64,000 nucleotides of DNA, from contig NZ_JACBYW010000008.1 of NCBI RefSeq assembly GCF_013408175.1, positions 1-64,000 of the forward strand, read 5' to 3'. This document shows positions 1 to 64,000 of the stretch, in pieces. Position numbers and translations under genes: made by a program. Source of the stretch: Actinopolyspora biskrensis. Its GTDB lineage: Bacteria > Actinomycetota > Actinomycetes > Mycobacteriales > Pseudonocardiaceae. Below the pieces are notes generated by a model, which was not told where the DNA came from, searched no databases, and was given only the letters and a program-made list of their open reading frames with translations. Position 1 is the stretch's first letter. Each line of letters begins with the position of its first letter.

Positions 1-1
1 G

Positions 2-85
2 TGGGAAACCCGCGACGACATGCACCAAGCCCTCCTCCAACTCGCCCACTGCATGATCCTCGCCCGCAAACACCCCGCATTCTGA
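2..85 (+). mobile_element. C-terminal tail of a probable IS transposase (cut by window edge)
   Basis: In the second frame the first bases read without a stop for 27 codons and end at TGA 83-85. The encoded tail (WETRDDMHQALLQLAHC...) has the run of small hydrophobic helices and the Arg/Lys-rich end seen at the C-terminus of IS5-group DDE transposases. Too little is visible to name the element, and the rest lies outside the window. It sits 50 bp from the 3' end of the ESX accessory operon. Confidence 0.4.
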
Positions 86-134
86 AAGCACCCCTAAAAC
101 TGGGAGCACGCCCGGCAACGACTTCCCGGAAGGA

Positions 135-917
135 TCACTCGGGTACGATGGCCCTGGTCAGATCGCGCACGCGCTCGGTCATACGGCTGTGGTCGATCGG
201 CGCGAAGGTGGTCCAGGCCTGGCCGCTGCGGCGGGTTTCCTCCATCAGGTACCAGCCCTCGGTGGTGGCGAAGCAGTTGCTGACCATGCCCGAGCGGAAG
301 CGGTTTCCGCGCTGGTCCATCCGCGCCGCTCCGAACTGGGCGTAGCCCACGCGTTCGCCGCCGGCCATGCCGACCAGCGCGCTCGCGTCGTCCCGGCGCA
401 CCCCCCGGCGCAGCAGCGCCTCGCGCATCGCCCGGTCGGAGTCGCCCGCCTCGGCAGCGGCGCCGTCGAGCTGCTCGCTCGGCACCGACACCGCCTTGCC
501 CGGTCCGGGGGTCAGCCCGGAGAGCACCCCCACGACGGCTCGGTGCGGTGCGTCGTCGGAACGCAGCTGGCGCATCCGCACCACACCGTCCTCCCGCACG
601 GCCAGCGCGGCGCTGCCCGGGCCGACGGCGGCCAGCGCGGTCCGCCGGTGCTCGCCCTCCTCGGTCAGGTAGCGGTACACCAGGTCGAAGGAGTTCCGGT
701 AGTGGTTCAGCGGGAAGAACACCCCGGAGATGTCGTCCTCGGCGTCCCGGTCGCCGAAGCCGAGCCGACGCAGCTCCTGTTCGGCCCGCTGCTCGGTGTC
801 GCGCCGTTCTTGTTCGGTGATGCCCTCCGGGAGGACGTTCAGCAGGAGCGGCTTCGTGCCGAGCCGGAAGTGCTGCCAGGCGAGGTGGAAGGCCTGTTCG
901 GAAAGTTCGATGTTCAT
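135..917 (-). CDS. EspG-family ESX secretion chaperone
   Basis: A 260-residue protein of the EspG/ESX-secretion-associated family. The N-terminus (MNIELSEQAFHLAWQHFRLG) and the mixed alpha/beta layout with no signal peptide or membrane segment match cytosolic EspG proteins, which in mycobacteria bind the tip of the PPE partner of a PE/PPE pair and keep it soluble until export through the type VII system. It is the last gene of a four-gene minus-strand block, directly after a PPE gene, which is the expected partner. Family assignment is by recognition of overall sequence character; EspG proteins diverge strongly, so the exact ESX subtype cannot be told. Confidence 0.75.
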   Translation of the reverse strand: MNIELSEQAFHLAWQHFRLGTKPLLLNVLPEGITEQERRDTEQRAEQELRRLGFGDRDAEDDISGVFFPLNHYRNSFDLVYRYLTEEGEHRRTALAAVGPGSAALAVREDGVVRMRQLRSDDAPHRAVVGVLSGLTPGPGKAVSVPSEQLDGAAAEAGDSDRAMREALLRRGVRRDDASALVGMAGGERVGYAQFGAARMDQRGNRFRSGMVSNCFATTEGWYLMEETRRSGQAWTTFAPIDHSRMTERVRDLTRAIVPE

Positions 918-1003
918 GGTCTCCGCGGGATACGTGGCGCCGGGAGCGTTCCCGGCGCCGTGTTCGGCCGTGCGTGTGGAACGCGTTGGCTCGCCGGGGG
1001 CGA

Positions 1004-2227
1004 TTACTCGCCGATCACCGGCGGGGCCACGCGCGGCAGATCACCGTCGAAGTAGCCGTAGTCGCCGACGAGGTAGCTCGGCGTCTCGTGCTCTTCGTCC
1101 TCCTCGCCCTGCTGACCACCGCCGCGTGGGGCGCCCGCCGCGCCACCGCGGCCGCCTCCGGATCCCGAAGCGGCAGCGCCGCCCGCGGAGGTGGTGGCTG
1201 TCGAGGGGCGACCGACACCGGACTGCCCACCGGGACCGAAGCCGCGACCGGCTCCCGAACCGGCACCGCGCCCGACACCGGAGCCCGCTCCACCGCCCGC
1301 GCCGGAGCCGAGGCCGCGCACCGGGATCCGGCTGCCGGGGGCGCGCCCGGTGCCACCCACGACACCGTTGCTGCCTGCGCCGCGCCCGGGCCCCTGGGAA
1401 CCTCCGGGGGTGCCGCCCTGGCGGTAGCCGGGGGTCTCGTTCGCGGGCGGGCGCTGCCAGACGGAGTGACTGCCCGCCGGGGAAGTGGTGCCCGCGCCGG
1501 GCCTGCCCGCCGACTGTCCGGGTGAGCCGGAGCCCGAGCCGGTGCCGGTTCCGCTCGGATCGAGACTGCCGGACCAGGAACTGCGGGTGCCCGCGGCAGT
1601 GCCGGTTCCGCCCGAACCGGAGCCCGACCCCATGCCGCCGACCTCGGGGTTCGAGCCGGACCGCGTTCCGGTGTCGACACCACCGGCCGGGGGAGCGGTG
1701 AAAGTCGGGGTGGCGCTGATCGTGGTCTGCGAGGCGCCGTCATAGGACTTGAAGGCGGTGACCGCGTCCTGACGCAGCTTCTCGTTGTGCGTCAGCGCCT
1801 GCTCGTTGTCGGTTTTGCCGCCGGTGAGCCCGGCCCAGGCCTTGCCGAAGAAGTTCTCCTCCGGGACCGGCTTCTCCTCCGAGCCGGCGGGGACGGAGGA
1901 CTGCACCCTGCTGAACGACTGGGCCTGCTCCTCCATCCGCTCCGCCTCGGCCAGGGCGTTGTCGGCCGCCACCTCGGTCCACAGCACCACCGGAGACATG
2001 GCGTTCTGCATGGCCTCGTCGCCCTTGGACTCGGTCACGGCCCCGGCCTTCTTCAGCCTGTCCTTGATCTGAGTGGCGAGGTCACGCATGTACTTCTCTG
2101 CAGAACGCCACAATTCCGCTTTTTCTTGGAGTGGACCGGACCCCGTTCCACCGTTGGTCCAGGAACGCATCTGATCCAGCTGTGCTCCATCGTAGTTGGA
2201 CGGCGGCAGTGTGCGTCTGTCTCCCAT
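1004..2227 (-). CDS. PPE-like ESX substrate with Gly/Ser-rich tail
   Basis: A 407-residue protein. Residues about 15-170 are helical and resemble the PPE helical domain: a heptad-like run around AMSPVVLWTEVAADNALAE and a W-containing turn (MRSWTNGG). From about residue 190 the protein becomes low complexity, dominated by Gly, Ser, Thr, Pro and Arg, ending in an acidic tail (QQGEEDEEHE). There is no signal peptide, as expected for a type VII substrate. The gene lies 12 bp after the lipoprotein gene and 86 bp before the EspG-like gene, so the PE-like, lipoprotein, PPE and chaperone genes look like one transcript. What the Gly-rich tail does is unknown. Confidence 0.7.
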   Translation of the reverse strand: MGDRRTLPPSNYDGAQLDQMRSWTNGGTGSGPLQEKAELWRSAEKYMRDLATQIKDRLKKAGAVTESKGDEAMQNAMSPVVLWTEVAADNALAEAERMEEQAQSFSRVQSSVPAGSEEKPVPEENFFGKAWAGLTGGKTDNEQALTHNEKLRQDAVTAFKSYDGASQTTISATPTFTAPPAGGVDTGTRSGSNPEVGGMGSGSGSGGTGTAAGTRSSWSGSLDPSGTGTGSGSGSPGQSAGRPGAGTTSPAGSHSVWQRPPANETPGYRQGGTPGGSQGPGRGAGSNGVVGGTGRAPGSRIPVRGLGSGAGGGAGSGVGRGAGSGAGRGFGPGGQSGVGRPSTATTSAGGAAASGSGGGRGGAAGAPRGGGQQGEEDEEHETPSYLVGDYGYFDGDLPRVAPPVIGE

Positions 2228-2239
2228 CGTTCATTCCTC

Positions 2240-2827
2240 TCAGGCGTTGGGAAGGTTCTCGATTGCGCTTTTGGCGAACTTGCTAAAAAATTTACAGTGT
2301 GGATTATTTGCTTTATTTGTCAAGTCGCGCCCTGCTCCGTTTACAAACAGAGATCCTTTGTCCGACAAGTCGGCTGATATCACACAACCGTATGGCTTCT
2401 TTGTTTGAAATACTGGGTATCCGTCTATAGATTGGATATCTCCAGATCGTTTCGAGGCGAACTTTTTTGTCGTTGTGTCAGGATCTAGTCCGACAAAAAC
2501 GGCCCACCCTGAACGGGTGCCTGGCTCGCCTTTTCTGTAGTGGCATCCTGTCCTGCCTTTGGATGAACTCTCTTCTGGGGGCTGATCAACTCCGAGTTTG
2601 CTTGCTTTTTGTTCGGTGATGATGGAGCAGTGATCCTCCATGGTGATGGATTTGGCGGGGGCGGTGCGTTTCGGAAAATCCGCCTCTGAGGTGCTATTTG
2701 TGTTGGTAGAGCTGATTGTTTCCGTGTTGGTGGTGTCCTGTGCCGATTGGTCGGTCTGGCCGCCGCAGCCTGCCAGCAGCAGGAGCCCCGCGAACAGGGA
2801 AATACCGGTGGTGACGGTCTTACGCAT
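2240..2827 (-). CDS. DUF3558-type lipoprotein
   Basis: A 195-residue secreted lipoprotein. The chosen ATG (MRKTVTTGISLFAGLLLLAG) gives a normal signal peptide with lipobox LLAGC, so Cys would be lipidated and the protein anchored on the outer face of the membrane. A Ser/Thr-rich spacer follows, then a domain with Cys-containing segments (DHCSII, GCHYR, YGCVIS, NPHCKFF) as in DUF3558 proteins. DUF3558 lipoproteins commonly accompany ESX accessory genes in Pseudonocardiales; their role is not established. The start overlaps the stop of the upstream PE-like gene by 8 bp. Base composition is visibly more AT-rich than the neighbours, especially around 2270-2500, which suggests separate acquisition or relaxed constraint. 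Confidence 0.7.
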   Translation of the reverse strand: MRKTVTTGISLFAGLLLLAGCGGQTDQSAQDTTNTETISSTNTNSTSEADFPKRTAPAKSITMEDHCSIITEQKASKLGVDQPPEESSSKGRTGCHYRKGEPGTRSGWAVFVGLDPDTTTKKFASKRSGDIQSIDGYPVFQTKKPYGCVISADLSDKGSLFVNGAGRDLTNKANNPHCKFFSKFAKSAIENLPNA

Positions 2828-3377
2828 TCTGAGCTCCCCGGTTGAAACTGTCGGCGGCGTTCTCGTCATCGGTGCGGGTCTGCTTGGCGCTGGAGCGCAA
2901 GCTCTCAGCTGTGTCTTTGAATACCTGCGCGAGCTTCATATAGTTTGGAAAGAAAGACTGTTCCTCACCAGATGCGACCTGCCCATGAATCTTGGCAGCT
3001 CCGTTGCTGGTCGGATCAGTTCCTGGAGGGGGGACCAAGGCCAGATCTTGATAGCTAAGTGCTTTACTTTCTATTTCCTCTGCCTTCTCCTCGAAGAACT
3101 TCGCGAGGTCGTCGACCTCCTCGGGGTCGACGACCATGCGCGTGTTGCTGCTCAGCGACTGGGCCAGCTCGGCCTTGGTGTTCGCGCGGTCGCTGATGCG
3201 CGCGATGTCGGTCGCCACTTCGGCGAGTCCGCCCAGCACGGGCCCGTCCGGCATCTGCGTCGCGGCGTCCATTGCCGCCTGGTCCGCTGCGTCCAGCCCG
3301 CCCTGGCCGTCCGCGTTCGGTCCGTCCGAGCTGGACTGTCCGTTCTCCTCGTTCGCCACACTTCCCCCTGTGCTCAC
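2820..3377 (-). CDS. PE-like / ESX-associated small helical protein
   Basis: A 185-residue acidic protein and the first gene of the minus-strand ESX block. After a disordered Gly/Asp/Gln-rich start (about 55 residues) it becomes helical, with the pattern VDPEEVDDLAKFFEEKAEEI typical of the first helix of PE/WXG100-type proteins, and a second helix (YMKLAQVFKDTAESLRSSA). No signal peptide or membrane segment is seen. Position directly upstream of the lipoprotein and PPE genes suggests it is the PE-side partner. I cannot assign a named family with certainty. Confidence 0.55.
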   Translation of the reverse strand: MSTGGSVANEENGQSSSDGPNADGQGGLDAADQAAMDAATQMPDGPVLGGLAEVATDIARISDRANTKAELAQSLSSNTRMVVDPEEVDDLAKFFEEKAEEIESKALSYQDLALVPPPGTDPTSNGAAKIHGQVASGEEQSFFPNYMKLAQVFKDTAESLRSSAKQTRTDDENAADSFNRGAQNA

Positions 3378-3610
3378 TCGATCGTGTCACGGTCTCGCCC
3401 GCGGGCGTGATCACGTGCCCGGCGGGCAACGTATCGCACCGCACACGTGCCGTGTGCGGGCTTCGAACAATCCACTGAACAGTGATCGCGGACACGCTCG
3501 ACCGGGTGGCGGTGGCCGCGCGGCCCGAGGGGCAGAGCGTGTCGCGGTTGCACCGGCTGGCGCGGGCACGCAGCATTGCCCGTGAACGCGCCGACGGGGG
3601 TGAGCAGCGG

Positions 3611-6600
3611 ATGCGGGAATGGCTGCGCTGGCCGGTGATACGTCAGCTCACGGGCGCGGACTCGCTCGGCCGCGGGCACGCGGCCCGCTCCGAGCGCACC
3701 GACTCCGAACGCGCGCGGACCTCCGAGGCCGACTCGGTGGTCGGCTCTATCTGCCCGTACTGCGCGGTCGGCTGCGCCCAGCGGATCTACGTCCGGGACG
3801 GCGCGGTCAGCCAGATCGAGGGCGACCCCGACTCCCCGGTCAGCCGGGGCAGGCTCTGCCCGAAGGGAGCGGCGAGCCGCTCCCTGGTCACTTCCCCGAG
3901 CAGGCAGGCCAGGGTGCGCTACCGGCGTCCCCACGGCACCGACTGGGAGGACCTCGACCTGGACACGGCGCTGGACATGATCGCCGAGCGGGTGATCCGC
4001 ACCCGCGACGAGACCTGGGAGTCGTCGACCGAGGACGGCACCAGGCTGAACCGCACCACGGGAATCGCGAGCCTGGGCGGGGCGACGCTGGACAATGAGG
4101 AAAACTACCTCATGAAGAAGCTCTACACCGCCCTCGGCGCCATCCAGATCGAGAACCAGGCCCGCATTTGACACTCCTCCACGGTTCCCGGTCTGGGAAC
4201 CTCCTTCGGCCGGGGAGGGGCCACAACCTTCCAGCAGGACCTGCGGAACTCCGACTGCATCGTGATCCAGGGATCCAACATGGCCGAGGCTCACCCGGTC
4301 GGGTTCCAGTGGGTGATGGAGGCCAAGCGCCGCGGTGCCAAGATCATCCACGTCGACCCCAGGTTCACCAGGACCTCGGCCATGGCCGACGCCTTCGTGC
4401 CGCTCCGCGCGGGTAGCGACGTCGCCTTCCTGGGCGGGCTGATCAACCACGTGCTGTCCGGCGAGCACTACTTCCGCGACTACGTGGTCAACTACACCAA
4501 CGCGCCGATGATCGTCGGTGAGGAGTTCGTCGACACCGAGGACCTGGACGGGCTGTTCTCCGGCTTCGCGGAAGGCGGCTACGACACCACCAGCTGGCAC
4601 TACGAGGGCTCGCGGGTCAACGCCTCGGCGGGCGAACGCGACCGGTGGGACGAGCTGTTCGGCGAGCAGGGCCCCGAACACCCCTCGGGGCGGGAGACCC
4701 CGACGGGAGGACCGGAACGGGCGGGATCCGGTGGTCCGGTCTACCGCGGCATCCCGGAAACCGACCCGACGCTGAACCACCCCCGCTGCGTGTTCCAGAT
4801 CCTCAAGCGCCACTTCGCCCGCTACACACCGGAGTTCGTGGAGCAGGCCTGCGGGGTGGAGCCGGGTCGCTTCCGCGAGGTCGCCGAGGCCCTGGTGGCC
4901 AACTCCGGGCCCGAACGCACCTCGGCCTTCGCCTACGCCGTCGGCTGGACCCACCACACCCTGGGCGTGCAGTACATCCGTGCCGCCTCGATCCTGCAGC
5001 TGCTGCTCGGCAACATCGGCCGACCGGGCGGAGGCATCCTCGCGCTCCGGGGGCACGCCAGCATCCAGGGGTCGACCGACATCCCCACGCTGTTCGACCT
5101 GCTGCCCGGCTACATCCCGATGCCGCAGGCGCACCGGAACCTCAACCTGGACACCTTCGTCGCCGCCGACAGCGCGGCCAAGGGGTACTGGGGCAACATG
5201 CGCAGCTACCTGGTCAGCCTGCTCAAGGCCTGGTGGGGCGAACACGCCACTGCCGACAACGACTTCTGCTTCGACCGGCTGCCCAGGTTGACCGGCGATC
5301 ACGGCAACTTCCGCACCGTGATGGACCAGATCGACGGGAAGGTGCGCGGCTACTTCGTCATCGGGGAGAACCCGGCCGTGGGCACGGCCAACTCCCACCA
5401 GCAGCGGATGGGACTGGCCAATCTGGACTGGCTGGTGGTGCGCGATCTGAACATGATCGAAACCGCCACCTTCTGGAAGGACGGCCCCGAGGTGGAGAAC
5501 GGGGAGACGCGACCGGAGGACATCGGAACCGAGGTGTTCTTCCTGCCCGCCGCCGCCCACACCGAGAAGGACGGCACCTTCACCAACACCCAGCGCATGC
5601 TGCAGTGGCACCACAAGGCGGTGGAGCCGGAGCACGACCAGCGCAGCGACCTGTGGTTCTACTACCACCTCGGCATGCGGATCCGGAGCAAGCTCCGCGA
5701 ACGGCAGGGTGAACGAACCGCCGAGCAGCGGGAGCGCGATCGTCAGCTCCTGGAGCTGACCTGGGACTATCCCACCGAGGGCGAGATCGTCGAACCCGAC
5801 GCGGCAGCCGTGCTCCGCGAGATCAACGGCACCGACGCCGCGGACACCGCGCTGACCGCCTACACCCAGCTGCGCTCCGACGGGTCCACACGCTGCGGGT
5901 GCTGGATCTACTGCGGTGTGTACGCCGAGGAGGTCAACCAGGCCGCGCGGCGCAAACCCGGCGCGGAGCAGTCCTGGACCGCGCTGGAATGGGGCTGGGC
6001 GTGGCCGGCGAACCGGCGCATCATCTACAATCGGGCCTCGGCGGACCCGGAGGGCAACCCCTGGAGCGCGCGCAAGGCCTACGTGTGGTGGGACCCCGAA
6101 CAGGGGTGCTGGACCGGGCACGACGTCCCCGACTTCGACGCGGGCAAGCCACCCGACCACGAACCGGACCCGGAGGCGTCGGGGCCGGAAGCGCTGCGCG
6201 GAAGCGAACCGTTCGTCATGCAGAGCGACGGCCGGGCCTGGCTGTACGCGCCGACGGGGCTGCTGGACGGGCCGCTTCCCGCGCACTACGAACCGCAGGA
6301 GTCCCCGCTGTCCAACGCCTTCTACGGTGTGCAGCGCAACCCGGCCCGGCAGGTCTACCCGCGTCCGGAGAACCCCTACCACCCGAGCGGGACCGAGACC
6401 GGTTCCGCGGTGTTCCCCTACGTGTTCACCACCTTCCGGCTCACCGAACACCACACCGCGGGCGGGATGAGCCGCTGGTTGCCGCACCTGAGCGAACTGG
6501 CCCCGGCGATGTTCGTGGAACTGTCCCCCGAGCTCGCAGCGGAGCGGCAGCTGCGGCACCTGGGGTGGGCGACCGTGATCACGGCGCGCGCCGCGATCGA

Positions 6601-6955
6601 GGCCAGAGTGCTGATCACCCAGCGCATGATGCCGCTGCGCGTCGGCGGCACCACCCTGCACCAGATCGGCATCCCGTGGCACTGGGGACCGAACGGGCTG
6701 ACCACGGGCGACGCGGCCAACGAGCTGCTCGGCGTGGCGCTGGACCCGAACGTGCACATCATGGAGACCAAGGCGGGCACGTGCGACGTCCGACCGGGCA
6801 GGCGTCCCCACGGCGCGGATCTTCGCCGACTGATCGACGACTACCGGAGCAGAGCGGGGATCACCGAGCGAACAGGGGTGGACCCCGTCGAGGGCACGCC
6901 GCATCCGCGGTCGGACGCGGACGGGCACGGCGAAGGGAGAGCGAACGACGAATGA
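3611..6955 (+). CDS. fdhA: Formate dehydrogenase catalytic subunit, selenocysteine-containing (UGA read-through)
   Basis: A 1114-residue molybdopterin-dependent formate dehydrogenase alpha subunit when the TGA at 4169-4171 is read as selenocysteine (residue 187). The [4Fe-4S] ligands are C48, C51, C55 and C83 (SICPYCAVGC, GRLCPKG). Sec187 is followed directly by the conserved His of the active site (NQARI-U-HSSTVPGLG), and the homology runs on in the same frame (GSNMAEAHPVGFQWVMEAK). A SECIS hairpin sits just after the UGA. Start chosen at ATG 3611 because GGGGGTGAG precedes it at good distance and MREWLRWPVIRQLTGADSLG matches actinobacterial FDHs; an upstream ATC/GTG start is possible. The 3' end overlaps fdhB by ATGA. 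The enzyme oxidises formate to CO2 and passes electrons to the FeS subunit; no Tat signal is evident, so a cytoplasmic-side location is likely. Selenocysteine synthesis genes are not in the window. Confidence 0.93.
4172..4219 (+). promoter_or_regulatory. Bacterial SECIS element for UGA recoding in fdhA
   Basis: Eleven bases after the in-frame UGA a perfect 7-bp stem forms: GGTTCCC (4183-4189), loop GGTCT (4190-4194), GGGAACC (4195-4201). The GGUCU loop is the same as the apical loop bound by SelB in Escherichia coli fdhF. A lower stem can form between CCTCC (4176-4180) and GGAGG (4215-4219). Distance, stem and loop all fit the bacterial SECIS model, where the hairpin lies inside the coding region immediately 3' of the UGA. 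Confidence 0.92.
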
Positions 6956-7872
6956 GTCCTGACACCGGGAACCGGCTCAGCGGCCCGCTGCCCGACCCCA
7001 GCCAGGAGGCGGGATATCCTCCCGAACACCCGCAGCGGTCCGGTTTCTTCACCGACACCAGCGTGTGCATCGGGTGCAAGGCCTGCGAGGTGGCCTGCAA
7101 GGAGTGGAACCTCCTTCCGGAGGACGGCCTCAACCTGACCGGGATGTCCTACGACAACACCGGCGACCTCGGCGCCGACACCTGGCGGCACGTGGCCTTC
7201 GTCGAGCAGCGCATCGACCCCAGCACCCGCTCCAGGGTGGACATCGGCATGCCCGGCATGGGGGCGCCCGAGCCCGCCCCGCAGCAGGAGGCGGGTGACG
7301 CCACCGAGGTGCGCTGGCTGATGTCCTCCGACGTGTGCAAGCACTGCACCCACGCGGCCTGCCTGGACGTGTGCCCGACCGGGGCGCTGTTCCGCAGCGA
7401 GCACGGCACCGTGGTGGTGCAGGACGATGTGTGCAACGGGTGCGGCTACTGCGTTCCCGCCTGCCCCTACGGGGTGATCGACATGCGCCCCGACACCGGT
7501 GGCGCGTCCAAGTGCACCCTGTGCCAGGACCGGCTGGGGGAGGGGATGACACCGGCCTGCGCCAAGGCCTGCCCGACCGAGTCCATCCAGTACGGACCCC
7601 TGGACGAGCTGCGGGAACGTGCCGAGCAGCGGGTCGAGCAGCTACACGAGCAGGGCGTCACCGAGGCCAGGCTCTACGGTCACGATCCGCGGGACGGGGT
7701 CGGCGGGGACGGGGCCTTCTTCCTGCTGCTGGACGATCCGGAGGTCTACGGCCTGCCTCCGGACCCCGTGGTGACGACCAGGGACCTGCCCGCGATGGCC
7801 AAGTACGCGGCCGCGGCCGCCGGGGCCGTCGCGGCGACCATAGCGGGCTGTTTTCTGGGAGGTGGCAGGTGA
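6952..7872 (+). CDS. fdhB: Formate dehydrogenase iron-sulfur (beta) subunit
   Basis: A 306-residue ferredoxin-like subunit carrying four [4Fe-4S] cluster motifs: CIGCKACEVACKEW, CKHCTHAACLDVCPTG, CNGCGYCVPACPYG, and CTLCQDRL with a later TPACAKACPTE. This is the electron-transfer subunit that links the FdhA active site to the membrane partner, as in DmsB/FdnH-like proteins. A hydrophobic stretch near the C-terminus (AAAAAGAVAATIAGCFLGG) may be a single membrane anchor like that of FdnH. The start ATG overlaps the fdhA stop (ATGA) and the end overlaps the next gene (GTGA), so translation of the three genes is coupled. Confidence 0.93.
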   Translation: MSPDTGNRLSGPLPDPSQEAGYPPEHPQRSGFFTDTSVCIGCKACEVACKEWNLLPEDGLNLTGMSYDNTGDLGADTWRHVAFVEQRIDPSTRSRVDIGMPGMGAPEPAPQQEAGDATEVRWLMSSDVCKHCTHAACLDVCPTGALFRSEHGTVVVQDDVCNGCGYCVPACPYGVIDMRPDTGGASKCTLCQDRLGEGMTPACAKACPTESIQYGPLDELRERAEQRVEQLHEQGVTEARLYGHDPRDGVGGDGAFFLLLDDPEVYGLPPDPVVTTRDLPAMAKYAAAAAGAVAATIAGCFLGGGR

Positions 7873-8828
7873 GCGCCGACGGGAACCGCGCGGAGTCCGC
7901 GAACACGGGCCGGCGGGACGAACCGTCCGGGAACGACTCGGGCAGGGAACCCTTCCGGTCCTACTACGGCAACCCCGTCATCAAGGAGCCGACCTGGAAG
8001 GTGCCGGACGTGCCCGCCTATCTCTACCTCGGCGGCATGTCCGGGGCCTCTGCGATCATGGGTGTGCTGGCCGACGCGAGCGGGAACGGGAAGCTGCGGC
8101 GCGTGGGGCGCCTGTGCGCGGCGGTCGGTTCGACCGCGAGCGTGGCGGCGCTCATCCACGATCTCGGACGCCCCGCCCGTTTCCTGAACATGCTGCGCGT
8201 GTTCAAACCGACCTCCCCGCTGAGCGTGGGCTCGTGGATCCTCGCGCCGTTCTCCGGGCTGACCGGTGCCGTCGCCGTCGCGGAGATCGGCGGGATAGCC
8301 CAGCTGCCCGCGCGGCTGGCCGCGGGGGGCTCGGCCGTGCTGGCGCCGGGGATGACCACCTACACCGCGGTGCTGCTCGCGGACACGGCCGTGCCCGGTT
8401 GGCACGAGGTGTATCGCGAGCTGCCGTTCGTGTTCGCCTCCAGCGCGATGCTCGGCGCGGGAGCACTGGGCACGGCGCTGGTGCCGCGGTCCCAGGCGGC
8501 GCCCGCGCGACGCATGGCCGTGATCGGGGCGGCGGGGGAGCTGGTTCTCGGCCGGTTGATGGAACGGCGGGCCGGCAGGATCGCCGAGGCCTACCGCACG
8601 GGCAGGCCGGGGAAGGTGCTGCGGGCGGCTCGTGCGCTGTCGGCCGTCTGCCCCGGTGCCGCGCTGTTCGCCGGGCGCAGCCGAGTGGCCGCCTGGATGG
8701 CCGGGCTGAGCGGAACCGCCGCCTCGGTGGCGACCCGCTACGGTGTCTTCGAAGCCGGGCGCGAAACGGCCCGCGACCCGTACTACACGGTCGTGCCGCA
8801 GCGCGAACGCGAGCCCGTGCGGCAGTGA
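7869..8828 (+). CDS. NrfD/PsrC-type membrane subunit of formate dehydrogenase
   Basis: A 319-residue polytopic membrane protein. After a hydrophilic N-terminus of about 45 residues come roughly eight hydrophobic segments, starting with VPAYLYLGGMSGASAIMGVL and including HDLGRPARFLNMLRVFKPTS, which is the NrfD/PsrC signature (quinone-site region). It would carry electrons from FdhB into the quinone pool. This is an NrfD-type anchor, not the cytochrome b556 (FdnI) type. The GTG start overlaps the fdhB stop by 4 bp. It is the last gene of the operon; no fdhD, fdhE or selenium gene follows. Confidence 0.88.
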   Translation: MSADGNRAESANTGRRDEPSGNDSGREPFRSYYGNPVIKEPTWKVPDVPAYLYLGGMSGASAIMGVLADASGNGKLRRVGRLCAAVGSTASVAALIHDLGRPARFLNMLRVFKPTSPLSVGSWILAPFSGLTGAVAVAEIGGIAQLPARLAAGGSAVLAPGMTTYTAVLLADTAVPGWHEVYRELPFVFASSAMLGAGALGTALVPRSQAAPARRMAVIGAAGELVLGRLMERRAGRIAEAYRTGRPGKVLRAARALSAVCPGAALFAGRSRVAAWMAGLSGTAASVATRYGVFEAGRETARDPYYTVVPQREREPVRQ

Positions 8829-8954
8829 CTCCCGGCCGCGCGTTTCCCCGCGGGCGGCGGACGGTTCCGCGGAGCGGGCCGGCTCGGTGCCGCGGGAAGC
8901 CGTGTCCGGATAGTCTCGGGGTCGTCGTTGTCGCTCGCCCCCGGGAGGTCCGCA

Positions 8955-9566
8955 TTGCCCGAGCCCGCCGCGTCGGCCCGCCCCGCGACCGCGGAGGACG
9001 TCGAACCCGCCGTGCGCACGCTGCGCCGCGCGTTCGTGGACTACCCCTGGACGAGGCACGTGATCGCGGCCGATGCCCACGAGGAGCGGCTGGCCGAGTT
9101 CCAGCGCCTGTTCGTCTCCCGCATCGGTCTGGAGTGCGGGCGGGTATGGGTCACACCGGGCCGTGAGGCGGTTTCCGTGTGGACCACCCCGGACAGCACC
9201 GGCATCGGCGAGGTCTTCGTCGAGCTGGCGCCGCGGTTCGCCGAACTGTCCGGGGACCGGCTGGCGCAGTCCGAGCGGGCCGAAGCCGCCCTGAACCCGC
9301 ACCGGCCGGAGGAACCCGTGTGGTTCCTCGGCACGGTGGGGGTCGACCCCGGCAGCCAGGGCGCCGGGCTGGCAGGGGCCGTGATCCGTCCCGGCGTCGC
9401 GGAGGCCGAGCACGCCGGGGTGCCCGTTTATCTGGAGACCTCGCGGGAACGCAACGTGCGGATCTACCGCCGGTTCGGTTTCGAGGTCGTCGCGGATGTG
9501 GAGATCCCCGACGACGGTCCGCGAACCTGGGGCATGATGCGCCGTCCCGGAGCGGGCGGGCTGTGA
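8955..9566 (+). CDS. GNAT-family N-acetyltransferase
   Basis: A 203-residue acetyltransferase of the GNAT fold. The acetyl-CoA loop region reads GTVGVDPGSQGAGLAGAVI, a slightly degenerate form of the Q/RxxGxG/A pyrophosphate-binding motif, followed by VPVYLETSRERNVRIYRRFGFEVV, the usual final strand and helix. The substrate cannot be inferred. TTG 8955 is chosen as start because GGGAGG sits about 6 bases upstream; a longer reading from 8928 lacks such a site. The gene stands alone, 126 bp after the formate dehydrogenase operon. Confidence 0.82.
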   Translation: MPEPAASARPATAEDVEPAVRTLRRAFVDYPWTRHVIAADAHEERLAEFQRLFVSRIGLECGRVWVTPGREAVSVWTTPDSTGIGEVFVELAPRFAELSGDRLAQSERAEAALNPHRPEEPVWFLGTVGVDPGSQGAGLAGAVIRPGVAEAEHAGVPVYLETSRERNVRIYRRFGFEVVADVEIPDDGPRTWGMMRRPGAGGL

Positions 9567-9699
9567 GGCAGGTGCCTCCCCGACCGCCCGGTCGTGAACT
9601 GCGAAACGACCGCGGATGTCGGACGATGGTTCCGGCAGCCAGTCGTCCCGCCGGTTGGTCGACGGCCGTGACGGGCGGCCAGCGAGGGAGGCCGAAAGC

Positions 9700-10692
9700 A
9701 TGCCGAGCACGCCCACCGGTTTGCACCACGTGACGGCGATCGCCACGGACCCGCAGCGCAACGCGGATTTCTACCGCACGGCTCTCGGGCTCCGGTTGGT
9801 CAAGCGGACCGTCAACTTCGACGCCCCGGACACCTACCACCTGTACTTCGGGGGCGAGTCGGGACAACCCGGCACGCTGATCACGTTCTTCCCCTGGCCG
9901 GGGGCGCCCAGCGGGCGTCGCGGAGCCGGACAGACCACGGCGGTGGCCTTCTCGGTGCCGCAGAACTCGTTGGGGTGGTGGCACCGGCACCTGGACGGGC
10001 TGGAGGTCAACGTCGGGACACCGGCCACCCGCGCCAGCGAGGAAACGCTGCGGGTGGCCGATCCGGACGGCCTGCTGATCGAGCTGGTCGGACATCCGAT
10101 GGCCGATCCGCGCGGACCCTGGGAGGAGGGGGCCATACCGCCCGAGTACGCGATCCGGGGGTTGCACTCCGTCACGGTCACCGAGATCGGGCACGAGCAC
10201 ACGGCCGAACTGTTGACCGAAACGCTCGGTTTCCGGCTCGTCGAGGAGTCCGGGGCCCGTTTCCGCTTCGCCGCGGGGACCGAGGGGTCGGGGGCGCTGG
10301 TGGACGTGCTGTGCAGCCCGGAAGCCCCGCTGGGGATGGTCGCGGCCGGTACGGTGCACCACATCGCGTGGCGCACTCCCGACGAGTCCGAACAGGTCGA
10401 CTGGCGCAACACCCTGCTCGATCGGGGACTGGATGTGACCCCCGTGCTGGACAGGCGCTACTTCCACTCGATCTACTTCCGCGAGCCCGGTGGGGTGCTG
10501 TTCGAGATCGCCACCGATCCCCCCGGGTTCACGGTCGACGAACCGCTGATGGAGCTGGGCAGGGCGCTGAAACTGCCGCCGTGGCTGGAGCCCTCCCGCG
10601 CGGAGATCGAGCAGACCCTGCCCACCCTCAGGGTTCCCGGACCGGAGGAGGAGATCACCTTCACCCCACCGCCCACGGGAGAACCCTCGTGA
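9700..10692 (+). CDS. Ring-cleaving dioxygenase / VOC-superfamily protein (MhqO-like)
   Basis: A 330-residue protein with two vicinal-oxygen-chelate modules. It opens TGLHHVTAIATDPQRNADFY, the classic first strand with a metal-binding His, and the second module begins IRGLHSVTVTEIGHEHTAEL, with later VHHIAWRT and GVLFEIATDPPGF. This layout matches MhqO/LinE-like glyoxalase/dioxygenase proteins linked to hydroquinone or quinone stress. ATG 9700 follows an AGGGAGG site by about 8 bases. No partner regulator is adjacent, so the physiological substrate is unknown. Confidence 0.85.
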   Translation: MPSTPTGLHHVTAIATDPQRNADFYRTALGLRLVKRTVNFDAPDTYHLYFGGESGQPGTLITFFPWPGAPSGRRGAGQTTAVAFSVPQNSLGWWHRHLDGLEVNVGTPATRASEETLRVADPDGLLIELVGHPMADPRGPWEEGAIPPEYAIRGLHSVTVTEIGHEHTAELLTETLGFRLVEESGARFRFAAGTEGSGALVDVLCSPEAPLGMVAAGTVHHIAWRTPDESEQVDWRNTLLDRGLDVTPVLDRRYFHSIYFREPGGVLFEIATDPPGFTVDEPLMELGRALKLPPWLEPSRAEIEQTLPTLRVPGPEEEITFTPPPTGEPS

Positions 10693-10903
10693 CGAGCTTT
10701 CGGTTCCGCCCTCCGACCTCCTGCGCGGGCAAGCGACCGCCGGGAGTTCTCAGGCGCGGGTCTCGCGAGGACGGCCCCGACGTTGTGCAGGTGGCTACCC
10801 GATGTCGGGGATCCCGCAGCGAGACACCCCGGCTGAGGTTCCCCCGCGGAACACCCAAGCGAACCAAGCTCCGCGAACGCTCGCTCATCGGGGGAGGTAG
10901 TCG

Positions 10904-11842
10904 ATGACGACCGGATCCGAGCTCCGGGTCGAGCAGTGGCCCGCTCTTCGGGTGTCCGACTGGGCGGACACCCGCGACACCCTGCACATGTGGTTGCAGC
11001 TGGTGGGCAAGATGAAACTGGCCCTGAACCCGATGATCAACCACTGGTGGCAGGTCCCGCTGTACGTCTCGGCCCGCGGGCTGACCACGGCGGCCATGTC
11101 GCACAGCGGTCGGACGCTGGACATGGAGTTCGACTTCACCGACCACCGGTTGGCGATCCGTTCCAGCAGCGGTGAGCAGCGCGCGGTGAAGCTCGAACCG
11201 AAACCGGTGGCCGAGTTCCACCGCGAGACGATGCTGCTGTTGGACCAGCTGGGGCTGCCGGTCACGATCCGGACCAAACCCACCGAGGTCACCAGGGCGA
11301 TCCCGTTCGAGCAGGACGAGGAGCACTCCTGCTACGAACCCGAGCACGCCCGGCTGTTCTGGGAGCAGCTGTGCTGTGTCCAGCGCGTTTTCGAGGAGTT
11401 CCGTTCGGGGTTCATCGGCAAGGTCAGCCCGGTTCACCTGTTCTGGGGGGCGATGGATCTGGCCGTGACCCGCTTCTCCGGCAGGACCGCCCCGCGCCAC
11501 CCCGGAGGGGTGCCCAACTGCGGCGACTGGGTGATGGTCGAGGGGTACTCGCACGAACTCAGCAGCTGCGGGTTCTGGCCGGGAGGCGGTGCCGAGGGCG
11601 CGTTCTACTCCTACGCCTATCCGCAGCCCGAGGGATTCGCCGAGTACCCGGTGCTTCCGGACGCGGCGTACTTCGAGAACGGCGAGTTCCTGCTGCCGTA
11701 CGACGGTGTGCGCCGGGCGCGGGACCCGGAGGCCGTGCTGCTCGGTTTTCTGCGGGCCACCTACGAGGCGGCTGCCGAGTGCGGGAACTGGGACCGTGCC
11801 GCGTTGGAGGACGATCCCGTCCGGCGGGCGGCCCCGCGTTGA
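10904..11842 (+). CDS. DUF5996 family protein
   Basis: A 312-residue soluble protein of the DUF5996 family, recognised by WADTRDTLHMWLQLVGKMKL near the N-terminus, NHWWQVPLYVSARGL, and a His/Trp-rich central part (SPVHLFWGAMDLAVTRFSG, PRHPGGVPN, YSHELSSCGFWPGG). The function of the family is unknown; the many conserved His, Trp and Glu suggest a ligand or metal site but this is inference. A strong ribosome site (GGGGGAGGTAG) precedes the ATG. No operon partners. Confidence 0.85.
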   Translation: MTTGSELRVEQWPALRVSDWADTRDTLHMWLQLVGKMKLALNPMINHWWQVPLYVSARGLTTAAMSHSGRTLDMEFDFTDHRLAIRSSSGEQRAVKLEPKPVAEFHRETMLLLDQLGLPVTIRTKPTEVTRAIPFEQDEEHSCYEPEHARLFWEQLCCVQRVFEEFRSGFIGKVSPVHLFWGAMDLAVTRFSGRTAPRHPGGVPNCGDWVMVEGYSHELSSCGFWPGGGAEGAFYSYAYPQPEGFAEYPVLPDAAYFENGEFLLPYDGVRRARDPEAVLLGFLRATYEAAAECGNWDRAALEDDPVRRAAPR

Positions 11843-12058
11843 ACACGGGTCTGTTCGCCCGTTCTCCCACCGGGGAGGGAACCAGGGGAACTCGTCCGAT
11901 TTCCGCGCCGCTGTCCCGGAGCGCCGGGAGCCGGACGGATGGCCGGTGCATCGGAAGGAGTGCCGGCCGGCGGAAGCCGGAGTGACACCACGTGCGTTCT
12001 CCCGAACGCGTCCGACTTCCGTCGCGTGGTCCCCGGCTTTTCTTCCGCGCGGCTCGTC

Positions 12059-12163
12059 TCACTGTCTGCGTCGTCTTCGCCGGTCGATGTGGAGATCCCA
12101 CGCCGTCCACAGGATTCCGAGAACGACGAAGCTGGACAGCAGAATCAACACGACACTTTCCAT
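12059..12163 (-). CDS. 34-residue single-span membrane peptide
   Basis: A very short gene with a strong ribosome site (GAGGAGGGGA, 4 bases before ATG at 12163). The product is a hydrophobic helix of about 20 residues (starting ESVVLILLSSFVVLGILW) followed by an acidic/basic juxtamembrane segment and a run of Arg before the TGA. Orientation by the positive-inside rule would put the Arg-rich C-terminus in the cytoplasm. The gene lies alone in a region with no other good coding signal. Function unknown; such single-span peptides often modulate membrane complexes. Confidence 0.6.
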   Translation of the reverse strand: MESVVLILLSSFVVLGILWTAWDLHIDRRRRRRQ

Positions 12164-12657
12164 TCCGTTCCCCTCCTCGCGAGAGGGTGCGGCGAGCGGG
12201 CGAGGAAACCCCTTGCCTTCGTTTTCCGCTTCCGGCAGCCGGATGTCTCAGCGTGTGGCAGCGGTGTCCGCACGTCAAGTGAGGTCCGGGTGGCGGACTC
12301 GATCGAGCTCTTGACCGCTGTACCAGCGATTTCACTGAGTGTGGTTGTGGTTTTACTCGAAAGTGTGTTGACTTTCCACGTCAAGTCGAGAACAACTGTG
12401 GTTCCCTGAATTCGGTACACATTCGCGTGACGCACAGTGGTAAATGATTTGCGGCTCGTTCTTTCGGGCGATACAAGTTTTTTCGTGTTCGGTTTCACAT
12501 GGCAGACGCTGATTCCGGGTAGTCCTGTGGGGTGGAAATCGGAGCGGGGCGGTGTCGTGATCGAAAACCCCGTGGCTCCGATGTGAAAATTTTGCGGATT
12601 CGTTCGTGTCCGGCGAAAAAACATCGCATCCATTACACTGAAACGACGCGAGGAATC
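12164..12657. other. Intergenic region, about 490 bp, no convincing gene
   Basis: No reading frame here has both a ribosome site and recognisable protein character. The segment 12330-12560 is more AT-rich than its surroundings and probably contains promoters for the small minus-strand peptide gene and for the plus-strand genes starting at 12658. A TTGAC/GTCAA pair at 12368-12384 is present but too weak to call. Confidence 0.5.
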
Positions 12658-12894
12658 ATGGTCGCAGAACATTTGATCTCCGTTGCCGACACAGCGCAAC
12701 TGATCACCACACCGAGGGAATGGGTCGGAACGGCCGCCGTCGTGGCCGGCACGACGCTGGCGGGAGTCCTGGGAGTGCGGCGCCTGCTGATCCGGTCGGC
12801 GGCGAACCGCCCCGACGGGGACGGCCCGAGGAAAGCCTCCGGGCAGTCGCCGCCCGACTCGTTCCGGGGGGTCGCACAACGCCCGCTTCGCTGA
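12658..12894 (+). CDS. Small membrane-anchored hypothetical protein upstream of murT
   Basis: A 78-residue protein with one hydrophobic segment (WVGTAAVVAGTTLAGVLGVRRL, roughly residues 22-43) and a polar, Arg/Pro-rich tail. AGGA precedes ATG 12658. The stop is followed after 15 bases by murT, which has its own strong GAGGAGGGG site, so the two may be co-transcribed. No family recognised. It could assist MurT/GatD at the membrane, but only position suggests that. Confidence 0.5.
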   Translation: MVAEHLISVADTAQLITTPREWVGTAAVVAGTTLAGVLGVRRLLIRSAANRPDGDGPRKASGQSPPDSFRGVAQRPLR

Positions 12895-12909
12895 GGAGGG
12901 GACCGGACG

Positions 12910-14271
12910 ATGACGGACACGACCCGGCAGGGTGCGCGCGGGGGGCAGCACCACGGCGGCGAGTCGTGTTCAAGGCCCTCCGGACAGCGTTGGCGAATCG
13001 TGCCACCGCGCGGTCCGGAAACCGGCCGGGCCACGCTCCACCGGCTGCGTACCGGTCTGGCCCTGTTCGCGGGCAGGCTGGCCACGAACACCTCCAAAAG
13101 ACTGGGCCTGGGCAGTGGAGGCATCATCGGCGGCAGGGTGGCCCTGGCACTGCAGCCGGAGCTACTGGGCGAACTCGTCTCCGACAAGCGCGTCGTGGTG
13201 ATCACCGGGACCAACGGGAAGACGACGACCACGCACATGGTGGCCGAGACGCTGCGCGCGGCGGGGGAGGCGGTCAGCAACGCCACGGGGGCCAACATGC
13301 TCGACGGCCACGTGGCGGCGTTGATGACGCGCCCCCGCGCGGACTTCGCGGCCCTGGAGGTCGACGAGCTGCACCTGGCCCAGCTGACCGAACGGTTCCA
13401 GCCCGCGGTGCTGCTGCTGCTGAACCTCAGCAGGGACCAACTCGACCGGGTGGGCGAGATACGCAGCGTCGAGGCCAGCATTCGGCAGGCACTCGCGAAG
13501 GCCCCCCGCAGCCGGGTGATCGCCAATGCCGACGACCCGAACATCGTCTCAGCGGCTTTCGACCACCCGGACGTCGTCTGGGTGTCCGGGGGCTGCCGCT
13601 GGAAGCACGACGCGCTCAACTGCCCCCGCTGCGGGGCCTTCCTCGAGGAGGTCGACGGCGAGTGGAAGTGCGTGTGCGGGCTGCGCCGCCCCCGCCCCGA
13701 CTGGACGGTGGACGACACGGGACTGATCGCTCCGGACGGGTCTCACGAGGAGCTCTCCCTGCCGCTGCCCGGTCAGATAAACCGGGTCAACGCCACCTTC
13801 GCGCTGGCGGCGAGCACGGCTCTCGACGTAGCGCCCCGGGCGGCGCTGGAACGTGTCCGCGCCGTGCAGGAGGCCAACGGCCGCTACGAGCACACGGTGC
13901 TCGCCGGACGCACGGTGCGGCTGCTGCTGGCGAAGAACCCGGCCAGCTGGCTCGAGATGCTCGACCTGGTCGCGGACAACACCCGTCCACTGGTGCTGGT
14001 CGTCAACAGCAGGGAAGCCGACGGGCACGACGTCTCCTGGCTGTGGGACATCGACTTCGAACGACTGGCCGGGCGAACCGTTCTGGTCACCGGGGAACGC
14101 GCGCTGGACCTCGCCGTGCGGCTGCGCTACGCCGAAGTGCCCTGCGAGGTCACCTCCGACGTGCAGCAGGCGCTGCACAGCGCGTCGATCACCGGATCGG
14201 ACCAGCCCGCCGAGGTCATCGCCAACTACACCGCATTCCGTGACCTGTTCGCGAAAAGGCAGCGCCAATGA
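12910..14271 (+). CDS. murT: Lipid II isoglutaminyl synthase, Mur-ligase subunit MurT
   Basis: A 453-residue Mur ligase family protein. The ATP-binding P-loop is VVVITGTNGKTTTTHM (around residues 96-110), followed by the Mur-ligase pattern LNLSRDQLDRVGEI. A four-Cys zinc ribbon (CPRCG near residue 238 and CVCG near 254) is inserted in the central domain, and the C-terminal DUF1727 domain is present; this combination is diagnostic for MurT. With GatD it amidates the alpha-carboxyl of D-Glu in lipid II to D-iso-glutamine. The stop overlaps the gatD start (ATGA). The N-terminal 35 residues are basic and poorly conserved-looking, so the true start may be slightly downstream. Confidence 0.93.
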   Translation: MTDTTRQGARGGQHHGGESCSRPSGQRWRIVPPRGPETGRATLHRLRTGLALFAGRLATNTSKRLGLGSGGIIGGRVALALQPELLGELVSDKRVVVITGTNGKTTTTHMVAETLRAAGEAVSNATGANMLDGHVAALMTRPRADFAALEVDELHLAQLTERFQPAVLLLLNLSRDQLDRVGEIRSVEASIRQALAKAPRSRVIANADDPNIVSAAFDHPDVVWVSGGCRWKHDALNCPRCGAFLEEVDGEWKCVCGLRRPRPDWTVDDTGLIAPDGSHEELSLPLPGQINRVNATFALAASTALDVAPRAALERVRAVQEANGRYEHTVLAGRTVRLLLAKNPASWLEMLDLVADNTRPLVLVVNSREADGHDVSWLWDIDFERLAGRTVLVTGERALDLAVRLRYAEVPCEVTSDVQQALHSASITGSDQPAEVIANYTAFRDLFAKRQRQ

Positions 14272-14999
14272 CCGAAGCGCCACTGACCGACGAGTCGACA
14301 GTCCGCATCGCGCTCGTGGTGCCCGATCTGCTCGGCACCTACGGGGACAGGGGCAACGCCCTCGTGCTCGCGCAGCGGCTGCGCTGGCGTGGTTATCGCG
14401 CGGAGATCGTGACCGTGCTCTCCTCGGCGGAGTCCCTTCCCGAGTCGTGCGACATCTACCTGCTGGGCGGGGGAGAGGACGTCGCGCAACAAGCCGCCGT
14501 CAGCTTCCTGAGACGTGGGAACGGGTTGCGGCGTGCCGTCGACTCGGGGACCGCCGTGCTGGGGGTGTGCGGCGGGCTGCAGGTGCTGGGAACCAGGTTC
14601 ACCACGGGGGACGGGAAGCACCACGCGGGACTCGGCCTCGTCGACATCGAAACCCGGCCGGGCGCGGACAGGGCGATCGGCGAGCTGGGAACTCGTTCCG
14701 AGCTGCCCGGGATCGGAGTGCTCACGGGCTTCGAGAACCACCTGGGGCGCAGCGAAGTGGGCGACGACGCGCGGCCACTGGGCCGGGTGCTGCACGGCAC
14801 CGGCAACGGCGCCGACGGCGTGGAGGGCGGAGTCACCGGCAGGGTGGTGTGCACCTACCTGCACGGGCCGGTGCTGGCGCGGAACCCCGCCCTGGCGGAC
14901 ACCGTGCTCTCCTGGGCCGTGGGCGCCCCGTTGGACGGGCTTCCGGACTTTCCCGAACTCGAACGACTGCGTGCGGAACGGACGCGGGTCCGGGGGTGA
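14268..14999 (+). CDS. gatD: Lipid II isoglutaminyl synthase, glutamine amidotransferase subunit GatD
   Basis: A 243-residue CobQ-like class I glutamine amidotransferase. The nucleophile is Cys101 in AVLGVCGGLQVLG, and the catalytic His is His199 in VVCTYLHGPVLARNP; PDLLGTYGDRGNALVL near the N-terminus is typical of GatD. It supplies ammonia from glutamine to MurT. The ATGA overlap with murT implies coupled, equimolar translation of the two subunits of the complex. Confidence 0.93.
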   Translation: MTEAPLTDESTVRIALVVPDLLGTYGDRGNALVLAQRLRWRGYRAEIVTVLSSAESLPESCDIYLLGGGEDVAQQAAVSFLRRGNGLRRAVDSGTAVLGVCGGLQVLGTRFTTGDGKHHAGLGLVDIETRPGADRAIGELGTRSELPGIGVLTGFENHLGRSEVGDDARPLGRVLHGTGNGADGVEGGVTGRVVCTYLHGPVLARNPALADTVLSWAVGAPLDGLPDFPELERLRAERTRVRG

Positions 15000-15059
15000 T
15001 CCCGGCCCGCGACCGGACCGGCCGGACGCCCGGGGGCGGGAAGCCGTCGACCTCCGTCC

Positions 15060-16700
15060 TCACGTCCCGCGGAGTCGGTCCAGCACCCGCCGCAGCCGGG
15101 TCCGGGCCATCGCCATCTCGGGGATCGGCAGCAGCAGCATCAGGCCGAAACCGATGCCGAGCACCAGCGCGGCGCGGATCGTGAGATCCCCCCAGGCCCC
15201 CGCGATCTCGCCGAGCCCGGCCAGCACGCCTGCCGCGGGACGGAGCGCCAGGGCCGCGCCGAGGCATCCCGCCGCCGTGGCCAGCAGTGCCCAGCCGATC
15301 CCGACGAGGGTCTCGCGGGTCTGCGCACTGCCCAGCCGCGCGTGCAACCAGACCTGCCCCACCACGGCGCCGACGAGAAAGCTCAAGGACATGGCCAGCG
15401 TCACCCCGATGACCAGGTCCCGGGGGTCGAGCACCATCAGCAGCGCGTAGCACAGGACGGCGCGGAAGGCGACCATGCCCACGTTGATCAGCATCGGGGT
15501 GCGGGCGTCCTTCATCGCGTAGAAGGCCCGCAGCTGCAGCATGGTGATCGCGAAGGGCACGATTCCCGCCGCGGCCACCCCCAGGGTCACCCCCAGCCTG
15601 TCGGCGGCCCCGATGGTGCCCTGGCCGAGCGAGAAGAAGGCCACGCCGATGGCCGAACCTCCGGTGAGCATGAGCGCGCTCACGGGCATCAGCAGCATCG
15701 CGCTCAGCCGTGCCCCCAGACCGACGTCGTGGACGAAGGACTCGGTGTCGCCCTGGTCGGCGGACCTGCTGATCCTGGGCATGAGCGCTTGCAGCAGGGA
15801 AACGCCCAGCACCCCGTAGGGCACCTGCGAGAGCAGCCACGCGTAGTGGAAGGTCGCCACGCTGCCCGGGGTGCCCTGCCCCGCGACGCGGATGGTCACG
15901 ATCATGCCGATCTGGCTGACCAGCGTGTAGAGCACCACCCAGCCCGCGAGGGCGCCGAACTCGGACAGCCGCCGGTCCCAGCCCCAGCGCCAGCGGAAGC
16001 GGAAACCGGTGCGGCGCAGCGAGAGCATCATGACCGCGCTCTGCGCGGCGATTCCGAGCATCGTCCCCAGCCCGAGCACGAGGAGCTTCGGCTGGCTCAT
16101 GCGCACCGGGTCCAGCGTGATCTGCCCCGGAACAGCGGTGTACAGCAGCACCGCGGCCGTGATGACCACGTTGTTCATGACCGGTGCCCAGGCGGGCGGG
16201 CCGAAAACCTGGCGGACGTTGAGGATCGCCATCAGCATGGCCGACATCCCGTAGAAGACGATTCCGGGAAGCAGCAGGAAGGCGAACGCGGTGGTCAGCT
16301 CGCGGTTGGCCCGGGTGTGCGGGCCGAGGTAGAGCTCGGTGAGCAGCGGAGCGGCGAGCACGGCCAACACCGTCGCGACCCCCAGCAGCACCACGCCCAT
16401 GGTGATCATCCACTGGGCGTAGGCCTCCCCCTCCTCCTCGCTGTTGCGCCGCGCGCTGACGAGCAGGGGAACCGCCACACTGGTGAGAACCCCACCGAGC
16501 AGCAGCTCGTTGACGACGGTCGGCAGCGTGTTGGCCACGGTGTAGGAGTCGTTGATCACTCCCAGTCCCAGCACCCACACCAGCAGCAGTTTCGCGAACA
16601 GCCCGCTGATCCTGCTCACCATCGTGGCCAGGGCCATGGCGCCGCTGGCTCTGCTCAGCGAGGTTGCCCGTCCGCGCGGTGGATCCCGTTGCTCGACCAC
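15060..16700 (-). CDS. murJ: MurJ/MviN-type lipid II flippase
   Basis: A 546-residue integral membrane protein with about 14 hydrophobic segments and the MviN/MurJ pattern: ATMVSRISGLFAKLLLVWVL at the start, NTLPTVVNELLLGGVLTSVAVP (TM2 region with the acidic residue), and QVPYGVLGVSLLQALMPRIS. It moves lipid II across the cytoplasmic membrane. The GTG at 16700 is chosen because GGGAG lies just upstream and the reading before it (about 56 residues) is low-complexity and overlaps the divergent gene's promoter. A pseudokinase domain as in mycobacterial MviN is absent. Convergent to gatD, so lipid II amidation and flipping genes are adjacent. Confidence 0.85.
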   Translation of the reverse strand: MVEQRDPPRGRATSLSRASGAMALATMVSRISGLFAKLLLVWVLGLGVINDSYTVANTLPTVVNELLLGGVLTSVAVPLLVSARRNSEEEGEAYAQWMITMGVVLLGVATVLAVLAAPLLTELYLGPHTRANRELTTAFAFLLLPGIVFYGMSAMLMAILNVRQVFGPPAWAPVMNNVVITAAVLLYTAVPGQITLDPVRMSQPKLLVLGLGTMLGIAAQSAVMMLSLRRTGFRFRWRWGWDRRLSEFGALAGWVVLYTLVSQIGMIVTIRVAGQGTPGSVATFHYAWLLSQVPYGVLGVSLLQALMPRISRSADQGDTESFVHDVGLGARLSAMLLMPVSALMLTGGSAIGVAFFSLGQGTIGAADRLGVTLGVAAAGIVPFAITMLQLRAFYAMKDARTPMLINVGMVAFRAVLCYALLMVLDPRDLVIGVTLAMSLSFLVGAVVGQVWLHARLGSAQTRETLVGIGWALLATAAGCLGAALALRPAAGVLAGLGEIAGAWGDLTIRAALVLGIGFGLMLLLPIPEMAMARTRLRRVLDRLRGT

Positions 16701-16896
16701 GGAGCTCCCGTCCGATGTGTGGTGCGACCGATGAGTGAGTCCGGTGGTTCGACGGTAACGAAACACCGCAGCGGATGCGTTCCCGAAAAGTTCCCACCGG
16801 ACCGCTCGCGGGGCGGCGAGAACGGCAGTGCGAGCCGCTCTCGCCGGGCGCATACTCGGATCCTGCACTGTCGTCGCAGCGCACGCGGGAGATGTG

Positions 16897-17292
16897 ATGG
16901 GCGGTTTCGGACCTGCCTCCGGCGGTTTGCCGACCGAGGTGCTGATACTCGATCGTTGGCGACACGCCGGTGTGGACTGCGCCGTGGGGGAGCTGCGTGG
17001 GCTGCTGTACGGTTTCGCGCTGCTGCCCGGGGCGCGAAGCGGGTGGAGCCGTTACCGGCCCACGGGCAGGGATTTGCGCGGAGCCGGTGAACAGCTGCCG
17101 CCGGAGAGGCTGGGGGACTGGGTCGTTCTGGAGTTCGGCGCGCTGGAGCGGTTCTGGTCCCAGGAGGTGCGCGCCAGGTTCACCACCTCCACTGGGGAGT
17201 TCTCCTGCTGGGACCGGTGGGGGTGGGGATGGGCGCTGCGCCGCGGCTACGACGGGGTCAACGACTTCGTCGACGTCCAGTGCGGACAGTGA
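16897..17292 (+). CDS. Hypothetical protein, 131 residues
   Basis: A small soluble protein with no signal peptide or membrane segment. It is rich in Trp, Gly, Leu and Arg (WSRYRPTGRDL, FWSQEVRARFTTSTGEFSCWD, WGWGWALRRGYDG). I do not recognise the family. ATG 16897 follows a GCGGGAGA site; a longer version from 16828 is possible but overlaps the control region shared with the divergent murJ gene. It converges with the acyl-CoA dehydrogenase gene. Confidence 0.6.
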   Translation: MGGFGPASGGLPTEVLILDRWRHAGVDCAVGELRGLLYGFALLPGARSGWSRYRPTGRDLRGAGEQLPPERLGDWVVLEFGALERFWSQEVRARFTTSTGEFSCWDRWGWGWALRRGYDGVNDFVDVQCGQ

Positions 17293-17391
17293 CGTCGAGC
17301 CCGGGAGCGCCGCCCGGCAGGAGCGGATCCGGCTTCCGGGATCCGGAAGGGACCGGCGCGGACGCGGCGGTCCCCTCCGGATCCGCGGACC

Positions 17392-18546
17392 TCACTTGAG
17401 CAGGGAGCGGGCCATGACCATGCGTTGGATCTGGTTGGTTCCCTCGTAGATCTGGGTGATCTTGGCGTCCCGCATCATCCGCTCCACGGGGAAGTCGCGG
17501 GTGTAGCCCGCGCCGCCGAACAGCTGCACGGCGTTGGTGGTGACCTCCATGGCCACGTCCGAGGCGTAGCACTTGGCCGCGGCCGAGATGAAGCCCAGAT
17601 TGCCCTCCTCGCGTTCGGCACGAGCCGCCGACACGTAGATCATGTGCCGCGCCGCCTCGATCTTCATCGCCATGTCGGCGAGCATGAACTGCACGCCCTG
17701 GAAATCGGCGACCGCCTGGCCGAACTGCTTGCGTTCCTTGACGTAGCTCACCGCGGAGTCGAGCGCGCCCTGGGCGATTCCCAGGGCCTGGGCCCCGATG
17801 GTCGGACGAGTGTGATCGAGCGTGCGCAGGGCCGTCTTGAAGCCAGTGCCCGGCTCACCGATGATCCGGTCGGCGGGGATGGTGCAGTCGTTGAAGTGGA
17901 TCTCGGCCGTGGGGGAGCCCTTGATGCCGAGCTTCTTCTCCTTGCCGCCGACCTCGAATCCCGGGTCGTCGGCGTGCACCACGAACGCGCTGATCCCGTT
18001 GGGGCCCTTCTCGGGATCGGTCACGGCCATGACCGTGTACCAGCTGGACTCGCCGCCGTTGGTGATCCAGCACTTGGTTCCGTTGAGCACCCAGGTGTCG
18101 CCGTCGCGGTGTGCCCTGGTCTTCATCGAGGCAGCGTCCGAGCCGGCCTCACGTTCCGACAGCGCGTAGGAGGCCGTGCACTCCCCGGCCGCGATGGAGG
18201 GCAGCACCTTGTTCTTCAGGTCCTCCGAGGCGGACAGCAGGATCGGCACCGTGCCGAGCTTGTTCACCGCGGGGATCAGCGAGGAGGAGGCGCACACCCG
18301 TGCCACTTCCTCGATGACGATGCACGTGGCTACCGAGTCGGCCCCCTGCCCGCCGTAGGCCTCCGGTACGTGCACTCCCGCGAACCCGGACTTCGCCAGG
18401 GCCTCGAACGCTTCTCGTGGGTAGCGTTCCTGCTCGTCGCACTCGGCCGCGTGAGGTGCGATCTCCTTCTCCGCGAGGGAGCGCACCGCGTCCCGGAGCG
18501 CTTCGTGCTCCTCGGAGAGCTGGTAGGTGTCGAAGCTCGATTCCAC
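17392..18546 (-). CDS. Acyl-CoA dehydrogenase
   Basis: A 384-residue FAD-dependent acyl-CoA dehydrogenase of normal length. N-terminal helical domain, flavin-binding segment ASYALSEREAGSDAASMKT and KCWITNGGESSWYTVMAVTD, and the C-terminal catalytic base in ITQIYEGTNQIQRM (Glu of YEGTNQIQ, as in short/branched-chain enzymes). It introduces the alpha-beta double bond in an acyl-CoA; short or branched substrate is likely from the Glu position but not proven. The GTG start at 18546 has AGGAGGA six bases upstream. Divergent from a TetR gene across a spacer holding two dyads, so it is probably the regulated target. Confidence 0.92.
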   Translation of the reverse strand: MESSFDTYQLSEEHEALRDAVRSLAEKEIAPHAAECDEQERYPREAFEALAKSGFAGVHVPEAYGGQGADSVATCIVIEEVARVCASSSLIPAVNKLGTVPILLSASEDLKNKVLPSIAAGECTASYALSEREAGSDAASMKTRAHRDGDTWVLNGTKCWITNGGESSWYTVMAVTDPEKGPNGISAFVVHADDPGFEVGGKEKKLGIKGSPTAEIHFNDCTIPADRIIGEPGTGFKTALRTLDHTRPTIGAQALGIAQGALDSAVSYVKERKQFGQAVADFQGVQFMLADMAMKIEAARHMIYVSAARAEREEGNLGFISAAAKCYASDVAMEVTTNAVQLFGGAGYTRDFPVERMMRDAKITQIYEGTNQIQRMVMARSLLK

Positions 18547-18619
18547 GAGATTTCCTCCTGAGTCGCGGAGTGGTCCGCGGGGTGTCCGGGCCCGCGGAAT
18601 GGTTCCCAAGACGCGCTTT

Positions 18620-18673
18620 GGCATTCGGTGCCATTTGGCGCAATATGAAGTGATGCTAACGGCACTGCGTGCC
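18620..18673. promoter_or_regulatory. Paired GGCA-N5-TGCC dyads between acyl-CoA dehydrogenase and TetR gene
   Basis: Two 13-bp dyads of the same design occur in the divergent promoter region: GGCA-TTCGG-TGCC at 18620-18632 and GGCA-CTGCG-TGCC at 18661-18673. Their centres are 41 bp apart, close to four helical turns, so two dimers would bind the same face. These are good candidates for the TetR operator; binding is inference. Confidence 0.5.
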
Positions 18674-18705
18674 AACAGCAATCGTGGCCTGTTACATTGC
18701 GGGCC

Positions 18706-19458
18706 ATGCCCGAGGGAAACTCCAACGGATCCAGGTCACGGGCCGGGCGCACCGAGGGAGGGCGGCGCAGGCTGCGCAGCGCCCTGGCCGTGGCGGCTCT
18801 GGATCTGTTCGCGAGCAAGGGCTACGACGCCACCACCGTGGAGGACATCGTCGAGGGCGTGGGAGTCGGGCGGCGCACCTTCTTCCGGTACTTCCGCTCC
18901 AAGGAAGAAGTGGTGTTTCCCGATCACGACGAACGCCTCGCCGAAGTGGTCGAGGAACTCGAACGGTCCGACGCGGACGCGTCCCCGATGCGGGTGGTGT
19001 GCCGCGCGGCGGAGACCGTGCTGGAAACCTACCTGGCCGAACCGGAGATCTCGCTCAAACGCTTCGAACTGACACGGCAGGTGTCCTCACTCCGGGACCG
19101 CGAGATCGTCAGCATCGACCGCTATCAGCGGGTTTTCGCGCGGTACCTGCGGCGGTGCTACGCGGACGGGCCGAACGCCGATCTGCGGGCGTCGGTCACG
19201 GCGGCGACCGTCGTCGCCACCCACAACCACGTGCTGCGTCGCTGGTTGAAAAGCGGGGGAGAGATCGACGCGCACGGCGCGTTGCGCGCGGCTCTCGACG
19301 ACGCCGGGATCGTGGACCGCGAACCGAGCGGGGCCTCCGGGGGAGCGGGGGAGTCGGAGAACGACGTCGTGATCGGTGTGCTGCGTACCTCCGCCCCGGC
19401 TGAGACCGTCCGGCGCCGGATCGAATCGGCGCTGCGGGAGTTCCCGGGCAGCGGCTGA
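18706..19458 (+). CDS. TetR-family transcriptional regulator
   Basis: A 250-residue regulator. The N-terminal HTH is clear: LDLFASKGYDATTVEDIVEGVGVGRRTFFRYFRSKEEVV, with the usual TetR recognition helix. The C-terminal ligand domain is unassigned, and a last segment (about 50 residues, after ALDDAGIVDRE) extends beyond typical TetR length with a new alpha/beta-looking piece. ATG 18706 is used; an upstream TTG exists. It probably controls the divergent acyl-CoA dehydrogenase gene and itself through the GGCA-N5-TGCC dyads. Confidence 0.88.
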   Translation: MPEGNSNGSRSRAGRTEGGRRRLRSALAVAALDLFASKGYDATTVEDIVEGVGVGRRTFFRYFRSKEEVVFPDHDERLAEVVEELERSDADASPMRVVCRAAETVLETYLAEPEISLKRFELTRQVSSLRDREIVSIDRYQRVFARYLRRCYADGPNADLRASVTAATVVATHNHVLRRWLKSGGEIDAHGALRAALDDAGIVDREPSGASGGAGESENDVVIGVLRTSAPAETVRRRIESALREFPGSG

Positions 19459-19780
19459 GCCCGCGACGGGGCTCCTCCGGCCGACGGAGCAAGGACCACA
19501 CGGCCTCGGGGCGAGTCGTGGACCACCGTGCCGCCGCTGGATCCGCTGCCCGAACCGCGCACGCTGCGAGCGCTCGAGGACGAGATCACCCGCCGGCGGG
19601 GCCCGTGGACCCGCGGTCTCAGCCCCAGGGCAGTGGCCAGTCGCTTCCGTCCACTCCGTGACTCGGGACAGCTTCGGGAGCACAGGTCCCTGAAGGAGTG
19701 CCGCGGGGCGCTCGCCCTCCTCAGCCGTGGTACGGCCGGTGCCGGGGTGGAAGCCACAGTTGAACGTGCACGACCGGGTC
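19459..19780. other. Intergenic region, 322 bp, nothing recognised
   Basis: Lies between the convergent TetR and VOC genes. Composition stays high-GC, and no frame shows a ribosome site with recognisable protein sequence. It may be decayed coding DNA, but no family could be read from it. Confidence 0.5.
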
Positions 19781-20503
19781 TCACGAGCGGGCCGGCAGCA
19801 CGCACAGCTCGTTGCCCGACGGATCGGTATAGACCCGCCACGGCAGCTCGCCCCAGTCGGGGTGGAGCTCGCGTCCGCCGCGCTCGGCGATGCCTGCCGC
19901 GACCTCGTCGGGATCGTCTCCGGTCTCAAGTCGGATGTCGAGGTGCATCCGGTTCTTGGCCGTGCCCGCGGATGCCGACGCAGGGCACAGTTCGAGGAAG
20001 GGGCCTCGCAGCGAGGGGTGCCGCAACGTCCGGGGCGCGACCCCGGGCACGTCGGTCCAGCCGGAAAGCCAGGACCAGAACTTCCCGTCGCGGTCCGGGT
20101 CGGCGGAGGCGAGCGGGAACGCCGCGATCGGGCCGGTGTCGACGTGCGCTGCCCGTTCCTCCAGCACGCAGCAGGGATTGCCCTCCGGATCGGCGAGCAC
20201 CACCCAGGGCACCTCTCCCTGGCCGATGTCCAGGTGCCGCGCGCCCAGCCCGAGCAGCCGATCGACCTCGTCGGCCTGGTCGGCTCCGCCGAGGAGGTCG
20301 ATGTGGAGCCGCGGCGACTCGGAGGGTGGTTCGGAAGCCACCCCCGGGAAGCACAAGTCCAGCACCGGCCCTCCCTCGATGGTGAGCCGGGTCTCGAAGA
20401 TATCCGGCTCGTCGGTGAGCCGCTCACCACCGACCACCGCTTCCCAGAACTGGCCCAGCCGCTGTGGCTCGACGGTGTCGATGATCAGGTTCTCCAGATA
20501 CAT
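19781..20503 (-). CDS. Two-module VOC (glyoxalase-like) protein
   Basis: A 240-residue protein with two glyoxalase-fold repeats. Module 1 begins MYLENLIIDTVEPQRLGQFW and contains PRLHIDLLGGADQADEVDRL; module 2 carries GKFWSWLSGW and NRMHLDIRLETGDDPDEVAA, ending WRVYTDPSGNELCVLPARS. The paired H-D-D/E pattern is that of the actinobacterial Glyoxalase_6 type, often linked to antibiotic binding or small-molecule isomerisation; function here is unknown. It stands between two unrelated genes. Confidence 0.82.
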   Translation of the reverse strand: MYLENLIIDTVEPQRLGQFWEAVVGGERLTDEPDIFETRLTIEGGPVLDLCFPGVASEPPSESPRLHIDLLGGADQADEVDRLLGLGARHLDIGQGEVPWVVLADPEGNPCCVLEERAAHVDTGPIAAFPLASADPDRDGKFWSWLSGWTDVPGVAPRTLRHPSLRGPFLELCPASASAGTAKNRMHLDIRLETGDDPDEVAAGIAERGGRELHPDWGELPWRVYTDPSGNELCVLPARS

Positions 20504-20623
20504 GAAACCACTTTAAGCCCCAGTGGGCGATGACGATCACACGCCCTCGTTGCTTCGCGGCCGTTCGCAGTAACCGGCGAACCAAGCCTTCCGGGGGCTG
20601 CGGGGAGGTTCTCCGGCAGCTGA

Positions 20624-21091
20624 TCAGAGCACCAGCGTCATGTACACGCTGTTCGGATCCTGCGCGTAGTCCCCGAAGGGGGCGCAGTGCTCGAAGCCGT
20701 GCTTGAGGTACAACGCCCGTGCGGGGCGGAAGAACTCCGCCGATCCGGTTTCGAGGCTGAGCCGGTGGTAGCCGCGCTCCCGTGCCGTGTCGATGAGGTG
20801 TCGCAGGAGACGGGTTGCCACTCCCGTGCGAGCGTGCCGCTGTGAGCTGCGCATCGACTTGATCTCACCGTGCCGGTGGTCGAGCTCTTTGAGTGCTCCG
20901 CAGCCGAGCAGCTCAGCACCGGCCCGCGCGGTCCAGAAGGTGATGTCGGGGCGCAGCAGCCCCGCGATGTCGAGGGCGTGCCTGCTGTCGGGTGGGGAGG
21001 TGCGTTCCACGTCGGCGAGGTGTTCTTCGAGGAAGCCCGCGACTTCCGGATCGGACGGATCGTCCAGGAGGATCCGCACTGTGCGCCGCAT
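20624..21091 (-). CDS. GNAT-family N-acetyltransferase
   Basis: A 155-residue GNAT protein. The acetyl-CoA signature is MRSSQRHARTGVATRLLRHL, preceded by LLGCGALKELDHRHGEIKSM and followed by the terminal PARALYLKHGFEHCAPFGDY. These features match the small YjgM/PhnO-like acetyltransferases of about 150 residues. Substrate unknown. Its upstream side contains an AT-rich imperfect hairpin (21175-21215). Confidence 0.87.
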   Translation of the reverse strand: MRRTVRILLDDPSDPEVAGFLEEHLADVERTSPPDSRHALDIAGLLRPDITFWTARAGAELLGCGALKELDHRHGEIKSMRSSQRHARTGVATRLLRHLIDTARERGYHRLSLETGSAEFFRPARALYLKHGFEHCAPFGDYAQDPNSVYMTLVL

Positions 21092-21174
21092 TCCGACATG
21101 CTAGCCGATCCTCCCCGGAGGCAGGAGATCACTGCTGGGGTGCCTCGGGGCGGGAGAGGTCGGACACGTACTTA

Positions 21175-21215
21175 TTATTTCGTAAATACTGTGTTTTCAG
21201 TATTGAATGAAATAA
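21175..21215. repeat. AT-rich imperfect hairpin upstream of the GNAT gene
   Basis: Nested arms: outer TTATTTC (21175-21181) with GAAATAA (21209-21215), inner AATACTG (21185-21191) with CAGTATT (21198-21204), separated by small internal loops and a 6-base TGTTTT loop. The stretch 21165-21250 is strikingly AT-rich for this DNA. It could be a regulator site, a transposon-end scar or a hairpin terminator. The stretch 21216-21438 beyond it has no supportable gene. Confidence 0.45.
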
Positions 21216-21438
21216 AACATCAACAAAACATCGAAGGTAACGACTCGACGAACACACCCGACCAGCAAAGAAGAGAGAATCTGACCAGGAACGGAACCGT
21301 CCCTTTTCGGTGTGGAGCGTGCGAGGGGGCCGTTGTCCTCGCGGTGCCACGCTCTTCGGCGTCGGAGCTATTGGTCACGGTGACGGATCCGGATGCGGAC
21401 AGACGCTGCCCCGCCTGCGAGTTCCGGTGGTCCCGGGA

Positions 21439-21629
21439 TCAGGGGCGACGCCTTGTCACCGGGTGCTCACGGTGGGTGAGCACATCGGAGACCACGCACG
21501 AGACGTTGTCCGGTGCTCCGGCCTCGACGTGCGCGGGCGGCAGCAGCCCCAGCTCGTCGTACAGGCGCAACGCCTTCGGGGGCAGGCCCGACACTCCCGC
21601 GCGAACTCACCGACGCTCAGCCTGGCCAC
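21439..21629 (-). pseudogene. Collapsed MerR-PP2C regulator gene (internal deletion plus frameshift)
   Basis: From GTG 21629, preceded by GAGGAGG, the reading VARLSVGEFAREC matches a MerR N-terminus. A 2-base shift then continues GLPPKALRLYDELGLLPPA, the rest of the MerR HTH. This joins directly to AGAPDNVSCVVSDVLTHREH, which is the last strand of a PP2C (PPM) phosphatase, and ends at TGA 21439-21441. MerR-PP2C fusions of several hundred residues exist in actinobacteria; here all the sequence between the HTH and the phosphatase tail is missing. Confidence 0.6.
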
Positions 21630-21731
21630 GAACTCCTCCTCGTCGTTCTCGGGCCCGTTGCCCGACGAGTCGACACTGCGCCCTGTCCCGAGGGGAAGGT
21701 CAAATCCTGCCTGGCGCTTAGCCATCGCACC

Positions 21732-22094
21732 GTGCGCATCGCGGGCGCGGCGGACGAACGCGACAACGGTTGGGAGCAGCACCAACCGAGGTTCCGCGTC
21801 TGCTTCTTCGCAGGTGGCGACGCGCCGTCGGCGTCGTGGTCCACCGACACGTACGACGCCGCGGGAGCCGACGTGCTCGAGGTCGTCCAGTGGGCTCAGG
21901 ATCACGCCGGTTCCGAGCGGTTGTACGCGATCGCCCTGGTCGACGAAGACCACACGCTGCCTGCCGATCAGTGCCGCGGCTCGACCTGGCTGGTGGGAAT
22001 GGACGCGAACGAGTTCCAGGTGGACGAGGACGAACGGCGCTGTTTCGCGGCGATGCTGGCTCGGCGCGGCAAGCGCGTGCTCGGTCTCCGCTGA
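21732..22094 (+). CDS. Hypothetical protein, about 120 residues
   Basis: The C-terminal part looks like real protein: QPRFRVCFFAGGDAPSASWS, GADVLEVVQWAQDHAG, LYAIALVDEDHTL, GSTWLVGMDANEF, with alternating strand/helix pattern and sensible composition. The family is not recognised by name. GTG 21732 is the best start but has no clear ribosome site, and the gene lies between decayed genes, so it may itself be 5'-truncated. Confidence 0.45.
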   Translation: MRIAGAADERDNGWEQHQPRFRVCFFAGGDAPSASWSTDTYDAAGADVLEVVQWAQDHAGSERLYAIALVDEDHTLPADQCRGSTWLVGMDANEFQVDEDERRCFAAMLARRGKRVLGLR

Positions 22095-22271
22095 CGACTC
22101 CGGAGAATCACCTGCGCTCGATGGGGCGTTCGTCCTTCCGGTTCCCGGAAACAGCAGTCATGATCGACCACGGGCGGACCGCGACGGGCGCGGCACCGGC
22201 GAGCACCGGGAGGCAGGAATGAGCAGGGGGTCACTACGGGGAGATCACGTCGCATCGTCGCTTGGGCAGGG

Positions 22272-22820
22272 GTGAGCCTCGACGGCTACACCAGCGGCCC
22301 GAACTGTCCGGTCGGCGACACCTGGCTGCACGAGCAAGCGACGCATCCGCAGACCGCCGAGCACTTCGAAGGGATCTGGCGCGGTGCTGACACGCTCCTG
22401 CTCGGACGTACCGATTACGAGGGCTTCCACTCCGTCTGGCCCGGCATCACCCGCTACGAGAACACCGACCCGCGCACTCGCGAGCTGGGCCGCTGGCTCG
22501 ACGTCACCGAGAAAGTGGTGGTCTCGCGCACCCTGACCGAGGCGCCGTGGGAGAACTCGCGCATCGCTCGCGATCTCGCCGCCGAGGTCGAGACGCTGCG
22601 CGAGCTACAGGGACGCGACGTGTTGGTGGCCAACAGCGCCAGCGTCATCGCCGAGCTGCTGCGCCTGGACCTCCTCGACGATCTGCGGCTGTTCATGGTC
22701 CCCGTGCTGGTCGGCGGCGGGCTGCGCCTGTTCCCCGACGGGGTGGACGCCCGTTTCACGACGGCCGGTGTCACCGCGCTGGCGAACGGTGTGGTCGGCC
22801 TGCACTTCACCCGTGCGTGA
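22272..22820 (+). CDS. Dihydrofolate reductase / RibD C-terminal family protein, 5' end apparently damaged
   Basis: A RibD_C/DHFR-like reductase: VSLDGYTSGPN, ADTLLLGRTDYEGFHSVWP, GRDVLVANSASVIAELLRL, LFMVPVLVGGGLRLFP, ending ANGVVGLHF. The first strand of the fold (RRIVAWAGVSLDGY) is encoded upstream of the GTG at 22272 in the same frame but has no start codon. The only good start nearby, ATG 22219 with GGGAGG six bases upstream, is one base out of frame. Either a single-base frameshift (a real mutation or a sequencing error between 22219 and 22272) has split the gene, or translation begins at GTG 22272 and lacks strand 1. Confidence 0.7.
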   Translation: MSLDGYTSGPNCPVGDTWLHEQATHPQTAEHFEGIWRGADTLLLGRTDYEGFHSVWPGITRYENTDPRTRELGRWLDVTEKVVVSRTLTEAPWENSRIARDLAAEVETLRELQGRDVLVANSASVIAELLRLDLLDDLRLFMVPVLVGGGLRLFPDGVDARFTTAGVTALANGVVGLHFTRA

Positions 22821-22983
22821 CCATCGACGGGATCATCGTCAGTGGAGTACTACGGCGTCTTCGTCATGAGCGCGAGCAGGTGATTCACCGGCCGGGGACC
22901 GGAGCGCAGCGAACATGCATCCACGGGAGGCCGTGTCGTGTTGCTCGGATGGATGTCCGTCATGTGCAGGTAGCCTCGGAGAC

Positions 22984-23877
22984 ATGGCCACAATCGACTT
23001 CAGCTCCCGTTTCGGTGTCTGGTGGACCAGCGACCAGTGGTCGATCGGCGATGTGATCACCCGTGCCCGTGAGGTCGAGCGGCTCGGCTACGCTTCGCTG
23101 TTCTACGGCGAAGCCGGCGGCAAGGAGACCTTCACCCAGGCCGCCGCGCTGTTGGACGGCACCGAACGGTTGGTGGTCGGCACCGGCATCGCCAACATCC
23201 ACGCCCGCAGCGCCCCGGCCAGCGAGTCCGGTTCCCGCACGCTCGCCGCGCTGCACCCGGGCCGTTTCGTGCTCGGGCTGGGTGTCAGTCATGCCCCGCT
23301 GGTGGAGCGCAGCTACGCCGGGTCCTACTCCCGGCCGCTGAGCACCATGCGGCGGTATCTGGAGACCATGGACGCGGTACCGGCCGAGATCGAACCGGGC
23401 GCTGCGCGCCCGGCTCGGCTGCTGGCCGCGCTCGGACCGAAGATGATCGAGCTGTCCGGTACCGCCGCCGACGGGGCGCACCCGTACCTGGTGACCCCGG
23501 AGCACACCGCGCACACCCGGGAGCGGCTCGGTCCCGACAAGTGGGTGGTCAGTGAGCAGGCCGTAGCGCTGACCACGGACCGGGAGACCGGTCTGCGGCG
23601 TGCGCACCAGCACCTGCACATGTACTCGCAGCTGCCGAACTACCAGAACTCATGGCTGCGGCAGGGGTTCGACGAGTCCGACCTGGTCGTCGGCGGCTCG
23701 GACAAGCTGGCCGAAGGCATGGTCGCCATGGGTGACGCCGAGAAGGTCGCCGCGCAGGTGAAGCAGCACCTGGAGGCCGGAGCCGACCACGTGGTGATCC
23801 AGGTCCTCGGCGAGAATCCCGCTGCCGACCCGCTCCCCGCGCTGCACGAACTCGCCCCGGCCCTCGGACTGAGCTGA
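22984..23877 (+). CDS. LLM-class F420-dependent oxidoreductase
   Basis: A 297-residue luciferase-like TIM-barrel protein. Features: FGVWWTSDQWSIGDVITRAREVERLGYASL, VVGTGIANIHARSAPASESGSRTLAALHPGRFVLGLGVSH and VAAQVKQHLEAGADHVVIQVLG, the pattern of actinobacterial F420-dependent enzymes annotated as TIGR03620-like. It likely uses reduced F420 or FMN to reduce or oxidise a small molecule; substrate unknown. Starts at ATG 22984. Confidence 0.85.
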   Translation: MATIDFSSRFGVWWTSDQWSIGDVITRAREVERLGYASLFYGEAGGKETFTQAAALLDGTERLVVGTGIANIHARSAPASESGSRTLAALHPGRFVLGLGVSHAPLVERSYAGSYSRPLSTMRRYLETMDAVPAEIEPGAARPARLLAALGPKMIELSGTAADGAHPYLVTPEHTAHTRERLGPDKWVVSEQAVALTTDRETGLRRAHQHLHMYSQLPNYQNSWLRQGFDESDLVVGGSDKLAEGMVAMGDAEKVAAQVKQHLEAGADHVVIQVLGENPAADPLPALHELAPALGLS

Positions 23878-24098
23878 ACACGCCCGAACCGGTGATGTCG
23901 CCCCGCGTTTGCCTACCGCGGCCGGGGCGAGCGCCGGTGCTCGATAGGCGAGATCGTCGTCCTGGTGTGCCCGTTCGTGGAGGTGGACCCGGCAGCGTTG
24001 GTCCGGCTCGGCGGAGCTGCGCGCTTGTACGGTGCCGAATACCTGCGCGTGTGGACGATCTCCGTTGGTTCGGAGCTTCGGCTGCGGTCGAGGACAAC

Positions 24099-24356
24099 TC
24101 ATCTTGTTCTGCCGGTTCCCGGAAACATCCCGGAAACGGCCGCCAGGACCAGCCACGGCTCGATCACGATGTTGACGAGCGTGTGCGCCACGATCGCGGG
24201 AAGCACGTTGTGCCCCGCCACGACGTAGACGACCGCCAGCAGTCCTCCCAGGACGGTCGTGGAGACGACCACCGGAACCGCGATCCTGACCTCGCCCGAC
24301 ATCAGAATCCAGGAGGCGTGGGTGATGCCGAAAACCGCAGCTGAGACCAGGACCTG
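24099..24356 (-). pseudogene. Headless CPBP intramembrane protease fragment
   Basis: The open reading runs from just after a TAG at 24357 to TGA near 24099. It contains FGITHASWIL (second CPBP motif, FxxxH) and the final helix VLPAIVAHTLVNIVIEPWLV (HxxxN motif). The first essential motif, EExxxR, and all preceding membrane helices are absent; the DNA upstream does not encode them. The piece is thus an inactive C-terminal remnant of a CAAX-protease-like (Abi) gene. Confidence 0.6.
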
Positions 24357-24510
24357 CTACCCACGGTATGTGCGCTGTGCCGGGGCGACAAGGAGTGCGT
24401 GCCTCCGTGTCGCCGACGCCGATCACCAGGACCGTGTTCATTTCGGCTGTCTTCTCCGCTGTCGGGGCCGGAACGGTCGCGGGTGCATCGGTTGTGGATA
24501 TCGCGAGCGC

Positions 24511-25455
24511 TCATCCGGTGGTCAGCACGGTGTCGAACAGGGCCGGGGAGACGTTGGCCCCGGTGATGGCGGTGGCCAGGACGTCGCCCGGTAGGTCGTG
24601 GGTGGCGATGGCGGCGATACCGGCCGCGCCTGCGGGTTCCGGCAGCACCCCGAGGGTTTCCAGTGCGGTGCGCATCGCCGCGAGCATGTCGGCGTCGTCG
24701 ACGACCACCATGTCGTCGACCAGCAGGCGCATGCGGTCGAGCGATTCCGGGACGGGTGAGTTGATCGCGACGCCCTCCGCGAAGGTGTCCGCGCGTTCGG
24801 TCGGCAGCACTCGGCCGGCTCGCCAGCTGTCGGCCATACTCGCCGCGCCTTCGGCGCACACTCCGATGACTCGGGTGCGTGGGGCGTGCTCCTTGATCCA
24901 CCGGGCGACGCCGGTGATCAGCGCGCCGTCACCGACCGGCAGCACCACAGTGTCGATCGCCTCGGCGAGCAGCTCCACGCCGATGGTGCCCGCACCCTCC
25001 GAGATGCGCGGATGCTGACCGTCCTCGACGAAGACGCTATTGGTGTGGGTGGCGGCGTACTCGCGGGCGGCTTGCTCGGCGCGGCCGTCACCGACCTCGT
25101 GAACACGCACGCCGAGGGAGGTCATTCTGTCCAGTTTCACCGGGCTGGTGTCCGCAGGGACGAACACCTCCGCGCTGAGGCCGTGCCTGGCCGCCGCGTA
25201 GCCGACGGCCTGCCCGAAGTTGCCGGTGGACTCGCACACCAGGTGGGTGCCCGGTTCGAACTCGCGGGCAAGCAGGTCCACGCCGCGTCCCTTGAAGCTG
25301 CGCAGCGGGTTCAGGGTTTCGATCTTGACGAGCACTCGTCTGCCGAGCGCGGCGCGGAGTTGCTCGTCGAAGTACTGCGGTGTGTCGCGGAAGACGGGGT
25401 CGATCAGGTTCGTGGCTTCCGCGATCCGGGCGTGGTCGAGGTCCGTGTCGTGCAT
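24511..25455 (-). CDS. PLP-dependent threonine dehydratase-like lyase
   Basis: A 314-residue fold-type II PLP enzyme. The Schiff-base Lys is in NPLRSFKGRGVDLLA; the substrate loop is CESTGNFGQAVGYAAARHG; the glycine-rich phosphate loop is VLPVGDGALITGVARWIKE. It resembles catabolic threonine/serine dehydratases and related ammonia lyases, and lacks a C-terminal ACT domain. ATG 25455 is the start. It is divergent from an Lrp/AsnC regulator across a perfect 23-bp dyad, the usual arrangement of an amino-acid catabolic gene and its local regulator. Confidence 0.85.
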   Translation of the reverse strand: MHDTDLDHARIAEATNLIDPVFRDTPQYFDEQLRAALGRRVLVKIETLNPLRSFKGRGVDLLAREFEPGTHLVCESTGNFGQAVGYAAARHGLSAEVFVPADTSPVKLDRMTSLGVRVHEVGDGRAEQAAREYAATHTNSVFVEDGQHPRISEGAGTIGVELLAEAIDTVVLPVGDGALITGVARWIKEHAPRTRVIGVCAEGAASMADSWRAGRVLPTERADTFAEGVAINSPVPESLDRMRLLVDDMVVVDDADMLAAMRTALETLGVLPEPAGAAGIAAIATHDLPGDVLATAITGANVSPALFDTVLTTG

Positions 25456-25534
25456 GTGCGTGCCTTCCGGATTGGGTGCAGTGAAGCCCACGGTAGAGCG
25501 AGGACCGGTGATCGCGATTGAAAATCTTGTCGCT

Positions 25535-25557
25535 GACACGCAAAATTTTTGCGTGTC
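25535..25557. promoter_or_regulatory. Perfect 23-bp dyad, Lrp operator candidate
   Basis: GACACGCAAAA (25535-25545), one T, then the exact reverse complement TTTTGCGTGTC (25547-25557). It lies between the divergent PLP-lyase gene and the Lrp gene, touching the start of the latter. The GC-edge/AT-centre design fits an Lrp/AsnC dimer site. Confidence 0.7.
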
Positions 25558-25561
25558 TTTC

Positions 25562-26026
25562 GTGCCGGACTCCATCGATCACCTGTTGTTGCGACTCCTC
25601 CAGGAGGACGCCGGGCGCACGTTGCGCGAGCTTGGTGATCAGGTCGGTCTGTCGCCCAGCGCGGTTCAGCGACGTATCCGCAGCTACCGCGCTGCCGGTG
25701 TCATCGCCCGCCAGGTCGCCGTGCTCGATCCGACGACGCTCGGTCCCACCACGCTCGCCGTGGTCCTGGTCACGCTCGATCGCGAGTCGGCCGAGCACCA
25801 CGCCGTTTTCCGGGAGCGCATGTCGGCCGAGCCTCGTGTGCAGCAGTGCTACGACCTGGCCGGGCAATGGGACTACGTCGTCGTGCTGGTAGCTGAGGGG
25901 CTCGTCGAGTGCCGTGCGCTGTCGGACCGGTTGTTCATGGACGACGAGAACGTGCGCCGCTACGACACCCTGCCCGTGCTCGATGCGGTCAAGGTCGGTT
26001 TGGCCGTTCCGCTGCCCGAGTCGTAG
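25562..26026 (+). CDS. Lrp/AsnC-family transcriptional regulator
   Basis: A 154-residue regulator: N-terminal HTH (DSIDHLLLRLLQEDAGRTLRELGDQVGLSPSAVQRRIRSYRAAGVI) and a C-terminal RAM/ligand domain (VLVTLDRESAEHHAVFRERM, VQQCYDLAGQWDYVVVLVAE). Start chosen at GTG 25562 because it gives normal Lrp length; GTG 25553 or GTG 25508 would place the operator dyad inside the coding region. Without a ribosome site the mRNA may be leaderless. It probably senses an amino acid and controls the divergent PLP lyase. Confidence 0.88.
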   Translation: MPDSIDHLLLRLLQEDAGRTLRELGDQVGLSPSAVQRRIRSYRAAGVIARQVAVLDPTTLGPTTLAVVLVTLDRESAEHHAVFRERMSAEPRVQQCYDLAGQWDYVVVLVAEGLVECRALSDRLFMDDENVRRYDTLPVLDAVKVGLAVPLPES

Positions 26027-26091
26027 TGGTGGTTCGCCGGAATCCGGTCTCGCGGTCTCGGGGGTTCGCGTGGTGCGGTGCTGATCGCGGA

Positions 26092-26120
26092 TTGACTTCT
26101 AGTTCGGTTGAACTCCTAGT
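26092..26120 (+). promoter_or_regulatory. Promoter with a small dyad before the SnoaL-like gene
   Basis: TTGACT at 26092-26097 resembles a -35 element and TAGTGT near 26117 a weak -10. Between them AGTTC-GGTT-GAACT (26101-26114) forms a 5-bp dyad, placed as a repressor site would be. No dedicated regulator is adjacent, although the Lrp gene is just upstream. Confidence 0.35.
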
Positions 26121-26151
26121 GTTGGTGCGACCCCGGAAGAGGAGGCAGGGA

Positions 26152-26574
26152 ATGACCACAGAGGTGCGGCCACGGTTGAACGACCCGGCGGCCCAGGCGG
26201 CTGCCGAAGCAGCGGTGGAACGGTTCGCCGCCGAGCTTCAGGAGGGGCTCGATACCGGCGATGCCGAAACCTACGACCGTTCCTTCGCCGCCGACGTGAT
26301 GTGGGGAAGTCCCTACGGGAAAGTCCTGGGCGACGTCGAGGAGCTGTTGGACACGCACCGTCGGCTCATGGCGGCCGCGGTGGCACCGTCGTCACGGTTC
26401 GGGGTCGTCCGGGTGCTCGCGCCTGCGCCCGGTGTGGCGATCGCACACATCCGAAGGCAGGCCGTCGGGGAGGGCGGGTTCTCCGAGATGGCGTTGTACA
26501 CGTTGATCGAGCGGGACGGGCGGTGGTGGCTGGCCGCCGCACAGAACACCCCGATCGCCGAGGGCGCGACGTGA
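26152..26574 (+). CDS. SnoaL/SgcJ-like NTF2-fold protein
   Basis: A 140-residue NTF2-like protein of the SgcJ/EcaC type: AAVERFAAELQEGLDTGDAETYDRSFAADVMWGSPYG, then VAIAHIRRQAV and YTLIERDGRWWLAAAQNTP. Such proteins form small cone-shaped dimers that bind or modify hydrophobic ligands; the exact role is unknown. A strong GAGGAGGCAGGGA site precedes ATG 26152. Confidence 0.82.
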   Translation: MTTEVRPRLNDPAAQAAAEAAVERFAAELQEGLDTGDAETYDRSFAADVMWGSPYGKVLGDVEELLDTHRRLMAAAVAPSSRFGVVRVLAPAPGVAIAHIRRQAVGEGGFSEMALYTLIERDGRWWLAAAQNTPIAEGAT

Positions 26575-26635
26575 CCTCCTCGGTCCGCTCGGCAGGGGAG
26601 CGGTCGGGTTCGCAGCGGGACCGGGCGCGGCGGGA

Positions 26636-27535
26636 TCAGCGGCGCAGGTGGTCCCGCAGTGTGCGCGCGACCCGCGCCATCAGTATTTCGGCTTCAGGCT
26701 GGGTCGCGGCCGGTACCCGCGATTCGGTGAGCGCGGCGATGGCGAAGCACCGCCCGTCGGAGTGCTCGACGACTCCGACCTCGTGGCGCAGGTTCAGCAG
26801 CGTGCCGGTCTTGGACGACCACGTCGAGGCGTCGGAGCTGAAGTCGGGGGCCAGCCGCTGCCGCAGCAGGTTGCTGCCCATGAGTTCGCGTACCCGCGCG
26901 GCGACGTCGCGGTCGATGTTCGACGGTGTCCACAGTGCGTGCAGCAGGTCGACGAAGGAACGGGCCGATCCGGAATTCGCCCGGGTGACGTCGAGTTGGG
27001 CGATCTCGTGGCCGCGTCCGGCGGTTCCGGCACCGATGGCCAGCGAGTGGGCGAGGTGGGCCTGGTCCGGTTCGAGCCGTTCCGCGGGGGTGTCGGCGAG
27101 ATCGCCGATTCGGTGCCTGGCGGTGATGCCGTTCAGTCCCCACTCCCGCATCGCGCGGGTGACCGCGGTGGGTGGTGTGAGTTCGAACAACGCGTCTGCG
27201 GCCACGTTGTCGCTGATCGCCATGCTCAGGTAAAGCAGGTCGTCGACTGCCACCTGCGCGGGGTGCTGGAACCTGGTCAGCCCGGTCGGTCCGGGTGTGG
27301 TGACGCGGCCGGGTTGTACTTCCAACCTCCGGGACCCGTCGAGTTCGCCGCGGTGGATCCGGTCGACCGTGGTGGTGGCCAGCGGCACTTTGATCAGCGA
27401 GGCGACGGGGAAAGCCAGGTCCGGCTCGATGCCGATCTCGTGCCCGGAGCACAGCTCGCGCACCAGGAACGATCCGCGCAGCCCGCCGTCCTCGAGTTCG
27501 GCGACGAGTCCGCTGATCAGCTTTTCGGCGTGCAC
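26636..27535 (-). CDS. blaB: BlaB-like serine beta-lactamase-fold regulatory protein
   Basis: A 299-residue protein of the class A beta-lactamase fold without a signal peptide. Active-site-like motifs are present: SLIK (SxxK, residues 46-49), AISDN (SDN) and SSKTGT (KTG). The layout, next to a LysR gene that is divergent from a secreted beta-lactamase, copies the S. cacaoi blaL-blaA-blaB cluster, where the cytoplasmic BlaB protein is needed with BlaA for beta-lactamase expression. GTG 27535 is chosen for its GGGAGA site; GTG 27583 would overlap the LysR gene. Alternatively it is an unexported serine hydrolase. Confidence 0.75.
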   Translation of the reverse strand: MHAEKLISGLVAELEDGGLRGSFLVRELCSGHEIGIEPDLAFPVASLIKVPLATTTVDRIHRGELDGSRRLEVQPGRVTTPGPTGLTRFQHPAQVAVDDLLYLSMAISDNVAADALFELTPPTAVTRAMREWGLNGITARHRIGDLADTPAERLEPDQAHLAHSLAIGAGTAGRGHEIAQLDVTRANSGSARSFVDLLHALWTPSNIDRDVAARVRELMGSNLLRQRLAPDFSSDASTWSSKTGTLLNLRHEVGVVEHSDGRCFAIAALTESRVPAATQPEAEILMARVARTLRDHLRR

Positions 27536-27566
27536 GTGTTCTCCCGTTTCCGCGCGGGGGTTTCGG

Positions 27567-28445
27567 TCATTCGTCCGCGTCACCGCCGAGGCAGCGTGCG
27601 ATGCCCGACCACAGCAGGGTGCGGAGGCGTTCGGCGTCGTCGCCGACTTCGGCAGCGACGTCGAAGCCGCGGGTGAGCCGGAGTTCGGCGACGGGGCGCC
27701 ACTGTAGTCCGAACTCCCCGGCCTGGGCCGCCGAGCACAGCAGCAGGTCGGCGGACCCGAACACTTCGCCGACGGCCGAGGTCAGCGAATCGGCGACGGA
27801 GACTTGGGAGGGACGCAGCCCCACGGAGTCCCGCAGGCGGGTCAACCGGTCCCGGATGTGGGGGACGTCGTCCTCCGGCTGGATCCACACCCGGCGGCGC
27901 GGCATCACCGCGGAACGGCCGATGCGCAGTGTTTCCAGGTGAACGGGTCCGGGACGCAGGTTCACCGCGCTGCCCACGCCCAGCGGAACCGTCCAGTGTG
28001 CTTCGTCGGACGGCACCGCGGTGAGGGCGGCGCGCACGTCGTTGGTGTGCAGCAGGTCGAGACGTTCGCCCGGTTCGGCGGGGCGGAACTCGAGGACGAG
28101 CTCGCACGCGCGGGCCTCGGCGTCGAGTTCGGCGAGGTCCCTGGTGGTGCAGAACGCGGGCACCGCCACTCGCAGCGGGCGCAGCCGGGCGCGCTGGGCG
28201 GCGTGGTCCATCGCGTCGGCGAGCCGCACCATCCGCCGTGCCCACGGCAGCATGTCCCGCCCGAAGGGGGTGAGGTGCGCCCGCCGGGTCGAGCGGTCGA
28301 ACAGTCGTTCACCGAGGTGTTGTTCCAGCGCGGCGATCCGCCGGCTGGCCACCGGCTGTGCGATGCCGGCCGCGGCGGATCCGCGGGTGAAGCTGCCGAG
28401 TTCGCTGACGCTGACGAACGCCCTGCAACCACCGACCAGATCCAC
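27567..28445 (-). CDS. blaA: LysR-family regulator, BlaA-like
   Basis: A 292-residue LysR regulator with N-terminal winged HTH (FVSVSELGSFTRGSAAAGIAQPVASRRIAALEQHLGERLFDRSTRR) and a periplasmic-binding-like effector domain. It is transcribed divergently from the beta-lactamase gene and followed closely by the blaB-like gene. In S. cacaoi the equivalent BlaA activates blaL. The GTG start at 28445 is 12 bases from the T-N11-A box. Confidence 0.85.
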   Translation of the reverse strand: MDLVGGCRAFVSVSELGSFTRGSAAAGIAQPVASRRIAALEQHLGERLFDRSTRRAHLTPFGRDMLPWARRMVRLADAMDHAAQRARLRPLRVAVPAFCTTRDLAELDAEARACELVLEFRPAEPGERLDLLHTNDVRAALTAVPSDEAHWTVPLGVGSAVNLRPGPVHLETLRIGRSAVMPRRRVWIQPEDDVPHIRDRLTRLRDSVGLRPSQVSVADSLTSAVGEVFGSADLLLCSAAQAGEFGLQWRPVAELRLTRGFDVAAEVGDDAERLRTLLWSGIARCLGGDADE

Positions 28446-28456
28446 CGCACCATTCT

Positions 28457-28471
28457 ATGCGTTCTCGGCAT
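28457..28471. promoter_or_regulatory. LysR box between blaA-like and bla genes
   Basis: ATGC-GTTCTCG-GCAT, a dyad with the T-N11-A core required by LysR regulators, lies in the 110-bp spacer between the divergent genes and close to the regulator start, where autoregulatory boxes usually sit. The repeated GCGTTC at 28476-28481 may be part of an activation half-site. Confidence 0.5.
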
Positions 28472-28555
28472 GGAAGCGTTCGTTTCCGTCTTGGACAGCA
28501 TGAGCGCCGGGCACAAGACTGTGCTGCGTAATTCCGACGAGGAAGGGGAATCTCC

Positions 28556-29452
28556 GTGCTCATACGTCGTTTCCAGCGGGTGGGGATCGCACTGCTGGCT
28601 CTGTTCGCGCTCGTGGGCTGCGCCGGGGTCGAGCCGTCTGCTCCGAAGGCGGCGGCCCGCACCTCGTCCGCCGAGCTCAAGGATCGGTTCGACGGGCTGG
28701 AGCAGCGGTTCGACGCCCGGCTCGGGGTGTACGCGGTGGACACCGCCACGGGGGAGGAGGTGACTCACCGGGCTGACGAGCGCTTCGCCTACGCCTCCAC
28801 GTACAAGGCCCTGTCGGCGGGTGTGGTGCTGCGGCGCAACACGATCGGCGGTCTGAACCGGCGGATCCACTACAGCGCGAGCGATCTGGTGACTTATTCG
28901 CCGGTCACGAAGAAGCACGTCGATACCGGCATGACGCTGCGCGAGGTGATGGACGCCGCCATCCGCTACAGCGACAACACCGCCGCGAACCTGCTGTTCC
29001 GCGAGATCGGCGGTCCTGCCGCTCTGCAGGCCGCGTTGCGCGGGATCGGGGACACCACCGTTCACGTCGACCGCACCGAGCCAGAGCTCAACCGGACCAG
29101 CCCGGGCGACCTCCGCGACACCAGCACTCCTCGCGCCATGGCCGGGAGCCTGCGGAAGTTCACCACGGGCGACGTGCTCTCCCCGGACAAGCGCGCGATC
29201 CTCAACGAGATGCTGCGCACCGCCCAGCTGACGGAGGACCTGATCCGGGCCGGTGTCCCCTCAGATTGGGAGGTCGGGGACAAGTCCGGGGCCGCCGACT
29301 ACGGGACCCGCGACGACATCGCCGTCATCAGGCCGCCGGGGCGGGCTCCGATCGTGCTCGCGATCATGTCGGACCGGCAGGACGAGGACGCCGACTACGA
29401 CAACGCGCTCATCGCGCAGGCGGCCCGGCAAGTCGTGGACGTCCTGCGCTGA
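28556..29452 (+). CDS. bla: Class A beta-lactamase, lipoprotein form
   Basis: A 298-residue class A enzyme with all catalytic motifs: Ser81-T-Y-Lys84 (S70xxK73), Ser139-Asp140-Asn141 (SDN loop), Glu175 in EPELN (Glu166), and Lys243-Ser-Gly (KSG in place of KTG). The signal peptide ends in a lipobox (LVGC, Cys22), so it should be anchored to the outer face of the membrane. It hydrolyses the beta-lactam ring of penicillins and probably cephalosporins. GTG start with GAGGAAGGGG upstream. Regulation is probably through the divergent BlaA-like activator. Confidence 0.93.
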   Translation: MLIRRFQRVGIALLALFALVGCAGVEPSAPKAAARTSSAELKDRFDGLEQRFDARLGVYAVDTATGEEVTHRADERFAYASTYKALSAGVVLRRNTIGGLNRRIHYSASDLVTYSPVTKKHVDTGMTLREVMDAAIRYSDNTAANLLFREIGGPAALQAALRGIGDTTVHVDRTEPELNRTSPGDLRDTSTPRAMAGSLRKFTTGDVLSPDKRAILNEMLRTAQLTEDLIRAGVPSDWEVGDKSGAADYGTRDDIAVIRPPGRAPIVLAIMSDRQDEDADYDNALIAQAARQVVDVLR

Positions 29453-29548
29453 TCCGCGGCGGTGACGGGGGGCGGGGCGTCGGTCACCGGGCACCGAGCC
29501 CCGTGCGTTCGATGCGGCCCGTTGTCGAGCGTGTGTGAGGATTCGTGA

Positions 29549-30061
29549 ATGAATAGCATCGAACGCCCGCTGCCGCCCATGAACGCCGACGAGCGTGCCG
29601 TGCTCGAAGGCTGGCTCGACTTCCACCGGGCCACCCTCGAGACGAAGTGCGCGGGGGTGGACGAGACGCAGGCCGCCACCGCCTCCGTGCCGCCGTCCGG
29701 GATCACGCTGACCGGCCTCGTCCGGCACGTGGCGGAGGTGGAGCGCAACTGGTTCCGCCGGGTCCTGGCCGGAGAGCAGGCACCGCCCATTCACGATCCG
29801 CGGGCCGACCCCCACGGTCCCGAGGGGGGTTTCGAATTGGCCGAGGGCGCGAGCCTGCACGAGGCGCTGGCCACCTGGAAGGCGGAGGTCGCCCGTGCTC
29901 GTGAGTGCTGCGCCGGCCGTTCCCTGGATGAGACCGGCCATTTCGCGGGTGGGGAAGTCAGCCTGCGCTGGATCTATGTCCACATGGTCGAGGAGTACGC
30001 GCGGCACAACGGCCACGCGGATCTGGTCCGGGAGCGCATCGACGGCACGACCGGTGTCTAG
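29549..30061 (+). CDS. DinB-family (DUF664) protein
   Basis: A 170-residue four-helix-bundle protein of the DinB/DUF664 type: [22 protein letters not shown] and [29 protein letters not shown] carry the three metal-type His residues of the family. Many actinobacterial members are mycothiol- or bacillithiol-S-transferase relatives, but the substrate is unknown. GTGAGGA precedes ATG 29549. Confidence 0.85.
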
Positions 30062-30149
30062 CTGTGCTCCACCGGGCGTTCGTGTCGGACAACCGGTGCC
30101 GGGAGTCGTCGCCCGCCACCGCCCCGATAACTGTTCAGGATTTACTGTA

Positions 30150-30167
30150 ATACAGCGAACGCTGTAT
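30150..30167. promoter_or_regulatory. 18-bp perfect dyad, CmtR operator candidate
   Basis: ATACAGCG-AA-CGCTGTAT lies 10 bp before the cmtR-like start. A TTTACT -35 (30141-30146) and TATCGT -10 (30165-30170) flank or overlap it, so bound repressor would block polymerase. The mRNA would start at or next to GTG 30178, i.e. leaderless, which agrees with the lack of a ribosome site. Confidence 0.7.
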
Positions 30168-30177
30168 CGTTGGTGTC

Positions 30178-30546
30178 GTGTTCAAGTGTGAAACTCAGGA
30201 GCAGGCGCTGGGCAGGCTGGGGCGGGCGTTGGCCGATCCGACGCGTTGCCGCATCCTGACCGCGTTGCTGGACGGGACGAACTATCCGGGGCAGCTGGCC
30301 GAGCGGCTCGGGCTGTCCCGCTCGAAGGTGTCCAACCACCTGGCCTGCCTGCGGGGCTGCGGACTGGTGGTGGCCGTGTGCGAGGGGCGTCGGGTGCGCT
30401 ACGAGATCGCGGACACGCACCTGGCCGAGGCGTTGCGGGAACTGGTCAAAGTGGTGCTGGCCGTCGAGCCGGAACCGGCCTGCGCCGATGACGACCGGAA
30501 CTCCGAGGCGTCCCCGGACGTCACGTGGGAGGTGGTCTCCTCATGA
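30178..30546 (+). CDS. cmtR: CmtR-type ArsR/SmtB metal-sensing repressor
   Basis: A 122-residue winged-helix repressor very close to Mycobacterium tuberculosis CmtR. Shared segments include LGRALADPTRCRIL, YPGQLAERLGLSRSKVSNHLACLRGCGLVV and VRYEIADTHLAEAL. The CmtR ligands Cys57, Cys61 and Cys102 fall at exactly the same residue numbers here, so Cd(II)/Pb(II) sensing is likely. It sits directly on a perfect dyad operator and overlaps the downstream efflux gene by ATGA, so metal would derepress both. Confidence 0.88.
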   Translation: MFKCETQEQALGRLGRALADPTRCRILTALLDGTNYPGQLAERLGLSRSKVSNHLACLRGCGLVVAVCEGRRVRYEIADTHLAEALRELVKVVLAVEPEPACADDDRNSEASPDVTWEVVSS

Positions 30547-31313
30547 GCGAGCCCGTGGGGTCCCGGCAGGACTCACGACCCGAGGAGCACTGCGCGGACC
30601 CGTGCTGCGCTCCGTCCGGGTCCGCGACGCGCTCCCGGCCGGAGGAGCCGGGGCAGCGGCGCCGGAGGGTTCTGATCCGCCGGGTGCGGCTGCTGGTGGC
30701 GGCCACGATCTCCTACAACGTGATCGAGGCGATCGTGGCGATCAGCGCCGGTGTGGCGGCCTCCTCGGCGGCGCTGATCGGTTTCGGGCTGGACTCGGTG
30801 GTCGAGGTGGCCTCGGCCGCGGCTGTGGCCTGGCAGTTCTCGGCCCGTCAGGAAGAGGTGCGCCGGCTCAGGGAGCGGCGGGCCCTGCGCATCATCGCGG
30901 TCTCGTTCTTCGTGCTGGCCGCCTACGTGACGGTCGAGGCGGTCCGCACCCTGGTGGGGTCCGGGGATCCCGCACCGTCGTTGGTGGGGATCGTGCTGGC
31001 CGCGCTGTCGCTGGTCATCATGCCGGCGCTGTCGCTGTCCCAGCGCTACACCGGCCGCCTGCTGGGGTCGGCCAGCGCCGTGGCCGATTCCAAGCAGACC
31101 CTGCTGTGCACCTACCTCTCCGGGGTGCTGCTGCTGGGACTGCTGCTCAACGGTCTGTTCGGCTGGTCCTGGGCCGACCCGGTGGTGGCTCTGGTCATCG
31201 CGGCCGTGGCCGTGAAGGAGGGGCGCGAGGCCTGGCGCGGTGACAACTGCTGCGCTCCGGGCGGTCTGTCCCTGGCCACGTCGGGAGGCGAGCGGGACGA
31301 CTGCTGCGACTGA
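30543..31313 (+). CDS. Cation diffusion facilitator with Cys-rich ends
   Basis: A 256-residue CDF-family transporter core with about six hydrophobic segments. SYNVIEAIVAISAGVAASSAALIGFGLDSVVEV carries the first Asp site (GxDS), and SAVADSKQTLL is the second metal-site helix. The cytosolic C-terminal domain is replaced by a short tail. Both ends hold Cys clusters (CADPCCAPSG; NCCAPGG and DDCCD), suited to soft metals. In M. tuberculosis CmtR controls a P-type ATPase; here the partner is a CDF pump. Likely function: Cd/Pb/Zn efflux. Confidence 0.85.
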   Translation: MSEPVGSRQDSRPEEHCADPCCAPSGSATRSRPEEPGQRRRRVLIRRVRLLVAATISYNVIEAIVAISAGVAASSAALIGFGLDSVVEVASAAAVAWQFSARQEEVRRLRERRALRIIAVSFFVLAAYVTVEAVRTLVGSGDPAPSLVGIVLAALSLVIMPALSLSQRYTGRLLGSASAVADSKQTLLCTYLSGVLLLGLLLNGLFGWSWADPVVALVIAAVAVKEGREAWRGDNCCAPGGLSLATSGGERDDCCD

Positions 31314-31554
31314 GGTGAGGAGTTCGCCGGGCGGGGTGGCGAGGCGGTGTCGCTTCCGCCCGCCCCCGCCCGGGTGCCGCGCGGGGCGTCGTGCCCCGGT
31401 CCGGTTGTTGCACACCGCCGGGGCCGTCCCGGCGAGTGCTCTACTCGGGCGAGGTGGGGTCGCGTTCGAGGGTGACGGAACCGACGGCGAGGTGGAACGG
31501 TGCGGGCACGGGTGGCCGGTGCAGGCGGGCCATGCGCCGCAGGGCCAGCCACGG

Positions 31555-31905
31555 TCACCGCGGGGCCCGGCGAGTCGCGGTGAACAGGATCGTCGACCGT
31601 GCGGAGGACGGGTCGGGGAACGTGAGTTCCGGCCCGTGGGGTCCTCGGGCGAACCAGTCGGGCGTGTCCGCGACGCCGGCGTCGAGCAGCCGCCGGGGTG
31701 GCGACCACGCGGAGCGGTCGGCGCTGGGCCGGTCGGCGGTCATCCACCGCAGGCCTTGGGCGGGGTAGTCCGGGGTGCCGTGGAGGTTCGAACCGCGGGC
31801 CAGCAGCATGAGTCACCGGCCGTTCCGGTAGGCGATGGCGTCGTCGAAGAAGCCCTCGGACTCGTCGGCGAACACCCGTGGGGCGGACCAGGCGGGACCT
31901 TCCGA
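31555..31905 (-). pseudogene. Decayed gene fragment of unknown family
   Basis: Two open stretches on the minus strand, broken by a TGA at about 31812, look like parts of one protein: VFADESEGFFDDAIAYRNG, then LLARGSNLHGTPDYPAQGLR and AGVADTPDWFARGPHGPELT. Composition and motif style suggest a carbohydrate-active beta-propeller, but I cannot name it. The region 31314-31554 before it shows nothing else. Confidence 0.3.
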
Positions 31906-31907
31906 TC

Positions 31908-32651
31908 TCAACCGATGGAAGGACCAGATGGTTCTCGGGTCGGTCCGAGCCCGGTCTCCGTCAGGGACATCTCGGCGTCGTCCGGGGCCAGGTGGCCGTC
32001 CTCCATGCCGATGAGGCGGTCACACCGGTCGGCCACCCGGGGGTCGTGGGTGGCCATCAGAATGGAGGTGCCCTGCTCGCGCATCGACAGCAGCAAGGTC
32101 ACGATCTCTCGGGCGGTTGCGACGTCCAGGGCCGCGGTGGGTTCGTCGGCGATCACCACGTGGGGCTCGTTGGTCAGTGCTCGTGCGATGGCCACCCGTT
32201 GCCGCTCGCCGCCGGAGAGTTCGGAGGCTTTTCGGTGCAGTGCCCACTCGAGGCCGACGTCGTTGAGTGCCCGACGGGCGCGTTCGCGTCGTTGCCGCCG
32301 GGATATGCGGGGACGGGCGTATTCCAGCGGGATCGTGACGTTGTTCGCGACGCTGTCGTCCTCGACGATGGCGAACTCCTGGTGGAGATAACCGAAGAAC
32401 GCGTTGCGCAGCCGTGCCCGGTGCCGCTCCCGAGCGGGGGCCAGCGCACCGTTGACGACCAGTTCACCGCTGGTGGCCGGGAGGGTGAGCCCGAGCAGAC
32501 TCAGCAGTGTGGACTTGCCGCAGCCGGAGGGACCCATCAGGGCCACCGCCTCGCCGGACTCGATGGACAGGGACACCTCGTGCAGCGCTTCGACGCGCAG
32601 CCGCCCCTGTCCGTAGGTCTTGGACAGCCCGGAGGCCTGTAGCAGGGTCAT
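31908..32651 (-). CDS. ABC transporter ATP-binding protein (LolD/MacB type)
   Basis: A 247-residue ATPase. Walker A is GPSGCGKST, the Q-loop follows in FGYLHQEFAIVEDDSVANNV, the signature is LSGGERQRVAIARAL, Walker B is VVIADEPTAALD, and the H-loop MATHDPRVADRC. Sequence style fits the MacB/LolD/FtsE group, which works with FtsX-like permeases on extracytoplasmic substrates rather than classical import. Downstream of two permease genes with an 8-bp gap, so the three form one operon. Confidence 0.92.
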   Translation of the reverse strand: MTLLQASGLSKTYGQGRLRVEALHEVSLSIESGEAVALMGPSGCGKSTLLSLLGLTLPATSGELVVNGALAPARERHRARLRNAFFGYLHQEFAIVEDDSVANNVTIPLEYARPRISRRQRRERARRALNDVGLEWALHRKASELSGGERQRVAIARALTNEPHVVIADEPTAALDVATAREIVTLLLSMREQGTSILMATHDPRVADRCDRLIGMEDGHLAPDDAEMSLTETGLGPTREPSGPSIG

Positions 32652-32658
32652 GGTGTGC

Positions 32659-33738
32659 TCACCGGCCTTTCAGCTCGTGCCCACTCTGCTGTTTCATCGC
32701 CCAGGCCCACAGACCCGCGAAGATCACCACAATGAATGCCATGACCCACACGGCACCGGAGGAGAGCGGGCCGCCGACCAGCCGTACCCCGGCCAGCAGC
32801 GGCAACGGTGGGACGAGGACCACGATGCCGACGAATCCGGCGAGCCTGACGGCGATGTGGCTGCGTCCGGCACCGTGGGTGCGCCGGATCGCGAAGACGG
32901 CCCGTTGTCGGTGCAGCGTCTGGCGCACCGTGGCGGCGAAGGCCACCAGCACCAGCCCGAGGAAGGCCATCAATCCGACAACGTACATCGCCGACATGAC
33001 CATGATCCCGGAAAGCCGCTGCGGCTGATCGACCGCGACGTGCCCCGGGACGAGATAGAGTCCCCCGGCGGCACTGCTCGCGACGTAGGAGTCCAGTTCG
33101 GAGTCGCTCGCCTCCACCAGCACGGCCCGTGACATGGCCTCCTCCCGCTCCATCGAGTTGAGCCGCGGCAGGCTGCTCGGGGGCAGGTTCAGCACCAGAC
33201 GCTCGTCCAGCGGCACCGCCCCAAAATTGGCGTCGAAGTAGGTGGCCGAGCCGGGTAGTCGCTCGGTTGAGCCGAAGGTGTGTCCGGCCAACTCGACCTT
33301 CCCCACCGGTTGAGCGACCTCGGCGCCGCGCATCGCGCAGGGAGCCGGATCACACAGCTCGAGGCCGGGCACCGTCTTCTCCAGCTCCGAGCCGCTGAAG
33401 AGCACCGTCGGCACGCCACCGGCGAACCCCGGCTCGTCGACCCGCACGTTGTTGAGCACGGCGGTATAGGCACGCTCGTCCCGGACCATACCGACGAGAT
33501 CGGACACAGCCTGCTCGGGCGCGGCCGCGGGGCCGGTGCCGCCGTAGTAGGGCTTGAAGACCACCGCCCCGCGCTCGCGCAGCTCGTGGCCACCGCGCAA
33601 CGCCTTGAACTGGACGAGCACATCGGCGAGCACGAAGGCCAGCACCACGCAGACCAGCGCGATCACCGCGGCCAACGAGAGCATCGTGGGCCAGCGCCGC
33701 AGCGCCATGCGGATACCGCCCCAGAGATCACCCAGCAC
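32659..33738 (-). CDS. FtsX/MacB-like ABC permease
   Basis: A 359-residue permease with one N-terminal membrane helix (PTMLSLAAVIALVCVVLAFVL), a large extracytoplasmic domain of about 190 residues containing a Cys pair (CDPAPC), and three C-terminal helices (VMSAMYVVGLMAFLGLVLVA onward). This 1+3 topology is that of FtsX/MacB permeases. It overlaps the upstream permease gene by 11 bp. Substrate unknown; such systems often expel peptides or lipids or drive cell-wall hydrolases. Confidence 0.8.
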   Translation of the reverse strand: MLGDLWGGIRMALRRWPTMLSLAAVIALVCVVLAFVLADVLVQFKALRGGHELRERGAVVFKPYYGGTGPAAAPEQAVSDLVGMVRDERAYTAVLNNVRVDEPGFAGGVPTVLFSGSELEKTVPGLELCDPAPCAMRGAEVAQPVGKVELAGHTFGSTERLPGSATYFDANFGAVPLDERLVLNLPPSSLPRLNSMEREEAMSRAVLVEASDSELDSYVASSAAGGLYLVPGHVAVDQPQRLSGIMVMSAMYVVGLMAFLGLVLVAFAATVRQTLHRQRAVFAIRRTHGAGRSHIAVRLAGFVGIVVLVPPLPLLAGVRLVGGPLSSGAVWVMAFIVVIFAGLWAWAMKQQSGHELKGR

Positions 33739-34729
33739 GATCCACCTCGTTTCGTGTCCGTGTTCCGAGGGCGGTCGCCAGCAGCCACGCCACCGCCGCG
33801 AGCAGCAGACCGCCTGCCGCGCCCGCGCCCAGCACCAGGCACTCGATTCGGGTTAGCGGTTGCAGCCCCACCAGTGCGATCAGCACACCCGACAGCGCGA
33901 CCCCGCTCACGACACCCAGGACCTGGAACGGGAGACCGCGCGGCCACACCTGCCGCACCAATCGGGCGTGGGTGGCGCCGTGGCGAGCCCGGACCACGAA
34001 CTCGGCCGCCCGGTCACGCACACCCAGCGTCCAGCACAACACCGCCGCCAGGAGTCCTGCGCCCAGTAACCCACCGGTTACCCCCACCAGCGGATCGGTG
34101 GTGAGGTACTGGCCCAGCGGCATACTTTTCGCCGAATGGTCGCCGAATCCGGCCCGATTCACGATGCCGCGAAGCTCAGCGAGCTCACCCGGATCATCGG
34201 TGTTGACGACGTACTCGCCCGGGGGAAGCCGGTAATTCCCCAGCGGACGCGCGAACTGCAGGTCACCGGCTCCCTCCGGCGAGGGCATCGCGCCGACGAC
34301 CTCAACTCCCTCGGGGACCAGGGCGGGGGACTCTCCCCGCTGCCACTGTTGCTGTGAGTAGGTGCCCTCGAACACATAGGCACCCCGGTTTTCCTCCGGG
34401 GGCTCGCCGTCGTTCGAGTGGGCCGGGCTGTACCAGGGCACCACTCCTTCCGGATCGGCCACGAGGAACTGCGGAGCCCTTTCACCGTCCGAGGCGATGA
34501 CCAGCGCCAGCGAATGCTCGGTGACAAAATCCCGCAGCTCGTCGGCCACCACAGCCGGATCCTCCGCCTCGTCACCTCGAGGGCCGATACCGAATGTCAA
34601 CGTCGTCACCGTGCCCGGCATCTGGTAGGTGACCTCCTGGTAGGAGCTGACCGCCCAGTACATCGCCCATCCGAAAAACGCACTCAACACCCCCAGCAGG
34701 GCACTACTGACAACCAACCTCACCCGCAT
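33728..34729 (-). CDS. FtsX-like permease, second subunit
   Basis: A 333-residue protein with the same 1+3 helix topology as its neighbour: N-terminal helix LVVSSALLGVLSAFFGWAMYW, an external domain of about 180 residues, then LLGAGLLAAVLCWTLGV and two further helices. It is presumably the heterodimer partner of the next permease. ATG 34729 is preferred to the TTG two codons earlier. No ribosome site is obvious, so it may be leaderless or start elsewhere. Confidence 0.75.
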   Translation of the reverse strand: MRVRLVVSSALLGVLSAFFGWAMYWAVSSYQEVTYQMPGTVTTLTFGIGPRGDEAEDPAVVADELRDFVTEHSLALVIASDGERAPQFLVADPEGVVPWYSPAHSNDGEPPEENRGAYVFEGTYSQQQWQRGESPALVPEGVEVVGAMPSPEGAGDLQFARPLGNYRLPPGEYVVNTDDPGELAELRGIVNRAGFGDHSAKSMPLGQYLTTDPLVGVTGGLLGAGLLAAVLCWTLGVRDRAAEFVVRARHGATHARLVRQVWPRGLPFQVLGVVSGVALSGVLIALVGLQPLTRIECLVLGAGAAGGLLLAAVAWLLATALGTRTRNEVDRAG

Positions 34730-34866
34730 GCACAATCCCGTCCCGACATCCCGGCACCACTTCCGGTTGGTAGCTCACTCCTGCTCCTCAGTGCTTGAGG
34801 GGACGAGCATGCGCTGCGACCGGTTCGGCGTGGTTCGTGGTGCGGCGGATTCGGTGACGGGCGAGG

Positions 34867-35257
34867 TCAACCGGATCGGGTGGCCCACACCTCCACGAAC
34901 ACGTCCGCGGTGGTCCCGTCGAAGGTCTCGGCGTCGAACAGGGCCCCGAGCTCGCGGAGGTCACCGAGCAGCGTGGGGCGCGGGCGTTGGCCATGGACAC
35001 GAACTCCGGGTTCAGGTCGATCCCCCGGGCGGTGTCTCCCCTGGCGGTGAACCGGGCGAGATCACGTCCCGGTCCGCAGCCCGCGTCGAGGATCGTCGAA
35101 CTCTCGGGCAGGGCGGTCGTGAAGTGTTCGACGCGGTCGAGCATTTTGCCCGCGTGTTGGTCCGCGTAGTCCGCGGCGTGCTCGCTGTAGCGTGCCAGGA
35201 CAGCGCGACCGGATCGACCGGGTGTTGTCCGTCGCCGGGATCGGCGGTCGAGGACAT
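34867..35257 (-). pseudogene. SAM-dependent methyltransferase pseudogene (two frameshifts)
   Basis: From ATG 35257 the first frame reads MSSTADPGDGQHPVDPVAL, shifts to LARYSEHAADYADQHAGKML, and continues through the SAM site ILDAGCGPGRDLARFTARG and IDLNPEFVSMANARAP. A second shift then gives TLLGDLRELGALFDAETFDG, ending at TGA 34867. The class I methyltransferase pattern is clear, but two indels and the short length (about 130 codons, half the norm) make it non-functional. Confidence 0.65.
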
Positions 35258-35598
35258 GTTCGACTCCGGAGAAGGTGAGTCTCGGTGGTCGGCGAGTTTA
35301 CGGGAATCCCGCCCCGCTCGGCAGACGGTGCCGTGTTCGGCCAGCGGCTGTTCGTGGTCGCGAGTGCGCTGGGCACGGTCGTGCGGACCGCTTCGGCCGG
35401 TCAGATGAGCCCTCGTGGAGTGAGCGCGGCGTTTTCGCTGGGCATCCGCTGTCTCCTCGGGAAAGCCCCTGCTGTGTGCAGGTCCGTCCGACCGGGGAAA
35501 TAGGATTGCGCCGCCGATGAACACAGCTCGGCTCTTGTCCGGACACCCCGGAAAACTCCGGGAGGGTGTCGTCCAACCCCGGTTGCCGAAAGGTGATC
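35258..35598. other. Intergenic region, 341 bp, no gene seen
   Basis: High-GC spacer between the methyltransferase remnant and the glutamate symporter. No frame shows a recognisable protein. It must hold the promoter of the symporter gene, but no clear -35/-10 pair stood out. Confidence 0.45.
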
Positions 35599-37038
35599 AT
35601 GTCTTCCGAAACCATCGGTTTCGCACTCCTGCTGTTGGGGGTGCTGTTGCTCGTGGCCAAGCTCGTGCGGGTGAAGTGGCGATTGGCCCAGAAGTTGTTC
35701 CTCCCCGGATCGATCATCGGCGGGGGGATCGCGCTGCTTCTGGGCCCCGATGTATTCGGCAATATCGCCGCGGCATCGGGGACCGACAGGTTCACCGAGG
35801 GCGGGCTGTTCGGCAGCGAGATCCAACAGGTCTGGTCCGCGCTGCCGGGGCTGCTCATCTCGGTGGTGTTCGCGGGGTTGTTCCTGGGAAGACGTATGCC
35901 GAAGGCCCGTGAGGCGGGGAGGCTGGCCGGCCCGCAGATCGCTTTCGGGCTGACGCTGAGCAGTGGGCAGTACGTGCTGGGGCTGCTGCTGGCCCTGCTG
36001 GTCCTGTCGCCGGTCTTCGGGCTGCCGCCGTTGACGGGGGCGTTGATCGAGATCGGTTTCGAGGGCGGTCACGGCACCGCCGGCGGTCTGGGCGGCACGT
36101 TCGAGGAGTTCGGGTTCGCCCAAGGCCAGGACCTGGCGCTGGGCATGGCCACCATCGGTCTCCTGTCCGGGATCGTCATCGGAATCGTGCTGATCAACTG
36201 GGGAGCGCGCAAAGGTCACGCCAAGGAGCTGAGTGCGGACTCCACCCCTACGGTGTCCGAACGCATGGGGCTGGTGGAGAAGGAGAACCGCCGGTCGGCG
36301 GCCACACTGACCGTGCACCCCTCGTCGATCGAGCCGCTGACGCTGCACTTCGGTTTCCTGGCGCTGGCGATCATCATCGGCCAGCTGCTGCTGTGGGGGC
36401 TGCAGGCGCTGGAGAACATGCTGTGGGTGGACACCATCGAGATCTTCGGTTATGTCCCCCTCTTCCCGCTGGCGATGCTCGGAGGCATCCTGCTCCAGTT
36501 CGTCATCAACCGCTTCGACCGGGCCCAGGTGGTCGACAGGATGATGATCGAGCGTATCCAGGGATTCGCCCTGGACATGCTGATCATCGCGGCGATGGGG
36601 ACACTGTCGCTGGAGGTCATCGCCGACAACATCGTCCCGTTCGTGCTGCTCGCCGGGTGCGGAATCGTCTGGTCGGTGGGAGCATTCCTGCTGCTGGCGC
36701 CGCGGATGCTGCCGGACTACTGGTTCGAACGCGGCGTGGGTGACTTCGGGCAGTCGATGGGTGTCACGGCCACCGGGCTGATCCTCATGCGCATCGCCGA
36801 CCCCGAGCTGCGCACCCCGGCCTACCCGGCTTTCGGGTACAAACAGCTCGTTCTGGAACCGTTCTTCGGGGGAGGACTGGTCACCGCGGCGGCGATCCCG
36901 CTGATCGTCCAGTTCGGCGCGATCCCCATGCTCGTGGTGATGACGGCGCTGCTGCTGGTGGCCCTGCTGTCCGGTCTGTTCTACTTCGGCCGCCGCGGGC
37001 AGCCCGCCCCCGCTGAAGCGGAGTCGGCGCGGGAGTAG
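35599..37038 (+). CDS. gltS: Sodium/glutamate symporter (GltS family)
   Basis: A 479-residue polytopic protein with 10-12 membrane segments. GltS repeats are visible: FLPGSIIGGGIALLLGPDVFG and, in the first half, GFEGGHGTAGGLGGTFEEFGF (the reentrant-loop motif GHGTA). The second half contains a related GVTATGLILMRIADPEL segment. It imports glutamate with Na+. The protein is longer than E. coli GltS (401 residues), mainly through a central cytoplasmic loop and the C-terminus. ATG 35599 has an AAAGGTGA site. Confidence 0.88.
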   Translation: MSSETIGFALLLLGVLLLVAKLVRVKWRLAQKLFLPGSIIGGGIALLLGPDVFGNIAAASGTDRFTEGGLFGSEIQQVWSALPGLLISVVFAGLFLGRRMPKAREAGRLAGPQIAFGLTLSSGQYVLGLLLALLVLSPVFGLPPLTGALIEIGFEGGHGTAGGLGGTFEEFGFAQGQDLALGMATIGLLSGIVIGIVLINWGARKGHAKELSADSTPTVSERMGLVEKENRRSAATLTVHPSSIEPLTLHFGFLALAIIIGQLLLWGLQALENMLWVDTIEIFGYVPLFPLAMLGGILLQFVINRFDRAQVVDRMMIERIQGFALDMLIIAAMGTLSLEVIADNIVPFVLLAGCGIVWSVGAFLLLAPRMLPDYWFERGVGDFGQSMGVTATGLILMRIADPELRTPAYPAFGYKQLVLEPFFGGGLVTAAAIPLIVQFGAIPMLVVMTALLLVALLSGLFYFGRRGQPAPAEAESARE

Positions 37039-37159
37039 TTCGGTTCCGCGGTCTGCCGGTTCGTCGGCGTGGGCCGCGTGGCCCACGCCGCGTTCCGACG
37101 TTCCCCGCGGGCTGTTCGGCGGCGTCGCGTGCGCTGGAACCGTGACCGAGACAGCGGTT

Positions 37160-37285
37160 TCAGCACACGACGTCGCACCGCAGGCCGACCACGCCGTTGC
37201 CGTTGCGGTGCTGGGTGGCCGGCCGCAGGTCGACCCGAGCGTCGTCGGGGCGTGTCGCCAGGCCACCGCCGACGAGGACCGGGCT
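37160..37285 (-). pseudogene. C-terminal remnant of a RibD_C/DHFR-type reductase
   Basis: The last about 41 codons before TGA 37160-37162 read PVLVGGGLATR ... ATQHRNGNGVVGLRCDVV, the terminal strand and NGVVGLxY ending of RibD_C-family reductases (compare ANGVVGLHF at the end of the gene at 22272-22820). The upstream part of the gene is not there. Confidence 0.4.
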
Positions 37286-37326
37286 GCCCCGAGTCGCCTG
37301 GGCGGCAGTCCTCCGTGGCGGGCGAA

Positions 37327-37491
37327 TCAGTCGTAGCCGCGCACCAGGTGGGTGTCCTCCTGCTCGTCCACGTGCCACATGGTGCTGGTGTCGTTGGAGT
37401 GGTGCCCGGTCTGGCGTGGTATCCGCCGCGTCGGCGCGGTGGTGTGCTCGACCGCCGACGGCGGGGAAGGGGTGTCGTTCTCGGGATGCAC
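37327..37491 (-). CDS. Small hypothetical protein, 54 residues
   Basis: GTG 37491 is preceded by GAGGAG at 8 bases. The product is polar and disordered-looking (ENDTPSPPSAVEHTTAP), ending in an acidic/aromatic stretch (TSTMWHVDEQEDTHLVRGYD). No family recognised. Kept because of the ribosome site and sensible codon use. Confidence 0.35.
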   Translation of the reverse strand: MHPENDTPSPPSAVEHTTAPTRRIPRQTGHHSNDTSTMWHVDEQEDTHLVRGYD

Positions 37492-37649
37492 GGCCTGCAC
37501 TCCTCACTCGTTCTCGTGAAGTGTGTATCCGGCCATGCTGCACCCGGCGGGGTTTTCCCGCACGGTGATCGCGGGTCGGACGATCCCGCTGCGGCGGAGT
37601 CGCCGCGGGACCGTCCGACCGCGAACCGTCGGTTGTCCGCGCTGCCGTC

Positions 37650-38054
37650 TCAGCCCTCGGGGAGCAGCTCGGTCAGCAGCTTCCGCACCCGCTCGTCGAT
37701 GGCGTCACGGATCGGGCGGATCTCGTCGAGCGTCTTGCCTGCCGGGTCGTCGAGCTCCCAGTCGAGGTAGCGCTTACCGGGGAAGACCGGGCACGCGTCG
37801 CCGCACCCCATGGTGATCACCACGTCGGAGGCCTCCACGGTTTCCGCGTCGAGCTTCTTGGGGAATCGCCGGGAGACGTCGACGCCCAGTTCGGCCATGG
37901 CGTCGACGACGACCGGGTTGACCTCCTCGGCCGGGGTGGATCCGGCCGAACGAACACCGACCTTCCCCGGGGCGTGGTGGTGCAGCAGCGCCGCGGCCAT
38001 CTGCGAGCGGCCCGCGTTGTGCACGCAGACGAACAGTACTTCCGGGACGGGCAC
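37650..38054 (-). CDS. arsC: Arsenate reductase, LMW-phosphatase type
   Basis: A 134-residue arsenate reductase. The nucleophile Cys10 and Arg16 form the CX5R loop (CVHNAGRS), and the redox pair Cys84/Cys88 lies in MGCGDACPVFPGKRYLDW. It reduces arsenate to arsenite with thioredoxin or, in actinobacteria, mycothiol/mycoredoxin. GTG start with GAGGAGGA upstream. It is the last gene of arsR-acr3-arsC on the minus strand, 23 bp after acr3. Confidence 0.92.
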   Translation of the reverse strand: MPVPEVLFVCVHNAGRSQMAAALLHHHAPGKVGVRSAGSTPAEEVNPVVVDAMAELGVDVSRRFPKKLDAETVEASDVVITMGCGDACPVFPGKRYLDWELDDPAGKTLDEIRPIRDAIDERVRKLLTELLPEG

Positions 38055-38077
38055 GTCGTCCTCCTCGCGGGACGTTT

Positions 38078-39175
38078 TCACGGACGCCGGACTGGCGCGG
38101 GCGCGGGGGCGAACCGTTTCCGGGCGGCCAGGCTGACGTAGACCAGCGCGACCAGGACGGGAACTTCGATCAGGGGGCCGACGACGCCGGCCAGGGCCTG
38201 CCCGCTGGTGACTCCGAAGGTGGCGATGGCCACGGCGATGGCCAGTTCGAAGTTGTTGCCTGCTGCGGTGAACGCCAGCGTGGTCGAGCGTTCGTAACCC
38301 AGTCCGATGCCTTTGCCCAGGGCGAACGAACCCGCCCACATGGCGGCGAAGTAGATCAGCAGTGGCAGCGCGATGCGGACCACGTTCCACGGGTTCGAGG
38401 TGATGGCCTCGCCCTGCAGGGCGAACAGCACGACGATGGTGAACAGCAGCCCGTACAGCGTGAACGGACCCACCCTGGGCAGGAAGCGGTTCTCGTACCA
38501 GGACCTTCCCCTGGCGCGTTCCCCGAGCCGGCGGGACAGGTACCCGGCCACCAGCGGTATGCCCAAAAAGATCAGCACCGAGCGGGCGATGGACCAGGCG
38601 GAGACGTCCAGCCCGGCGGTGTCCAGGCCGAGCCAGCCGGGCAGCACGGCCAGGTAGAACCAGCCGAGCCCGGCGAAGGCCAGCACCTGGAACACCGAGT
38701 TCAGCGCCACCAGCACCGCGGCGGCCTCGCGGTCGCCGCAGGCGAGGTCGTTCCAGACTATGACCATGGCGATGCAGCGGGCCAGGCCGACGATGATCAA
38801 CCCGGTGCGGTACTCGGGCAGGTCGGGGAGGAAGGTCCAGGCCAGGGCGAACATCACCGCCGGTCCTGCGATCCAGTTCAGCAGCAGCGAGGACACCAGC
38901 AGCCGCTTGTCCGAGGTGACGGTGTCCAGCCGGTCGTAGCGGACCTTGGCCAGCACCGGGTACATCATCACCAGCAGGCCGACGAATATCGGCAGCGAGA
39001 TCCCCGAGGTCACGTGCAGCGAGTTCAGCGCCGTGTTCAGTCCGGGCACGAACCGGCCCGCCAGCAGACCGAGGATCATGGCCGCGCCGATCCACACCGG
39101 CAGGAACCGGTCCAGCACCGACATGCGCGCCGCGACGGCCCTTTCGGCCGGTGCCGTGGTTTCCGTCGAGGTCAC
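38078..39175 (-). CDS. acr3: Arsenite efflux permease Acr3
   Basis: A 365-residue Acr3 (BASS-superfamily) arsenite permease with ten predicted helices. The conserved arsenite Cys is in GLIIVGLARCIAMVIVWNDLA, and the Glu-containing helix is TLAFTAAGNNFELAIAVAIATFG. It expels arsenite made by ArsC. The GTG start overlaps the arsR stop (GTGA), so production follows the regulator. Confidence 0.93.
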   Translation of the reverse strand: MTSTETTAPAERAVAARMSVLDRFLPVWIGAAMILGLLAGRFVPGLNTALNSLHVTSGISLPIFVGLLVMMYPVLAKVRYDRLDTVTSDKRLLVSSLLLNWIAGPAVMFALAWTFLPDLPEYRTGLIIVGLARCIAMVIVWNDLACGDREAAAVLVALNSVFQVLAFAGLGWFYLAVLPGWLGLDTAGLDVSAWSIARSVLIFLGIPLVAGYLSRRLGERARGRSWYENRFLPRVGPFTLYGLLFTIVVLFALQGEAITSNPWNVVRIALPLLIYFAAMWAGSFALGKGIGLGYERSTTLAFTAAGNNFELAIAVAIATFGVTSGQALAGVVGPLIEVPVLVALVYVSLAARKRFAPAPAPVRRP

Positions 39176-39537
39176 GCCGGCATCACCTCGCTGTCGGCGG
39201 GCAGCAGTACCTCGGACAGCACGGCCAGCATCTCGGTGCGCACCCGGTAGTAGACCCACGTGCCCCGGCGCTGCCCGTCGATGATGCCCGCTTCGCGCAG
39301 CACCTTGAGGTGATGCGAGATCGTCGGCCCCGACAGGTCGAACGCCCCTGTCAGGTCGCACACGCATGCCTCGCCGCCCGCGTGGGAGGCGATCAGGGAC
39401 AGCAGGCGCAGTCGGGCCGGTTCGCCGATGGCCTTGAACACCCGCGCCAGGTTCGTGGACTGCTGCTCGTCCAACGGTTGGCGCATCAGCGGCGAACAGC
39501 ACAGCTCCTGTTCGCCCTCCGCCTCTTGTTTCGACAT
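39172..39537 (-). CDS. arsR: ArsR-type arsenic repressor
   Basis: A 121-residue ArsR/SmtB repressor. Winged HTH: ARLRLLSLIAS ... DLTGAFDLSGPTISHHLKVLREAGIIDGQRRGTWVYYRV. Candidate metalloid ligands are Cys58 and Cys60 (ACVCDL), with a further Cys13-Cys14 pair near the N-terminus. It opens the ars operon and is divergent from arsI/cadI across a spacer with a TTGACA-TC-TGTCAA dyad. Confidence 0.92.
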   Translation of the reverse strand: MSKQEAEGEQELCCSPLMRQPLDEQQSTNLARVFKAIGEPARLRLLSLIASHAGGEACVCDLTGAFDLSGPTISHHLKVLREAGIIDGQRRGTWVYYRVRTEMLAVLSEVLLPADSEVMPA

Positions 39538-39609
39538 AACTCTATATTGACATCTGTCAAATCCGAGGGGCAAACTCGGTCGCGCTCGTTGTTTCGACAA
39601 ACATCTATA
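39526..39609. promoter_or_regulatory. ars operator region: dyad plus 21-bp imperfect direct repeat
   Basis: A perfect dyad TTGACA-TC-TGTCAA (39547-39560) lies between the divergent arsR and arsI genes. Around it, TTGTTTCGACA followed by a close match of AACTCTATA/AACATCTATA occurs twice (39526-39546 and 39589-39609), 63 bp apart; the first copy covers the arsR start. The dyad is the likely ArsR site; the role of the repeats is unclear. Confidence 0.55.
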
Positions 39610-39623
39610 CAGGAGGTCGGGAA

Positions 39624-40061
39624 ATGTCCCGCGCTCAACTGGCCCTGCGCGTCGGCGACCTGCAGGGGTCGATCGATTTCTACACCAAGCTGCTCGGGGG
39701 AGAACCGGCCAAGCTGCGCCCCGGCTACGCCAACTTCGTCGTCGACGAACCACCGCTGAAGCTCGTCCTCCTGGAAGGCGAGCCGGGGCAGGAGACCGTC
39801 ATGGACCACCTCGGAGTCGAGGTCGCCGACACCGCCACCGTGCACGCCGCCACCCGGCGGTTGTCCGAGCTCGGTCTGTTCACCGAGTCCGAGCAGGACA
39901 GCACCTGCTGCTACGCGACCCAGGACAAGGTCTGGGTCCACGGTCCTGGTCGGGAGCCCTGGGAGGTCTACACCGTCAAGAACGACTCACCGGACTTCGG
40001 CGAGTCCGCCCCGGCGGAACAGGGCGAGTGCTGTGCGAACGACCACGACGTGAAAACCTGA
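39624..40061 (+). CDS. cadI: ArsI/CadI-family VOC protein
   Basis: A 145-residue one-module VOC protein very like M. tuberculosis CadI and the ArsI C-As lyases: MSRAQLALRVGDLQGSIDFY, GYANFVVDEPPLKLVLLEG, MDHLGVEVADT (His62) and PWEVYTVKN (Glu114). The vicinal Cys pair Cys95-Cys96 (DSTCCYA) is the arsenical site of ArsI. Residue 5 is Gln, where ArsI enzymes have a metal-binding His, so C-As lyase activity is uncertain. AGGAGG precedes the ATG. It should be induced together with arsR. Confidence 0.85.
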   Translation: MSRAQLALRVGDLQGSIDFYTKLLGGEPAKLRPGYANFVVDEPPLKLVLLEGEPGQETVMDHLGVEVADTATVHAATRRLSELGLFTESEQDSTCCYATQDKVWVHGPGREPWEVYTVKNDSPDFGESAPAEQGECCANDHDVKT

Positions 40062-40242
40062 CCGCGCCGGAGCGCGTTCCCCGCCGCGCGCGGGCAGCGC
40101 CCCGCCTGTCACCCGGATATATCGGCCGCGTTTGTACGGCCACCGGAAGTTCGTGTTTCCCGGACCCCGCGACGGCTCCCTAACGTCGACGGTGCGGCCG
40201 TTGCCGGGTCGCCCGGCGGCATCGACATCGAAGGGGGAGAAC

Positions 40243-40998
40243 ATGTCCGGGAAGAAACTGCAGGACAAGGTCGTGGTGATCGGCGGTGGGGCCAAGAACC
40301 TGGGTGGGCTGCTGGCCACCGGCTTCGCCGCGGACGGGGCGAAGATCGTGGTGCACCACCACAGCGACTCCTCGGCCGACGACGCCGCCAAGACCGTCGA
40401 AGCGGTCCGCGAGGCCGGCTCGCAGGCGGTGGCGGTGCAGGGGGACCTGACCCGGGAGGCCGAGGTGCGGCAGTTGTTCGACGCCGCCGTGGACACCTTC
40501 GGCGGGGCCGACATCGCGGTGAACACCACCGGGATGGTGCTGCGCAGACCGATCCTGGAAACGACCGAGGAGGACTACGACCGCATGTTCGCCGTCAACT
40601 CCAAGGCGGCGTACTTCTTCATCCAGGAAGCCGGTCGCAGGCTCAACGACAACGGCAAGATCATCAGTTTGGGGACGTCGTTGCTGGCGGCGTTCACCGA
40701 CGGGTACTCGACCTACGCCGGAGGCAAGGCTCCGCTGGAGCACTTCACCCGCGCGGCGGCCAAGGAGTTCGCCGACAGGGGCATCTCGGTCAACACCGTG
40801 GCCCCGGGTCCGATGGACACCCCGTTCTTCTACCCGCAGGAAACACCGGAGCGGGTGGAGTTCCACAAGTCGCAGGCCCTGGGCAACCAGCTCACCCAGA
40901 TCGAGGACATCGCCCCGGTCATCGAGTTCCTGGCCACCGACGGCTGGTGGTTCACCGGACAGACCATGTTCCCCAACGGTGGCTACACCACCCGGTGA
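40243..40998 (+). CDS. Short-chain dehydrogenase/reductase
   Basis: A 251-residue SDR. The cofactor loop is VVVIGGGAKNLGGLLA, variant of TGxxxGxG; NTTG is the NNAG-like motif; the catalytic set is Ser (GTSLLAAF), Tyr (YSTYAGGKAPLEHF) and Lys in YAGGK, and VAPGPMDTPFFYP follows. NADP preference is suggested by HHHSDSS after strand 2. ATG 40243 with AGGGGGAGA upstream. A LysR gene follows by 136 bp on the same strand and may regulate it. Confidence 0.88.
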   Translation: MSGKKLQDKVVVIGGGAKNLGGLLATGFAADGAKIVVHHHSDSSADDAAKTVEAVREAGSQAVAVQGDLTREAEVRQLFDAAVDTFGGADIAVNTTGMVLRRPILETTEEDYDRMFAVNSKAAYFFIQEAGRRLNDNGKIISLGTSLLAAFTDGYSTYAGGKAPLEHFTRAAAKEFADRGISVNTVAPGPMDTPFFYPQETPERVEFHKSQALGNQLTQIEDIAPVIEFLATDGWWFTGQTMFPNGGYTTR

Positions 40999-41134
40999 GA
41001 CCGGGCAGGCGGTGCGGGCGGCCCGAAGCCCGCCGCCCGCACCGCGCGCCGGGGCCCGGCACGGTGCGAACGGGGCAGCACCCCGGCCACCGGGCCTGCC
41101 GGCAACTCGACGAGCAGCGAAAACAGGACACTAC

Positions 41135-42010
41135 ATGGCACTGGACCCGCACAAGCTCGAACACCTCGTGGCGGTCGCCGAGGTGGGCAGCTTCACCCGC
41201 GCGGCCGCGCGGCTGCACTTGTCCCAGCAGGCCCTGTCCACCTCGATCCGCGCGCTGGAACGCGAAGTCGGCGTCGACCTGCTCGACCGCGGCGGCAACA
41301 CGCTGACCGTGCTGCCCGCGGGCAACGCGCTGGTCGCCGACGCACGGGTGCTGCACGGCGTGTCCCGCTCCGCGGTGCTGCGCGCCCGCCGCATCGGACG
41401 CGGACAGCACGAAACCCTGCGCATCGGGCACACCCCCGCCGTGACCGGGGACGAGGTCACCACGTTGCTGCGCCGGGTCCACCGGGACCACCCCGACCTC
41501 AGCCCGCAGGTCAACCAGCGCTACCCGGGCGAGCTGACCGAGCAGCTGCTCGCCGGCGACCTCGATCTGGGACTGTGCCGGGCGATGACCCCCGCCCACG
41601 GTTTGACCCGCGGCACGGTGACCCACCAGCGCCTGCGGCTGGCCGTGTCCCGCGAACACCGTCTGGCCGACCGCGACAGCGTCGAGATCGGCGAGCTGGA
41701 GGACGAGTCCATCATGGTCTGGGGGCACCCCGGCCGCTCCGGCTACACCGATCTGCTCGTCGACCACTGCCGCAGGGCCGGGTTCGAACCCAGGGTGCAT
41801 CGCAATCCGATCCAGGGAACCCCGCCGGTGACCGCGGTGCTCGACACCGACTACGTCGCCTTCGTCACCGCGGTTCCCGGCTCCGCGGCCAACGGGCACG
41901 TCAGCGTGCTCGAACTGCGGCCGCCGCTGTTCGTGCCGCTGCACGCCCTCTGGTCCCGGTATGCCACCAGCCCGTCGCGGGACGCTTTCCTGGAGACGGC
42001 GATCGACTGA
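41135..42010 (+). CDS. LysR-family transcriptional regulator
   Basis: A 291-residue LysR protein with a standard N-terminal HTH (LEHLVAVAEVGSFTRAAARLHLSQQALSTSIRALEREVGVDLLDR) and an effector-binding domain (LRIGHTPAVTGDEVTTLLRR onward). The effector is unknown. ATG 41135 is used because it gives the normal LysR start; there is only a weak AGGA before it. It is downstream of, not divergent from, the SDR gene. The 200 bp that follow contain a strong hairpin. Confidence 0.88.
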   Translation: MALDPHKLEHLVAVAEVGSFTRAAARLHLSQQALSTSIRALEREVGVDLLDRGGNTLTVLPAGNALVADARVLHGVSRSAVLRARRIGRGQHETLRIGHTPAVTGDEVTTLLRRVHRDHPDLSPQVNQRYPGELTEQLLAGDLDLGLCRAMTPAHGLTRGTVTHQRLRLAVSREHRLADRDSVEIGELEDESIMVWGHPGRSGYTDLLVDHCRRAGFEPRVHRNPIQGTPPVTAVLDTDYVAFVTAVPGSAANGHVSVLELRPPLFVPLHALWSRYATSPSRDAFLETAID

Positions 42011-42154
42011 GGCACCCGCGCTCGGGAAGCGCCGCGGCGGAGCCACAGGGGGCGGTTCCGCACCGGCACGCGAGTTCGGCGCTGTACGATCCCGCCCGCA
42101 CGGTCGGCAATCACGTGGTGGAGGGGAACTCCTCCGCCTCGTGGTCTTTTCGGT

Positions 42155-42183
42155 GGTGGTTTCCCGGGGTACCGGAAACCACC
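42155..42183. repeat. 10-bp perfect stem hairpin before the broken permease
   Basis: GGTGGTTTCC (42155-42164) and GGAAACCACC (42174-42183) form a perfect stem with a 9-base loop. There is no T-run, so it could be a Rho-independent terminator of the actinobacterial I-shaped type for the LysR gene, or a leader hairpin of the permease gene 29 bp downstream. Confidence 0.5.
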
Positions 42184-42211
42184 GTGTCGTTTCCACGGGG
42201 GCGGATCTTCG

Positions 42212-42433
42212 TTGACTCCCACACCACCTGAGGGCCCGCCCGCACCGGCCCGTCGGCTGGGGACCTTCGACGCCGTGGTGCTCGGGATGGGCTCCATGCT
42301 CGGCGCCGGGGTGTTCGCCGCGTTCGGCCCGGCCGCCGCGGCGGCAGGCTCCGGGCTGCTGATCGCGCTGGCGGTGGCGGCGGTGGCGGCGGCGGTGGCC
42401 TACTGCTCTGAAAGCGGCGGAGGTACCGCCGCG
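42212..42433 (+). pseudogene. 5' fragment of an APC-type amino-acid permease
   Basis: From TTG 42212 the protein opens as an APC permease: RRLGTFDAVVLGMGSMLGAG (helix 1 with the GxG(S)M(L)GAGVF motif), followed by AAAGSGLLIALAVAAVAAAV (helix 2). After about 65 residues it runs in frame into TnpB sequence. The corresponding 3' end is at 43191-43481; the middle of the permease (over 300 residues) is gone. Confidence 0.7.
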
Positions 42434-43190
42434 ATGACCACGGTGTTGCAGGCGTACCGATTCGCGCTCGACCCGACCGAGCAGCAGCGGGCCATGTTGT
42501 CCTCCCACTGCGGTGGGGCACGGTTCGCGTTCAACTGGGGGCTGGCTCGGGTGGAGGCCGTGCTGGATCAGCGCAGCGCGGAACGGTCCTACGGTCTCGA
42601 CGAGGACCAGCTCACCCCGGCGATGAACTGGTCGGCCCACTCCCTGCGCAAGTCCTGGAACGCGGTCAAGGGCGAGGTGTCCCCGTGGTGGGCCGAGAAC
42701 TCGAAGGAAGCCTACGCCTCCGGGCTGGCCAATCTGGCTGACGCGCTGGGTAACTGGCACAAGTCCCGCATCGGCAAGCGTGCCGGGAAGCGGGTGGGGG
42801 TCCCCCGGTTCAAGTCGAAACGTGGTCGATGGTCGTTCTGCATTTCCACCGGGCAGTTCGGGCTGGTCAAGCAGGACCGGCGGCACGTCACGCTGCCCCG
42901 CATCGGGTCGGTGCGCACCCACGAGTCCACCCGCAAACTGGCCCGGCATGTGGAGCGGGGCACTGCCCGCATCCGGTCGGCCACGGTGTCGTTCCGGCGG
43001 GGCCGGTGGCACGTGTCGTTCTCCGTGGAGATCACCAAAGCTGACCCCAACCCGGCTCCCCGCGACGGACCGGTCGGTGTGGACCTCGGGGTGAAGCACC
43101 TGGCGGTGCTCTCGACCGGCGAAACCATCGACAACCCGAAACATCTCGACCGTGCGCAGCGGAAACTGCGCCGACTGCAACGCCAAGCGT
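42434..43190 (+). mobile_element. tnpB: Truncated TnpB (IS200/IS605-type) remnant
   Basis: From ATG 42434 the reading matches TnpB: VLQAYRFALDPTEQQRAMLS, FAFNWGLARVEAVLDQRSAE, SLRKSWNAVKGEVSPWWAENS, GVPRFKSKRGRWSFCI, and the first RuvC motif GVDLGVKHLAVLSTGE. The sequence stops in the following bridge helix (RKLRRLQRQASRR): the catalytic Glu, the zinc finger and the last Asp are missing, as is any TnpA. The nuclease cannot be active. It is fused in frame behind the permease start and inserted into that gene. Confidence 0.85.
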
Positions 43191-43481
43191 CCCGTCGTCG
43201 TGCTGGTGCTGCTCGTCGATCTGCGCGGCGCGATCGGATTCTCCAGCTTCGCTGTGCTGCTGTACTACACGCTGGCCAACGCCGCGGCGTTCACGCTGCC
43301 CGGGCCGCGACGGCGCGGGCAGCGCCCGCTGGCCGCGCTCGGCGGGGGAGGATGCCTGCTGCTGGCGGCCACCCTGCCCGTGCGGGCGGTGCTGGGTGGG
43401 ATCGCTCCGATGCTGTGCGGGCTGGTGTTCCGCGCCGCCGGTGCCCGGTGGCGACGCGGGCGAGGTTCCGCCCGGCGCTGA
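43191..43481 (+). pseudogene. 3' fragment of the interrupted amino-acid permease
   Basis: Just after the TnpB remnant, in a different frame, the end of an APC permease resumes: VLVLLVDLRGAIGFSSFAVL, YYTLANAAAFTLP and two further hydrophobic helices, ending at TGA 43479-43481. Helix style and the GAIGFSSF motif belong to the last third of APC permeases. Together with the 5' fragment it shows the element replaced, rather than simply split, the centre of the gene. Confidence 0.65.
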
Positions 43482-43538
43482 GCCCGCCACCGGTGGGACC
43501 TCGCGCCGGTCCGGTTCCGTGCGGGTTGACGTCGGCCC

Positions 43539-43553
43539 GGCCTCGCGGAGGCC
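43539..43553. repeat. Small perfect hairpin before lplA
   Basis: GGCCTC-GCG-GAGGCC, a 6-bp stem with a 3-base loop, 50 bp before the lipoate ligase start. It may terminate transcription from the broken permease or lie in the lplA leader. Confidence 0.35.
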
Positions 43554-43602
43554 TAGAGTTGTCAGCGGCCGATTCGAAGCCGCTACAGGTGCGAGGTGCG
43601 TC

Positions 43603-44655
43603 GTGTTGCACGGGGAGTACAAGGTTCCGGGCGGGAAACTGGTGGCCGCCGACGTGGAGGTCGCCGACGGCAGGCTGAGCAGTGTGCGCATCAGCGGAGA
43701 CTTCTTCCTCGAACCCGACGAGGCCCTCGACGAGATCAACCGGTCGGTGCGGGGGGCCGCGGTGGACGCGGACGTGGACACGCTCACCGCTCTGGTCCGG
43801 GACGGGACGGACCCGCAGGCGCGGATGGTCGGTTTCGGGCCGGAGTCGGTGGCCGTGGCGGTCCGGCGCGCCGTGACCGGATCCACCGGCTGGCGCGACC
43901 ACGAGTGGAGGGTGATCCGGGAACAGCCCAGGTCGCCGTTGATGCACATGGCCCTGGACCAGGTGCTGGCCGAGGAGGTGGCCGCGGGGCGCCGGTCGCC
44001 GACGTTGCGGTTCTGGGAGTGGGCCGACCCGTCGGTGATCATCGGCAGTTTCCAGTCGGTCCGCAACGAGGTGGACATGGCCACCGCCGAGCACCACGGG
44101 ATCGAGGTGGTGCGGCGGATCACCGGGGGCGGTGCGATGTTCGTCGAACCGGGCAACACGGTGACCTACTCGCTGTACGCACCGAAGTCACTGGTCGCGG
44201 GAATGTCGTTCGCCGACTCGTACGCGTTCCTGGACGACTGGGTGCTGGAAGTGCTGCGTGAGCTGGGGCTGAACGTGTGGTACCAGCCGCTGAACGACAT
44301 CACCTCGGACGGGGGCAAGATCGGGGGCGCCGCGCAGAAGCGGGTCGCGTCCGGGTCCGTGCTGCACCACGTAACGATGTCCTACGACGTGGACGTGGAA
44401 AAGCTCGGTCAGGTGCTGCGCGTGGGCGGGGTGAAACTGTCCGACAAGGGGGTCGGCAGCGTGGTCAAACGCGTCGACCCGCTGCGGCGTCAGACCGGTC
44501 TGGAACGGCAGACGATCATCGACCGGCTGGAGTCCGGTTTCCGTGGCCGCTACGGGCTGGTCGAGGACCGGATCGGCGCGGACGAGCAGCGGCGTGCCGA
44601 GGAACTGATCGAGACGAAGTTCGCCACCTCGGAGTGGTTCCAGCGCGTGCCCTGA
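43603..44655 (+). CDS. lplA: Lipoate-protein ligase with accessory domain at the N-terminus
   Basis: A 350-residue lipoate-protein ligase. The catalytic part (about residues 105-340) has the signature VVRRITGGGAMFVEPGNTVTYS and the Lys of GGKIGGAAQKR. Residues 1-85 (YKVPGGKLVAADVEVADGRL, SSVRISGDFFLEPDEALDEI) match the small accessory domain that in E. coli LplA is at the C-terminus, so the domain order is permuted. It attaches lipoate to E2 and H-protein domains. GTG 43603; no strong ribosome site. Confidence 0.87.
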   Translation: MLHGEYKVPGGKLVAADVEVADGRLSSVRISGDFFLEPDEALDEINRSVRGAAVDADVDTLTALVRDGTDPQARMVGFGPESVAVAVRRAVTGSTGWRDHEWRVIREQPRSPLMHMALDQVLAEEVAAGRRSPTLRFWEWADPSVIIGSFQSVRNEVDMATAEHHGIEVVRRITGGGAMFVEPGNTVTYSLYAPKSLVAGMSFADSYAFLDDWVLEVLRELGLNVWYQPLNDITSDGGKIGGAAQKRVASGSVLHHVTMSYDVDVEKLGQVLRVGGVKLSDKGVGSVVKRVDPLRRQTGLERQTIIDRLESGFRGRYGLVEDRIGADEQRRAEELIETKFATSEWFQRVP

Positions 44656-44667
44656 GCGGGGCCGTGC

Positions 44668-44901
44668 TCACGGCAGCGGAAGCGGCTCCGGAATCCCGGC
44701 GGCCGCGCGGGTGCGTTTGCGGCGCAGCCACACCTTGCGTGACCCATCGGAGTAAAGCAGCACCCGGGACAGCTCCCAACCGGCGAACTCCGCGTGGATG
44801 CTGAGTCTGGTCGCCGCGCTCAACCGGGACACCCCGGGAGGCAGGCGCAGGGGGTAGTACTCCCAGCCGGGATCGGACTCCACCGTGCTGGTCGCGCTCA
44901 A
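44668..44901 (-). CDS. DUF5703 family small protein
   Basis: A 77-residue protein of the DUF5703 type: DPGWEYYPLRLPPGVSRLSA, FAGWELSRVLLYSDGSRKVWLRRKR, i.e. WEY near the start and a conserved basic WLRRK end. Small, basic, no membrane segment; function unknown. The TTG start overlaps the stop of the lipoprotein gene (TTGA), so it is translated together with it. Confidence 0.8.
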   Translation of the reverse strand: MSATSTVESDPGWEYYPLRLPPGVSRLSAATRLSIHAEFAGWELSRVLLYSDGSRKVWLRRKRTRAAAGIPEPLPLP

Positions 44902-45899
44902 TTCCTCACCACCTGTAGTCCTTCACCGGCTGCCGAAGCGATGTAGCGGGTGCCGGTTTCCGGGTTCACCGCGACCGATTCGGGTTGGCGGACCGTGGGT
45001 ACGCGGTGGGTCTCCTTCGCTTGTCCCGTGGCCGTGTCGTAGCCGACGAGCTCGTTGCGAGCGGTCAGAGTGACCCAGGCCAGATCCTGGCCGGGATCGT
45101 AGGCGAGGCCGTAGGGGGACCCGGCCGCGGGGGAACGCTGTTTCATGATCAGCGGTTCGGTCGCGAACGCCATGAGCTCCTCGCCTCTGGTGTCGACGAC
45201 CAGCACGCGCCCGAACCCGTCGGTCACGGCGCGGGTGGCTCCCTCGCCCGCGCGCAGCGCGGGCTGCTTGTCCCCGGTGTCGATGTCGAGTGGCGTCAGG
45301 GAGGTGGTCAGCCGGTCCAGCACGAGCACGGTCTCCCCCCGGCGGAGCAGTTCGCTGGCCCCGGGGAAGCCGCCGACGCGGCGCTGGATCTCGCCGTCGC
45401 GGAGGATGGCCACGTCCTTGGCCGCCGGGCGGGCGACGAAGAGTTCCTCGCCGACGGGCAGAGCATCGGCAGGGCCACCGGCCACGGGGGTGCGGTTCAA
45501 CCGCCCGGTTTCGAGGTCGATCTCGGCGACCGTGTCGGCCTCGGGCAGCGCGGCGAGCAGCGCCTCTCCGTCCCGGAGGGGGCGCAGCGACGCCGCGGGT
45601 GCGGGCAGGTCGACGGTGCGGGGCGGCTCGTCGAGGGCGCGGGTGTCGAACAGGGTGAGGCTCGCGCGGCCCGCCCCGGCCAGGGCGAGGGTGTGCTGTT
45701 CGGGCAGAACGACCGCGTGGTCGGCGGGCGGGGCCTGCACGATCCGGCCCGCCGGTTCGGTATCCGTGGGCGGGGCGGTGGCCGGCGTCGCGGCGGTGAG
45801 CTCGTCGGTGACCTGCAGGGGGCGTGATCCGCTGTCGTTGCCGGCGCAGCCGGCCAGCAGCGCCGAGGCGGCCAGGCACGCGGCGATGAGGCGTCGCAA
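44898..45899 (-). CDS. Secreted lipoprotein with beta-propeller-like repeats
   Basis: A 333-residue lipoprotein: signal peptide MRRLIAACLAASALLAGC with Cys18 as lipobox. The mature part shows repeated four-strand units (HAVVLPEQHTLALAGAG, TVAEIDLETGRLNRTPV, SLTPLDIDTGDKQPALR, NELVGYDTATGQAKETH, SVAVNPETGTRYIASAA) like YVTN/NHL beta-propellers. It probably binds something at the cell surface; ligand unknown. It leads a two-gene unit with the DUF5703 gene. Confidence 0.82.
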   Translation of the reverse strand: MRRLIAACLAASALLAGCAGNDSGSRPLQVTDELTAATPATAPPTDTEPAGRIVQAPPADHAVVLPEQHTLALAGAGRASLTLFDTRALDEPPRTVDLPAPAASLRPLRDGEALLAALPEADTVAEIDLETGRLNRTPVAGGPADALPVGEELFVARPAAKDVAILRDGEIQRRVGGFPGASELLRRGETVLVLDRLTTSLTPLDIDTGDKQPALRAGEGATRAVTDGFGRVLVVDTRGEELMAFATEPLIMKQRSPAAGSPYGLAYDPGQDLAWVTLTARNELVGYDTATGQAKETHRVPTVRQPESVAVNPETGTRYIASAAGEGLQVVRN

Positions 45900-46007
45900 C
45901 GGCGACCTCCCTGGGGAAGACGAGCTTGCGCGTCGGTGTCGACGTGTCCCCCAGGATCCCGCATCGGTTCGTTCCCGTTGTGACCGGGTTTGTCCGCTCA
46001 GCAGGGG

Positions 46008-46928
46008 TCACGAGGCGCTGACGTCGTCGAGGGCGGCTTGGATGGCCGGGGGCAGGGTCACCTCCTCGCACTCGAGACAGCTTTTGAGCTGTTCGGCGGT
46101 GCGGGCCCCGATGACGGGAGCGCCGACACCGGGGCGGTCGCGTATCCAGGCCAGGGCCACCGCGGCGGGGGAGGTGCCGAGTCCGTCGGCGGCGGTGGTC
46201 AGCGCGTGCACGATACGTCCGGCCCGGTTGGTGCGGTGGTGATCGAGGTAGTCGGCCAGCTCGGGGTCGGCGGCTCGGGAGTCGGCGGGGGGCTCGTTCT
46301 GGTATTTGCCGGTCAGCACGCCACGTCCGAGTGGTGCCCAGGCGAGCAGGGAGAGGTTGTGGTGACGCGCGGCGGGCAGGATCTCGGCTTCGGGGTGGCG
46401 CTGCAGCAACGAGTACTCGGTCTGGGCGCAGGCCAGGGGGATGCGCCCCGGCACGGCGCCCTGCAGGGCGGCCGCTGTGGCCATCTGCCACCCGCGATGG
46501 TTGGAAACCCCTATGTAGCGGACTTTTCCGCTGGTGACCGCCGTGTCGAGCGTGTCGAGGGCCTCTTCGACGGGCACGGTCGGGTCCCAGCCGTGCAGTT
46601 GCCACAGGTCGATGTGGTCGATGCCCATGCGGCGCAGCGAGCCGTGCAGCGAGTCGAGCAGTGCCGCTCTGGAGGGGTGCGGGCCCGTGGTGGTGGCGAT
46701 GAGCAGCTGTTCGCGCGCGACCTCGTTGTCCAGCAGCTCGCCGAGCATCGTCTCGCTGCGCCCGCGCTGGTACTCGGGGGAGGAGTCGACCAGGGTCCCG
46801 CCGGCCTGGTGGAAGGTGGCCAGCTGGGCGGACGCCTCGGTGCTGTCGGTGCCGTGCCCCCAGTTCATGGTCCCCAACGCGAGTCGTGACACGCGCAGAC
46901 CGGTGTTTCCGAGTTGTCGATAGCGCAC
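46008..46928 (-). CDS. Aldo/keto reductase
   Basis: A 306-residue AKR with the standard TIM-barrel motifs: RYRQLGNTGLRVSRLALGTMNWG, LVDSSPEYQRGRSETMLGE (Tyr of the tetrad), SGKVRYIGVSNHRGWQM, ACAQTEYSLLQRHPEAEILP. Substrate unknown. GTG 46928 gives the normal family start; the longer reading from 46982 is rejected because it crosses the palindrome at 46951. The gene is the only one in this direction here and has its own promoter region. Confidence 0.87.
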   Translation of the reverse strand: MRYRQLGNTGLRVSRLALGTMNWGHGTDSTEASAQLATFHQAGGTLVDSSPEYQRGRSETMLGELLDNEVAREQLLIATTTGPHPSRAALLDSLHGSLRRMGIDHIDLWQLHGWDPTVPVEEALDTLDTAVTSGKVRYIGVSNHRGWQMATAAALQGAVPGRIPLACAQTEYSLLQRHPEAEILPAARHHNLSLLAWAPLGRGVLTGKYQNEPPADSRAADPELADYLDHHRTNRAGRIVHALTTAADGLGTSPAAVALAWIRDRPGVGAPVIGARTAEQLKSCLECEEVTLPPAIQAALDDVSAS

Positions 46929-46950
46929 GGTCGCACAGCGTATTCGTTCC

Positions 46951-46962
46951 CGGAACGTTCCG
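46951..46962. promoter_or_regulatory. 12-bp palindrome upstream of the aldo/keto reductase
   Basis: CGGAACGTTCCG is a perfect 12-bp palindrome 22 bp upstream of the GTG start, a good place for an operator in the promoter or 5' leader. No cognate regulator is adjacent. Confidence 0.35.
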
Positions 46963-47215
46963 CCGAGTTTCGGGGTGAACACACTCGGTTCGCAATTTTT
47001 GTGTCATGAATCACTCATTGCCCTGTTGAGTGAGTCGAGCTTGCCCTCGAGTGGCGCAACGTGTCCGCAAGAACGGAGATTCGTCCACTGACCTGCCCAG
47101 TTGGGTTCGCGTTCACCGCGGGCGGCCCGCTACCACACCTGTTCGGGGCATGCTGCAAGATTTCCGGCCGAGAAAGGCCGTACGTGGTGCTCCGGACGGA
47201 GCGCGATATTCGACT

Positions 47216-48064
47216 GTGCTGGAGTGGATTCCGTTGACGTGGTTGCAGGCCGTGGTGCTTGCCGTGGTGCAGGGTTTGACCGAGTTCTTGCCCGTTTCGT
47301 CCTCGGGGCACTTGCGGGTCGTCTCGCAGCTGCTGTTCAACGCCGACGCGGGCGCGTCGTTCACGGCGGTCACCCAGATCGGCACGGAACTCGCCGTGGT
47401 GATCTATTTCTTCGCCGACATCGCACGCCTGATCGCGACGTGGTTCCGCGGCATGGTCAATCCCGAGGTGCGGCGCACCCAGGATTACCGACTGGCGTGG
47501 TACGTGATCGTGGGCAGCATCCCCATCGGGATCCTCGGGTTCTTCTTCCAGGACCTGATCCGGGGAGCGCTGCGCAGCCTGTGGATCACCGCGACCACGC
47601 TGATCGTGTTCGGCCTGCTGCTCGGGCTGGCCGAGCGTTACGGGCCCCAGCTGCGCAAGCAGGCCGAGCTGCGGCTCAGTGACGGTGTGCTCATGGGGCT
47701 GGCCCAGTCCCTCGCCCTGGTGCCCGGGGTGTCCCGCTCCGGCGGAACGATCACGGCCGGCCTGGCGCTGGGGCTGAACCGCCCCACCGCAGTGCGGTTC
47801 TCGTTCCTGCTGGCGATCCCGGCCGTGTTCGCGGCGGGGTTGTTGGAGCTGGGGCACGTGTTCGATCCGGGCGGGGCGGGTCTGCAACCGAGCGGTCCGC
47901 AGATGCTCGTGGCCACTGTGCTGGCCGGGCTGGTGGGCTATGCCTGCATCGCCTGGCTGTTGAGGTACGTGGAAAAGCACAGCGTCTACCTGTTCGTCTG
48001 GTGGCGTGTGTTGGTCGGCCTCGCCGTGTACGTGCTGCTCGGTTTCGGTGTGCTGCAGGCATGA
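47216..48064 (+). CDS. uppP: Undecaprenyl-diphosphatase
   Basis: A 282-residue BacA/UppP membrane phosphatase with about eight helices. The active-site motifs are [17 protein letters not shown] and [17 protein letters not shown]. It dephosphorylates undecaprenyl pyrophosphate to recycle the cell-wall lipid carrier and gives bacitracin tolerance. Starts GTG 47216. It is followed by a very strong hairpin terminator and is separated by 287 bp from the upstream aldo/keto reductase. Confidence 0.93.
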
Positions 48065-48086
48065 CCGTGTGACGACCAAGTGGACG

Positions 48087-48128
48087 ACGAAAGGTGCCGC
48101 ACCGGATGTCCGGTGCGGCACCTTTCGT
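48087..48128. terminator. Very stable 19-bp hairpin after uppP
   Basis: A perfect 19-bp stem with a 4-base ATGT loop (arms 48087-48105 and 48110-48128; core AAAGGTGCCGCACCGG). The arm ends with CTTTCGT, a minimal T-run. It lies 22 bp after the uppP stop and 16 bp before the next start, so it terminates uppP transcription; the -10 of the next gene overlaps its end. Confidence 0.75.
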
Positions 48129-48143
48129 ACGTATGCTCGAGGC

Positions 48144-48830
48144 GTGGCGACGGTGATTTTGCTGCGACACGCGCGTTCGGCGGCCAACGGCGCGGGAACG
48201 CTGGCAGGCCGCACTCCCGGTGTCGGTTTGGACGAGACGGGCCGGACCCAGGCTTCCGGGCTGGTCGATCGGCTCCGCCCCGTCCCGCTGCGGGCCGTGC
48301 TGGCCTCCCCGCTGCAACGATGCGTCGACACGGTCGCCGACCTGGCCGGTCGGCGTGCCCTGCCGGTGGAAACCGACGAGGGGCTCTACGAGGTCGACTA
48401 CGGCGACTGGACGGGCCGTTCGCTGAAGGAGCTGTCCGAACAACCCCAGTGGCGTGTGGTCCAGCAGCACCCTTCCGCCGCGGTGTTTCCCGGCGGCGAG
48501 GGCCTGGCCCAGATGCAGGCGCGGGCGGTGGCCGCCGTGCGTGCCCAGGACGCGCGGGTGGCCGAGGAACACGGTTCGCAGGCGGTGTGGCTGGCCTGCA
48601 CGCACGGTGACGTGATCAAGGGGCTCCTGGCCGACGCGCTGGGACTGCACCTGGACGGTTTCCAGCGGATCGTGGTCGAACCGTGCTCGTTCAGCGTGAT
48701 CCGCTACACCGAGACCAGACCGTTCGTGCTGCGGACCAACGACACCGGCACCGACCTGTCGGGACTGGTCCCCGCGGAGAGCGAGGACTCGAACGACGAG
48801 GCCGTGGTGGGAGGTGCCAGGGGAAGTTGA
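48144..48830 (+). CDS. Histidine phosphatase (PhoE/MSMEG_4193-like)
   Basis: A 228-residue phosphoglycerate-mutase-fold phosphatase. The phospho-His motif is LLRHARSAANGAG (RHG-type), with VLASPLQRCVDTVADLAGRR, LYEVDYGDWTGRSLKEL (the E of the acid) and CTHGDVIKGLLADALG (second His). It matches the actinobacterial MSMEG_4193-type subfamily. TATGCT at 48132-48137 lies 7 bases before GTG 48144 and there is no ribosome site, so the mRNA is probably leaderless. It begins a run of three adjoining genes. Confidence 0.87.
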   Translation: MATVILLRHARSAANGAGTLAGRTPGVGLDETGRTQASGLVDRLRPVPLRAVLASPLQRCVDTVADLAGRRALPVETDEGLYEVDYGDWTGRSLKELSEQPQWRVVQQHPSAAVFPGGEGLAQMQARAVAAVRAQDARVAEEHGSQAVWLACTHGDVIKGLLADALGLHLDGFQRIVVEPCSFSVIRYTETRPFVLRTNDTGTDLSGLVPAESEDSNDEAVVGGARGS

Positions 48831-49297
48831 ACGCATCGTGTGGTCGTGCCGTGCACGACCTGCCCGCCTTCTTCGGCGGGGACTGGTCGCTGCGGCGGGT
48901 GATCTCGGACCCGGACGGGGGCAGGCTGGGCGAGTTCGAGGGCTCGGCCCGTTTCGTCCCGGACGAGGACGTGCTGCACTACGAGGAACGGGGGTCCCTG
49001 CGGCTGGGCGAGCACCGGGGGCCCGCGTTCCGCGCGCTGCGTTACCACGTGACCGGACCGGGCCGGGCCCACGTGCATTTCGACTACGGGGACTTCTTCC
49101 ACGCCCTGGACCTGCGGGAAGGCTACTGCCGAGCCGAACATCCCTGCCGGGACGATCTGTACCGGGGTGAGTTCGGCGTGGTCGACGACGACACGTGGTG
49201 GCAGCGCTGGGTGGTCTCCGGTCCGACGAAGAACCACGTGCTGTGCACCGAGTTCTCCCGCGGGCGAACCCCGCCGGGCCCGGAAGGGACCACGTGA
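48827..49297 (+). CDS. DUF6314 family protein
   Basis: A 156-residue protein of the DUF6314 type: LPAFFGGDWSLRRVISDPDG, VLHYEERGSLRLG, YHVTGPGRAHVHFDYGDFFH, CRDDLYRGEF, and WWQRWVVSGPTKNH near the end. These conserved Trp/His/Asp positions resemble a small beta-barrel (lipocalin-like) fold; function unknown. The TTG start overlaps the phosphatase stop (TTGA) behind GGGGAAG. Confidence 0.8.
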   Translation: MNASCGRAVHDLPAFFGGDWSLRRVISDPDGGRLGEFEGSARFVPDEDVLHYEERGSLRLGEHRGPAFRALRYHVTGPGRAHVHFDYGDFFHALDLREGYCRAEHPCRDDLYRGEFGVVDDDTWWQRWVVSGPTKNHVLCTEFSRGRTPPGPEGTT

Positions 49298-50062
49298 GTG
49301 CCGCGGGGGTCGGTCGAACTCAGATCCGCCGCCGAGATCGGGGCCATGCGTGATGCGGGCCGTGCCGTGGCCGCGGCGCTGAACACCGTCACCGCGCGGA
49401 TCACCCGGGGAACCACCGGCGCCGAGCTGGAAGCCACCGCCTGTTCGGTGCTGGCCGCCCACGACGCGAGGCCCGCCTTCGACGCGACGCGACACTCCGC
49501 CTCGCGCAGGCGGGCACTGACCGTGTCCCGCGAGGAGGTGATCCGCGGCCGCGCGCCGGACGGGAACGGGTTCGTCCCGGGCGAGCTGGTCACCGTGGAG
49601 TGCGCGGGCAGCGTGGGAGGCTGGTGTGCCTGGTCAGCGGCCACGGAGACCGTCGGCGCCGAGGACGAGCCCGCGCGGCGTTCGGCCGGCACGGCCCGGG
49701 AGGCGCTGCGCGGTGCCGCGTCCGCGGCCACGGCGGGCAACCGGCTGGGAGACCTCTCCCACGCGCTCGGTCTGGTGGTGCGCGGAGCGGGCTACGGGAT
49801 GCCCCTCTCCTGTGGACACGGCATCGGACGCGCCCTCCGGGAACCTCCCGCGCTTCCGCGGCCCGGAAAGCGAGGCGAAGGGCTGCCGCTGCGCCCGGGC
49901 ATGGTGGTGACGATCGTGGCGGCGCTGGCCGACGGAGGATCCGACGGGGTCCGGCACGGGCCCGACGGTTCGGTGGAGACCGAGGACGGAAGCCGCTGCC
50001 TCCTGCTCGGGGAGACGGTCGCCGTGACCGCCCGGGGCCCGCGGGTCCTGACGGTGCCGTGA
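49298..50062 (+). CDS. M24-fold (methionine aminopeptidase-like) protein, probably catalytically dead
   Basis: A 254-residue pita-bread-fold protein: RSAAEIGAMRDAGRAVAAAL, GAELEATACSVLAAH, GYGMPLSCGHGIGRALREPP (the conserved His), LRPGMVVTIVAAL, CLLLGETVAVT (last Glu). Of the five metal ligands of methionine aminopeptidase, the first Asp is Glu (VTVECAG), the second Asp is lost (CAWSAATE), and the Glu after the His is Val (TIVAAL), so metal binding is unlikely. It starts at GTG directly after the upstream stop. Likely role: a binding or scaffold protein derived from the peptidase; unproven. Confidence 0.72.
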   Translation: MPRGSVELRSAAEIGAMRDAGRAVAAALNTVTARITRGTTGAELEATACSVLAAHDARPAFDATRHSASRRRALTVSREEVIRGRAPDGNGFVPGELVTVECAGSVGGWCAWSAATETVGAEDEPARRSAGTAREALRGAASAATAGNRLGDLSHALGLVVRGAGYGMPLSCGHGIGRALREPPALPRPGKRGEGLPLRPGMVVTIVAALADGGSDGVRHGPDGSVETEDGSRCLLLGETVAVTARGPRVLTVP

Positions 50063-50190
50063 CCACGGACCAGCGGCCCCGACCGCGTGAGTTCCGGGGA
50101 GATCTGTCCACCACGCTCGGTCGGGATGCCGTTGTGGACGGTGTGACCGGCGCGGGGAAACGGCCGGGACCGAATGGAGGGAGCAGGTCG

Positions 50191-50973
50191 ATGTCGCAGG
50201 AGGAGGACACCGCGCGCCTGGTCCACGACGTGCTCGGCGCGGACGTCGTCGGGATCTACCGCCACGGCTCCGCTGTGCTCGACGGGCTGCGCCCGCACAG
50301 TGATCTCGACCTGCTCGTCGTGTCCCGGCGGCGCATGACGTGGCGGCAGCGGCGGGCGCTCGTCGACGGCCTGCTGCGGGGGTCCGGTGCCGTCGGGCCA
50401 CCCGGTTCGGCCCGGCCGGTGGAGTTGACGGTCGCAGTCGATACCGATCTGAGGCCGTGGCACTACCCGCCGCGCTGCGAGTTCCAGTACGGGGAGTGGT
50501 CGCGCGCGGAGTTCGAGAGCGGTGAGCTGCCGTCACCGGTGAGCAGCCCCGACCTGGCCCCGCTGGTGACGATGGTGCTGCTCGGCGACGCCGCGGTGTA
50601 CGGTCCTCCGCCGGGGCGGGTGCTCGATCCCGTACCGCACGAGGATCTCGTCCGCGCGTTCGCCGCCGCCGTTCCGGAACTGCTCGACGAGCTGTGGTCC
50701 GACACGCGCAACGTGGTGCTGACGCTGGCACGCATCTGGTCCAGCCTCGTCACGGGAGTGATCAGCTCCAAGGACGCCGCGGCCGACTGGGCGCTCCACC
50801 GGCTCCCGGAGGGGCACCGCCCCGTGCTCGTGCACGCGCGAGCCGTCTACCTCGCCCAGCAGGAAGAGGACTGGGAGAACACGGCGCAGCGGGTCCGTGC
50901 CTGTGCCGAGTACGTCGTCGGAGAGATCCGGCGGTTGCTCGCACGAGGAAGCGTCCCGCGCCTCGGGCGTTGA
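50191..50973 (+). CDS. AadA-like aminoglycoside nucleotidyltransferase
   Basis: A 260-residue nucleotidyltransferase of the AadA (ANT(3'')-(9)) type. The polymerase-beta motif is VGIYRHGSAVLDGLRPHSDLDLLVV with the GS and DxD pattern; the C-terminal helical domain has RNVVLTLARIWSSLVTGVISSKDAAADWALHRLPEG, close to AadA's substrate domain. It would adenylylate streptomycin and spectinomycin. GGAGGGAG precedes ATG 50191. It may be an intrinsic gene rather than an acquired cassette: there is no attC or integron near. Confidence 0.82.
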   Translation: MSQEEDTARLVHDVLGADVVGIYRHGSAVLDGLRPHSDLDLLVVSRRRMTWRQRRALVDGLLRGSGAVGPPGSARPVELTVAVDTDLRPWHYPPRCEFQYGEWSRAEFESGELPSPVSSPDLAPLVTMVLLGDAAVYGPPPGRVLDPVPHEDLVRAFAAAVPELLDELWSDTRNVVLTLARIWSSLVTGVISSKDAAADWALHRLPEGHRPVLVHARAVYLAQQEEDWENTAQRVRACAEYVVGEIRRLLARGSVPRLGR

Positions 50974-51231
50974 GCACCGATTCGGGACCGCGCAGGTCCG
51001 CCTCGGTGACGGTGACCCGGTGTTCGTGTTCGCCCGGCAGGGGCGCTCCGGACGCGACCGCGGCGGTGCTCCCGCGAGCTCTGCCCGTTTTGGTTCTTTC
51101 GTGGTGCTGGCGATGTTGATGACGTCACTTTTGCGTGCGGGCGCGGGCGTTCGCCGTGTGCGGGGCGGAACAATCGAAACGAAAGTGGCGACAAATGCCA
51201 AAATTTTTCTCGAACGACGCTGCGAGGAAGT

Positions 51232-52416
51232 ATGTCCCGCCATTTCGCGTTCATGGCACCACCCTTCGACGGGCATGTGAACCCGAACCTCCCGCTGGTG
51301 GAAGAGCTGAGGAAGCGCGGCCACCGCGTCAGCTACGCCACCGGGAACCGCAAGTTGGAAACCGTGCGGTCCAGCGGTGCTCAAGGCGTCGACACCAACA
51401 TGGATTTCTCCCCGCCCACGCAATCATTCGACCGGATGACCCCGGAGATGTTGGCGGAGATGATGGGCTATCTCCTCGAGCACGTGCGTGTGTCCTTTCC
51501 CGTGCTGCGCCGGCACTTCACCGAGGACCCGCCCGACGTGGTGTGCTACGACATGATGATGATGGCCGGCCCGATGCTGGCCGAGGTCCTCGGAGTTCCC
51601 GGAGCGGCCCTGGTGCCCAACTTCGCAGCGAACGAGCACTTCTCGCTGCTGCGGACCTTCCTGCCCGAGGACTTCGACACCGAGCACCCCGCGCTGCGCG
51701 AAGTGGAGCGAAACCGCGCTGAGCTGGCCGAGGAACTCGGAGTCTCCCCGCCGGAGTCCGTGTTCTCCGCGAAACCCGCCGATTTGAACCTGGTGTCCAT
51801 TCCGCGCCAGTTCCAGCCCGAAGCCGAGACCTTCGACGACCGTTTCCGGTTCCTGGGGCCTTCACTCGGCAGCAGGGCCACGCGGGAGTCGTTCACCCCG
51901 CGGGCCCCTGAGGCGCCACTGCTGTTCATCTCCCTGGGCACCGCGTTCAACAACCGCCCGGATTTCTACCGCCAGTGCCTGGACGCCTTCTCCGACGGGC
52001 CGTGGCAGGTGGCGATGTCGATCGGCGAACGGCTCGACCCGGACGAGCTGGGACCTGTGCCGGACAACTTCGACGTGCGCACCCGGTTCCCGCAGCCGGC
52101 CGTGCTCGAGCACGCGGACGTGTTCCTGTCGCACACGGGCATGAACTCCACGATGGAGTCGCTGTATCACGGTGTCCCTCTGGTGGCCTATCCGCAGATG
52201 CCGGAACAGCGGGCCAATGCCGAACGTGCCGAGCAGCTCGGGCTGGCCCGGGTCCTCCCCGCCGAGGTGACCCCGGAGATCCTGCGCAAGACGGTCGATG
52301 CCGTGTCCGGGGACGAGCGGATGCGGGCCGTGGCCTCGGCGACGAGTTTCGGCGTGCGCAGCGGTGGTGGCGCGGTGGCCGGTGCCGACGCGCTGGAGGC
52401 GCACCTGGCGACCTGA
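51232..52416 (+). CDS. Macrolide-type glycosyltransferase (MGT family, GT1)
   Basis: A 394-residue GT1 enzyme like the OleD/OleI/Mgt macrolide glycosyltransferases: MSRHFAFMAPPFDGHVNPNL, GYATGNRK-like strand, PLLFISLGTAFNNRPDFYRQ, and the UDP-sugar motif HTGMNSTMESLYHGVPLVAYP. It probably adds glucose from UDP-Glc to a macrolide or other hydroxylated compound, which could inactivate an antibiotic. There is no signal peptide. It follows the AadA-like gene by 258 bp; both could be drug-modifying. Confidence 0.88.
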   Translation: MSRHFAFMAPPFDGHVNPNLPLVEELRKRGHRVSYATGNRKLETVRSSGAQGVDTNMDFSPPTQSFDRMTPEMLAEMMGYLLEHVRVSFPVLRRHFTEDPPDVVCYDMMMMAGPMLAEVLGVPGAALVPNFAANEHFSLLRTFLPEDFDTEHPALREVERNRAELAEELGVSPPESVFSAKPADLNLVSIPRQFQPEAETFDDRFRFLGPSLGSRATRESFTPRAPEAPLLFISLGTAFNNRPDFYRQCLDAFSDGPWQVAMSIGERLDPDELGPVPDNFDVRTRFPQPAVLEHADVFLSHTGMNSTMESLYHGVPLVAYPQMPEQRANAERAEQLGLARVLPAEVTPEILRKTVDAVSGDERMRAVASATSFGVRSGGGAVAGADALEAHLAT

Positions 52417-52432
52417 AGCGCTCTCGCCCCGG

Positions 52433-53848
52433 TCACACCCACCCGGCCGAACGGGCCACGGCGGCGGTCAGGCTCGTGACCACGATCCCGAGCCCGACCG
52501 GCAGCAGCGTGGCCACGGTCGTCCATTTCAGGCTCCGAGTTTCGTGCCAGATGGTGAGGATGGTGGTGCCGCACGGGTTGTGCAGCAGGCTGAACAGCAT
52601 CAGGTTGACGGCTGTGAGCAAGGTCCAGCCTCCCGCCTGCACGAGCACGGTCCGGGTCTCGGCGGTCCCCAGCTCGAGCAGGACCCCGCTGTCGGCGCCG
52701 AGCAGATCGGGGCCGAGGGTCAGCGTCAGCATCAGGATGGTGGGAACGATGATCTCGTTGGCGGGGATGGCCACGACGTAGGCCAGCAGGATGAGGCCGT
52801 TGAGCCCCATCAGCCATCCCAACGGGGCGAGCAGCGCGGCGAGATGACCGGCCAGGCTCGCCTCGGCGATGGTGACGTTGCTGATCAGCCAGATGGCCGC
52901 CCCCGCGGGGGCGGCCATGGTCACCGCTCTGCGCAGTACTTTCAGGGTGCGATCGATGAGGCTGGTGTAGAGGGTCCGCCAGATCCTGGGCGGCCGGTAC
53001 GGGGGAAGCTCCAGCGAGTACACCGAGGTCTCCCCGCGCAGCACCGTTTTCGACAGCCCCCAGGACACCAGCAGTGTGACCAGCACGCCGAGGAAGGCCA
53101 CGGTCACGACACTGCCCGCGGCGACCACGCCCGCGAAGGCGGGCGGGACCAGTTTTCCGAGGAAGACGGTGCCCATCAGGATGAGCACGGGCCAGCGTCC
53201 GTTGCAGATGCTGAAATTGTTGGTGATGATGGCGATCAGCCGTTCGCGCCGGCTGTCGATGATCCTGGTGGAGGTCACTCCGGCCGCGTTGCAGCCGTAC
53301 CCCATCATCATGGACAGCGCCTGCTTGCCGTGCGCTCCGGACCTCGCGAAGAGTCTGTCCAGGTTGAACGCGACCCTGGGCAGGTACCCGAAGTCCTCGA
53401 GGATCGTGAACAGCGGGAAGAAGATCGCCATGGGCGGCAGCATCACGGCCACGACCCAGGCGGTGGACAGGTACACCCCGTCGACCAGCAGCCCCGTCAG
53501 CCACTCGGGGACGTGCAGCGGAGCCACGAGCCGTGTCAGCCAACCGTGACCGTGTTCGACGAGCAGCGTGGACAGCAGCCCGGAGGGTGCCGCCGCGCCG
53601 GCGATGGTGAACCAGAAAACCCCGAACAGCAGTGCCCCCATGACCACGAATCCCCACACGCGGTGGGTCAGCGCCCTGTCGAGCAGTTTGTCCCAGGTCG
53701 TCCGGGCGGGGGATTCCCGGCGGGAGAGGGTGGTGGAGGTGATGCGGGAGGCTTCGGTGTAGAGGGATTCGACGATTCCGTCCCGGAAGTCGTCGTCCAG
53801 CTCGGCACGCAGGCGTGCGGCCTCGTCGAGGATCGCCGAGCGGTTCAT
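52433..53848 (-). CDS. feoB: Ferrous iron transporter FeoB, C-terminal membrane half
   Basis: A 471-residue membrane protein with the FeoB permease domain: two gate (nucleoside-recognition) modules with VYLSTAWVVAVMLPPMAIFF, MMMGYGCNAAGVTSTRII (conserved Cys), FSICNGRWPVLILMGTVF, and YVVAIPANEIIVPTILML. It forms the Fe(II) channel. FeoB is normally one polypeptide of 700-800 residues; here the G-domain is a separate gene whose stop overlaps this start (ATGA 53845-53848). The N-terminus is a short helical linker. Confidence 0.92.
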   Translation of the reverse strand: MNRSAILDEAARLRAELDDDFRDGIVESLYTEASRITSTTLSRRESPARTTWDKLLDRALTHRVWGFVVMGALLFGVFWFTIAGAAAPSGLLSTLLVEHGHGWLTRLVAPLHVPEWLTGLLVDGVYLSTAWVVAVMLPPMAIFFPLFTILEDFGYLPRVAFNLDRLFARSGAHGKQALSMMMGYGCNAAGVTSTRIIDSRRERLIAIITNNFSICNGRWPVLILMGTVFLGKLVPPAFAGVVAAGSVVTVAFLGVLVTLLVSWGLSKTVLRGETSVYSLELPPYRPPRIWRTLYTSLIDRTLKVLRRAVTMAAPAGAAIWLISNVTIAEASLAGHLAALLAPLGWLMGLNGLILLAYVVAIPANEIIVPTILMLTLTLGPDLLGADSGVLLELGTAETRTVLVQAGGWTLLTAVNLMLFSLLHNPCGTTILTIWHETRSLKWTTVATLLPVGLGIVVTSLTAAVARSAGWV

Positions 53849-54675
53849 GTCGTGTTCCCGTCCGAAGACGCCGCGATCACGGCGGCGGTGGACAGTTCAC
53901 CCAGCGTGCCGTCGGCGACGGCACGCTCGACGCTGGGGTCGCCTTCGAGCAGCCGCAGGGCGATCCACCTGGTGTTGACCACCCCGGGGAACTTCCCTTC
54001 GATCCGTTCGGCGAGGCGGCTCACCGCCTGTTCGACCCGGTTGTCGCGGTGCTGGACCCGCTTGCCTCTGGTGGTGATCGCGCCCGAGGTCACCTGTTCC
54101 ACCGCTTCCAGCAGTTCCGTCATTCCGGTGCCGCGGCGTGCCGTCATCGGGACCACGGGCACCCCCAGTTCCCGGGTCAGGTGCCTGGAGTCCACTGTCA
54201 GCCCGTTGCGCTCGGCTTCGTCGACGAGGTTGAGGGCGCACACCACTCGGTCGGTGATCTGCAGGATCTGCAGGACGAGGTTGAGGTTGCGTTCCAGCCG
54301 TGTCGCGTCGACGACCACCACGGTCACGTCGGGACGTCCGAACAGCAGGAAGTCGCGGGCGATGTCCTCGTCGTGGCTGGTGGACAGCAGCGAGTACGTG
54401 CCGGGCAGATCGACGAGCTTGTAGCGGCGCCGACGGTACTCGAAACTTCCCTCCGCCCTGTCCACGGTTTTGCCCGACCAGTTGCCGACATGCCGGCGTA
54501 GCCCCGTCAGCGCGTTGAACACGGTGCTCTTGCCGGTGTTGGGATTTCCGGCCACCGCGGTGACGATGTCGTGCCCCGCGGGATCCACGCCCAGTTTGCG
54601 CAGGTTGGAGGCGTTGTTGAGCACGCAGTCCCCGCAGGCGGGGGAGGTGTTGCTCGAAGAGTCCGCCGCGGTCAC
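53845..54675 (-). CDS. feoB: Ferrous iron transporter FeoB, separate GTPase half
   Basis: A 276-residue G-domain protein equal to the FeoB N-terminus. G1 is GNPNTGKST (residues 43-51), G2 lies in HVGNWSGKTVDRAEG, G3 is DLPGTYSL, G4 is NLVD in CALNLVDEAERNG, and the GDI-like helical domain follows. A Cys pair (CGDC) is near the N-terminus. It would switch the membrane half. GTG start overlaps the feoA stop (GTGA). With no linker to the membrane part, the two halves must associate non-covalently. Confidence 0.92.
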   Translation of the reverse strand: MTAADSSSNTSPACGDCVLNNASNLRKLGVDPAGHDIVTAVAGNPNTGKSTVFNALTGLRRHVGNWSGKTVDRAEGSFEYRRRRYKLVDLPGTYSLLSTSHDEDIARDFLLFGRPDVTVVVVDATRLERNLNLVLQILQITDRVVCALNLVDEAERNGLTVDSRHLTRELGVPVVPMTARRGTGMTELLEAVEQVTSGAITTRGKRVQHRDNRVEQAVSRLAERIEGKFPGVVNTRWIALRLLEGDPSVERAVADGTLGELSTAAVIAASSDGNTT

Positions 54676-54917
54676 GTCGGATCTCCCTCGGGGAGGTCGA
54701 CGTGGACCAGGTGGGCTTGTCCGCGGCGCAGCACGAGCAGACCGTCCCGCACCCGGTAGGCCGTGGGATCGCCGAGCGGGCTGACGCGGTCGACCGAGAC
54801 CGTGGTGCCGACGAGCAACCCCATGTCCATCAGGCGCCGCCGTTCGGCGCCCTCGAGTTCCAGCGCGGTCACGGTGGCCGTTTGGCCCCGGTGAAGCCGG
54901 TCCAGGGTCGTCGACAT
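54672..54917 (-). CDS. feoA: FeoA small SH3-like protein
   Basis: An 81-residue FeoA: LHRGQTATVTALELEGAERRRLMDMGLLVGTTVSVDRVSPLGDPTAYRVRDG is the SH3-like barrel of the family. FeoA assists the FeoB G-domain. First gene of feoA-feoB(N)-feoB(C), downstream of a GGGTACCC-centred dyad that is probably an iron-regulator site. GGAAG before the ATG. Confidence 0.92.
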   Translation of the reverse strand: MSTTLDRLHRGQTATVTALELEGAERRRLMDMGLLVGTTVSVDRVSPLGDPTAYRVRDGLLVLRRGQAHLVHVDLPEGDPT

Positions 54918-54962
54918 CTTCCGAACCCCCGCGACACCAATCTTACGTCTTGCACAACTGGC

Positions 54963-54982
54963 TTTTTAGGGTACCCGAAAAA
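54963..54982. promoter_or_regulatory. Iron-regulator (IdeR/DtxR-like) operator candidate before feoA
   Basis: A 20-bp dyad TTTTT-A-GGGTACCC-G-AAAAA (54963-54982), 45 bp upstream of feoA. The centre is a perfect 8-bp palindrome and the arms are T5/A5, one mismatch pair aside. It resembles the AT-arm/GC-core design of DtxR/IdeR boxes. The remaining upstream DNA to 55273 shows no gene. Confidence 0.5.
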
Positions 54983-55273
54983 TTTTGTTTCGGCACGCCG
55001 CAAAATGGGGTCGGGTGCTCCGGAGGGACCTCTGCTCCGCTCCGGAGGCGCCTGCTGCCGTGGGCAGTGCTACCGGCGCGGACCTGCAGGCACGTGCGTA
55101 GGACGTCGGAGCCTGCTGTGAACGCGCAGGCCGAGCGGGAGCCGGTGATCGCCCCCGGCGTCGTGGTGTTCACCGGGGGAGGACCGACGCGGCGTTCGCG
55201 CGGGCCGGTCAGCAGTTCGGCGCGGAGTTTCGCCCAGCTCGAGCAGCGGGGCGGTCGCCGTCGCGAGCAGTGG
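54983..55273. other. Intergenic region between feoA and the GT39 gene, no gene seen
   Basis: About 290 bp upstream of feoA. It begins AT-rich (to about 55010), then returns to normal GC. Readings in this stretch are only extensions of antisense frames. It carries the feo promoter and the end of the convergent GT39 gene. Confidence 0.45.
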
Positions 55274-56833
55274 TCACCACAGGCTCATGTGGTGCAACCG
55301 CGGCCACAGCTGCGACCACGGTTCCTTCGGGGCTCCTGCCACCCAGATGCGCATGTCCTCGTAGTAGGTGGCGGCGTCGAGATCGGTCTCGACGGTACCG
55401 ACCTTGCGGACGTCGCCGAACCACTTCTCCAGCTGCTCGCGGTCGGAGCCGAGGTAGACGACGCGCTCGACGTCCTCGCCGGGGCGGTCGAAGTACCAGA
55501 AACCCCGGCTCGGGCTGTATACATCGGACAGACCGTGTTCGGGGCCGAAGTGGTGCAGCGCACTAGCCGACCAGTAGTCGTGGGTGATCACGGCCGTGGG
55601 GACCTCGCCCGGCAGCGAGTGGTACTGCTCGGCGATCTGGGCGGTGATCGGCTCCCAGCCCAGACTGGCCGTGGCCACGACGTTGCCCGGCCGGATCTCC
55701 GAGACCGGGGCGATCGGCAGCGTGTTGATCGCCCCCTGGGAGGCCCAGGCGTAGCTCAGAGCCACCGCGGCCGTCCAACCGCGGAACAGCCAGCGGTAGG
55801 TGCCGGTGGCCGGACGTTGCTGCCACCAGAGCTGCACGACCACGGTGGCGGCGGCGAACAGGACCGCGTAGCAACCGGCCAGGTAGTAGGAGCGCCCGCT
55901 GCTCATCGCGAACAGCGCGGTGAGCGCCACGACGGTGACCCCGATGAACCGGTAGGGACTCAGCTGCCGCCGGAACAGCAGTCCGCACAGCCCCACGACC
56001 GTCAGTGTCCCCCCGATCGGACCGACCTGGGTGAACAGCACGCGCAGGAACGAAGTGACACCTCCGGTCTCGGAGTCGACCACCTCGGCCATCTCCAGCT
56101 GGGGCCAACCGTTGTCGACCTGCCACAGCAGACCGGGCAGGGCGGCCAGCACCGACAGGCCCCCGGCCACCCACAGACCGGGACGCAGCGGCAGCCGACG
56201 TGGTCCGAACAGCACGGCAGCGAGAACCAGCACCAGCCACAGCGCCGGAATGAGCAGTTTGAACTGCAGCGCCACGGCCGTGACCAGCCCGGCGCCGATC
56301 AGCAGCGGATCACCGGACTCGCCCTGCTGGTACTTGCGTGTCCACCGGACCACCAACCACAGGACCCAGGCCCACAGCGCCTGGTCGAACGAGTAGGTGA
56401 CCAGCAGGTGCGCCGACCCCACGAAGTGGGGCGCCAGCATGCAGGCACCGGCGGCGCAGGTCTGCGCGAGGCGTTTTCCGCCGAGTTCGCGGGTGGTCAG
56501 CGCCGCGAAGACGATGTAGCCGATGGTGGCCAGCAGCGACGGGAGACGCAGCGCGACCAGCGAGTCGGGAAACAGCGTCTGCATGGCGCGCGCGACCAGC
56601 GGCACTCCCGGGGGCTGGTCCACGTACCCCGGTGCGGGATGGTCGCCCGCCGCGAGGAAGTACAGCTCGTCGCCGAAATAACCGTACCGGGAGGCGACCA
56701 GCATCCCGACGGCGAAGAAGCCGAGAGCGAGCGCGGTGATCGGCACCCAGGCGAACCGGGGGAGTGAGGTGGGGGCGCGTTGGTCCGCTTCCCGCGGAGT
56801 GGTGCCGACGGGTGCCGGCGGTGCTGTGGACAT
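55274..56833 (-). CDS. GT39 family (PMT/ArnT-like) glycosyltransferase
   Basis: A 519-residue polytopic membrane protein with about 11-13 helices. The N-terminal loop after helix 1 holds the catalytic acidic pattern YGYFGDELYFLAAGDHP (DE), then YVDQPPGVPLVARAMQ as in GT39/ArnT enzymes, and GKRLAQTCAAGACMLAPHF. The C-terminal 130 residues form an external domain (YWSASALHHFGPEHG, GFWYFDRPGEDVERV). It probably moves a sugar from a polyprenyl-phosphate donor to a lipid, protein or wall polymer outside; substrate unknown. ATG 56833, preceded by GGAG. Confidence 0.85.
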   Translation of the reverse strand: MSTAPPAPVGTTPREADQRAPTSLPRFAWVPITALALGFFAVGMLVASRYGYFGDELYFLAAGDHPAPGYVDQPPGVPLVARAMQTLFPDSLVALRLPSLLATIGYIVFAALTTRELGGKRLAQTCAAGACMLAPHFVGSAHLLVTYSFDQALWAWVLWLVVRWTRKYQQGESGDPLLIGAGLVTAVALQFKLLIPALWLVLVLAAVLFGPRRLPLRPGLWVAGGLSVLAALPGLLWQVDNGWPQLEMAEVVDSETGGVTSFLRVLFTQVGPIGGTLTVVGLCGLLFRRQLSPYRFIGVTVVALTALFAMSSGRSYYLAGCYAVLFAAATVVVQLWWQQRPATGTYRWLFRGWTAAVALSYAWASQGAINTLPIAPVSEIRPGNVVATASLGWEPITAQIAEQYHSLPGEVPTAVITHDYWSASALHHFGPEHGLSDVYSPSRGFWYFDRPGEDVERVVYLGSDREQLEKWFGDVRKVGTVETDLDAATYYEDMRIWVAGAPKEPWSQLWPRLHHMSLW

Positions 56834-56927
56834 CACGCTCCGAGTGCCAATTGGTGGACAGCGTCCGATGCGCGGTCCGATACGCGCTGTGCCCCGGGTA
56901 GGTCGCGAGGCGGAAAATCCCCCGGTG

Positions 56928-57413
56928 TCAGCGTTTCTTCGGTGCGGGATCCTTGCGCAGCAGATCGGGCCCGAGGATGCGTCGAACGACGCGGCGAGCC
57001 AGGCTGCGCCGTTTCGGGCGTTCCGCGGTGGGTTCGGCCGCCGTCTCCGGAGTGCGCGCGGATTTTTCCGTGGCAGGCGAGGAGGGCGCCGCTGCCCGGT
57101 GCTCGGTGGGGGTGGCCACGCTCGTTGCCCCGTCCACGGAGCTGTCCTCGGCGGTGGGTGCCGAGGTGGCCGGTTCCGGGTTCAGCTTTTTGGCGAACTC
57201 CGGGGGCTGCTCGCGGATGGCGGGGATGAACGGCTGGGTGACTTCGAGCCGTTCCGCCCACGGTGCCGGGGTCAGCGGTTGGTCCGGAGGGATGAGTTCA
57301 CCCTCGATGCGGGTGGTCAACGGTCCGGCATCGGTCGAGAAGTCATTGTGCGGTTGTCCGGTTGGCGCCAGTGGCTGGAACCAGGGTCGAGCACGGTCGT
57401 CTTGAAGTGTCAT
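56928..57413 (-). CDS. Hypothetical disordered protein, 161 residues
   Basis: A polar protein with Pro, Ala, Glu and Lys/Arg enrichment. The N-terminal part (WFQPLAPTGQPHNDFSTDAG, EVTQPFIPAIREQPPEFAKK) may fold; the middle is low complexity, and the C-terminus is strongly basic (RRSLARRVVRRILGPDLLRK). There is no signal peptide. No family recognised. The ATG at 57413 has no clear ribosome site; upstream frames extend to 57548 without support. Confidence 0.5.
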   Translation of the reverse strand: MTLQDDRARPWFQPLAPTGQPHNDFSTDAGPLTTRIEGELIPPDQPLTPAPWAERLEVTQPFIPAIREQPPEFAKKLNPEPATSAPTAEDSSVDGATSVATPTEHRAAAPSSPATEKSARTPETAAEPTAERPKRRSLARRVVRRILGPDLLRKDPAPKKR

Positions 57414-57720
57414 CCGTATCGACTCGTGATAGGAGCAAACGGCCAGTCCCACCGGAGGGTGAAACCCTTCCGGCGAGACAGAGCCTACCGGTAACGCTCC
57501 GATTAAGCACCACCCGCCACGCCTCCGCGGCGAAACCGTGGAGCACACGGCCGTTCTCCGAATTCGTCACACCTCGGGTGAGCTGCTGCCGACCCCGGCG
57601 AACGGAGACGTGGCACGCGTCTTCCCGAATCCCGCACGGCGCACCGTTATTGTCCTATGTAGTCGGAAAAGCACGTATCGTGATTATCGTGCGCCGTCGC
57701 GGGGTGGTCCCGGGGAGAGG

Positions 57721-58137
57721 TCACGCCGGGGTGGCTATGGCGTCGACTTCGACCAGCTGGTCGTCGTAGCCGAGCAGGCTCACGCCGAGCAGTGTGGCGG
57801 GAGGGGCGTGGGTTCCGAATTCGTCACGTACCGCGTTCCACGTGGTGCGTAGCCGTCCGCGGTCCCGGGTCGCCACGTAGACGGTGCAACGCACCACGTG
57901 GTCGAGGTCGGTTTCGGCCTCGCGCAGGGTCGCCGCCAGATTGCGCACGCACTGCCGGGCCTGTCCCGCGGGATCGTCGACGCACACGGTCGCGCCGTGC
58001 TCGTCCAGCGGGCAGGCCCCGGCCGTGATCACGAGCGGGCCGTTCGTGCGGGCGGCACAGGCGTAGTCCACCGAGCGGCACCCGTGTCGTTCGCTCCGGG
58101 GGAATACCGCGGAGGGGAACGGGGCTCTCCGCGGCAT
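57721..58137 (-). CDS. RidA/YjgF-family protein
   Basis: A 138-residue RidA-like protein: NGPLVITAGACPLDEHG, DPAGQARQCVRNLAATLREA, VVRCTVYVATRDR, ATLLGVSLLGYDDQLVEVDA, with the Arg of RCTVYV and the Glu of VEVDA at the positions of the active cleft. RidA hydrolyses reactive enamine/imine intermediates, but this subgroup is diverse and may do otherwise. Its promoter carries an AT-only palindrome in the spacer. The N-terminal 25 residues look atypical; the true start may be GTG (VDYACAART). Confidence 0.85.
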   Translation of the reverse strand: MPRRAPFPSAVFPRSERHGCRSVDYACAARTNGPLVITAGACPLDEHGATVCVDDPAGQARQCVRNLAATLREAETDLDHVVRCTVYVATRDRGRLRTTWNAVRDEFGTHAPPATLLGVSLLGYDDQLVEVDAIATPA

Positions 58138-58200
58138 CCGGGCAGGGAGAGCCGCAGCGAGCGCGAGGCACCCCCAGAAGCCTCACGATCGCCGCGACCG

Positions 58201-58229
58201 ACTCTATACTTAATATATTAAGCAATCAA
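58201..58229 (-). promoter_or_regulatory. ridA promoter with a palindrome filling the spacer
   Basis: Read on the minus strand: -35 TTGATT (58224-58229), 17-bp spacer, -10 TAGAGT (58201-58206), giving a leader of about 57 bases to the ridA-like start. The spacer holds CTTAATATATTAAG (58209-58222), a perfect 14-bp palindrome made almost only of A/T in high-GC DNA. The position suggests a repressor that locks the promoter; the regulator is not identified, the divergent HTH gene being a candidate. Confidence 0.55.
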
Positions 58230-58339
58230 CATCGTGTAGTCGCCGGGGCGTCCTCCGGGGGACGTTCGGATCGCGGCGTTCCGCGCGCTTTTGTGACCTG
58301 GAGCATGGTCGCACCGTGTTATTCTCGCAGGACCAGGCG

Positions 58340-58861
58340 ATGTCGGCTCGCACAAGCTCTGTTCGAAAGGACATTCGGAAAGTGCGCGCGCGCTATGAGA
58401 ACGCGACGAACGAGTCCAGCACACTGGCCAAGCGGCTGCGCGCACTCTTCGACACCGTGCGTTACCGTGACAGACGCGGAAAATGGAAACCCTACAGCAC
58501 GAAATTCGCGGCTGAGTCGATCAGCGCCGATCCCGAGCACGCGACCACGCTCGGGGCCAACTACCTCGACGGATTGCGCAACGGCAGGCACACCAATCCG
58601 TCCGCGGACGTGCTGCGAGCCATCGCGAAGTTCTTCAACGACCGTCGCCACTCCGAAACCGCGCCGGTGACGGTGGACTACCTGCTCGGCTCGGAAAGCG
58701 ATGCCGACCGTGTCCTGCGGGCGAAACTGCAGGAGCACCGGGTGCGCGCCATAGCCATGCGTGCGGGTGAGCTCGACGCGGGACTGCAGGAGCAGGTGCT
58801 GGACATGCTGGAACTGCTCGACGAACACCCGGAGCAACAACGGGATCAGCGCTCGGACTGA
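58340..58861 (+). CDS. HTH (XRE-like) DNA-binding protein
   Basis: A 173-residue protein with a basic N-terminus (SSVRKDIRKVRARYENATNE), a central HTH-like region (TLAKRLRALFDTVRYRD ... NYLDGLRNGRHTNPSADVLRAIAKFFN), and a helical C-terminal domain (LRAKLQEHRVRAIAMRAGEL, LQEQVLDMLELLDEHPEQ). The style is that of EspR-like and other actinobacterial XRE regulators that dimerise through a C-terminal helix. ATG 58340 is chosen; GTG 58316 is possible. Divergent from ridA, across its promoter palindrome. Confidence 0.75.
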   Translation: MSARTSSVRKDIRKVRARYENATNESSTLAKRLRALFDTVRYRDRRGKWKPYSTKFAAESISADPEHATTLGANYLDGLRNGRHTNPSADVLRAIAKFFNDRRHSETAPVTVDYLLGSESDADRVLRAKLQEHRVRAIAMRAGELDAGLQEQVLDMLELLDEHPEQQRDQRSD

Positions 58862-59148
58862 CCGATGCTTCCCCGCCGCGCTGACGGCGGGCGTGACGAT
58901 TCGGCGCGGCGGCGCCGAAAAGGGCCCCGAGCAGCTAGCGCTGCCGCGGGAGGTTCCGCTCGACAACCACCTACGCCAGGGGAGAGCGGAAAGCCCCGCC
59001 GAGTTCCGGCGGGCGACGAGCGCCGGAACTCGGGGAACGGCGCCGGCGAACTGGCCGAGACCTCCGGCCGGGGACCGGAGGGTCGTCCTTTCGGGATCGC
59101 CGGAACCCGGCCGCGCAGCGTCGGAGGGCCGGGCGATCCCTCCTCCGC
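58862..59148. other. Intergenic region, 287 bp, no gene seen
   Basis: High-GC spacer between convergent HTH and polyprenyl-synthase genes. Readings through it are Arg/Gly/Pro-rich antisense-type frames without a ribosome site. Nothing further could be supported. Confidence 0.45.
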
Positions 59149-60186
59149 TCAGTGGTCGCGCCGGGTGGCCAGCCGCGCCAGCTCGGTCAGTTCGGACACG
59201 GCGGCCCCTTCGAGGCCTCCGTCGAGCTCGTTCAGGGCCACGCCCAGCAGCCGGTCGGCCTCATCGAGGCTGAACCGTCTGCCACCGGCACGTTCGACCA
59301 GGTTCGCCGCGTGTTGCACCTCCTGTTCGGACAGTGCTCGATCGTTCCGGTAGAGCTCGTTCAACTCCTCGGCCGCGGGAGTGTCCGAATGCAACGCGGC
59401 CAGTATCGGGAGTGTCTTCTTGCGGGACCGCAGATCCGAGTGAATCGGCTTGCCCGTCACCGATGGATCTCCCCAGATCCCCAGGAGATCGTCGACGTGT
59501 TGGAAGGCCAGCCCGATACACCGGCCGAACCGGCCGAGCCTGCTCACCTGCTGCTCGGTTCCTCCGCCGAAAGAAGCTCCCAACGCACAGGCACAACCGA
59601 GCAGAGCACCGGTTTTGGCCTCGGCCATGTCCACGCACTCGTCCACGGCGACGTACCGACGCTGCTCGAACTCCATGTCCGTGCTCTGACCGTGGATGAG
59701 CGTGTGCACGGTCCTGCTGAGGTCACGGGCCGCTTCCACGGCCACCGGGCTCTCGCTGGTCACCAGCACTTCTGTCGCGGCCGTGAGCATCGCGTCACCG
59801 GCGAGGATCGCCGCACCCGTCCCGAAAACCGCCCAGGCGCTGGGCCGGTGCCTCCGCGTCTCGTCCCCGTCGATGACATCGTCGTGCAGCAGCGAGAAGT
59901 TGTGCACGAGCTCCACGGCGACCGCGGCGGGCACGGCCGCCTCGGCCGAACCTCCCACGGACTGCGCCGCGGACAGCACCAAGGCAGGGCGCAGCGCTTT
60001 TCCGCCCCGGACCTCGTGCGGAGCGCCCTGCTCGTCGCACCAGCCGAGGTGGTAGGCGGCAACGGCGCGTGCCTCGTCGGGAAGCCGTTCCACCGAGGCC
60101 CGCAGGGCGGGGTGCGTCAGAGCACGGCTGTGCTCCAGCGTGTCGCGGGAGGGCCCCGCGTTGTCCCTTGAGTCGACGAGAGTCAC
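59149..60186 (-). CDS. Polyprenyl diphosphate synthase (encapsulin operon)
   Basis: A 345-residue trans-prenyltransferase with both Asp-rich motifs: LLHDDVIDGDETRRHRPS (first, DDVID at residues 102-106) and GLAFQHVDDLLGIWGDPS (second, DDLLG). The Lys-Arg before the first (GGKALRP) and KTGALLGCACALG are also typical. The residue pattern before FARM (NFSLL) suggests a C10-C20 product; I cannot fix the length. It probably makes the precursor for the terpene cyclase upstream. The first about 25 residues (VTLVDSRDNAGPSRDTLEHS) are disordered-looking and may be a shell-targeting peptide. It starts 23 bp after the encapsulin stop. Confidence 0.9.
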   Translation of the reverse strand: MTLVDSRDNAGPSRDTLEHSRALTHPALRASVERLPDEARAVAAYHLGWCDEQGAPHEVRGGKALRPALVLSAAQSVGGSAEAAVPAAVAVELVHNFSLLHDDVIDGDETRRHRPSAWAVFGTGAAILAGDAMLTAATEVLVTSESPVAVEAARDLSRTVHTLIHGQSTDMEFEQRRYVAVDECVDMAEAKTGALLGCACALGASFGGGTEQQVSRLGRFGRCIGLAFQHVDDLLGIWGDPSVTGKPIHSDLRSRKKTLPILAALHSDTPAAEELNELYRNDRALSEQEVQHAANLVERAGGRRFSLDEADRLLGVALNELDGGLEGAAVSELTELARLATRRDH

Positions 60187-60208
60187 TGACAACAGTCCTT
60201 TCCCCGCT

Positions 60209-61648
60209 TCAGCGGGACACTTCCACGTGCTCGAGCACTCCGAGCGCGTCGGGGACCAGCACGGCGGCGGAGTAGTAGGCGCTGACGAGGTAGGAGATGA
60301 TCGCCTTCTCGTCGATGCCCATGAAACGGACATTGAGACCCGGAGCGTACTCGTCGGGGATGCCCGTTTGGTGCAGCCCGACCACCCCTTCGTTTTCCTC
60401 CCCTGTGCGCAGCACCAGAACGGAACTGGTGCCCGTCTCGCTGATGGGGATCTTGTCGCAGGGCAGCAGTGGAACGTCGCGCCAGGAAATCACGGGCGCA
60501 CCCTGGTGCCGGATCGTTCTGGGGCGAATACCGCGACGGTTGCACTCCCGCCCGAAGGCGGCGATCACCCTCGGGTGGGCCAGGAAGAACTCGGACCTTC
60601 TGCGGCGAGCGAGGAGTTCGTCGAGGTCGTCGGGGGTGGGCGGGCCGCTTCGGGTGTGGAGGCGCTGGGTGAGGTCGGCGTTGTGCAGCAGCCCGAACTC
60701 GCGGTTGTTGACCAGCTCCTCCTCCTGGCGCTCGCGCAGCGCCTCGACGGTGAGGGCGAGTTGTCGTTCGGTCTGGTTCATCGGCTGGTTGTACAGATCG
60801 GCCACCCGGCTGTGCACCCGCAACACCGTCTGGGCCACGCTGAGCTCGTACTCCCGGGGAGCCGGCTCGTAATCCACGTACGTCCCCGCCAACGGCGGCT
60901 CACCGGTGTGCCCCGATTCGATGTGGATATCGGCTTCACCGCGCCTGTTGTGCGGCGGTACCGACTGGGAAACGACCTGCCGAAGATGAGTGTTCAGCCC
61001 CGTGAACCGTCGCTCCATTTCGCGGGCTTCCCGCAGGGGGAGGGTCAGCACGGTGCAGGCGGTGATGGCCTTGAGGGTGTGTTGCCAGGTGCCGGTGTCC
61101 TCGACCAGTACCCGCTGCCCGATGTGGTCCCCGTCGGCGAGAACGTCGAGCACGGTGTCCTCGCCGTACTCGCCGGGGCCGATCCGGTTGGCCTTGCCGT
61201 GTGCCATCAGCACCACCCGGTCGGCCGGACCGCCCCGTTCGACGATGGGATCTCCGGCAGCGTAGTGCTGCTGGGTGAACCGGTCGGCCAGCGCGGCCAG
61301 CGCCGACTCGTCGTCGAACCCGCGCAGCAGCGGAAGTTCCCGCAGCTCCTGCGGGATCACCCGCATCTCGGCACCGGTGCTGACGAAGGTCAACCGACCG
61401 TCACCGAGCAAATAGGTCAGTCGTCGATTGACGCGATAGGTACCCGCCTGGACCTGCACCCAGGGCAGCATCCGCAGCAACCATCGCGAGGAGATCCCCT
61501 GCATCTGCGGCGCCGACTTGGTCGTCGTCGCCAAATTACGGGCGGCCCCCGTGGTCAGGCTCGAGGTGTTGGTGGAAGCCGCGGTCTCGTCCGGTTCGGT
61601 GGTTGTCACAGCGCCGGTCACCAATCCTGTCGAAGAGCGGTGCGTCAC
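60209..61648 (-). CDS. Family 2B encapsulin shell protein (EshA-like, with cyclic-nucleotide-binding-like domain)
   Basis: A 479-residue shell protein of encapsulin family 2B. Residues 1-45 are disordered (Ser/Thr-rich), then an HK97-type N-arm and P-domain start ([26 protein letters not shown]), a Crp-like cyclic-nucleotide-binding insert at about 105-225 ([22 protein letters not shown]), and the main HK97 fold after residue 250 ([77 protein letters not shown]). It assembles into a protein nanocompartment. It stands between a terpene cyclase and a prenyl synthase, both plausible cargo. GTG start at 61648; 61621 is an alternative. Confidence 0.9.
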
Positions 61649-61714
61649 ACGTTTCCGTCGACCGTGTGAGGAGGTCTCGGCAACGTTGTCGGAACGAAGA
61701 AATGGGCGGTCGGG

Positions 61715-63940
61715 TCAGTGCGGTGCTTCGTCGCGAGTTCGGGGGAGGCGCGGGACGCCGGTGGACGCGAGACTCGCGTCCGGCCCGTGCAGCGTCCGTC
61801 GGGACGCCAACGAGGTGGTCCTGCCCGTGGTGCTGCCGCGCCCTGTGGTCAGCAACCAGCTCAGCTCTCCGGCGAGCCAGGTTTCGAGTCGTTCGAGAAG
61901 ACCGTCGAGTCGTTCGTCCTCCCGCGGGGACGGTTCGTGCTCGACACGCAACGCGGGAATCTCCTCCGTGAGAAGGTGGTGGAAGCGCTGTTGGCGGGCT
62001 TCGATCAGATCGGCCAGGACAGCGCCGGCTCGTGAAGCGTCACAGCCGAGGAAGCGTTGTACGGTCAGTACCGCGTTCCCGCTTTCCGCGCCGTGCTCTT
62101 GCTTCCGGCAGAAGAGGTCGTTGCGCAGCGTGCCGATCTCGGCGAACGTCCGGGTCAGCTCCCGCAGCTGTCTGCTGCGGTGCAGTGTGTCGTCGAGCGG
62201 GGCGTCCATGGTGAGTCGGATCAGTGCCAGCGAGAGCCCACCTGTCCCGGTCCGTCCGCGTTTCCCGATGAGCTCGACGGGGTCGGCGATTCCGCTCCGG
62301 GTGAGGTCGACCGGTTCGCGCAGCCGGTTTCCGAGGAAGTCCCGCAGGTCTTCGGTGAATCGTCTTCGGGGGTGGGTGGGCATGCTCGTTCTCGTGCGGG
62401 CCAGCAGTTCGGCCAGTGCGTGTTCGGCCGGTCCGCTGGGATGTGGAGCCGTTTCGGGAGGCCGCTCCAGGACGGTGAGGAGTCTGTCGACGAAGATCCG
62501 GGCGCCGGCCGTGTCACGGGGTCGTTCGAATTCCGCGACGAACAGCTCGTCCAGGTAGTCCGCCCAGATGTGCCAGTCGGCGACCAGGGTAAGTTCCGCT
62601 TCGCCCGCGTCCGGGCGTGTGAGTGCGGCGTACAGGGCGTGGTCGGTCGCCGCGAAGGTGTCCTCGTTCCAGACGGTGGTTTCGAGCAGACCGTGCCGTT
62701 CGACCCAGGACCTGGTGTGTTCGCGCAGTTGGTTCAGCAGCGGATTCGGCGCGACCTCGTGGGGCGGGCGGGAATCGGTTGGTTCGAACGGCCGGTTCCG
62801 CTCTCGACCAGTGGGCCGATCACGCGTGGTGTCCGTGATCGCGCCAGGCGGGCATTGCTCTGGTGGGAGAGCCGACATTCCGGTTCTGCTGGGCAGGCCG
62901 AGCAGCCGGCTGATTTCCGGTGGTCCGCTCGGCTCGGAGCTCATGTACCGGCTCGAGAGCGAGTGCCACTCGTGTCCACCGGCCTGCCAGTCCCGCAGCC
63001 CTTGGACGTAGCCGAGAACGTCGGCACGTCCGGCCGGTTCGAGGGCGTGTTCGACGAACAGCGGCGGCAGTGCCGCGGCCGCGGTCTCGTCGAACCGGTG
63101 CAGTCGTGAGGTCAGCAGGTCGTTGGTGATGTCGGCGGCCCGCTGTGGTGAGCACTCGAAGAAGTGCTCGATCACCAGCACACCGTTGTTGACTTCTCCT
63201 TCCTCCTGCGTTTCTCGCTGATAGGAGAACAGGTCGTTGCGCAGGTGTACCCCGTCGGAGAACGCGTCGGCGAGCACGCGGAGCGGGTGGGTGTGGGCCA
63301 TGGAAGGGGGAAGTTCGGCCTCCCTCGCGTACTCGACCAGGTGCGCCGCCCACTGCGCCCCGCCGAACTCGCGGTGTGTCTCGATGTGGTCGATCGGGTT
63401 CGGGACACGGTCGCTGGCGATGTTGACCAGTTCCCGCACGAGGCCCTCGAACAGGTTCCGGGTGCTTTCTGCGAAGCGCAGCGACCATCCGGGCGACATC
63501 TGCCCGGCCGTGCGAGCCCACAGGTCGGACAACCCGCGTTCGACGGGATCACCGGGCCGCTGGGGAGACTTCGTGGGACGGGTCGGCATGAACCGTTCCA
63601 GGCCACGCAGGTACTCCCCGGCCAGGTCAGGCCGGTCGGTTCGTTTGTGACGGTCCAGGAAGTAGTCGTCGAGGAAGAACGCCCACACGTACCAGTCGGT
63701 GACCAGTTTCAGTCTGGGCGCCGTCGCGTCGGGGTGCGTGTAGCCGCACAGCAGGGCGTAGTCGTGCTCGTCGAAGTCGGCTTCGGACCAGACGGCTGTT
63801 TCCCCCGGCGCCTCGTCGTCGGTGAGCATTCCCATGTCCAGGGCCCACTGTTTGCTGTGGACCCGTGCCGCTGTCACGTGCGGGTTCAAACGGGCCGAGT
63901 AGGGCATGTAGAAACCGGGGAGTTCGAAGGGCCGTGGCAA
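61715..63940 (-). CDS. Two-domain terpene cyclase, geosmin-synthase-like (encapsulin cargo candidate)
   Basis: A 741-residue class I terpene synthase with two alpha domains. The N-domain opens PFELPGFYMPYSARLNPHVT, has the Asp-rich motif DDYFLD (residues 91-96) and the NSE triad NDLFSYQRE (235-243), and matches geosmin synthase closely. A disordered linker runs from about 335 to 400. The C-domain has a degenerate first motif (DELFV at 464-468) and NDLFCRKQE (607-615), where the Ser of the NSE triad is Cys. The tail after about 690 is low-complexity and Arg/Thr/Ser-rich. TTG start 5 bases after the upstream encapsulin stop. Product may be geosmin-like or a different sesquiterpenoid; the C-domain changes leave this open. 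Confidence 0.87.
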   Translation of the reverse strand: MPRPFELPGFYMPYSARLNPHVTAARVHSKQWALDMGMLTDDEAPGETAVWSEADFDEHDYALLCGYTHPDATAPRLKLVTDWYVWAFFLDDYFLDRHKRTDRPDLAGEYLRGLERFMPTRPTKSPQRPGDPVERGLSDLWARTAGQMSPGWSLRFAESTRNLFEGLVRELVNIASDRVPNPIDHIETHREFGGAQWAAHLVEYAREAELPPSMAHTHPLRVLADAFSDGVHLRNDLFSYQRETQEEGEVNNGVLVIEHFFECSPQRAADITNDLLTSRLHRFDETAAAALPPLFVEHALEPAGRADVLGYVQGLRDWQAGGHEWHSLSSRYMSSEPSGPPEISRLLGLPSRTGMSALPPEQCPPGAITDTTRDRPTGRERNRPFEPTDSRPPHEVAPNPLLNQLREHTRSWVERHGLLETTVWNEDTFAATDHALYAALTRPDAGEAELTLVADWHIWADYLDELFVAEFERPRDTAGARIFVDRLLTVLERPPETAPHPSGPAEHALAELLARTRTSMPTHPRRRFTEDLRDFLGNRLREPVDLTRSGIADPVELIGKRGRTGTGGLSLALIRLTMDAPLDDTLHRSRQLRELTRTFAEIGTLRNDLFCRKQEHGAESGNAVLTVQRFLGCDASRAGAVLADLIEARQQRFHHLLTEEIPALRVEHEPSPREDERLDGLLERLETWLAGELSWLLTTGRGSTTGRTTSLASRRTLHGPDASLASTGVPRLPRTRDEAPH

Positions 63941-63945
63941 AGCGC

Positions 63946-64000
63946 TCAGTCCTGTCGCCCGATCTCGACGTGTTCGAGCACTCCGAGTGCGTCGGGGACC
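63946..64000 (-). CDS. Second family 2B encapsulin shell gene, 3' end only
   Basis: The last 18 bp-codons in the window read [17 protein letters not shown] and stop at TGA 63946-63948. This is nearly the same as the end of the complete encapsulin ([15 protein letters not shown]), so a second shell gene lies upstream of the terpene cyclase, running out of the window. Only its C-terminus is visible. Confidence 0.75.
   Translation of the reverse strand, partial: VPDALGVLEHVEIGRQD

Follow-up and report, generated by a model that had tools for sequence, protein, structure and literature searches.

Production of 2-MIB inside an encapsulin has reportedly been seen in one study. Among Family 2B encapsulin operons, Andreas and Giessen (2021, PMC8346489) counted 904 with a terpene cyclase (TC) and 900 with a polyprenyl synthase (PT), the two occurring together in 165. 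Their report describes GS-like two-domain cyclases that carry GPTGLGTSAAR both in the interdomain region and C-terminally, and PT cargo with a disordered N-terminal domain of 50-100 aa. Five two-component operon types were later defined (Dutcher, Andreas and Giessen 2025, PMC12407261); in the TC/PT type, as set out there, the TC may sit between the shell genes Enc1 and Enc2 with the PT directly after Enc2. The same source demonstrates co-assembly of Sl-Enc1 and Sl-Enc2 from S. lydicus into mixed shells, finds by cryo-EM that the two differ in three regions (the N-arm, motif 1 and motif 2), and gives TVWK-like and RRRK-like forms of diagnostic motif 1. As to cargo chemistry, the N domain of geosmin synthase makes germacradienol (PMC10881772, PMC7192455), and KaGerS of Kutzneria albida, a GS-like enzyme (50% identity, "fragment"), is a germacradienol/germacrene D synthase (PMC7192455).

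We analyzed a 64,000-nucleotide stretch of Actinopolyspora biskrensis DNA (the window), computing gene content, paralogy, synteny, motif loss, gene conversion and locus erosion in relatives directly. At its end lies a minus-strand operon with the order Enc1, TC, Enc2, PT and gaps of 5, 66 and 22 bp; both the order and the range of gaps (5-66 bp) are as a preliminary description had given them. That description had inferred the first shell gene from the final 55 bp that fall in the window (63946..64000, minus strand). The complete Enc1 was read beyond position 64000 on contig C8 (65349-63946, or 8946-10349 of locus L009), and all four genes of the operon are real. The other three genes, all on the minus strand, are TC (61715..63940; TTG start, 741 aa), Enc2 (60209..61648; 479 aa) and PT (59149..60186; GTG start, 345 aa), with start and stop codons verified on the sequence. 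Enc1 and Enc2 each match PF19307 and PF00027, the inserted cNMP-like domain expected of a Family 2B shell, and the solved structures nearest to both by sequence are 9bix, 9bje and 9bhu (470-477 residues), 9bix being the top PDB match of Enc1. The shell genes lie within 10 kb of each other and code for diagnostic motifs 1 and 2. TC sits between them, matches PF19086 in two stretches and has two cyclase domains in its model; among solved structures it best matches 5dz2, the N domain of geosmin synthase. PT comes directly after Enc2 and matches PF00348, with 3nf2 as its top PDB match. The Family 2B shells, the two-shell operon, the geosmin-synthase-like cyclase and the co-encoded prenyl synthase of the earlier account were all borne out. 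A promoter and terminator scan found no promoter-like sites, and 2 terminator-like sites, where shuffled sequence averaged 4.2. Just 3' of PT are a RidA-like gene (PF01042, 57721-58137) and an ORF that matched no Pfam family and looks XRE-like by eye (58316-58861).

By gene content the operon belongs to the published Family 2B two-component TC/PT encapsulin type, and since that type fits it, the arrangement is not new. It shares the order Enc1-TC-Enc2-PT, the cNMP-like domain in both shells, the Enc1/Enc2 diagnostic motifs and a GS-like two-domain TC. Enzymes that make and use the precursor are indeed encoded in one operon, as the preliminary description stressed, but the novelty it attached to this does not hold, the combination having been reported in 2021 (PMC8346489) and 2025 (PMC12407261). 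The window operon differs from such operons in its eroded GPTGLGTSAAR tags, and goes beyond the published type in a failing, impaired domain 2 of TC, in gene conversion between the shell genes, and in the presence alongside it of a second, canonical copy of the operon and a separate geosmin synthase. In the literature searched, to which most subscription papers and preprints did not belong, we found no report of a second domain that fails, of eroded tags, of shell genes evolving in concert or of repeated loss. There, encapsulin gave no match with concerted evolution or with Actinopolyspora, only giant-virus literature (by its listing) with gene conversion, and only the 2021 paper (PMC8346489) with geosmin synthase.

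The N-terminal domain of TC (residues 3-335; 62936..63934, minus strand) retains the metal motifs DDYFLD and NDLFSYQRE, the RY pair and 101 of 112 near-invariant positions. It is followed by a linker (residues 336-392; 62765..62935, minus strand), mostly disordered in the model, and by domain 2 (residues 393-703; 61832..62764, minus strand), which is folded in the model with degenerate metal motifs. The AlphaFold2 model has a mean pLDDT of 83.8, falling below 50 at residues 336-384, and the matches listed in a VIA comparison were almost all to domain 1. In domain 2 the DD is changed to DE, the Ser of NSE to Cys and the Tyr of RY to Gly; 28 of 46 near-invariant positions are retained and 18 changed. 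The four scored motif positions read D, N, Cys and E, so that the first Asp, the Asn and the Glu are retained. A bifunctional geosmin synthase has Asp-rich and NSE motifs in both domains; here they are intact in domain 1 only. TC is like germacradienol/geosmin synthase (5DZ2) in its domain 1 fold and metal motifs and, in the model, in the similar helical bundle of domain 2 with its PF19086 match; it differs in its degenerate domain-2 motifs and in having shell genes on either side. The "large bifunctional-type cyclase" of the preliminary description holds as ancestry, but with conserved metal-site residues of domain 2 gone, TC is probably no longer bifunctional. As window domain 2 is only partly degenerate, weak activity is possible. 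By motifs, domain 2 is plainly dead in the four orthologues of TC described below.

Because the N domain makes germacradienol in geosmin synthases, our best guess for the TC product, by analogy, is a germacradienol-type sesquiterpenoid rather than geosmin. KaGerS would be a precedent for GS-like N-domain chemistry without geosmin; it differs from TC in apparently having one domain, and the accessible part of its report mentions no shell operon (PMC7192455). Just before the DD of domain 1, Phe is replaced by Leu in TC and all four orthologues (5/5), unlike geosmin synthases, and therefore another product is possible. Domain 1 of the orthologues keeps only 74-77 of the 112 near-invariant positions, and with these departures from geosmin synthases the product may differ or be nil. 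The tag in the linker is degenerate (GLPSRTGMSAL) and alignments show no recognisable C-terminal copy, so loading may fail.

PT carries both Asp-rich motifs (LLHDDVIDGD and HVDDLLGIWGD). A Phe and a Ser stand ahead of the first, which by the usual rule for such residues would fit a C15-C20 product. The 3nf2 match begins at PT residue 16 (residue 19 of the searched stretch), too early for a disordered N-terminal domain of 50-100 aa, and by the published criterion this short N terminus argues against PT as cargo. Channelling from an encapsulated PT is weakened both by this and by the eroded TC tags.

A DNA search of the window's own genome (G000) found a second operon with the same gene order on contig C1, and a geosmin-synthase-like gene lies on contig C6 with no shell gene within the 20 kb read around it. 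The C1 and C6 cyclases retain GPTGLGTSAA-type tags and the metal motifs of both domains. We refer to the C1 kind of operon as a-type (canonical) and to the window kind as b-type. Recurrence of the gene order in this paralogous operon and in orthologues rules out a chance arrangement. All four a-type genes are present in 10 of 10 same-genus genomes. The b-type TC is found in five, in which flanking genes show the locus to be syntenic, and a third, C6-like cyclase in seven, with G002 matched in pieces only; neighbourhoods of the latter were read in G000 and G007. These two C6-like genes (L011, 9494-12868; L136, 8291-10576) are geosmin-synthase-like with retained tags of the GPNGLGTSA / PTGLGTSAA type and no encapsulin in the 19-20 kb read, and judging by their tags their products might load in trans into shells encoded elsewhere.

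Several features of the canonical operon are recorded here in their own right. Between its Enc2 and PT on C1 lies a minus-strand ORF resembling the C terminus of a zinc-ribbon transposase (IS605 OrfB-like, by eye; L010, 15212-15865), and divergent from it is an isopentenyl-diphosphate-isomerase-like Nudix ORF (by eye; L010, 9128-9748). Its cyclase is 92-94% identical to those of two same-genus genomes and 75-76% to those of the other seven. The canonical-type cyclase of Halosaccharopolyspora lacisalsi (L033/L140) is 92% identical to it, and a transfer of the canonical operon involving that lineage is possible.

The TC, Enc2 and PT frames are open in all five b-type genomes, and the Enc1 frame is interrupted in one draft assembly (L124, genome G004). 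Among the other five, G008 has a full-length PT without internal stops and retains shell ends, its TC being cut down to 183 aa without an NSE motif; in G002 all that is left is about 140 aa of PT; G001 and G005 have short flanking-gene fragments and matches to the RidA and XRE-like neighbours, with the operon absent; and in G006 one flank only was matched. Because the locus is syntenic in five genomes, with remnants or absence in the other five, the b-type operon was probably ancestral in the genus and lost or eroded repeatedly. Among four b-type orthologues, dN/dS is 0.13-0.30 for Enc2 and 0.06-0.34 for PT, indicating continued purifying selection. It is raised for TC, which is mostly less constrained than the other two. 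The value of 0.36 for Enc1 comes from one pair, is confounded by conversion and was set aside. As a paralogue the window kind changes fast, and its lineage is under relaxed constraint.

To see how common loss of domain 2 is, we surveyed 132 distinct full-length two-domain cyclases from all collected loci (187 matches minus duplicates), a sample that is uneven, since many rows come from the best 80 of the 209 relatives that the window TC retrieved as query. No cyclase (0/132) has lost the domain-1 motifs. Domain-2 motifs are lost in 7 of the 24 cyclases that have two flanking shells, and in none of the 17 with a single shell or of the 91 without one; shells were counted only within the fetched stretch and up to 1.5 kb, so that some rows with one or none may hide a shell. 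Given the dependence among rows and a sample weighted towards relatives of the window TC, we attach no p-value to this association. The seven losses fall in the window cyclase, L123-L126 (the b-type orthologues), L030 (Actinomadura parmotrematis) and L197 (G313). The split cyclases of L198 and L200 and the cut-down one of G008 stand outside the census, L200 (G016) showing the same domain-2 loss. Losses are so far confined to Enc-TC-Enc operons. Near-invariant positions alone do not prove death, since the first domain of L199, intact by motifs, keeps only 60 of 112. Loci L198, L199 and L200 (G025, G028 and G016) are operons of the form Enc...Enc-PT in which the shell genes enclose split or additional cyclase ORFs, one single-domain ORF accompanying a longer or second single-domain ORF. 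At L141 a second shell is present further off than 1.5 kb.

The best tree of domain 1, from which L124 was left out, needs three changes for the losses. A single origin of all of them was ruled out for the seven dead rows in the tree (p-AU 0.0024). Joining the Actinomadura row (L030) to the b-type clade was not rejected (p-AU 0.069). These results support at least two independent losses; the third appears in the best tree alone.

Gene conversion passes sequence between Enc1 and Enc2, and the regions that distinguish them stay different. In the window genome they share DNA-identical runs of 45, 45, 38 and 29 codons. In Enc2 coordinates (minus strand) the identical tracts are 61487..61537, 61382..61423, 61277..61363, 61133..61246 (the core of the cNMP-like domain), 60770..60904, 60611..60745 (ending just short of motif 1) and 60248..60295 (near the C terminus). 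At amino-acid-identical positions in the shared tracts the codon is the same at 182 of 182 within the window genome and at 113 of 168 between the window and L123 Enc1, the tracts having been chosen for identity in both genomes, so that within-tract identity is by construction. A permutation of silent run lengths, independent of tract choice, gave 0/10000 for both the window and the L123 pair, ruling out purifying selection alone as the source of the tracts; the longest silent run taken alone gives a weaker result for the window pair (p = 0.018). The C1 shell pair shows no conversion signal in this test (p 0.42). Among 27 distinct loci with two shells, 0/5000 is reached solely by the three b-type pairs open to testing (L009, L123 and L126), and these alone are significant after correction; the next lowest, L140 at 0.0066, fails correction for 27 tests. 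The test did not take in the Enc1 of L125 or the two b-type shell cores of G008, which are runs of N, or the interrupted Enc1 of L124; neither of these two Enc1 genes entered the shell trees. In draft locus L126 (G003) Enc1 equals Enc2 from codon 57 onward; this may be a repeat artefact and is not relied on. Runs of N stand in b-type shell cores of two draft genomes (L203, 4956-5890 and 6907-7916; L125, 10580-11434); near-identical copies left unresolved could produce them, and so could withheld sequence.

In trees of the tracts, window Enc1 equals Enc2 and is sister to the remaining b-type shells, Enc1 and Enc2 alike; the L014 pair (95/94) and the L030 pair (82/88) also group together, which may reflect older conversion. 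The unconverted islands are what remains after the choice of tracts: the N-terminal part, a small segment around column 70, the borders of the cNMP-like domain, and an A-domain stretch with motif 1 (60596..60607; RRRR in Enc2, LVWK in Enc1) and the motif 2 region (60488..60517; 10 residues, STDINGHQVP in Enc1), both in Enc2 coordinates on the minus strand. Island trees join window Enc1 to L123 Enc1 (100/99) and window Enc2 to the other b-type Enc2 (100/100). This pairing by gene kind between genomes rules out that one shell gene was recently duplicated in tandem. The islands overlap the three regions in which Sl-Enc1 and Sl-Enc2 differ by cryo-EM. Both systems have two shell proteins unlike at the N-arm, motif 1 and motif 2; the S. 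lydicus pair differs in belonging to an XK operon with no terpene cargo.

We infer assembly, loading, product and the role of domain 2 as follows, and the most likely arrangement is a mixed shell that contains a cyclase of which one domain works. Enc1 and Enc2 would co-assemble as one mixed shell, with gene conversion keeping their cores alike and selection preserving the differences at motifs 1 and 2, at the borders of the cNMP-like domain and at the N terminus. PT, probably outside or loosely associated, would supply a prenyl diphosphate (C15 or C20). The cyclase would be held in the shell with its N-terminal domain alone turning over, yielding a germacradienol/germacrene D-type sesquiterpenoid rather than geosmin, and domain 2 would be a folded non-catalytic partner. 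All this would take place in a b-type lineage under relaxed constraint and repeatedly lost in the genus. We put the probability of this reading, of a b-type paralogue with a mixed shell, converted shell cores and a one-domain cyclase making a germacradienol-type product, at roughly 0.55.

Relaxed selection and repeated loss are equally compatible with plain decay, and the operon could be a redundant relic on its way out with no selected function in this strain. No intact b-type TC is present in G008, G002, G001, G005 or G006, the dN/dS of TC is raised among orthologues, and the Enc1 frame is broken in the G004 draft. We nevertheless consider such a relic unlikely, given the open TC, Enc2 and PT frames in 5 of 5 b-type genomes, the purifying selection on Enc2 and PT in four orthologues and the 101 of 112 positions kept in window domain 1. 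Erosion of the cyclase in particular might instead mean that a TC/PT operon is becoming PT-only or shell-only, with TC vestigial. PT operons are common in Family 2B (900, of which 165 clusters also have a TC; PMC8346489), constraint is mostly tighter on PT and Enc2 than on TC, and G008 keeps an uninterrupted PT and two shell genes beside its cut-down TC. Such a switch of cargo seems quite improbable, however, as PT lacks the long disordered N terminus of reported PT cargo, and the G008 shell cores read as N, through an assembly gap or withheld sequence.

The model of the preliminary description, in which PT and a bifunctional cyclase share the shell interior, with a precursor channelled into a volatile, for instance geosmin, fits the gene content and the three metal-motif residues that window domain 2 retains. 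It has to accommodate the Cys in NSE, the DE, the missing RY Tyr and the 18 of 46 changed positions, as well as a plainly dead domain 2 in orthologues, eroded loading tags, and a genome that has both a separate geosmin synthase and a motif-intact canonical TC; we regard it as very improbable. We return to the reading of a mixed shell around a cyclase with one working domain. A broader proposal joins two of its elements: flanking by two shells would go with loss of domain 2 (at least twice), the pseudo-cyclase domain scaffolding or loading domain 1, and the islands spared by selection would be what makes a heteromeric shell work. We offer this joint proposal only tentatively and would not be surprised to see it fail.

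Why some encapsulins need two shell proteins is an open question. The gene-conversion map is a natural experiment on it, and independently marks the N-arm, motif 1 and motif 2, as the S. lydicus cryo-EM did. Recurrent loss of domain 2 offers a directly testable pseudo-enzyme domain in a compartment, and the canonical, degenerate and unlinked cyclases of this one genome can be compared for loading.
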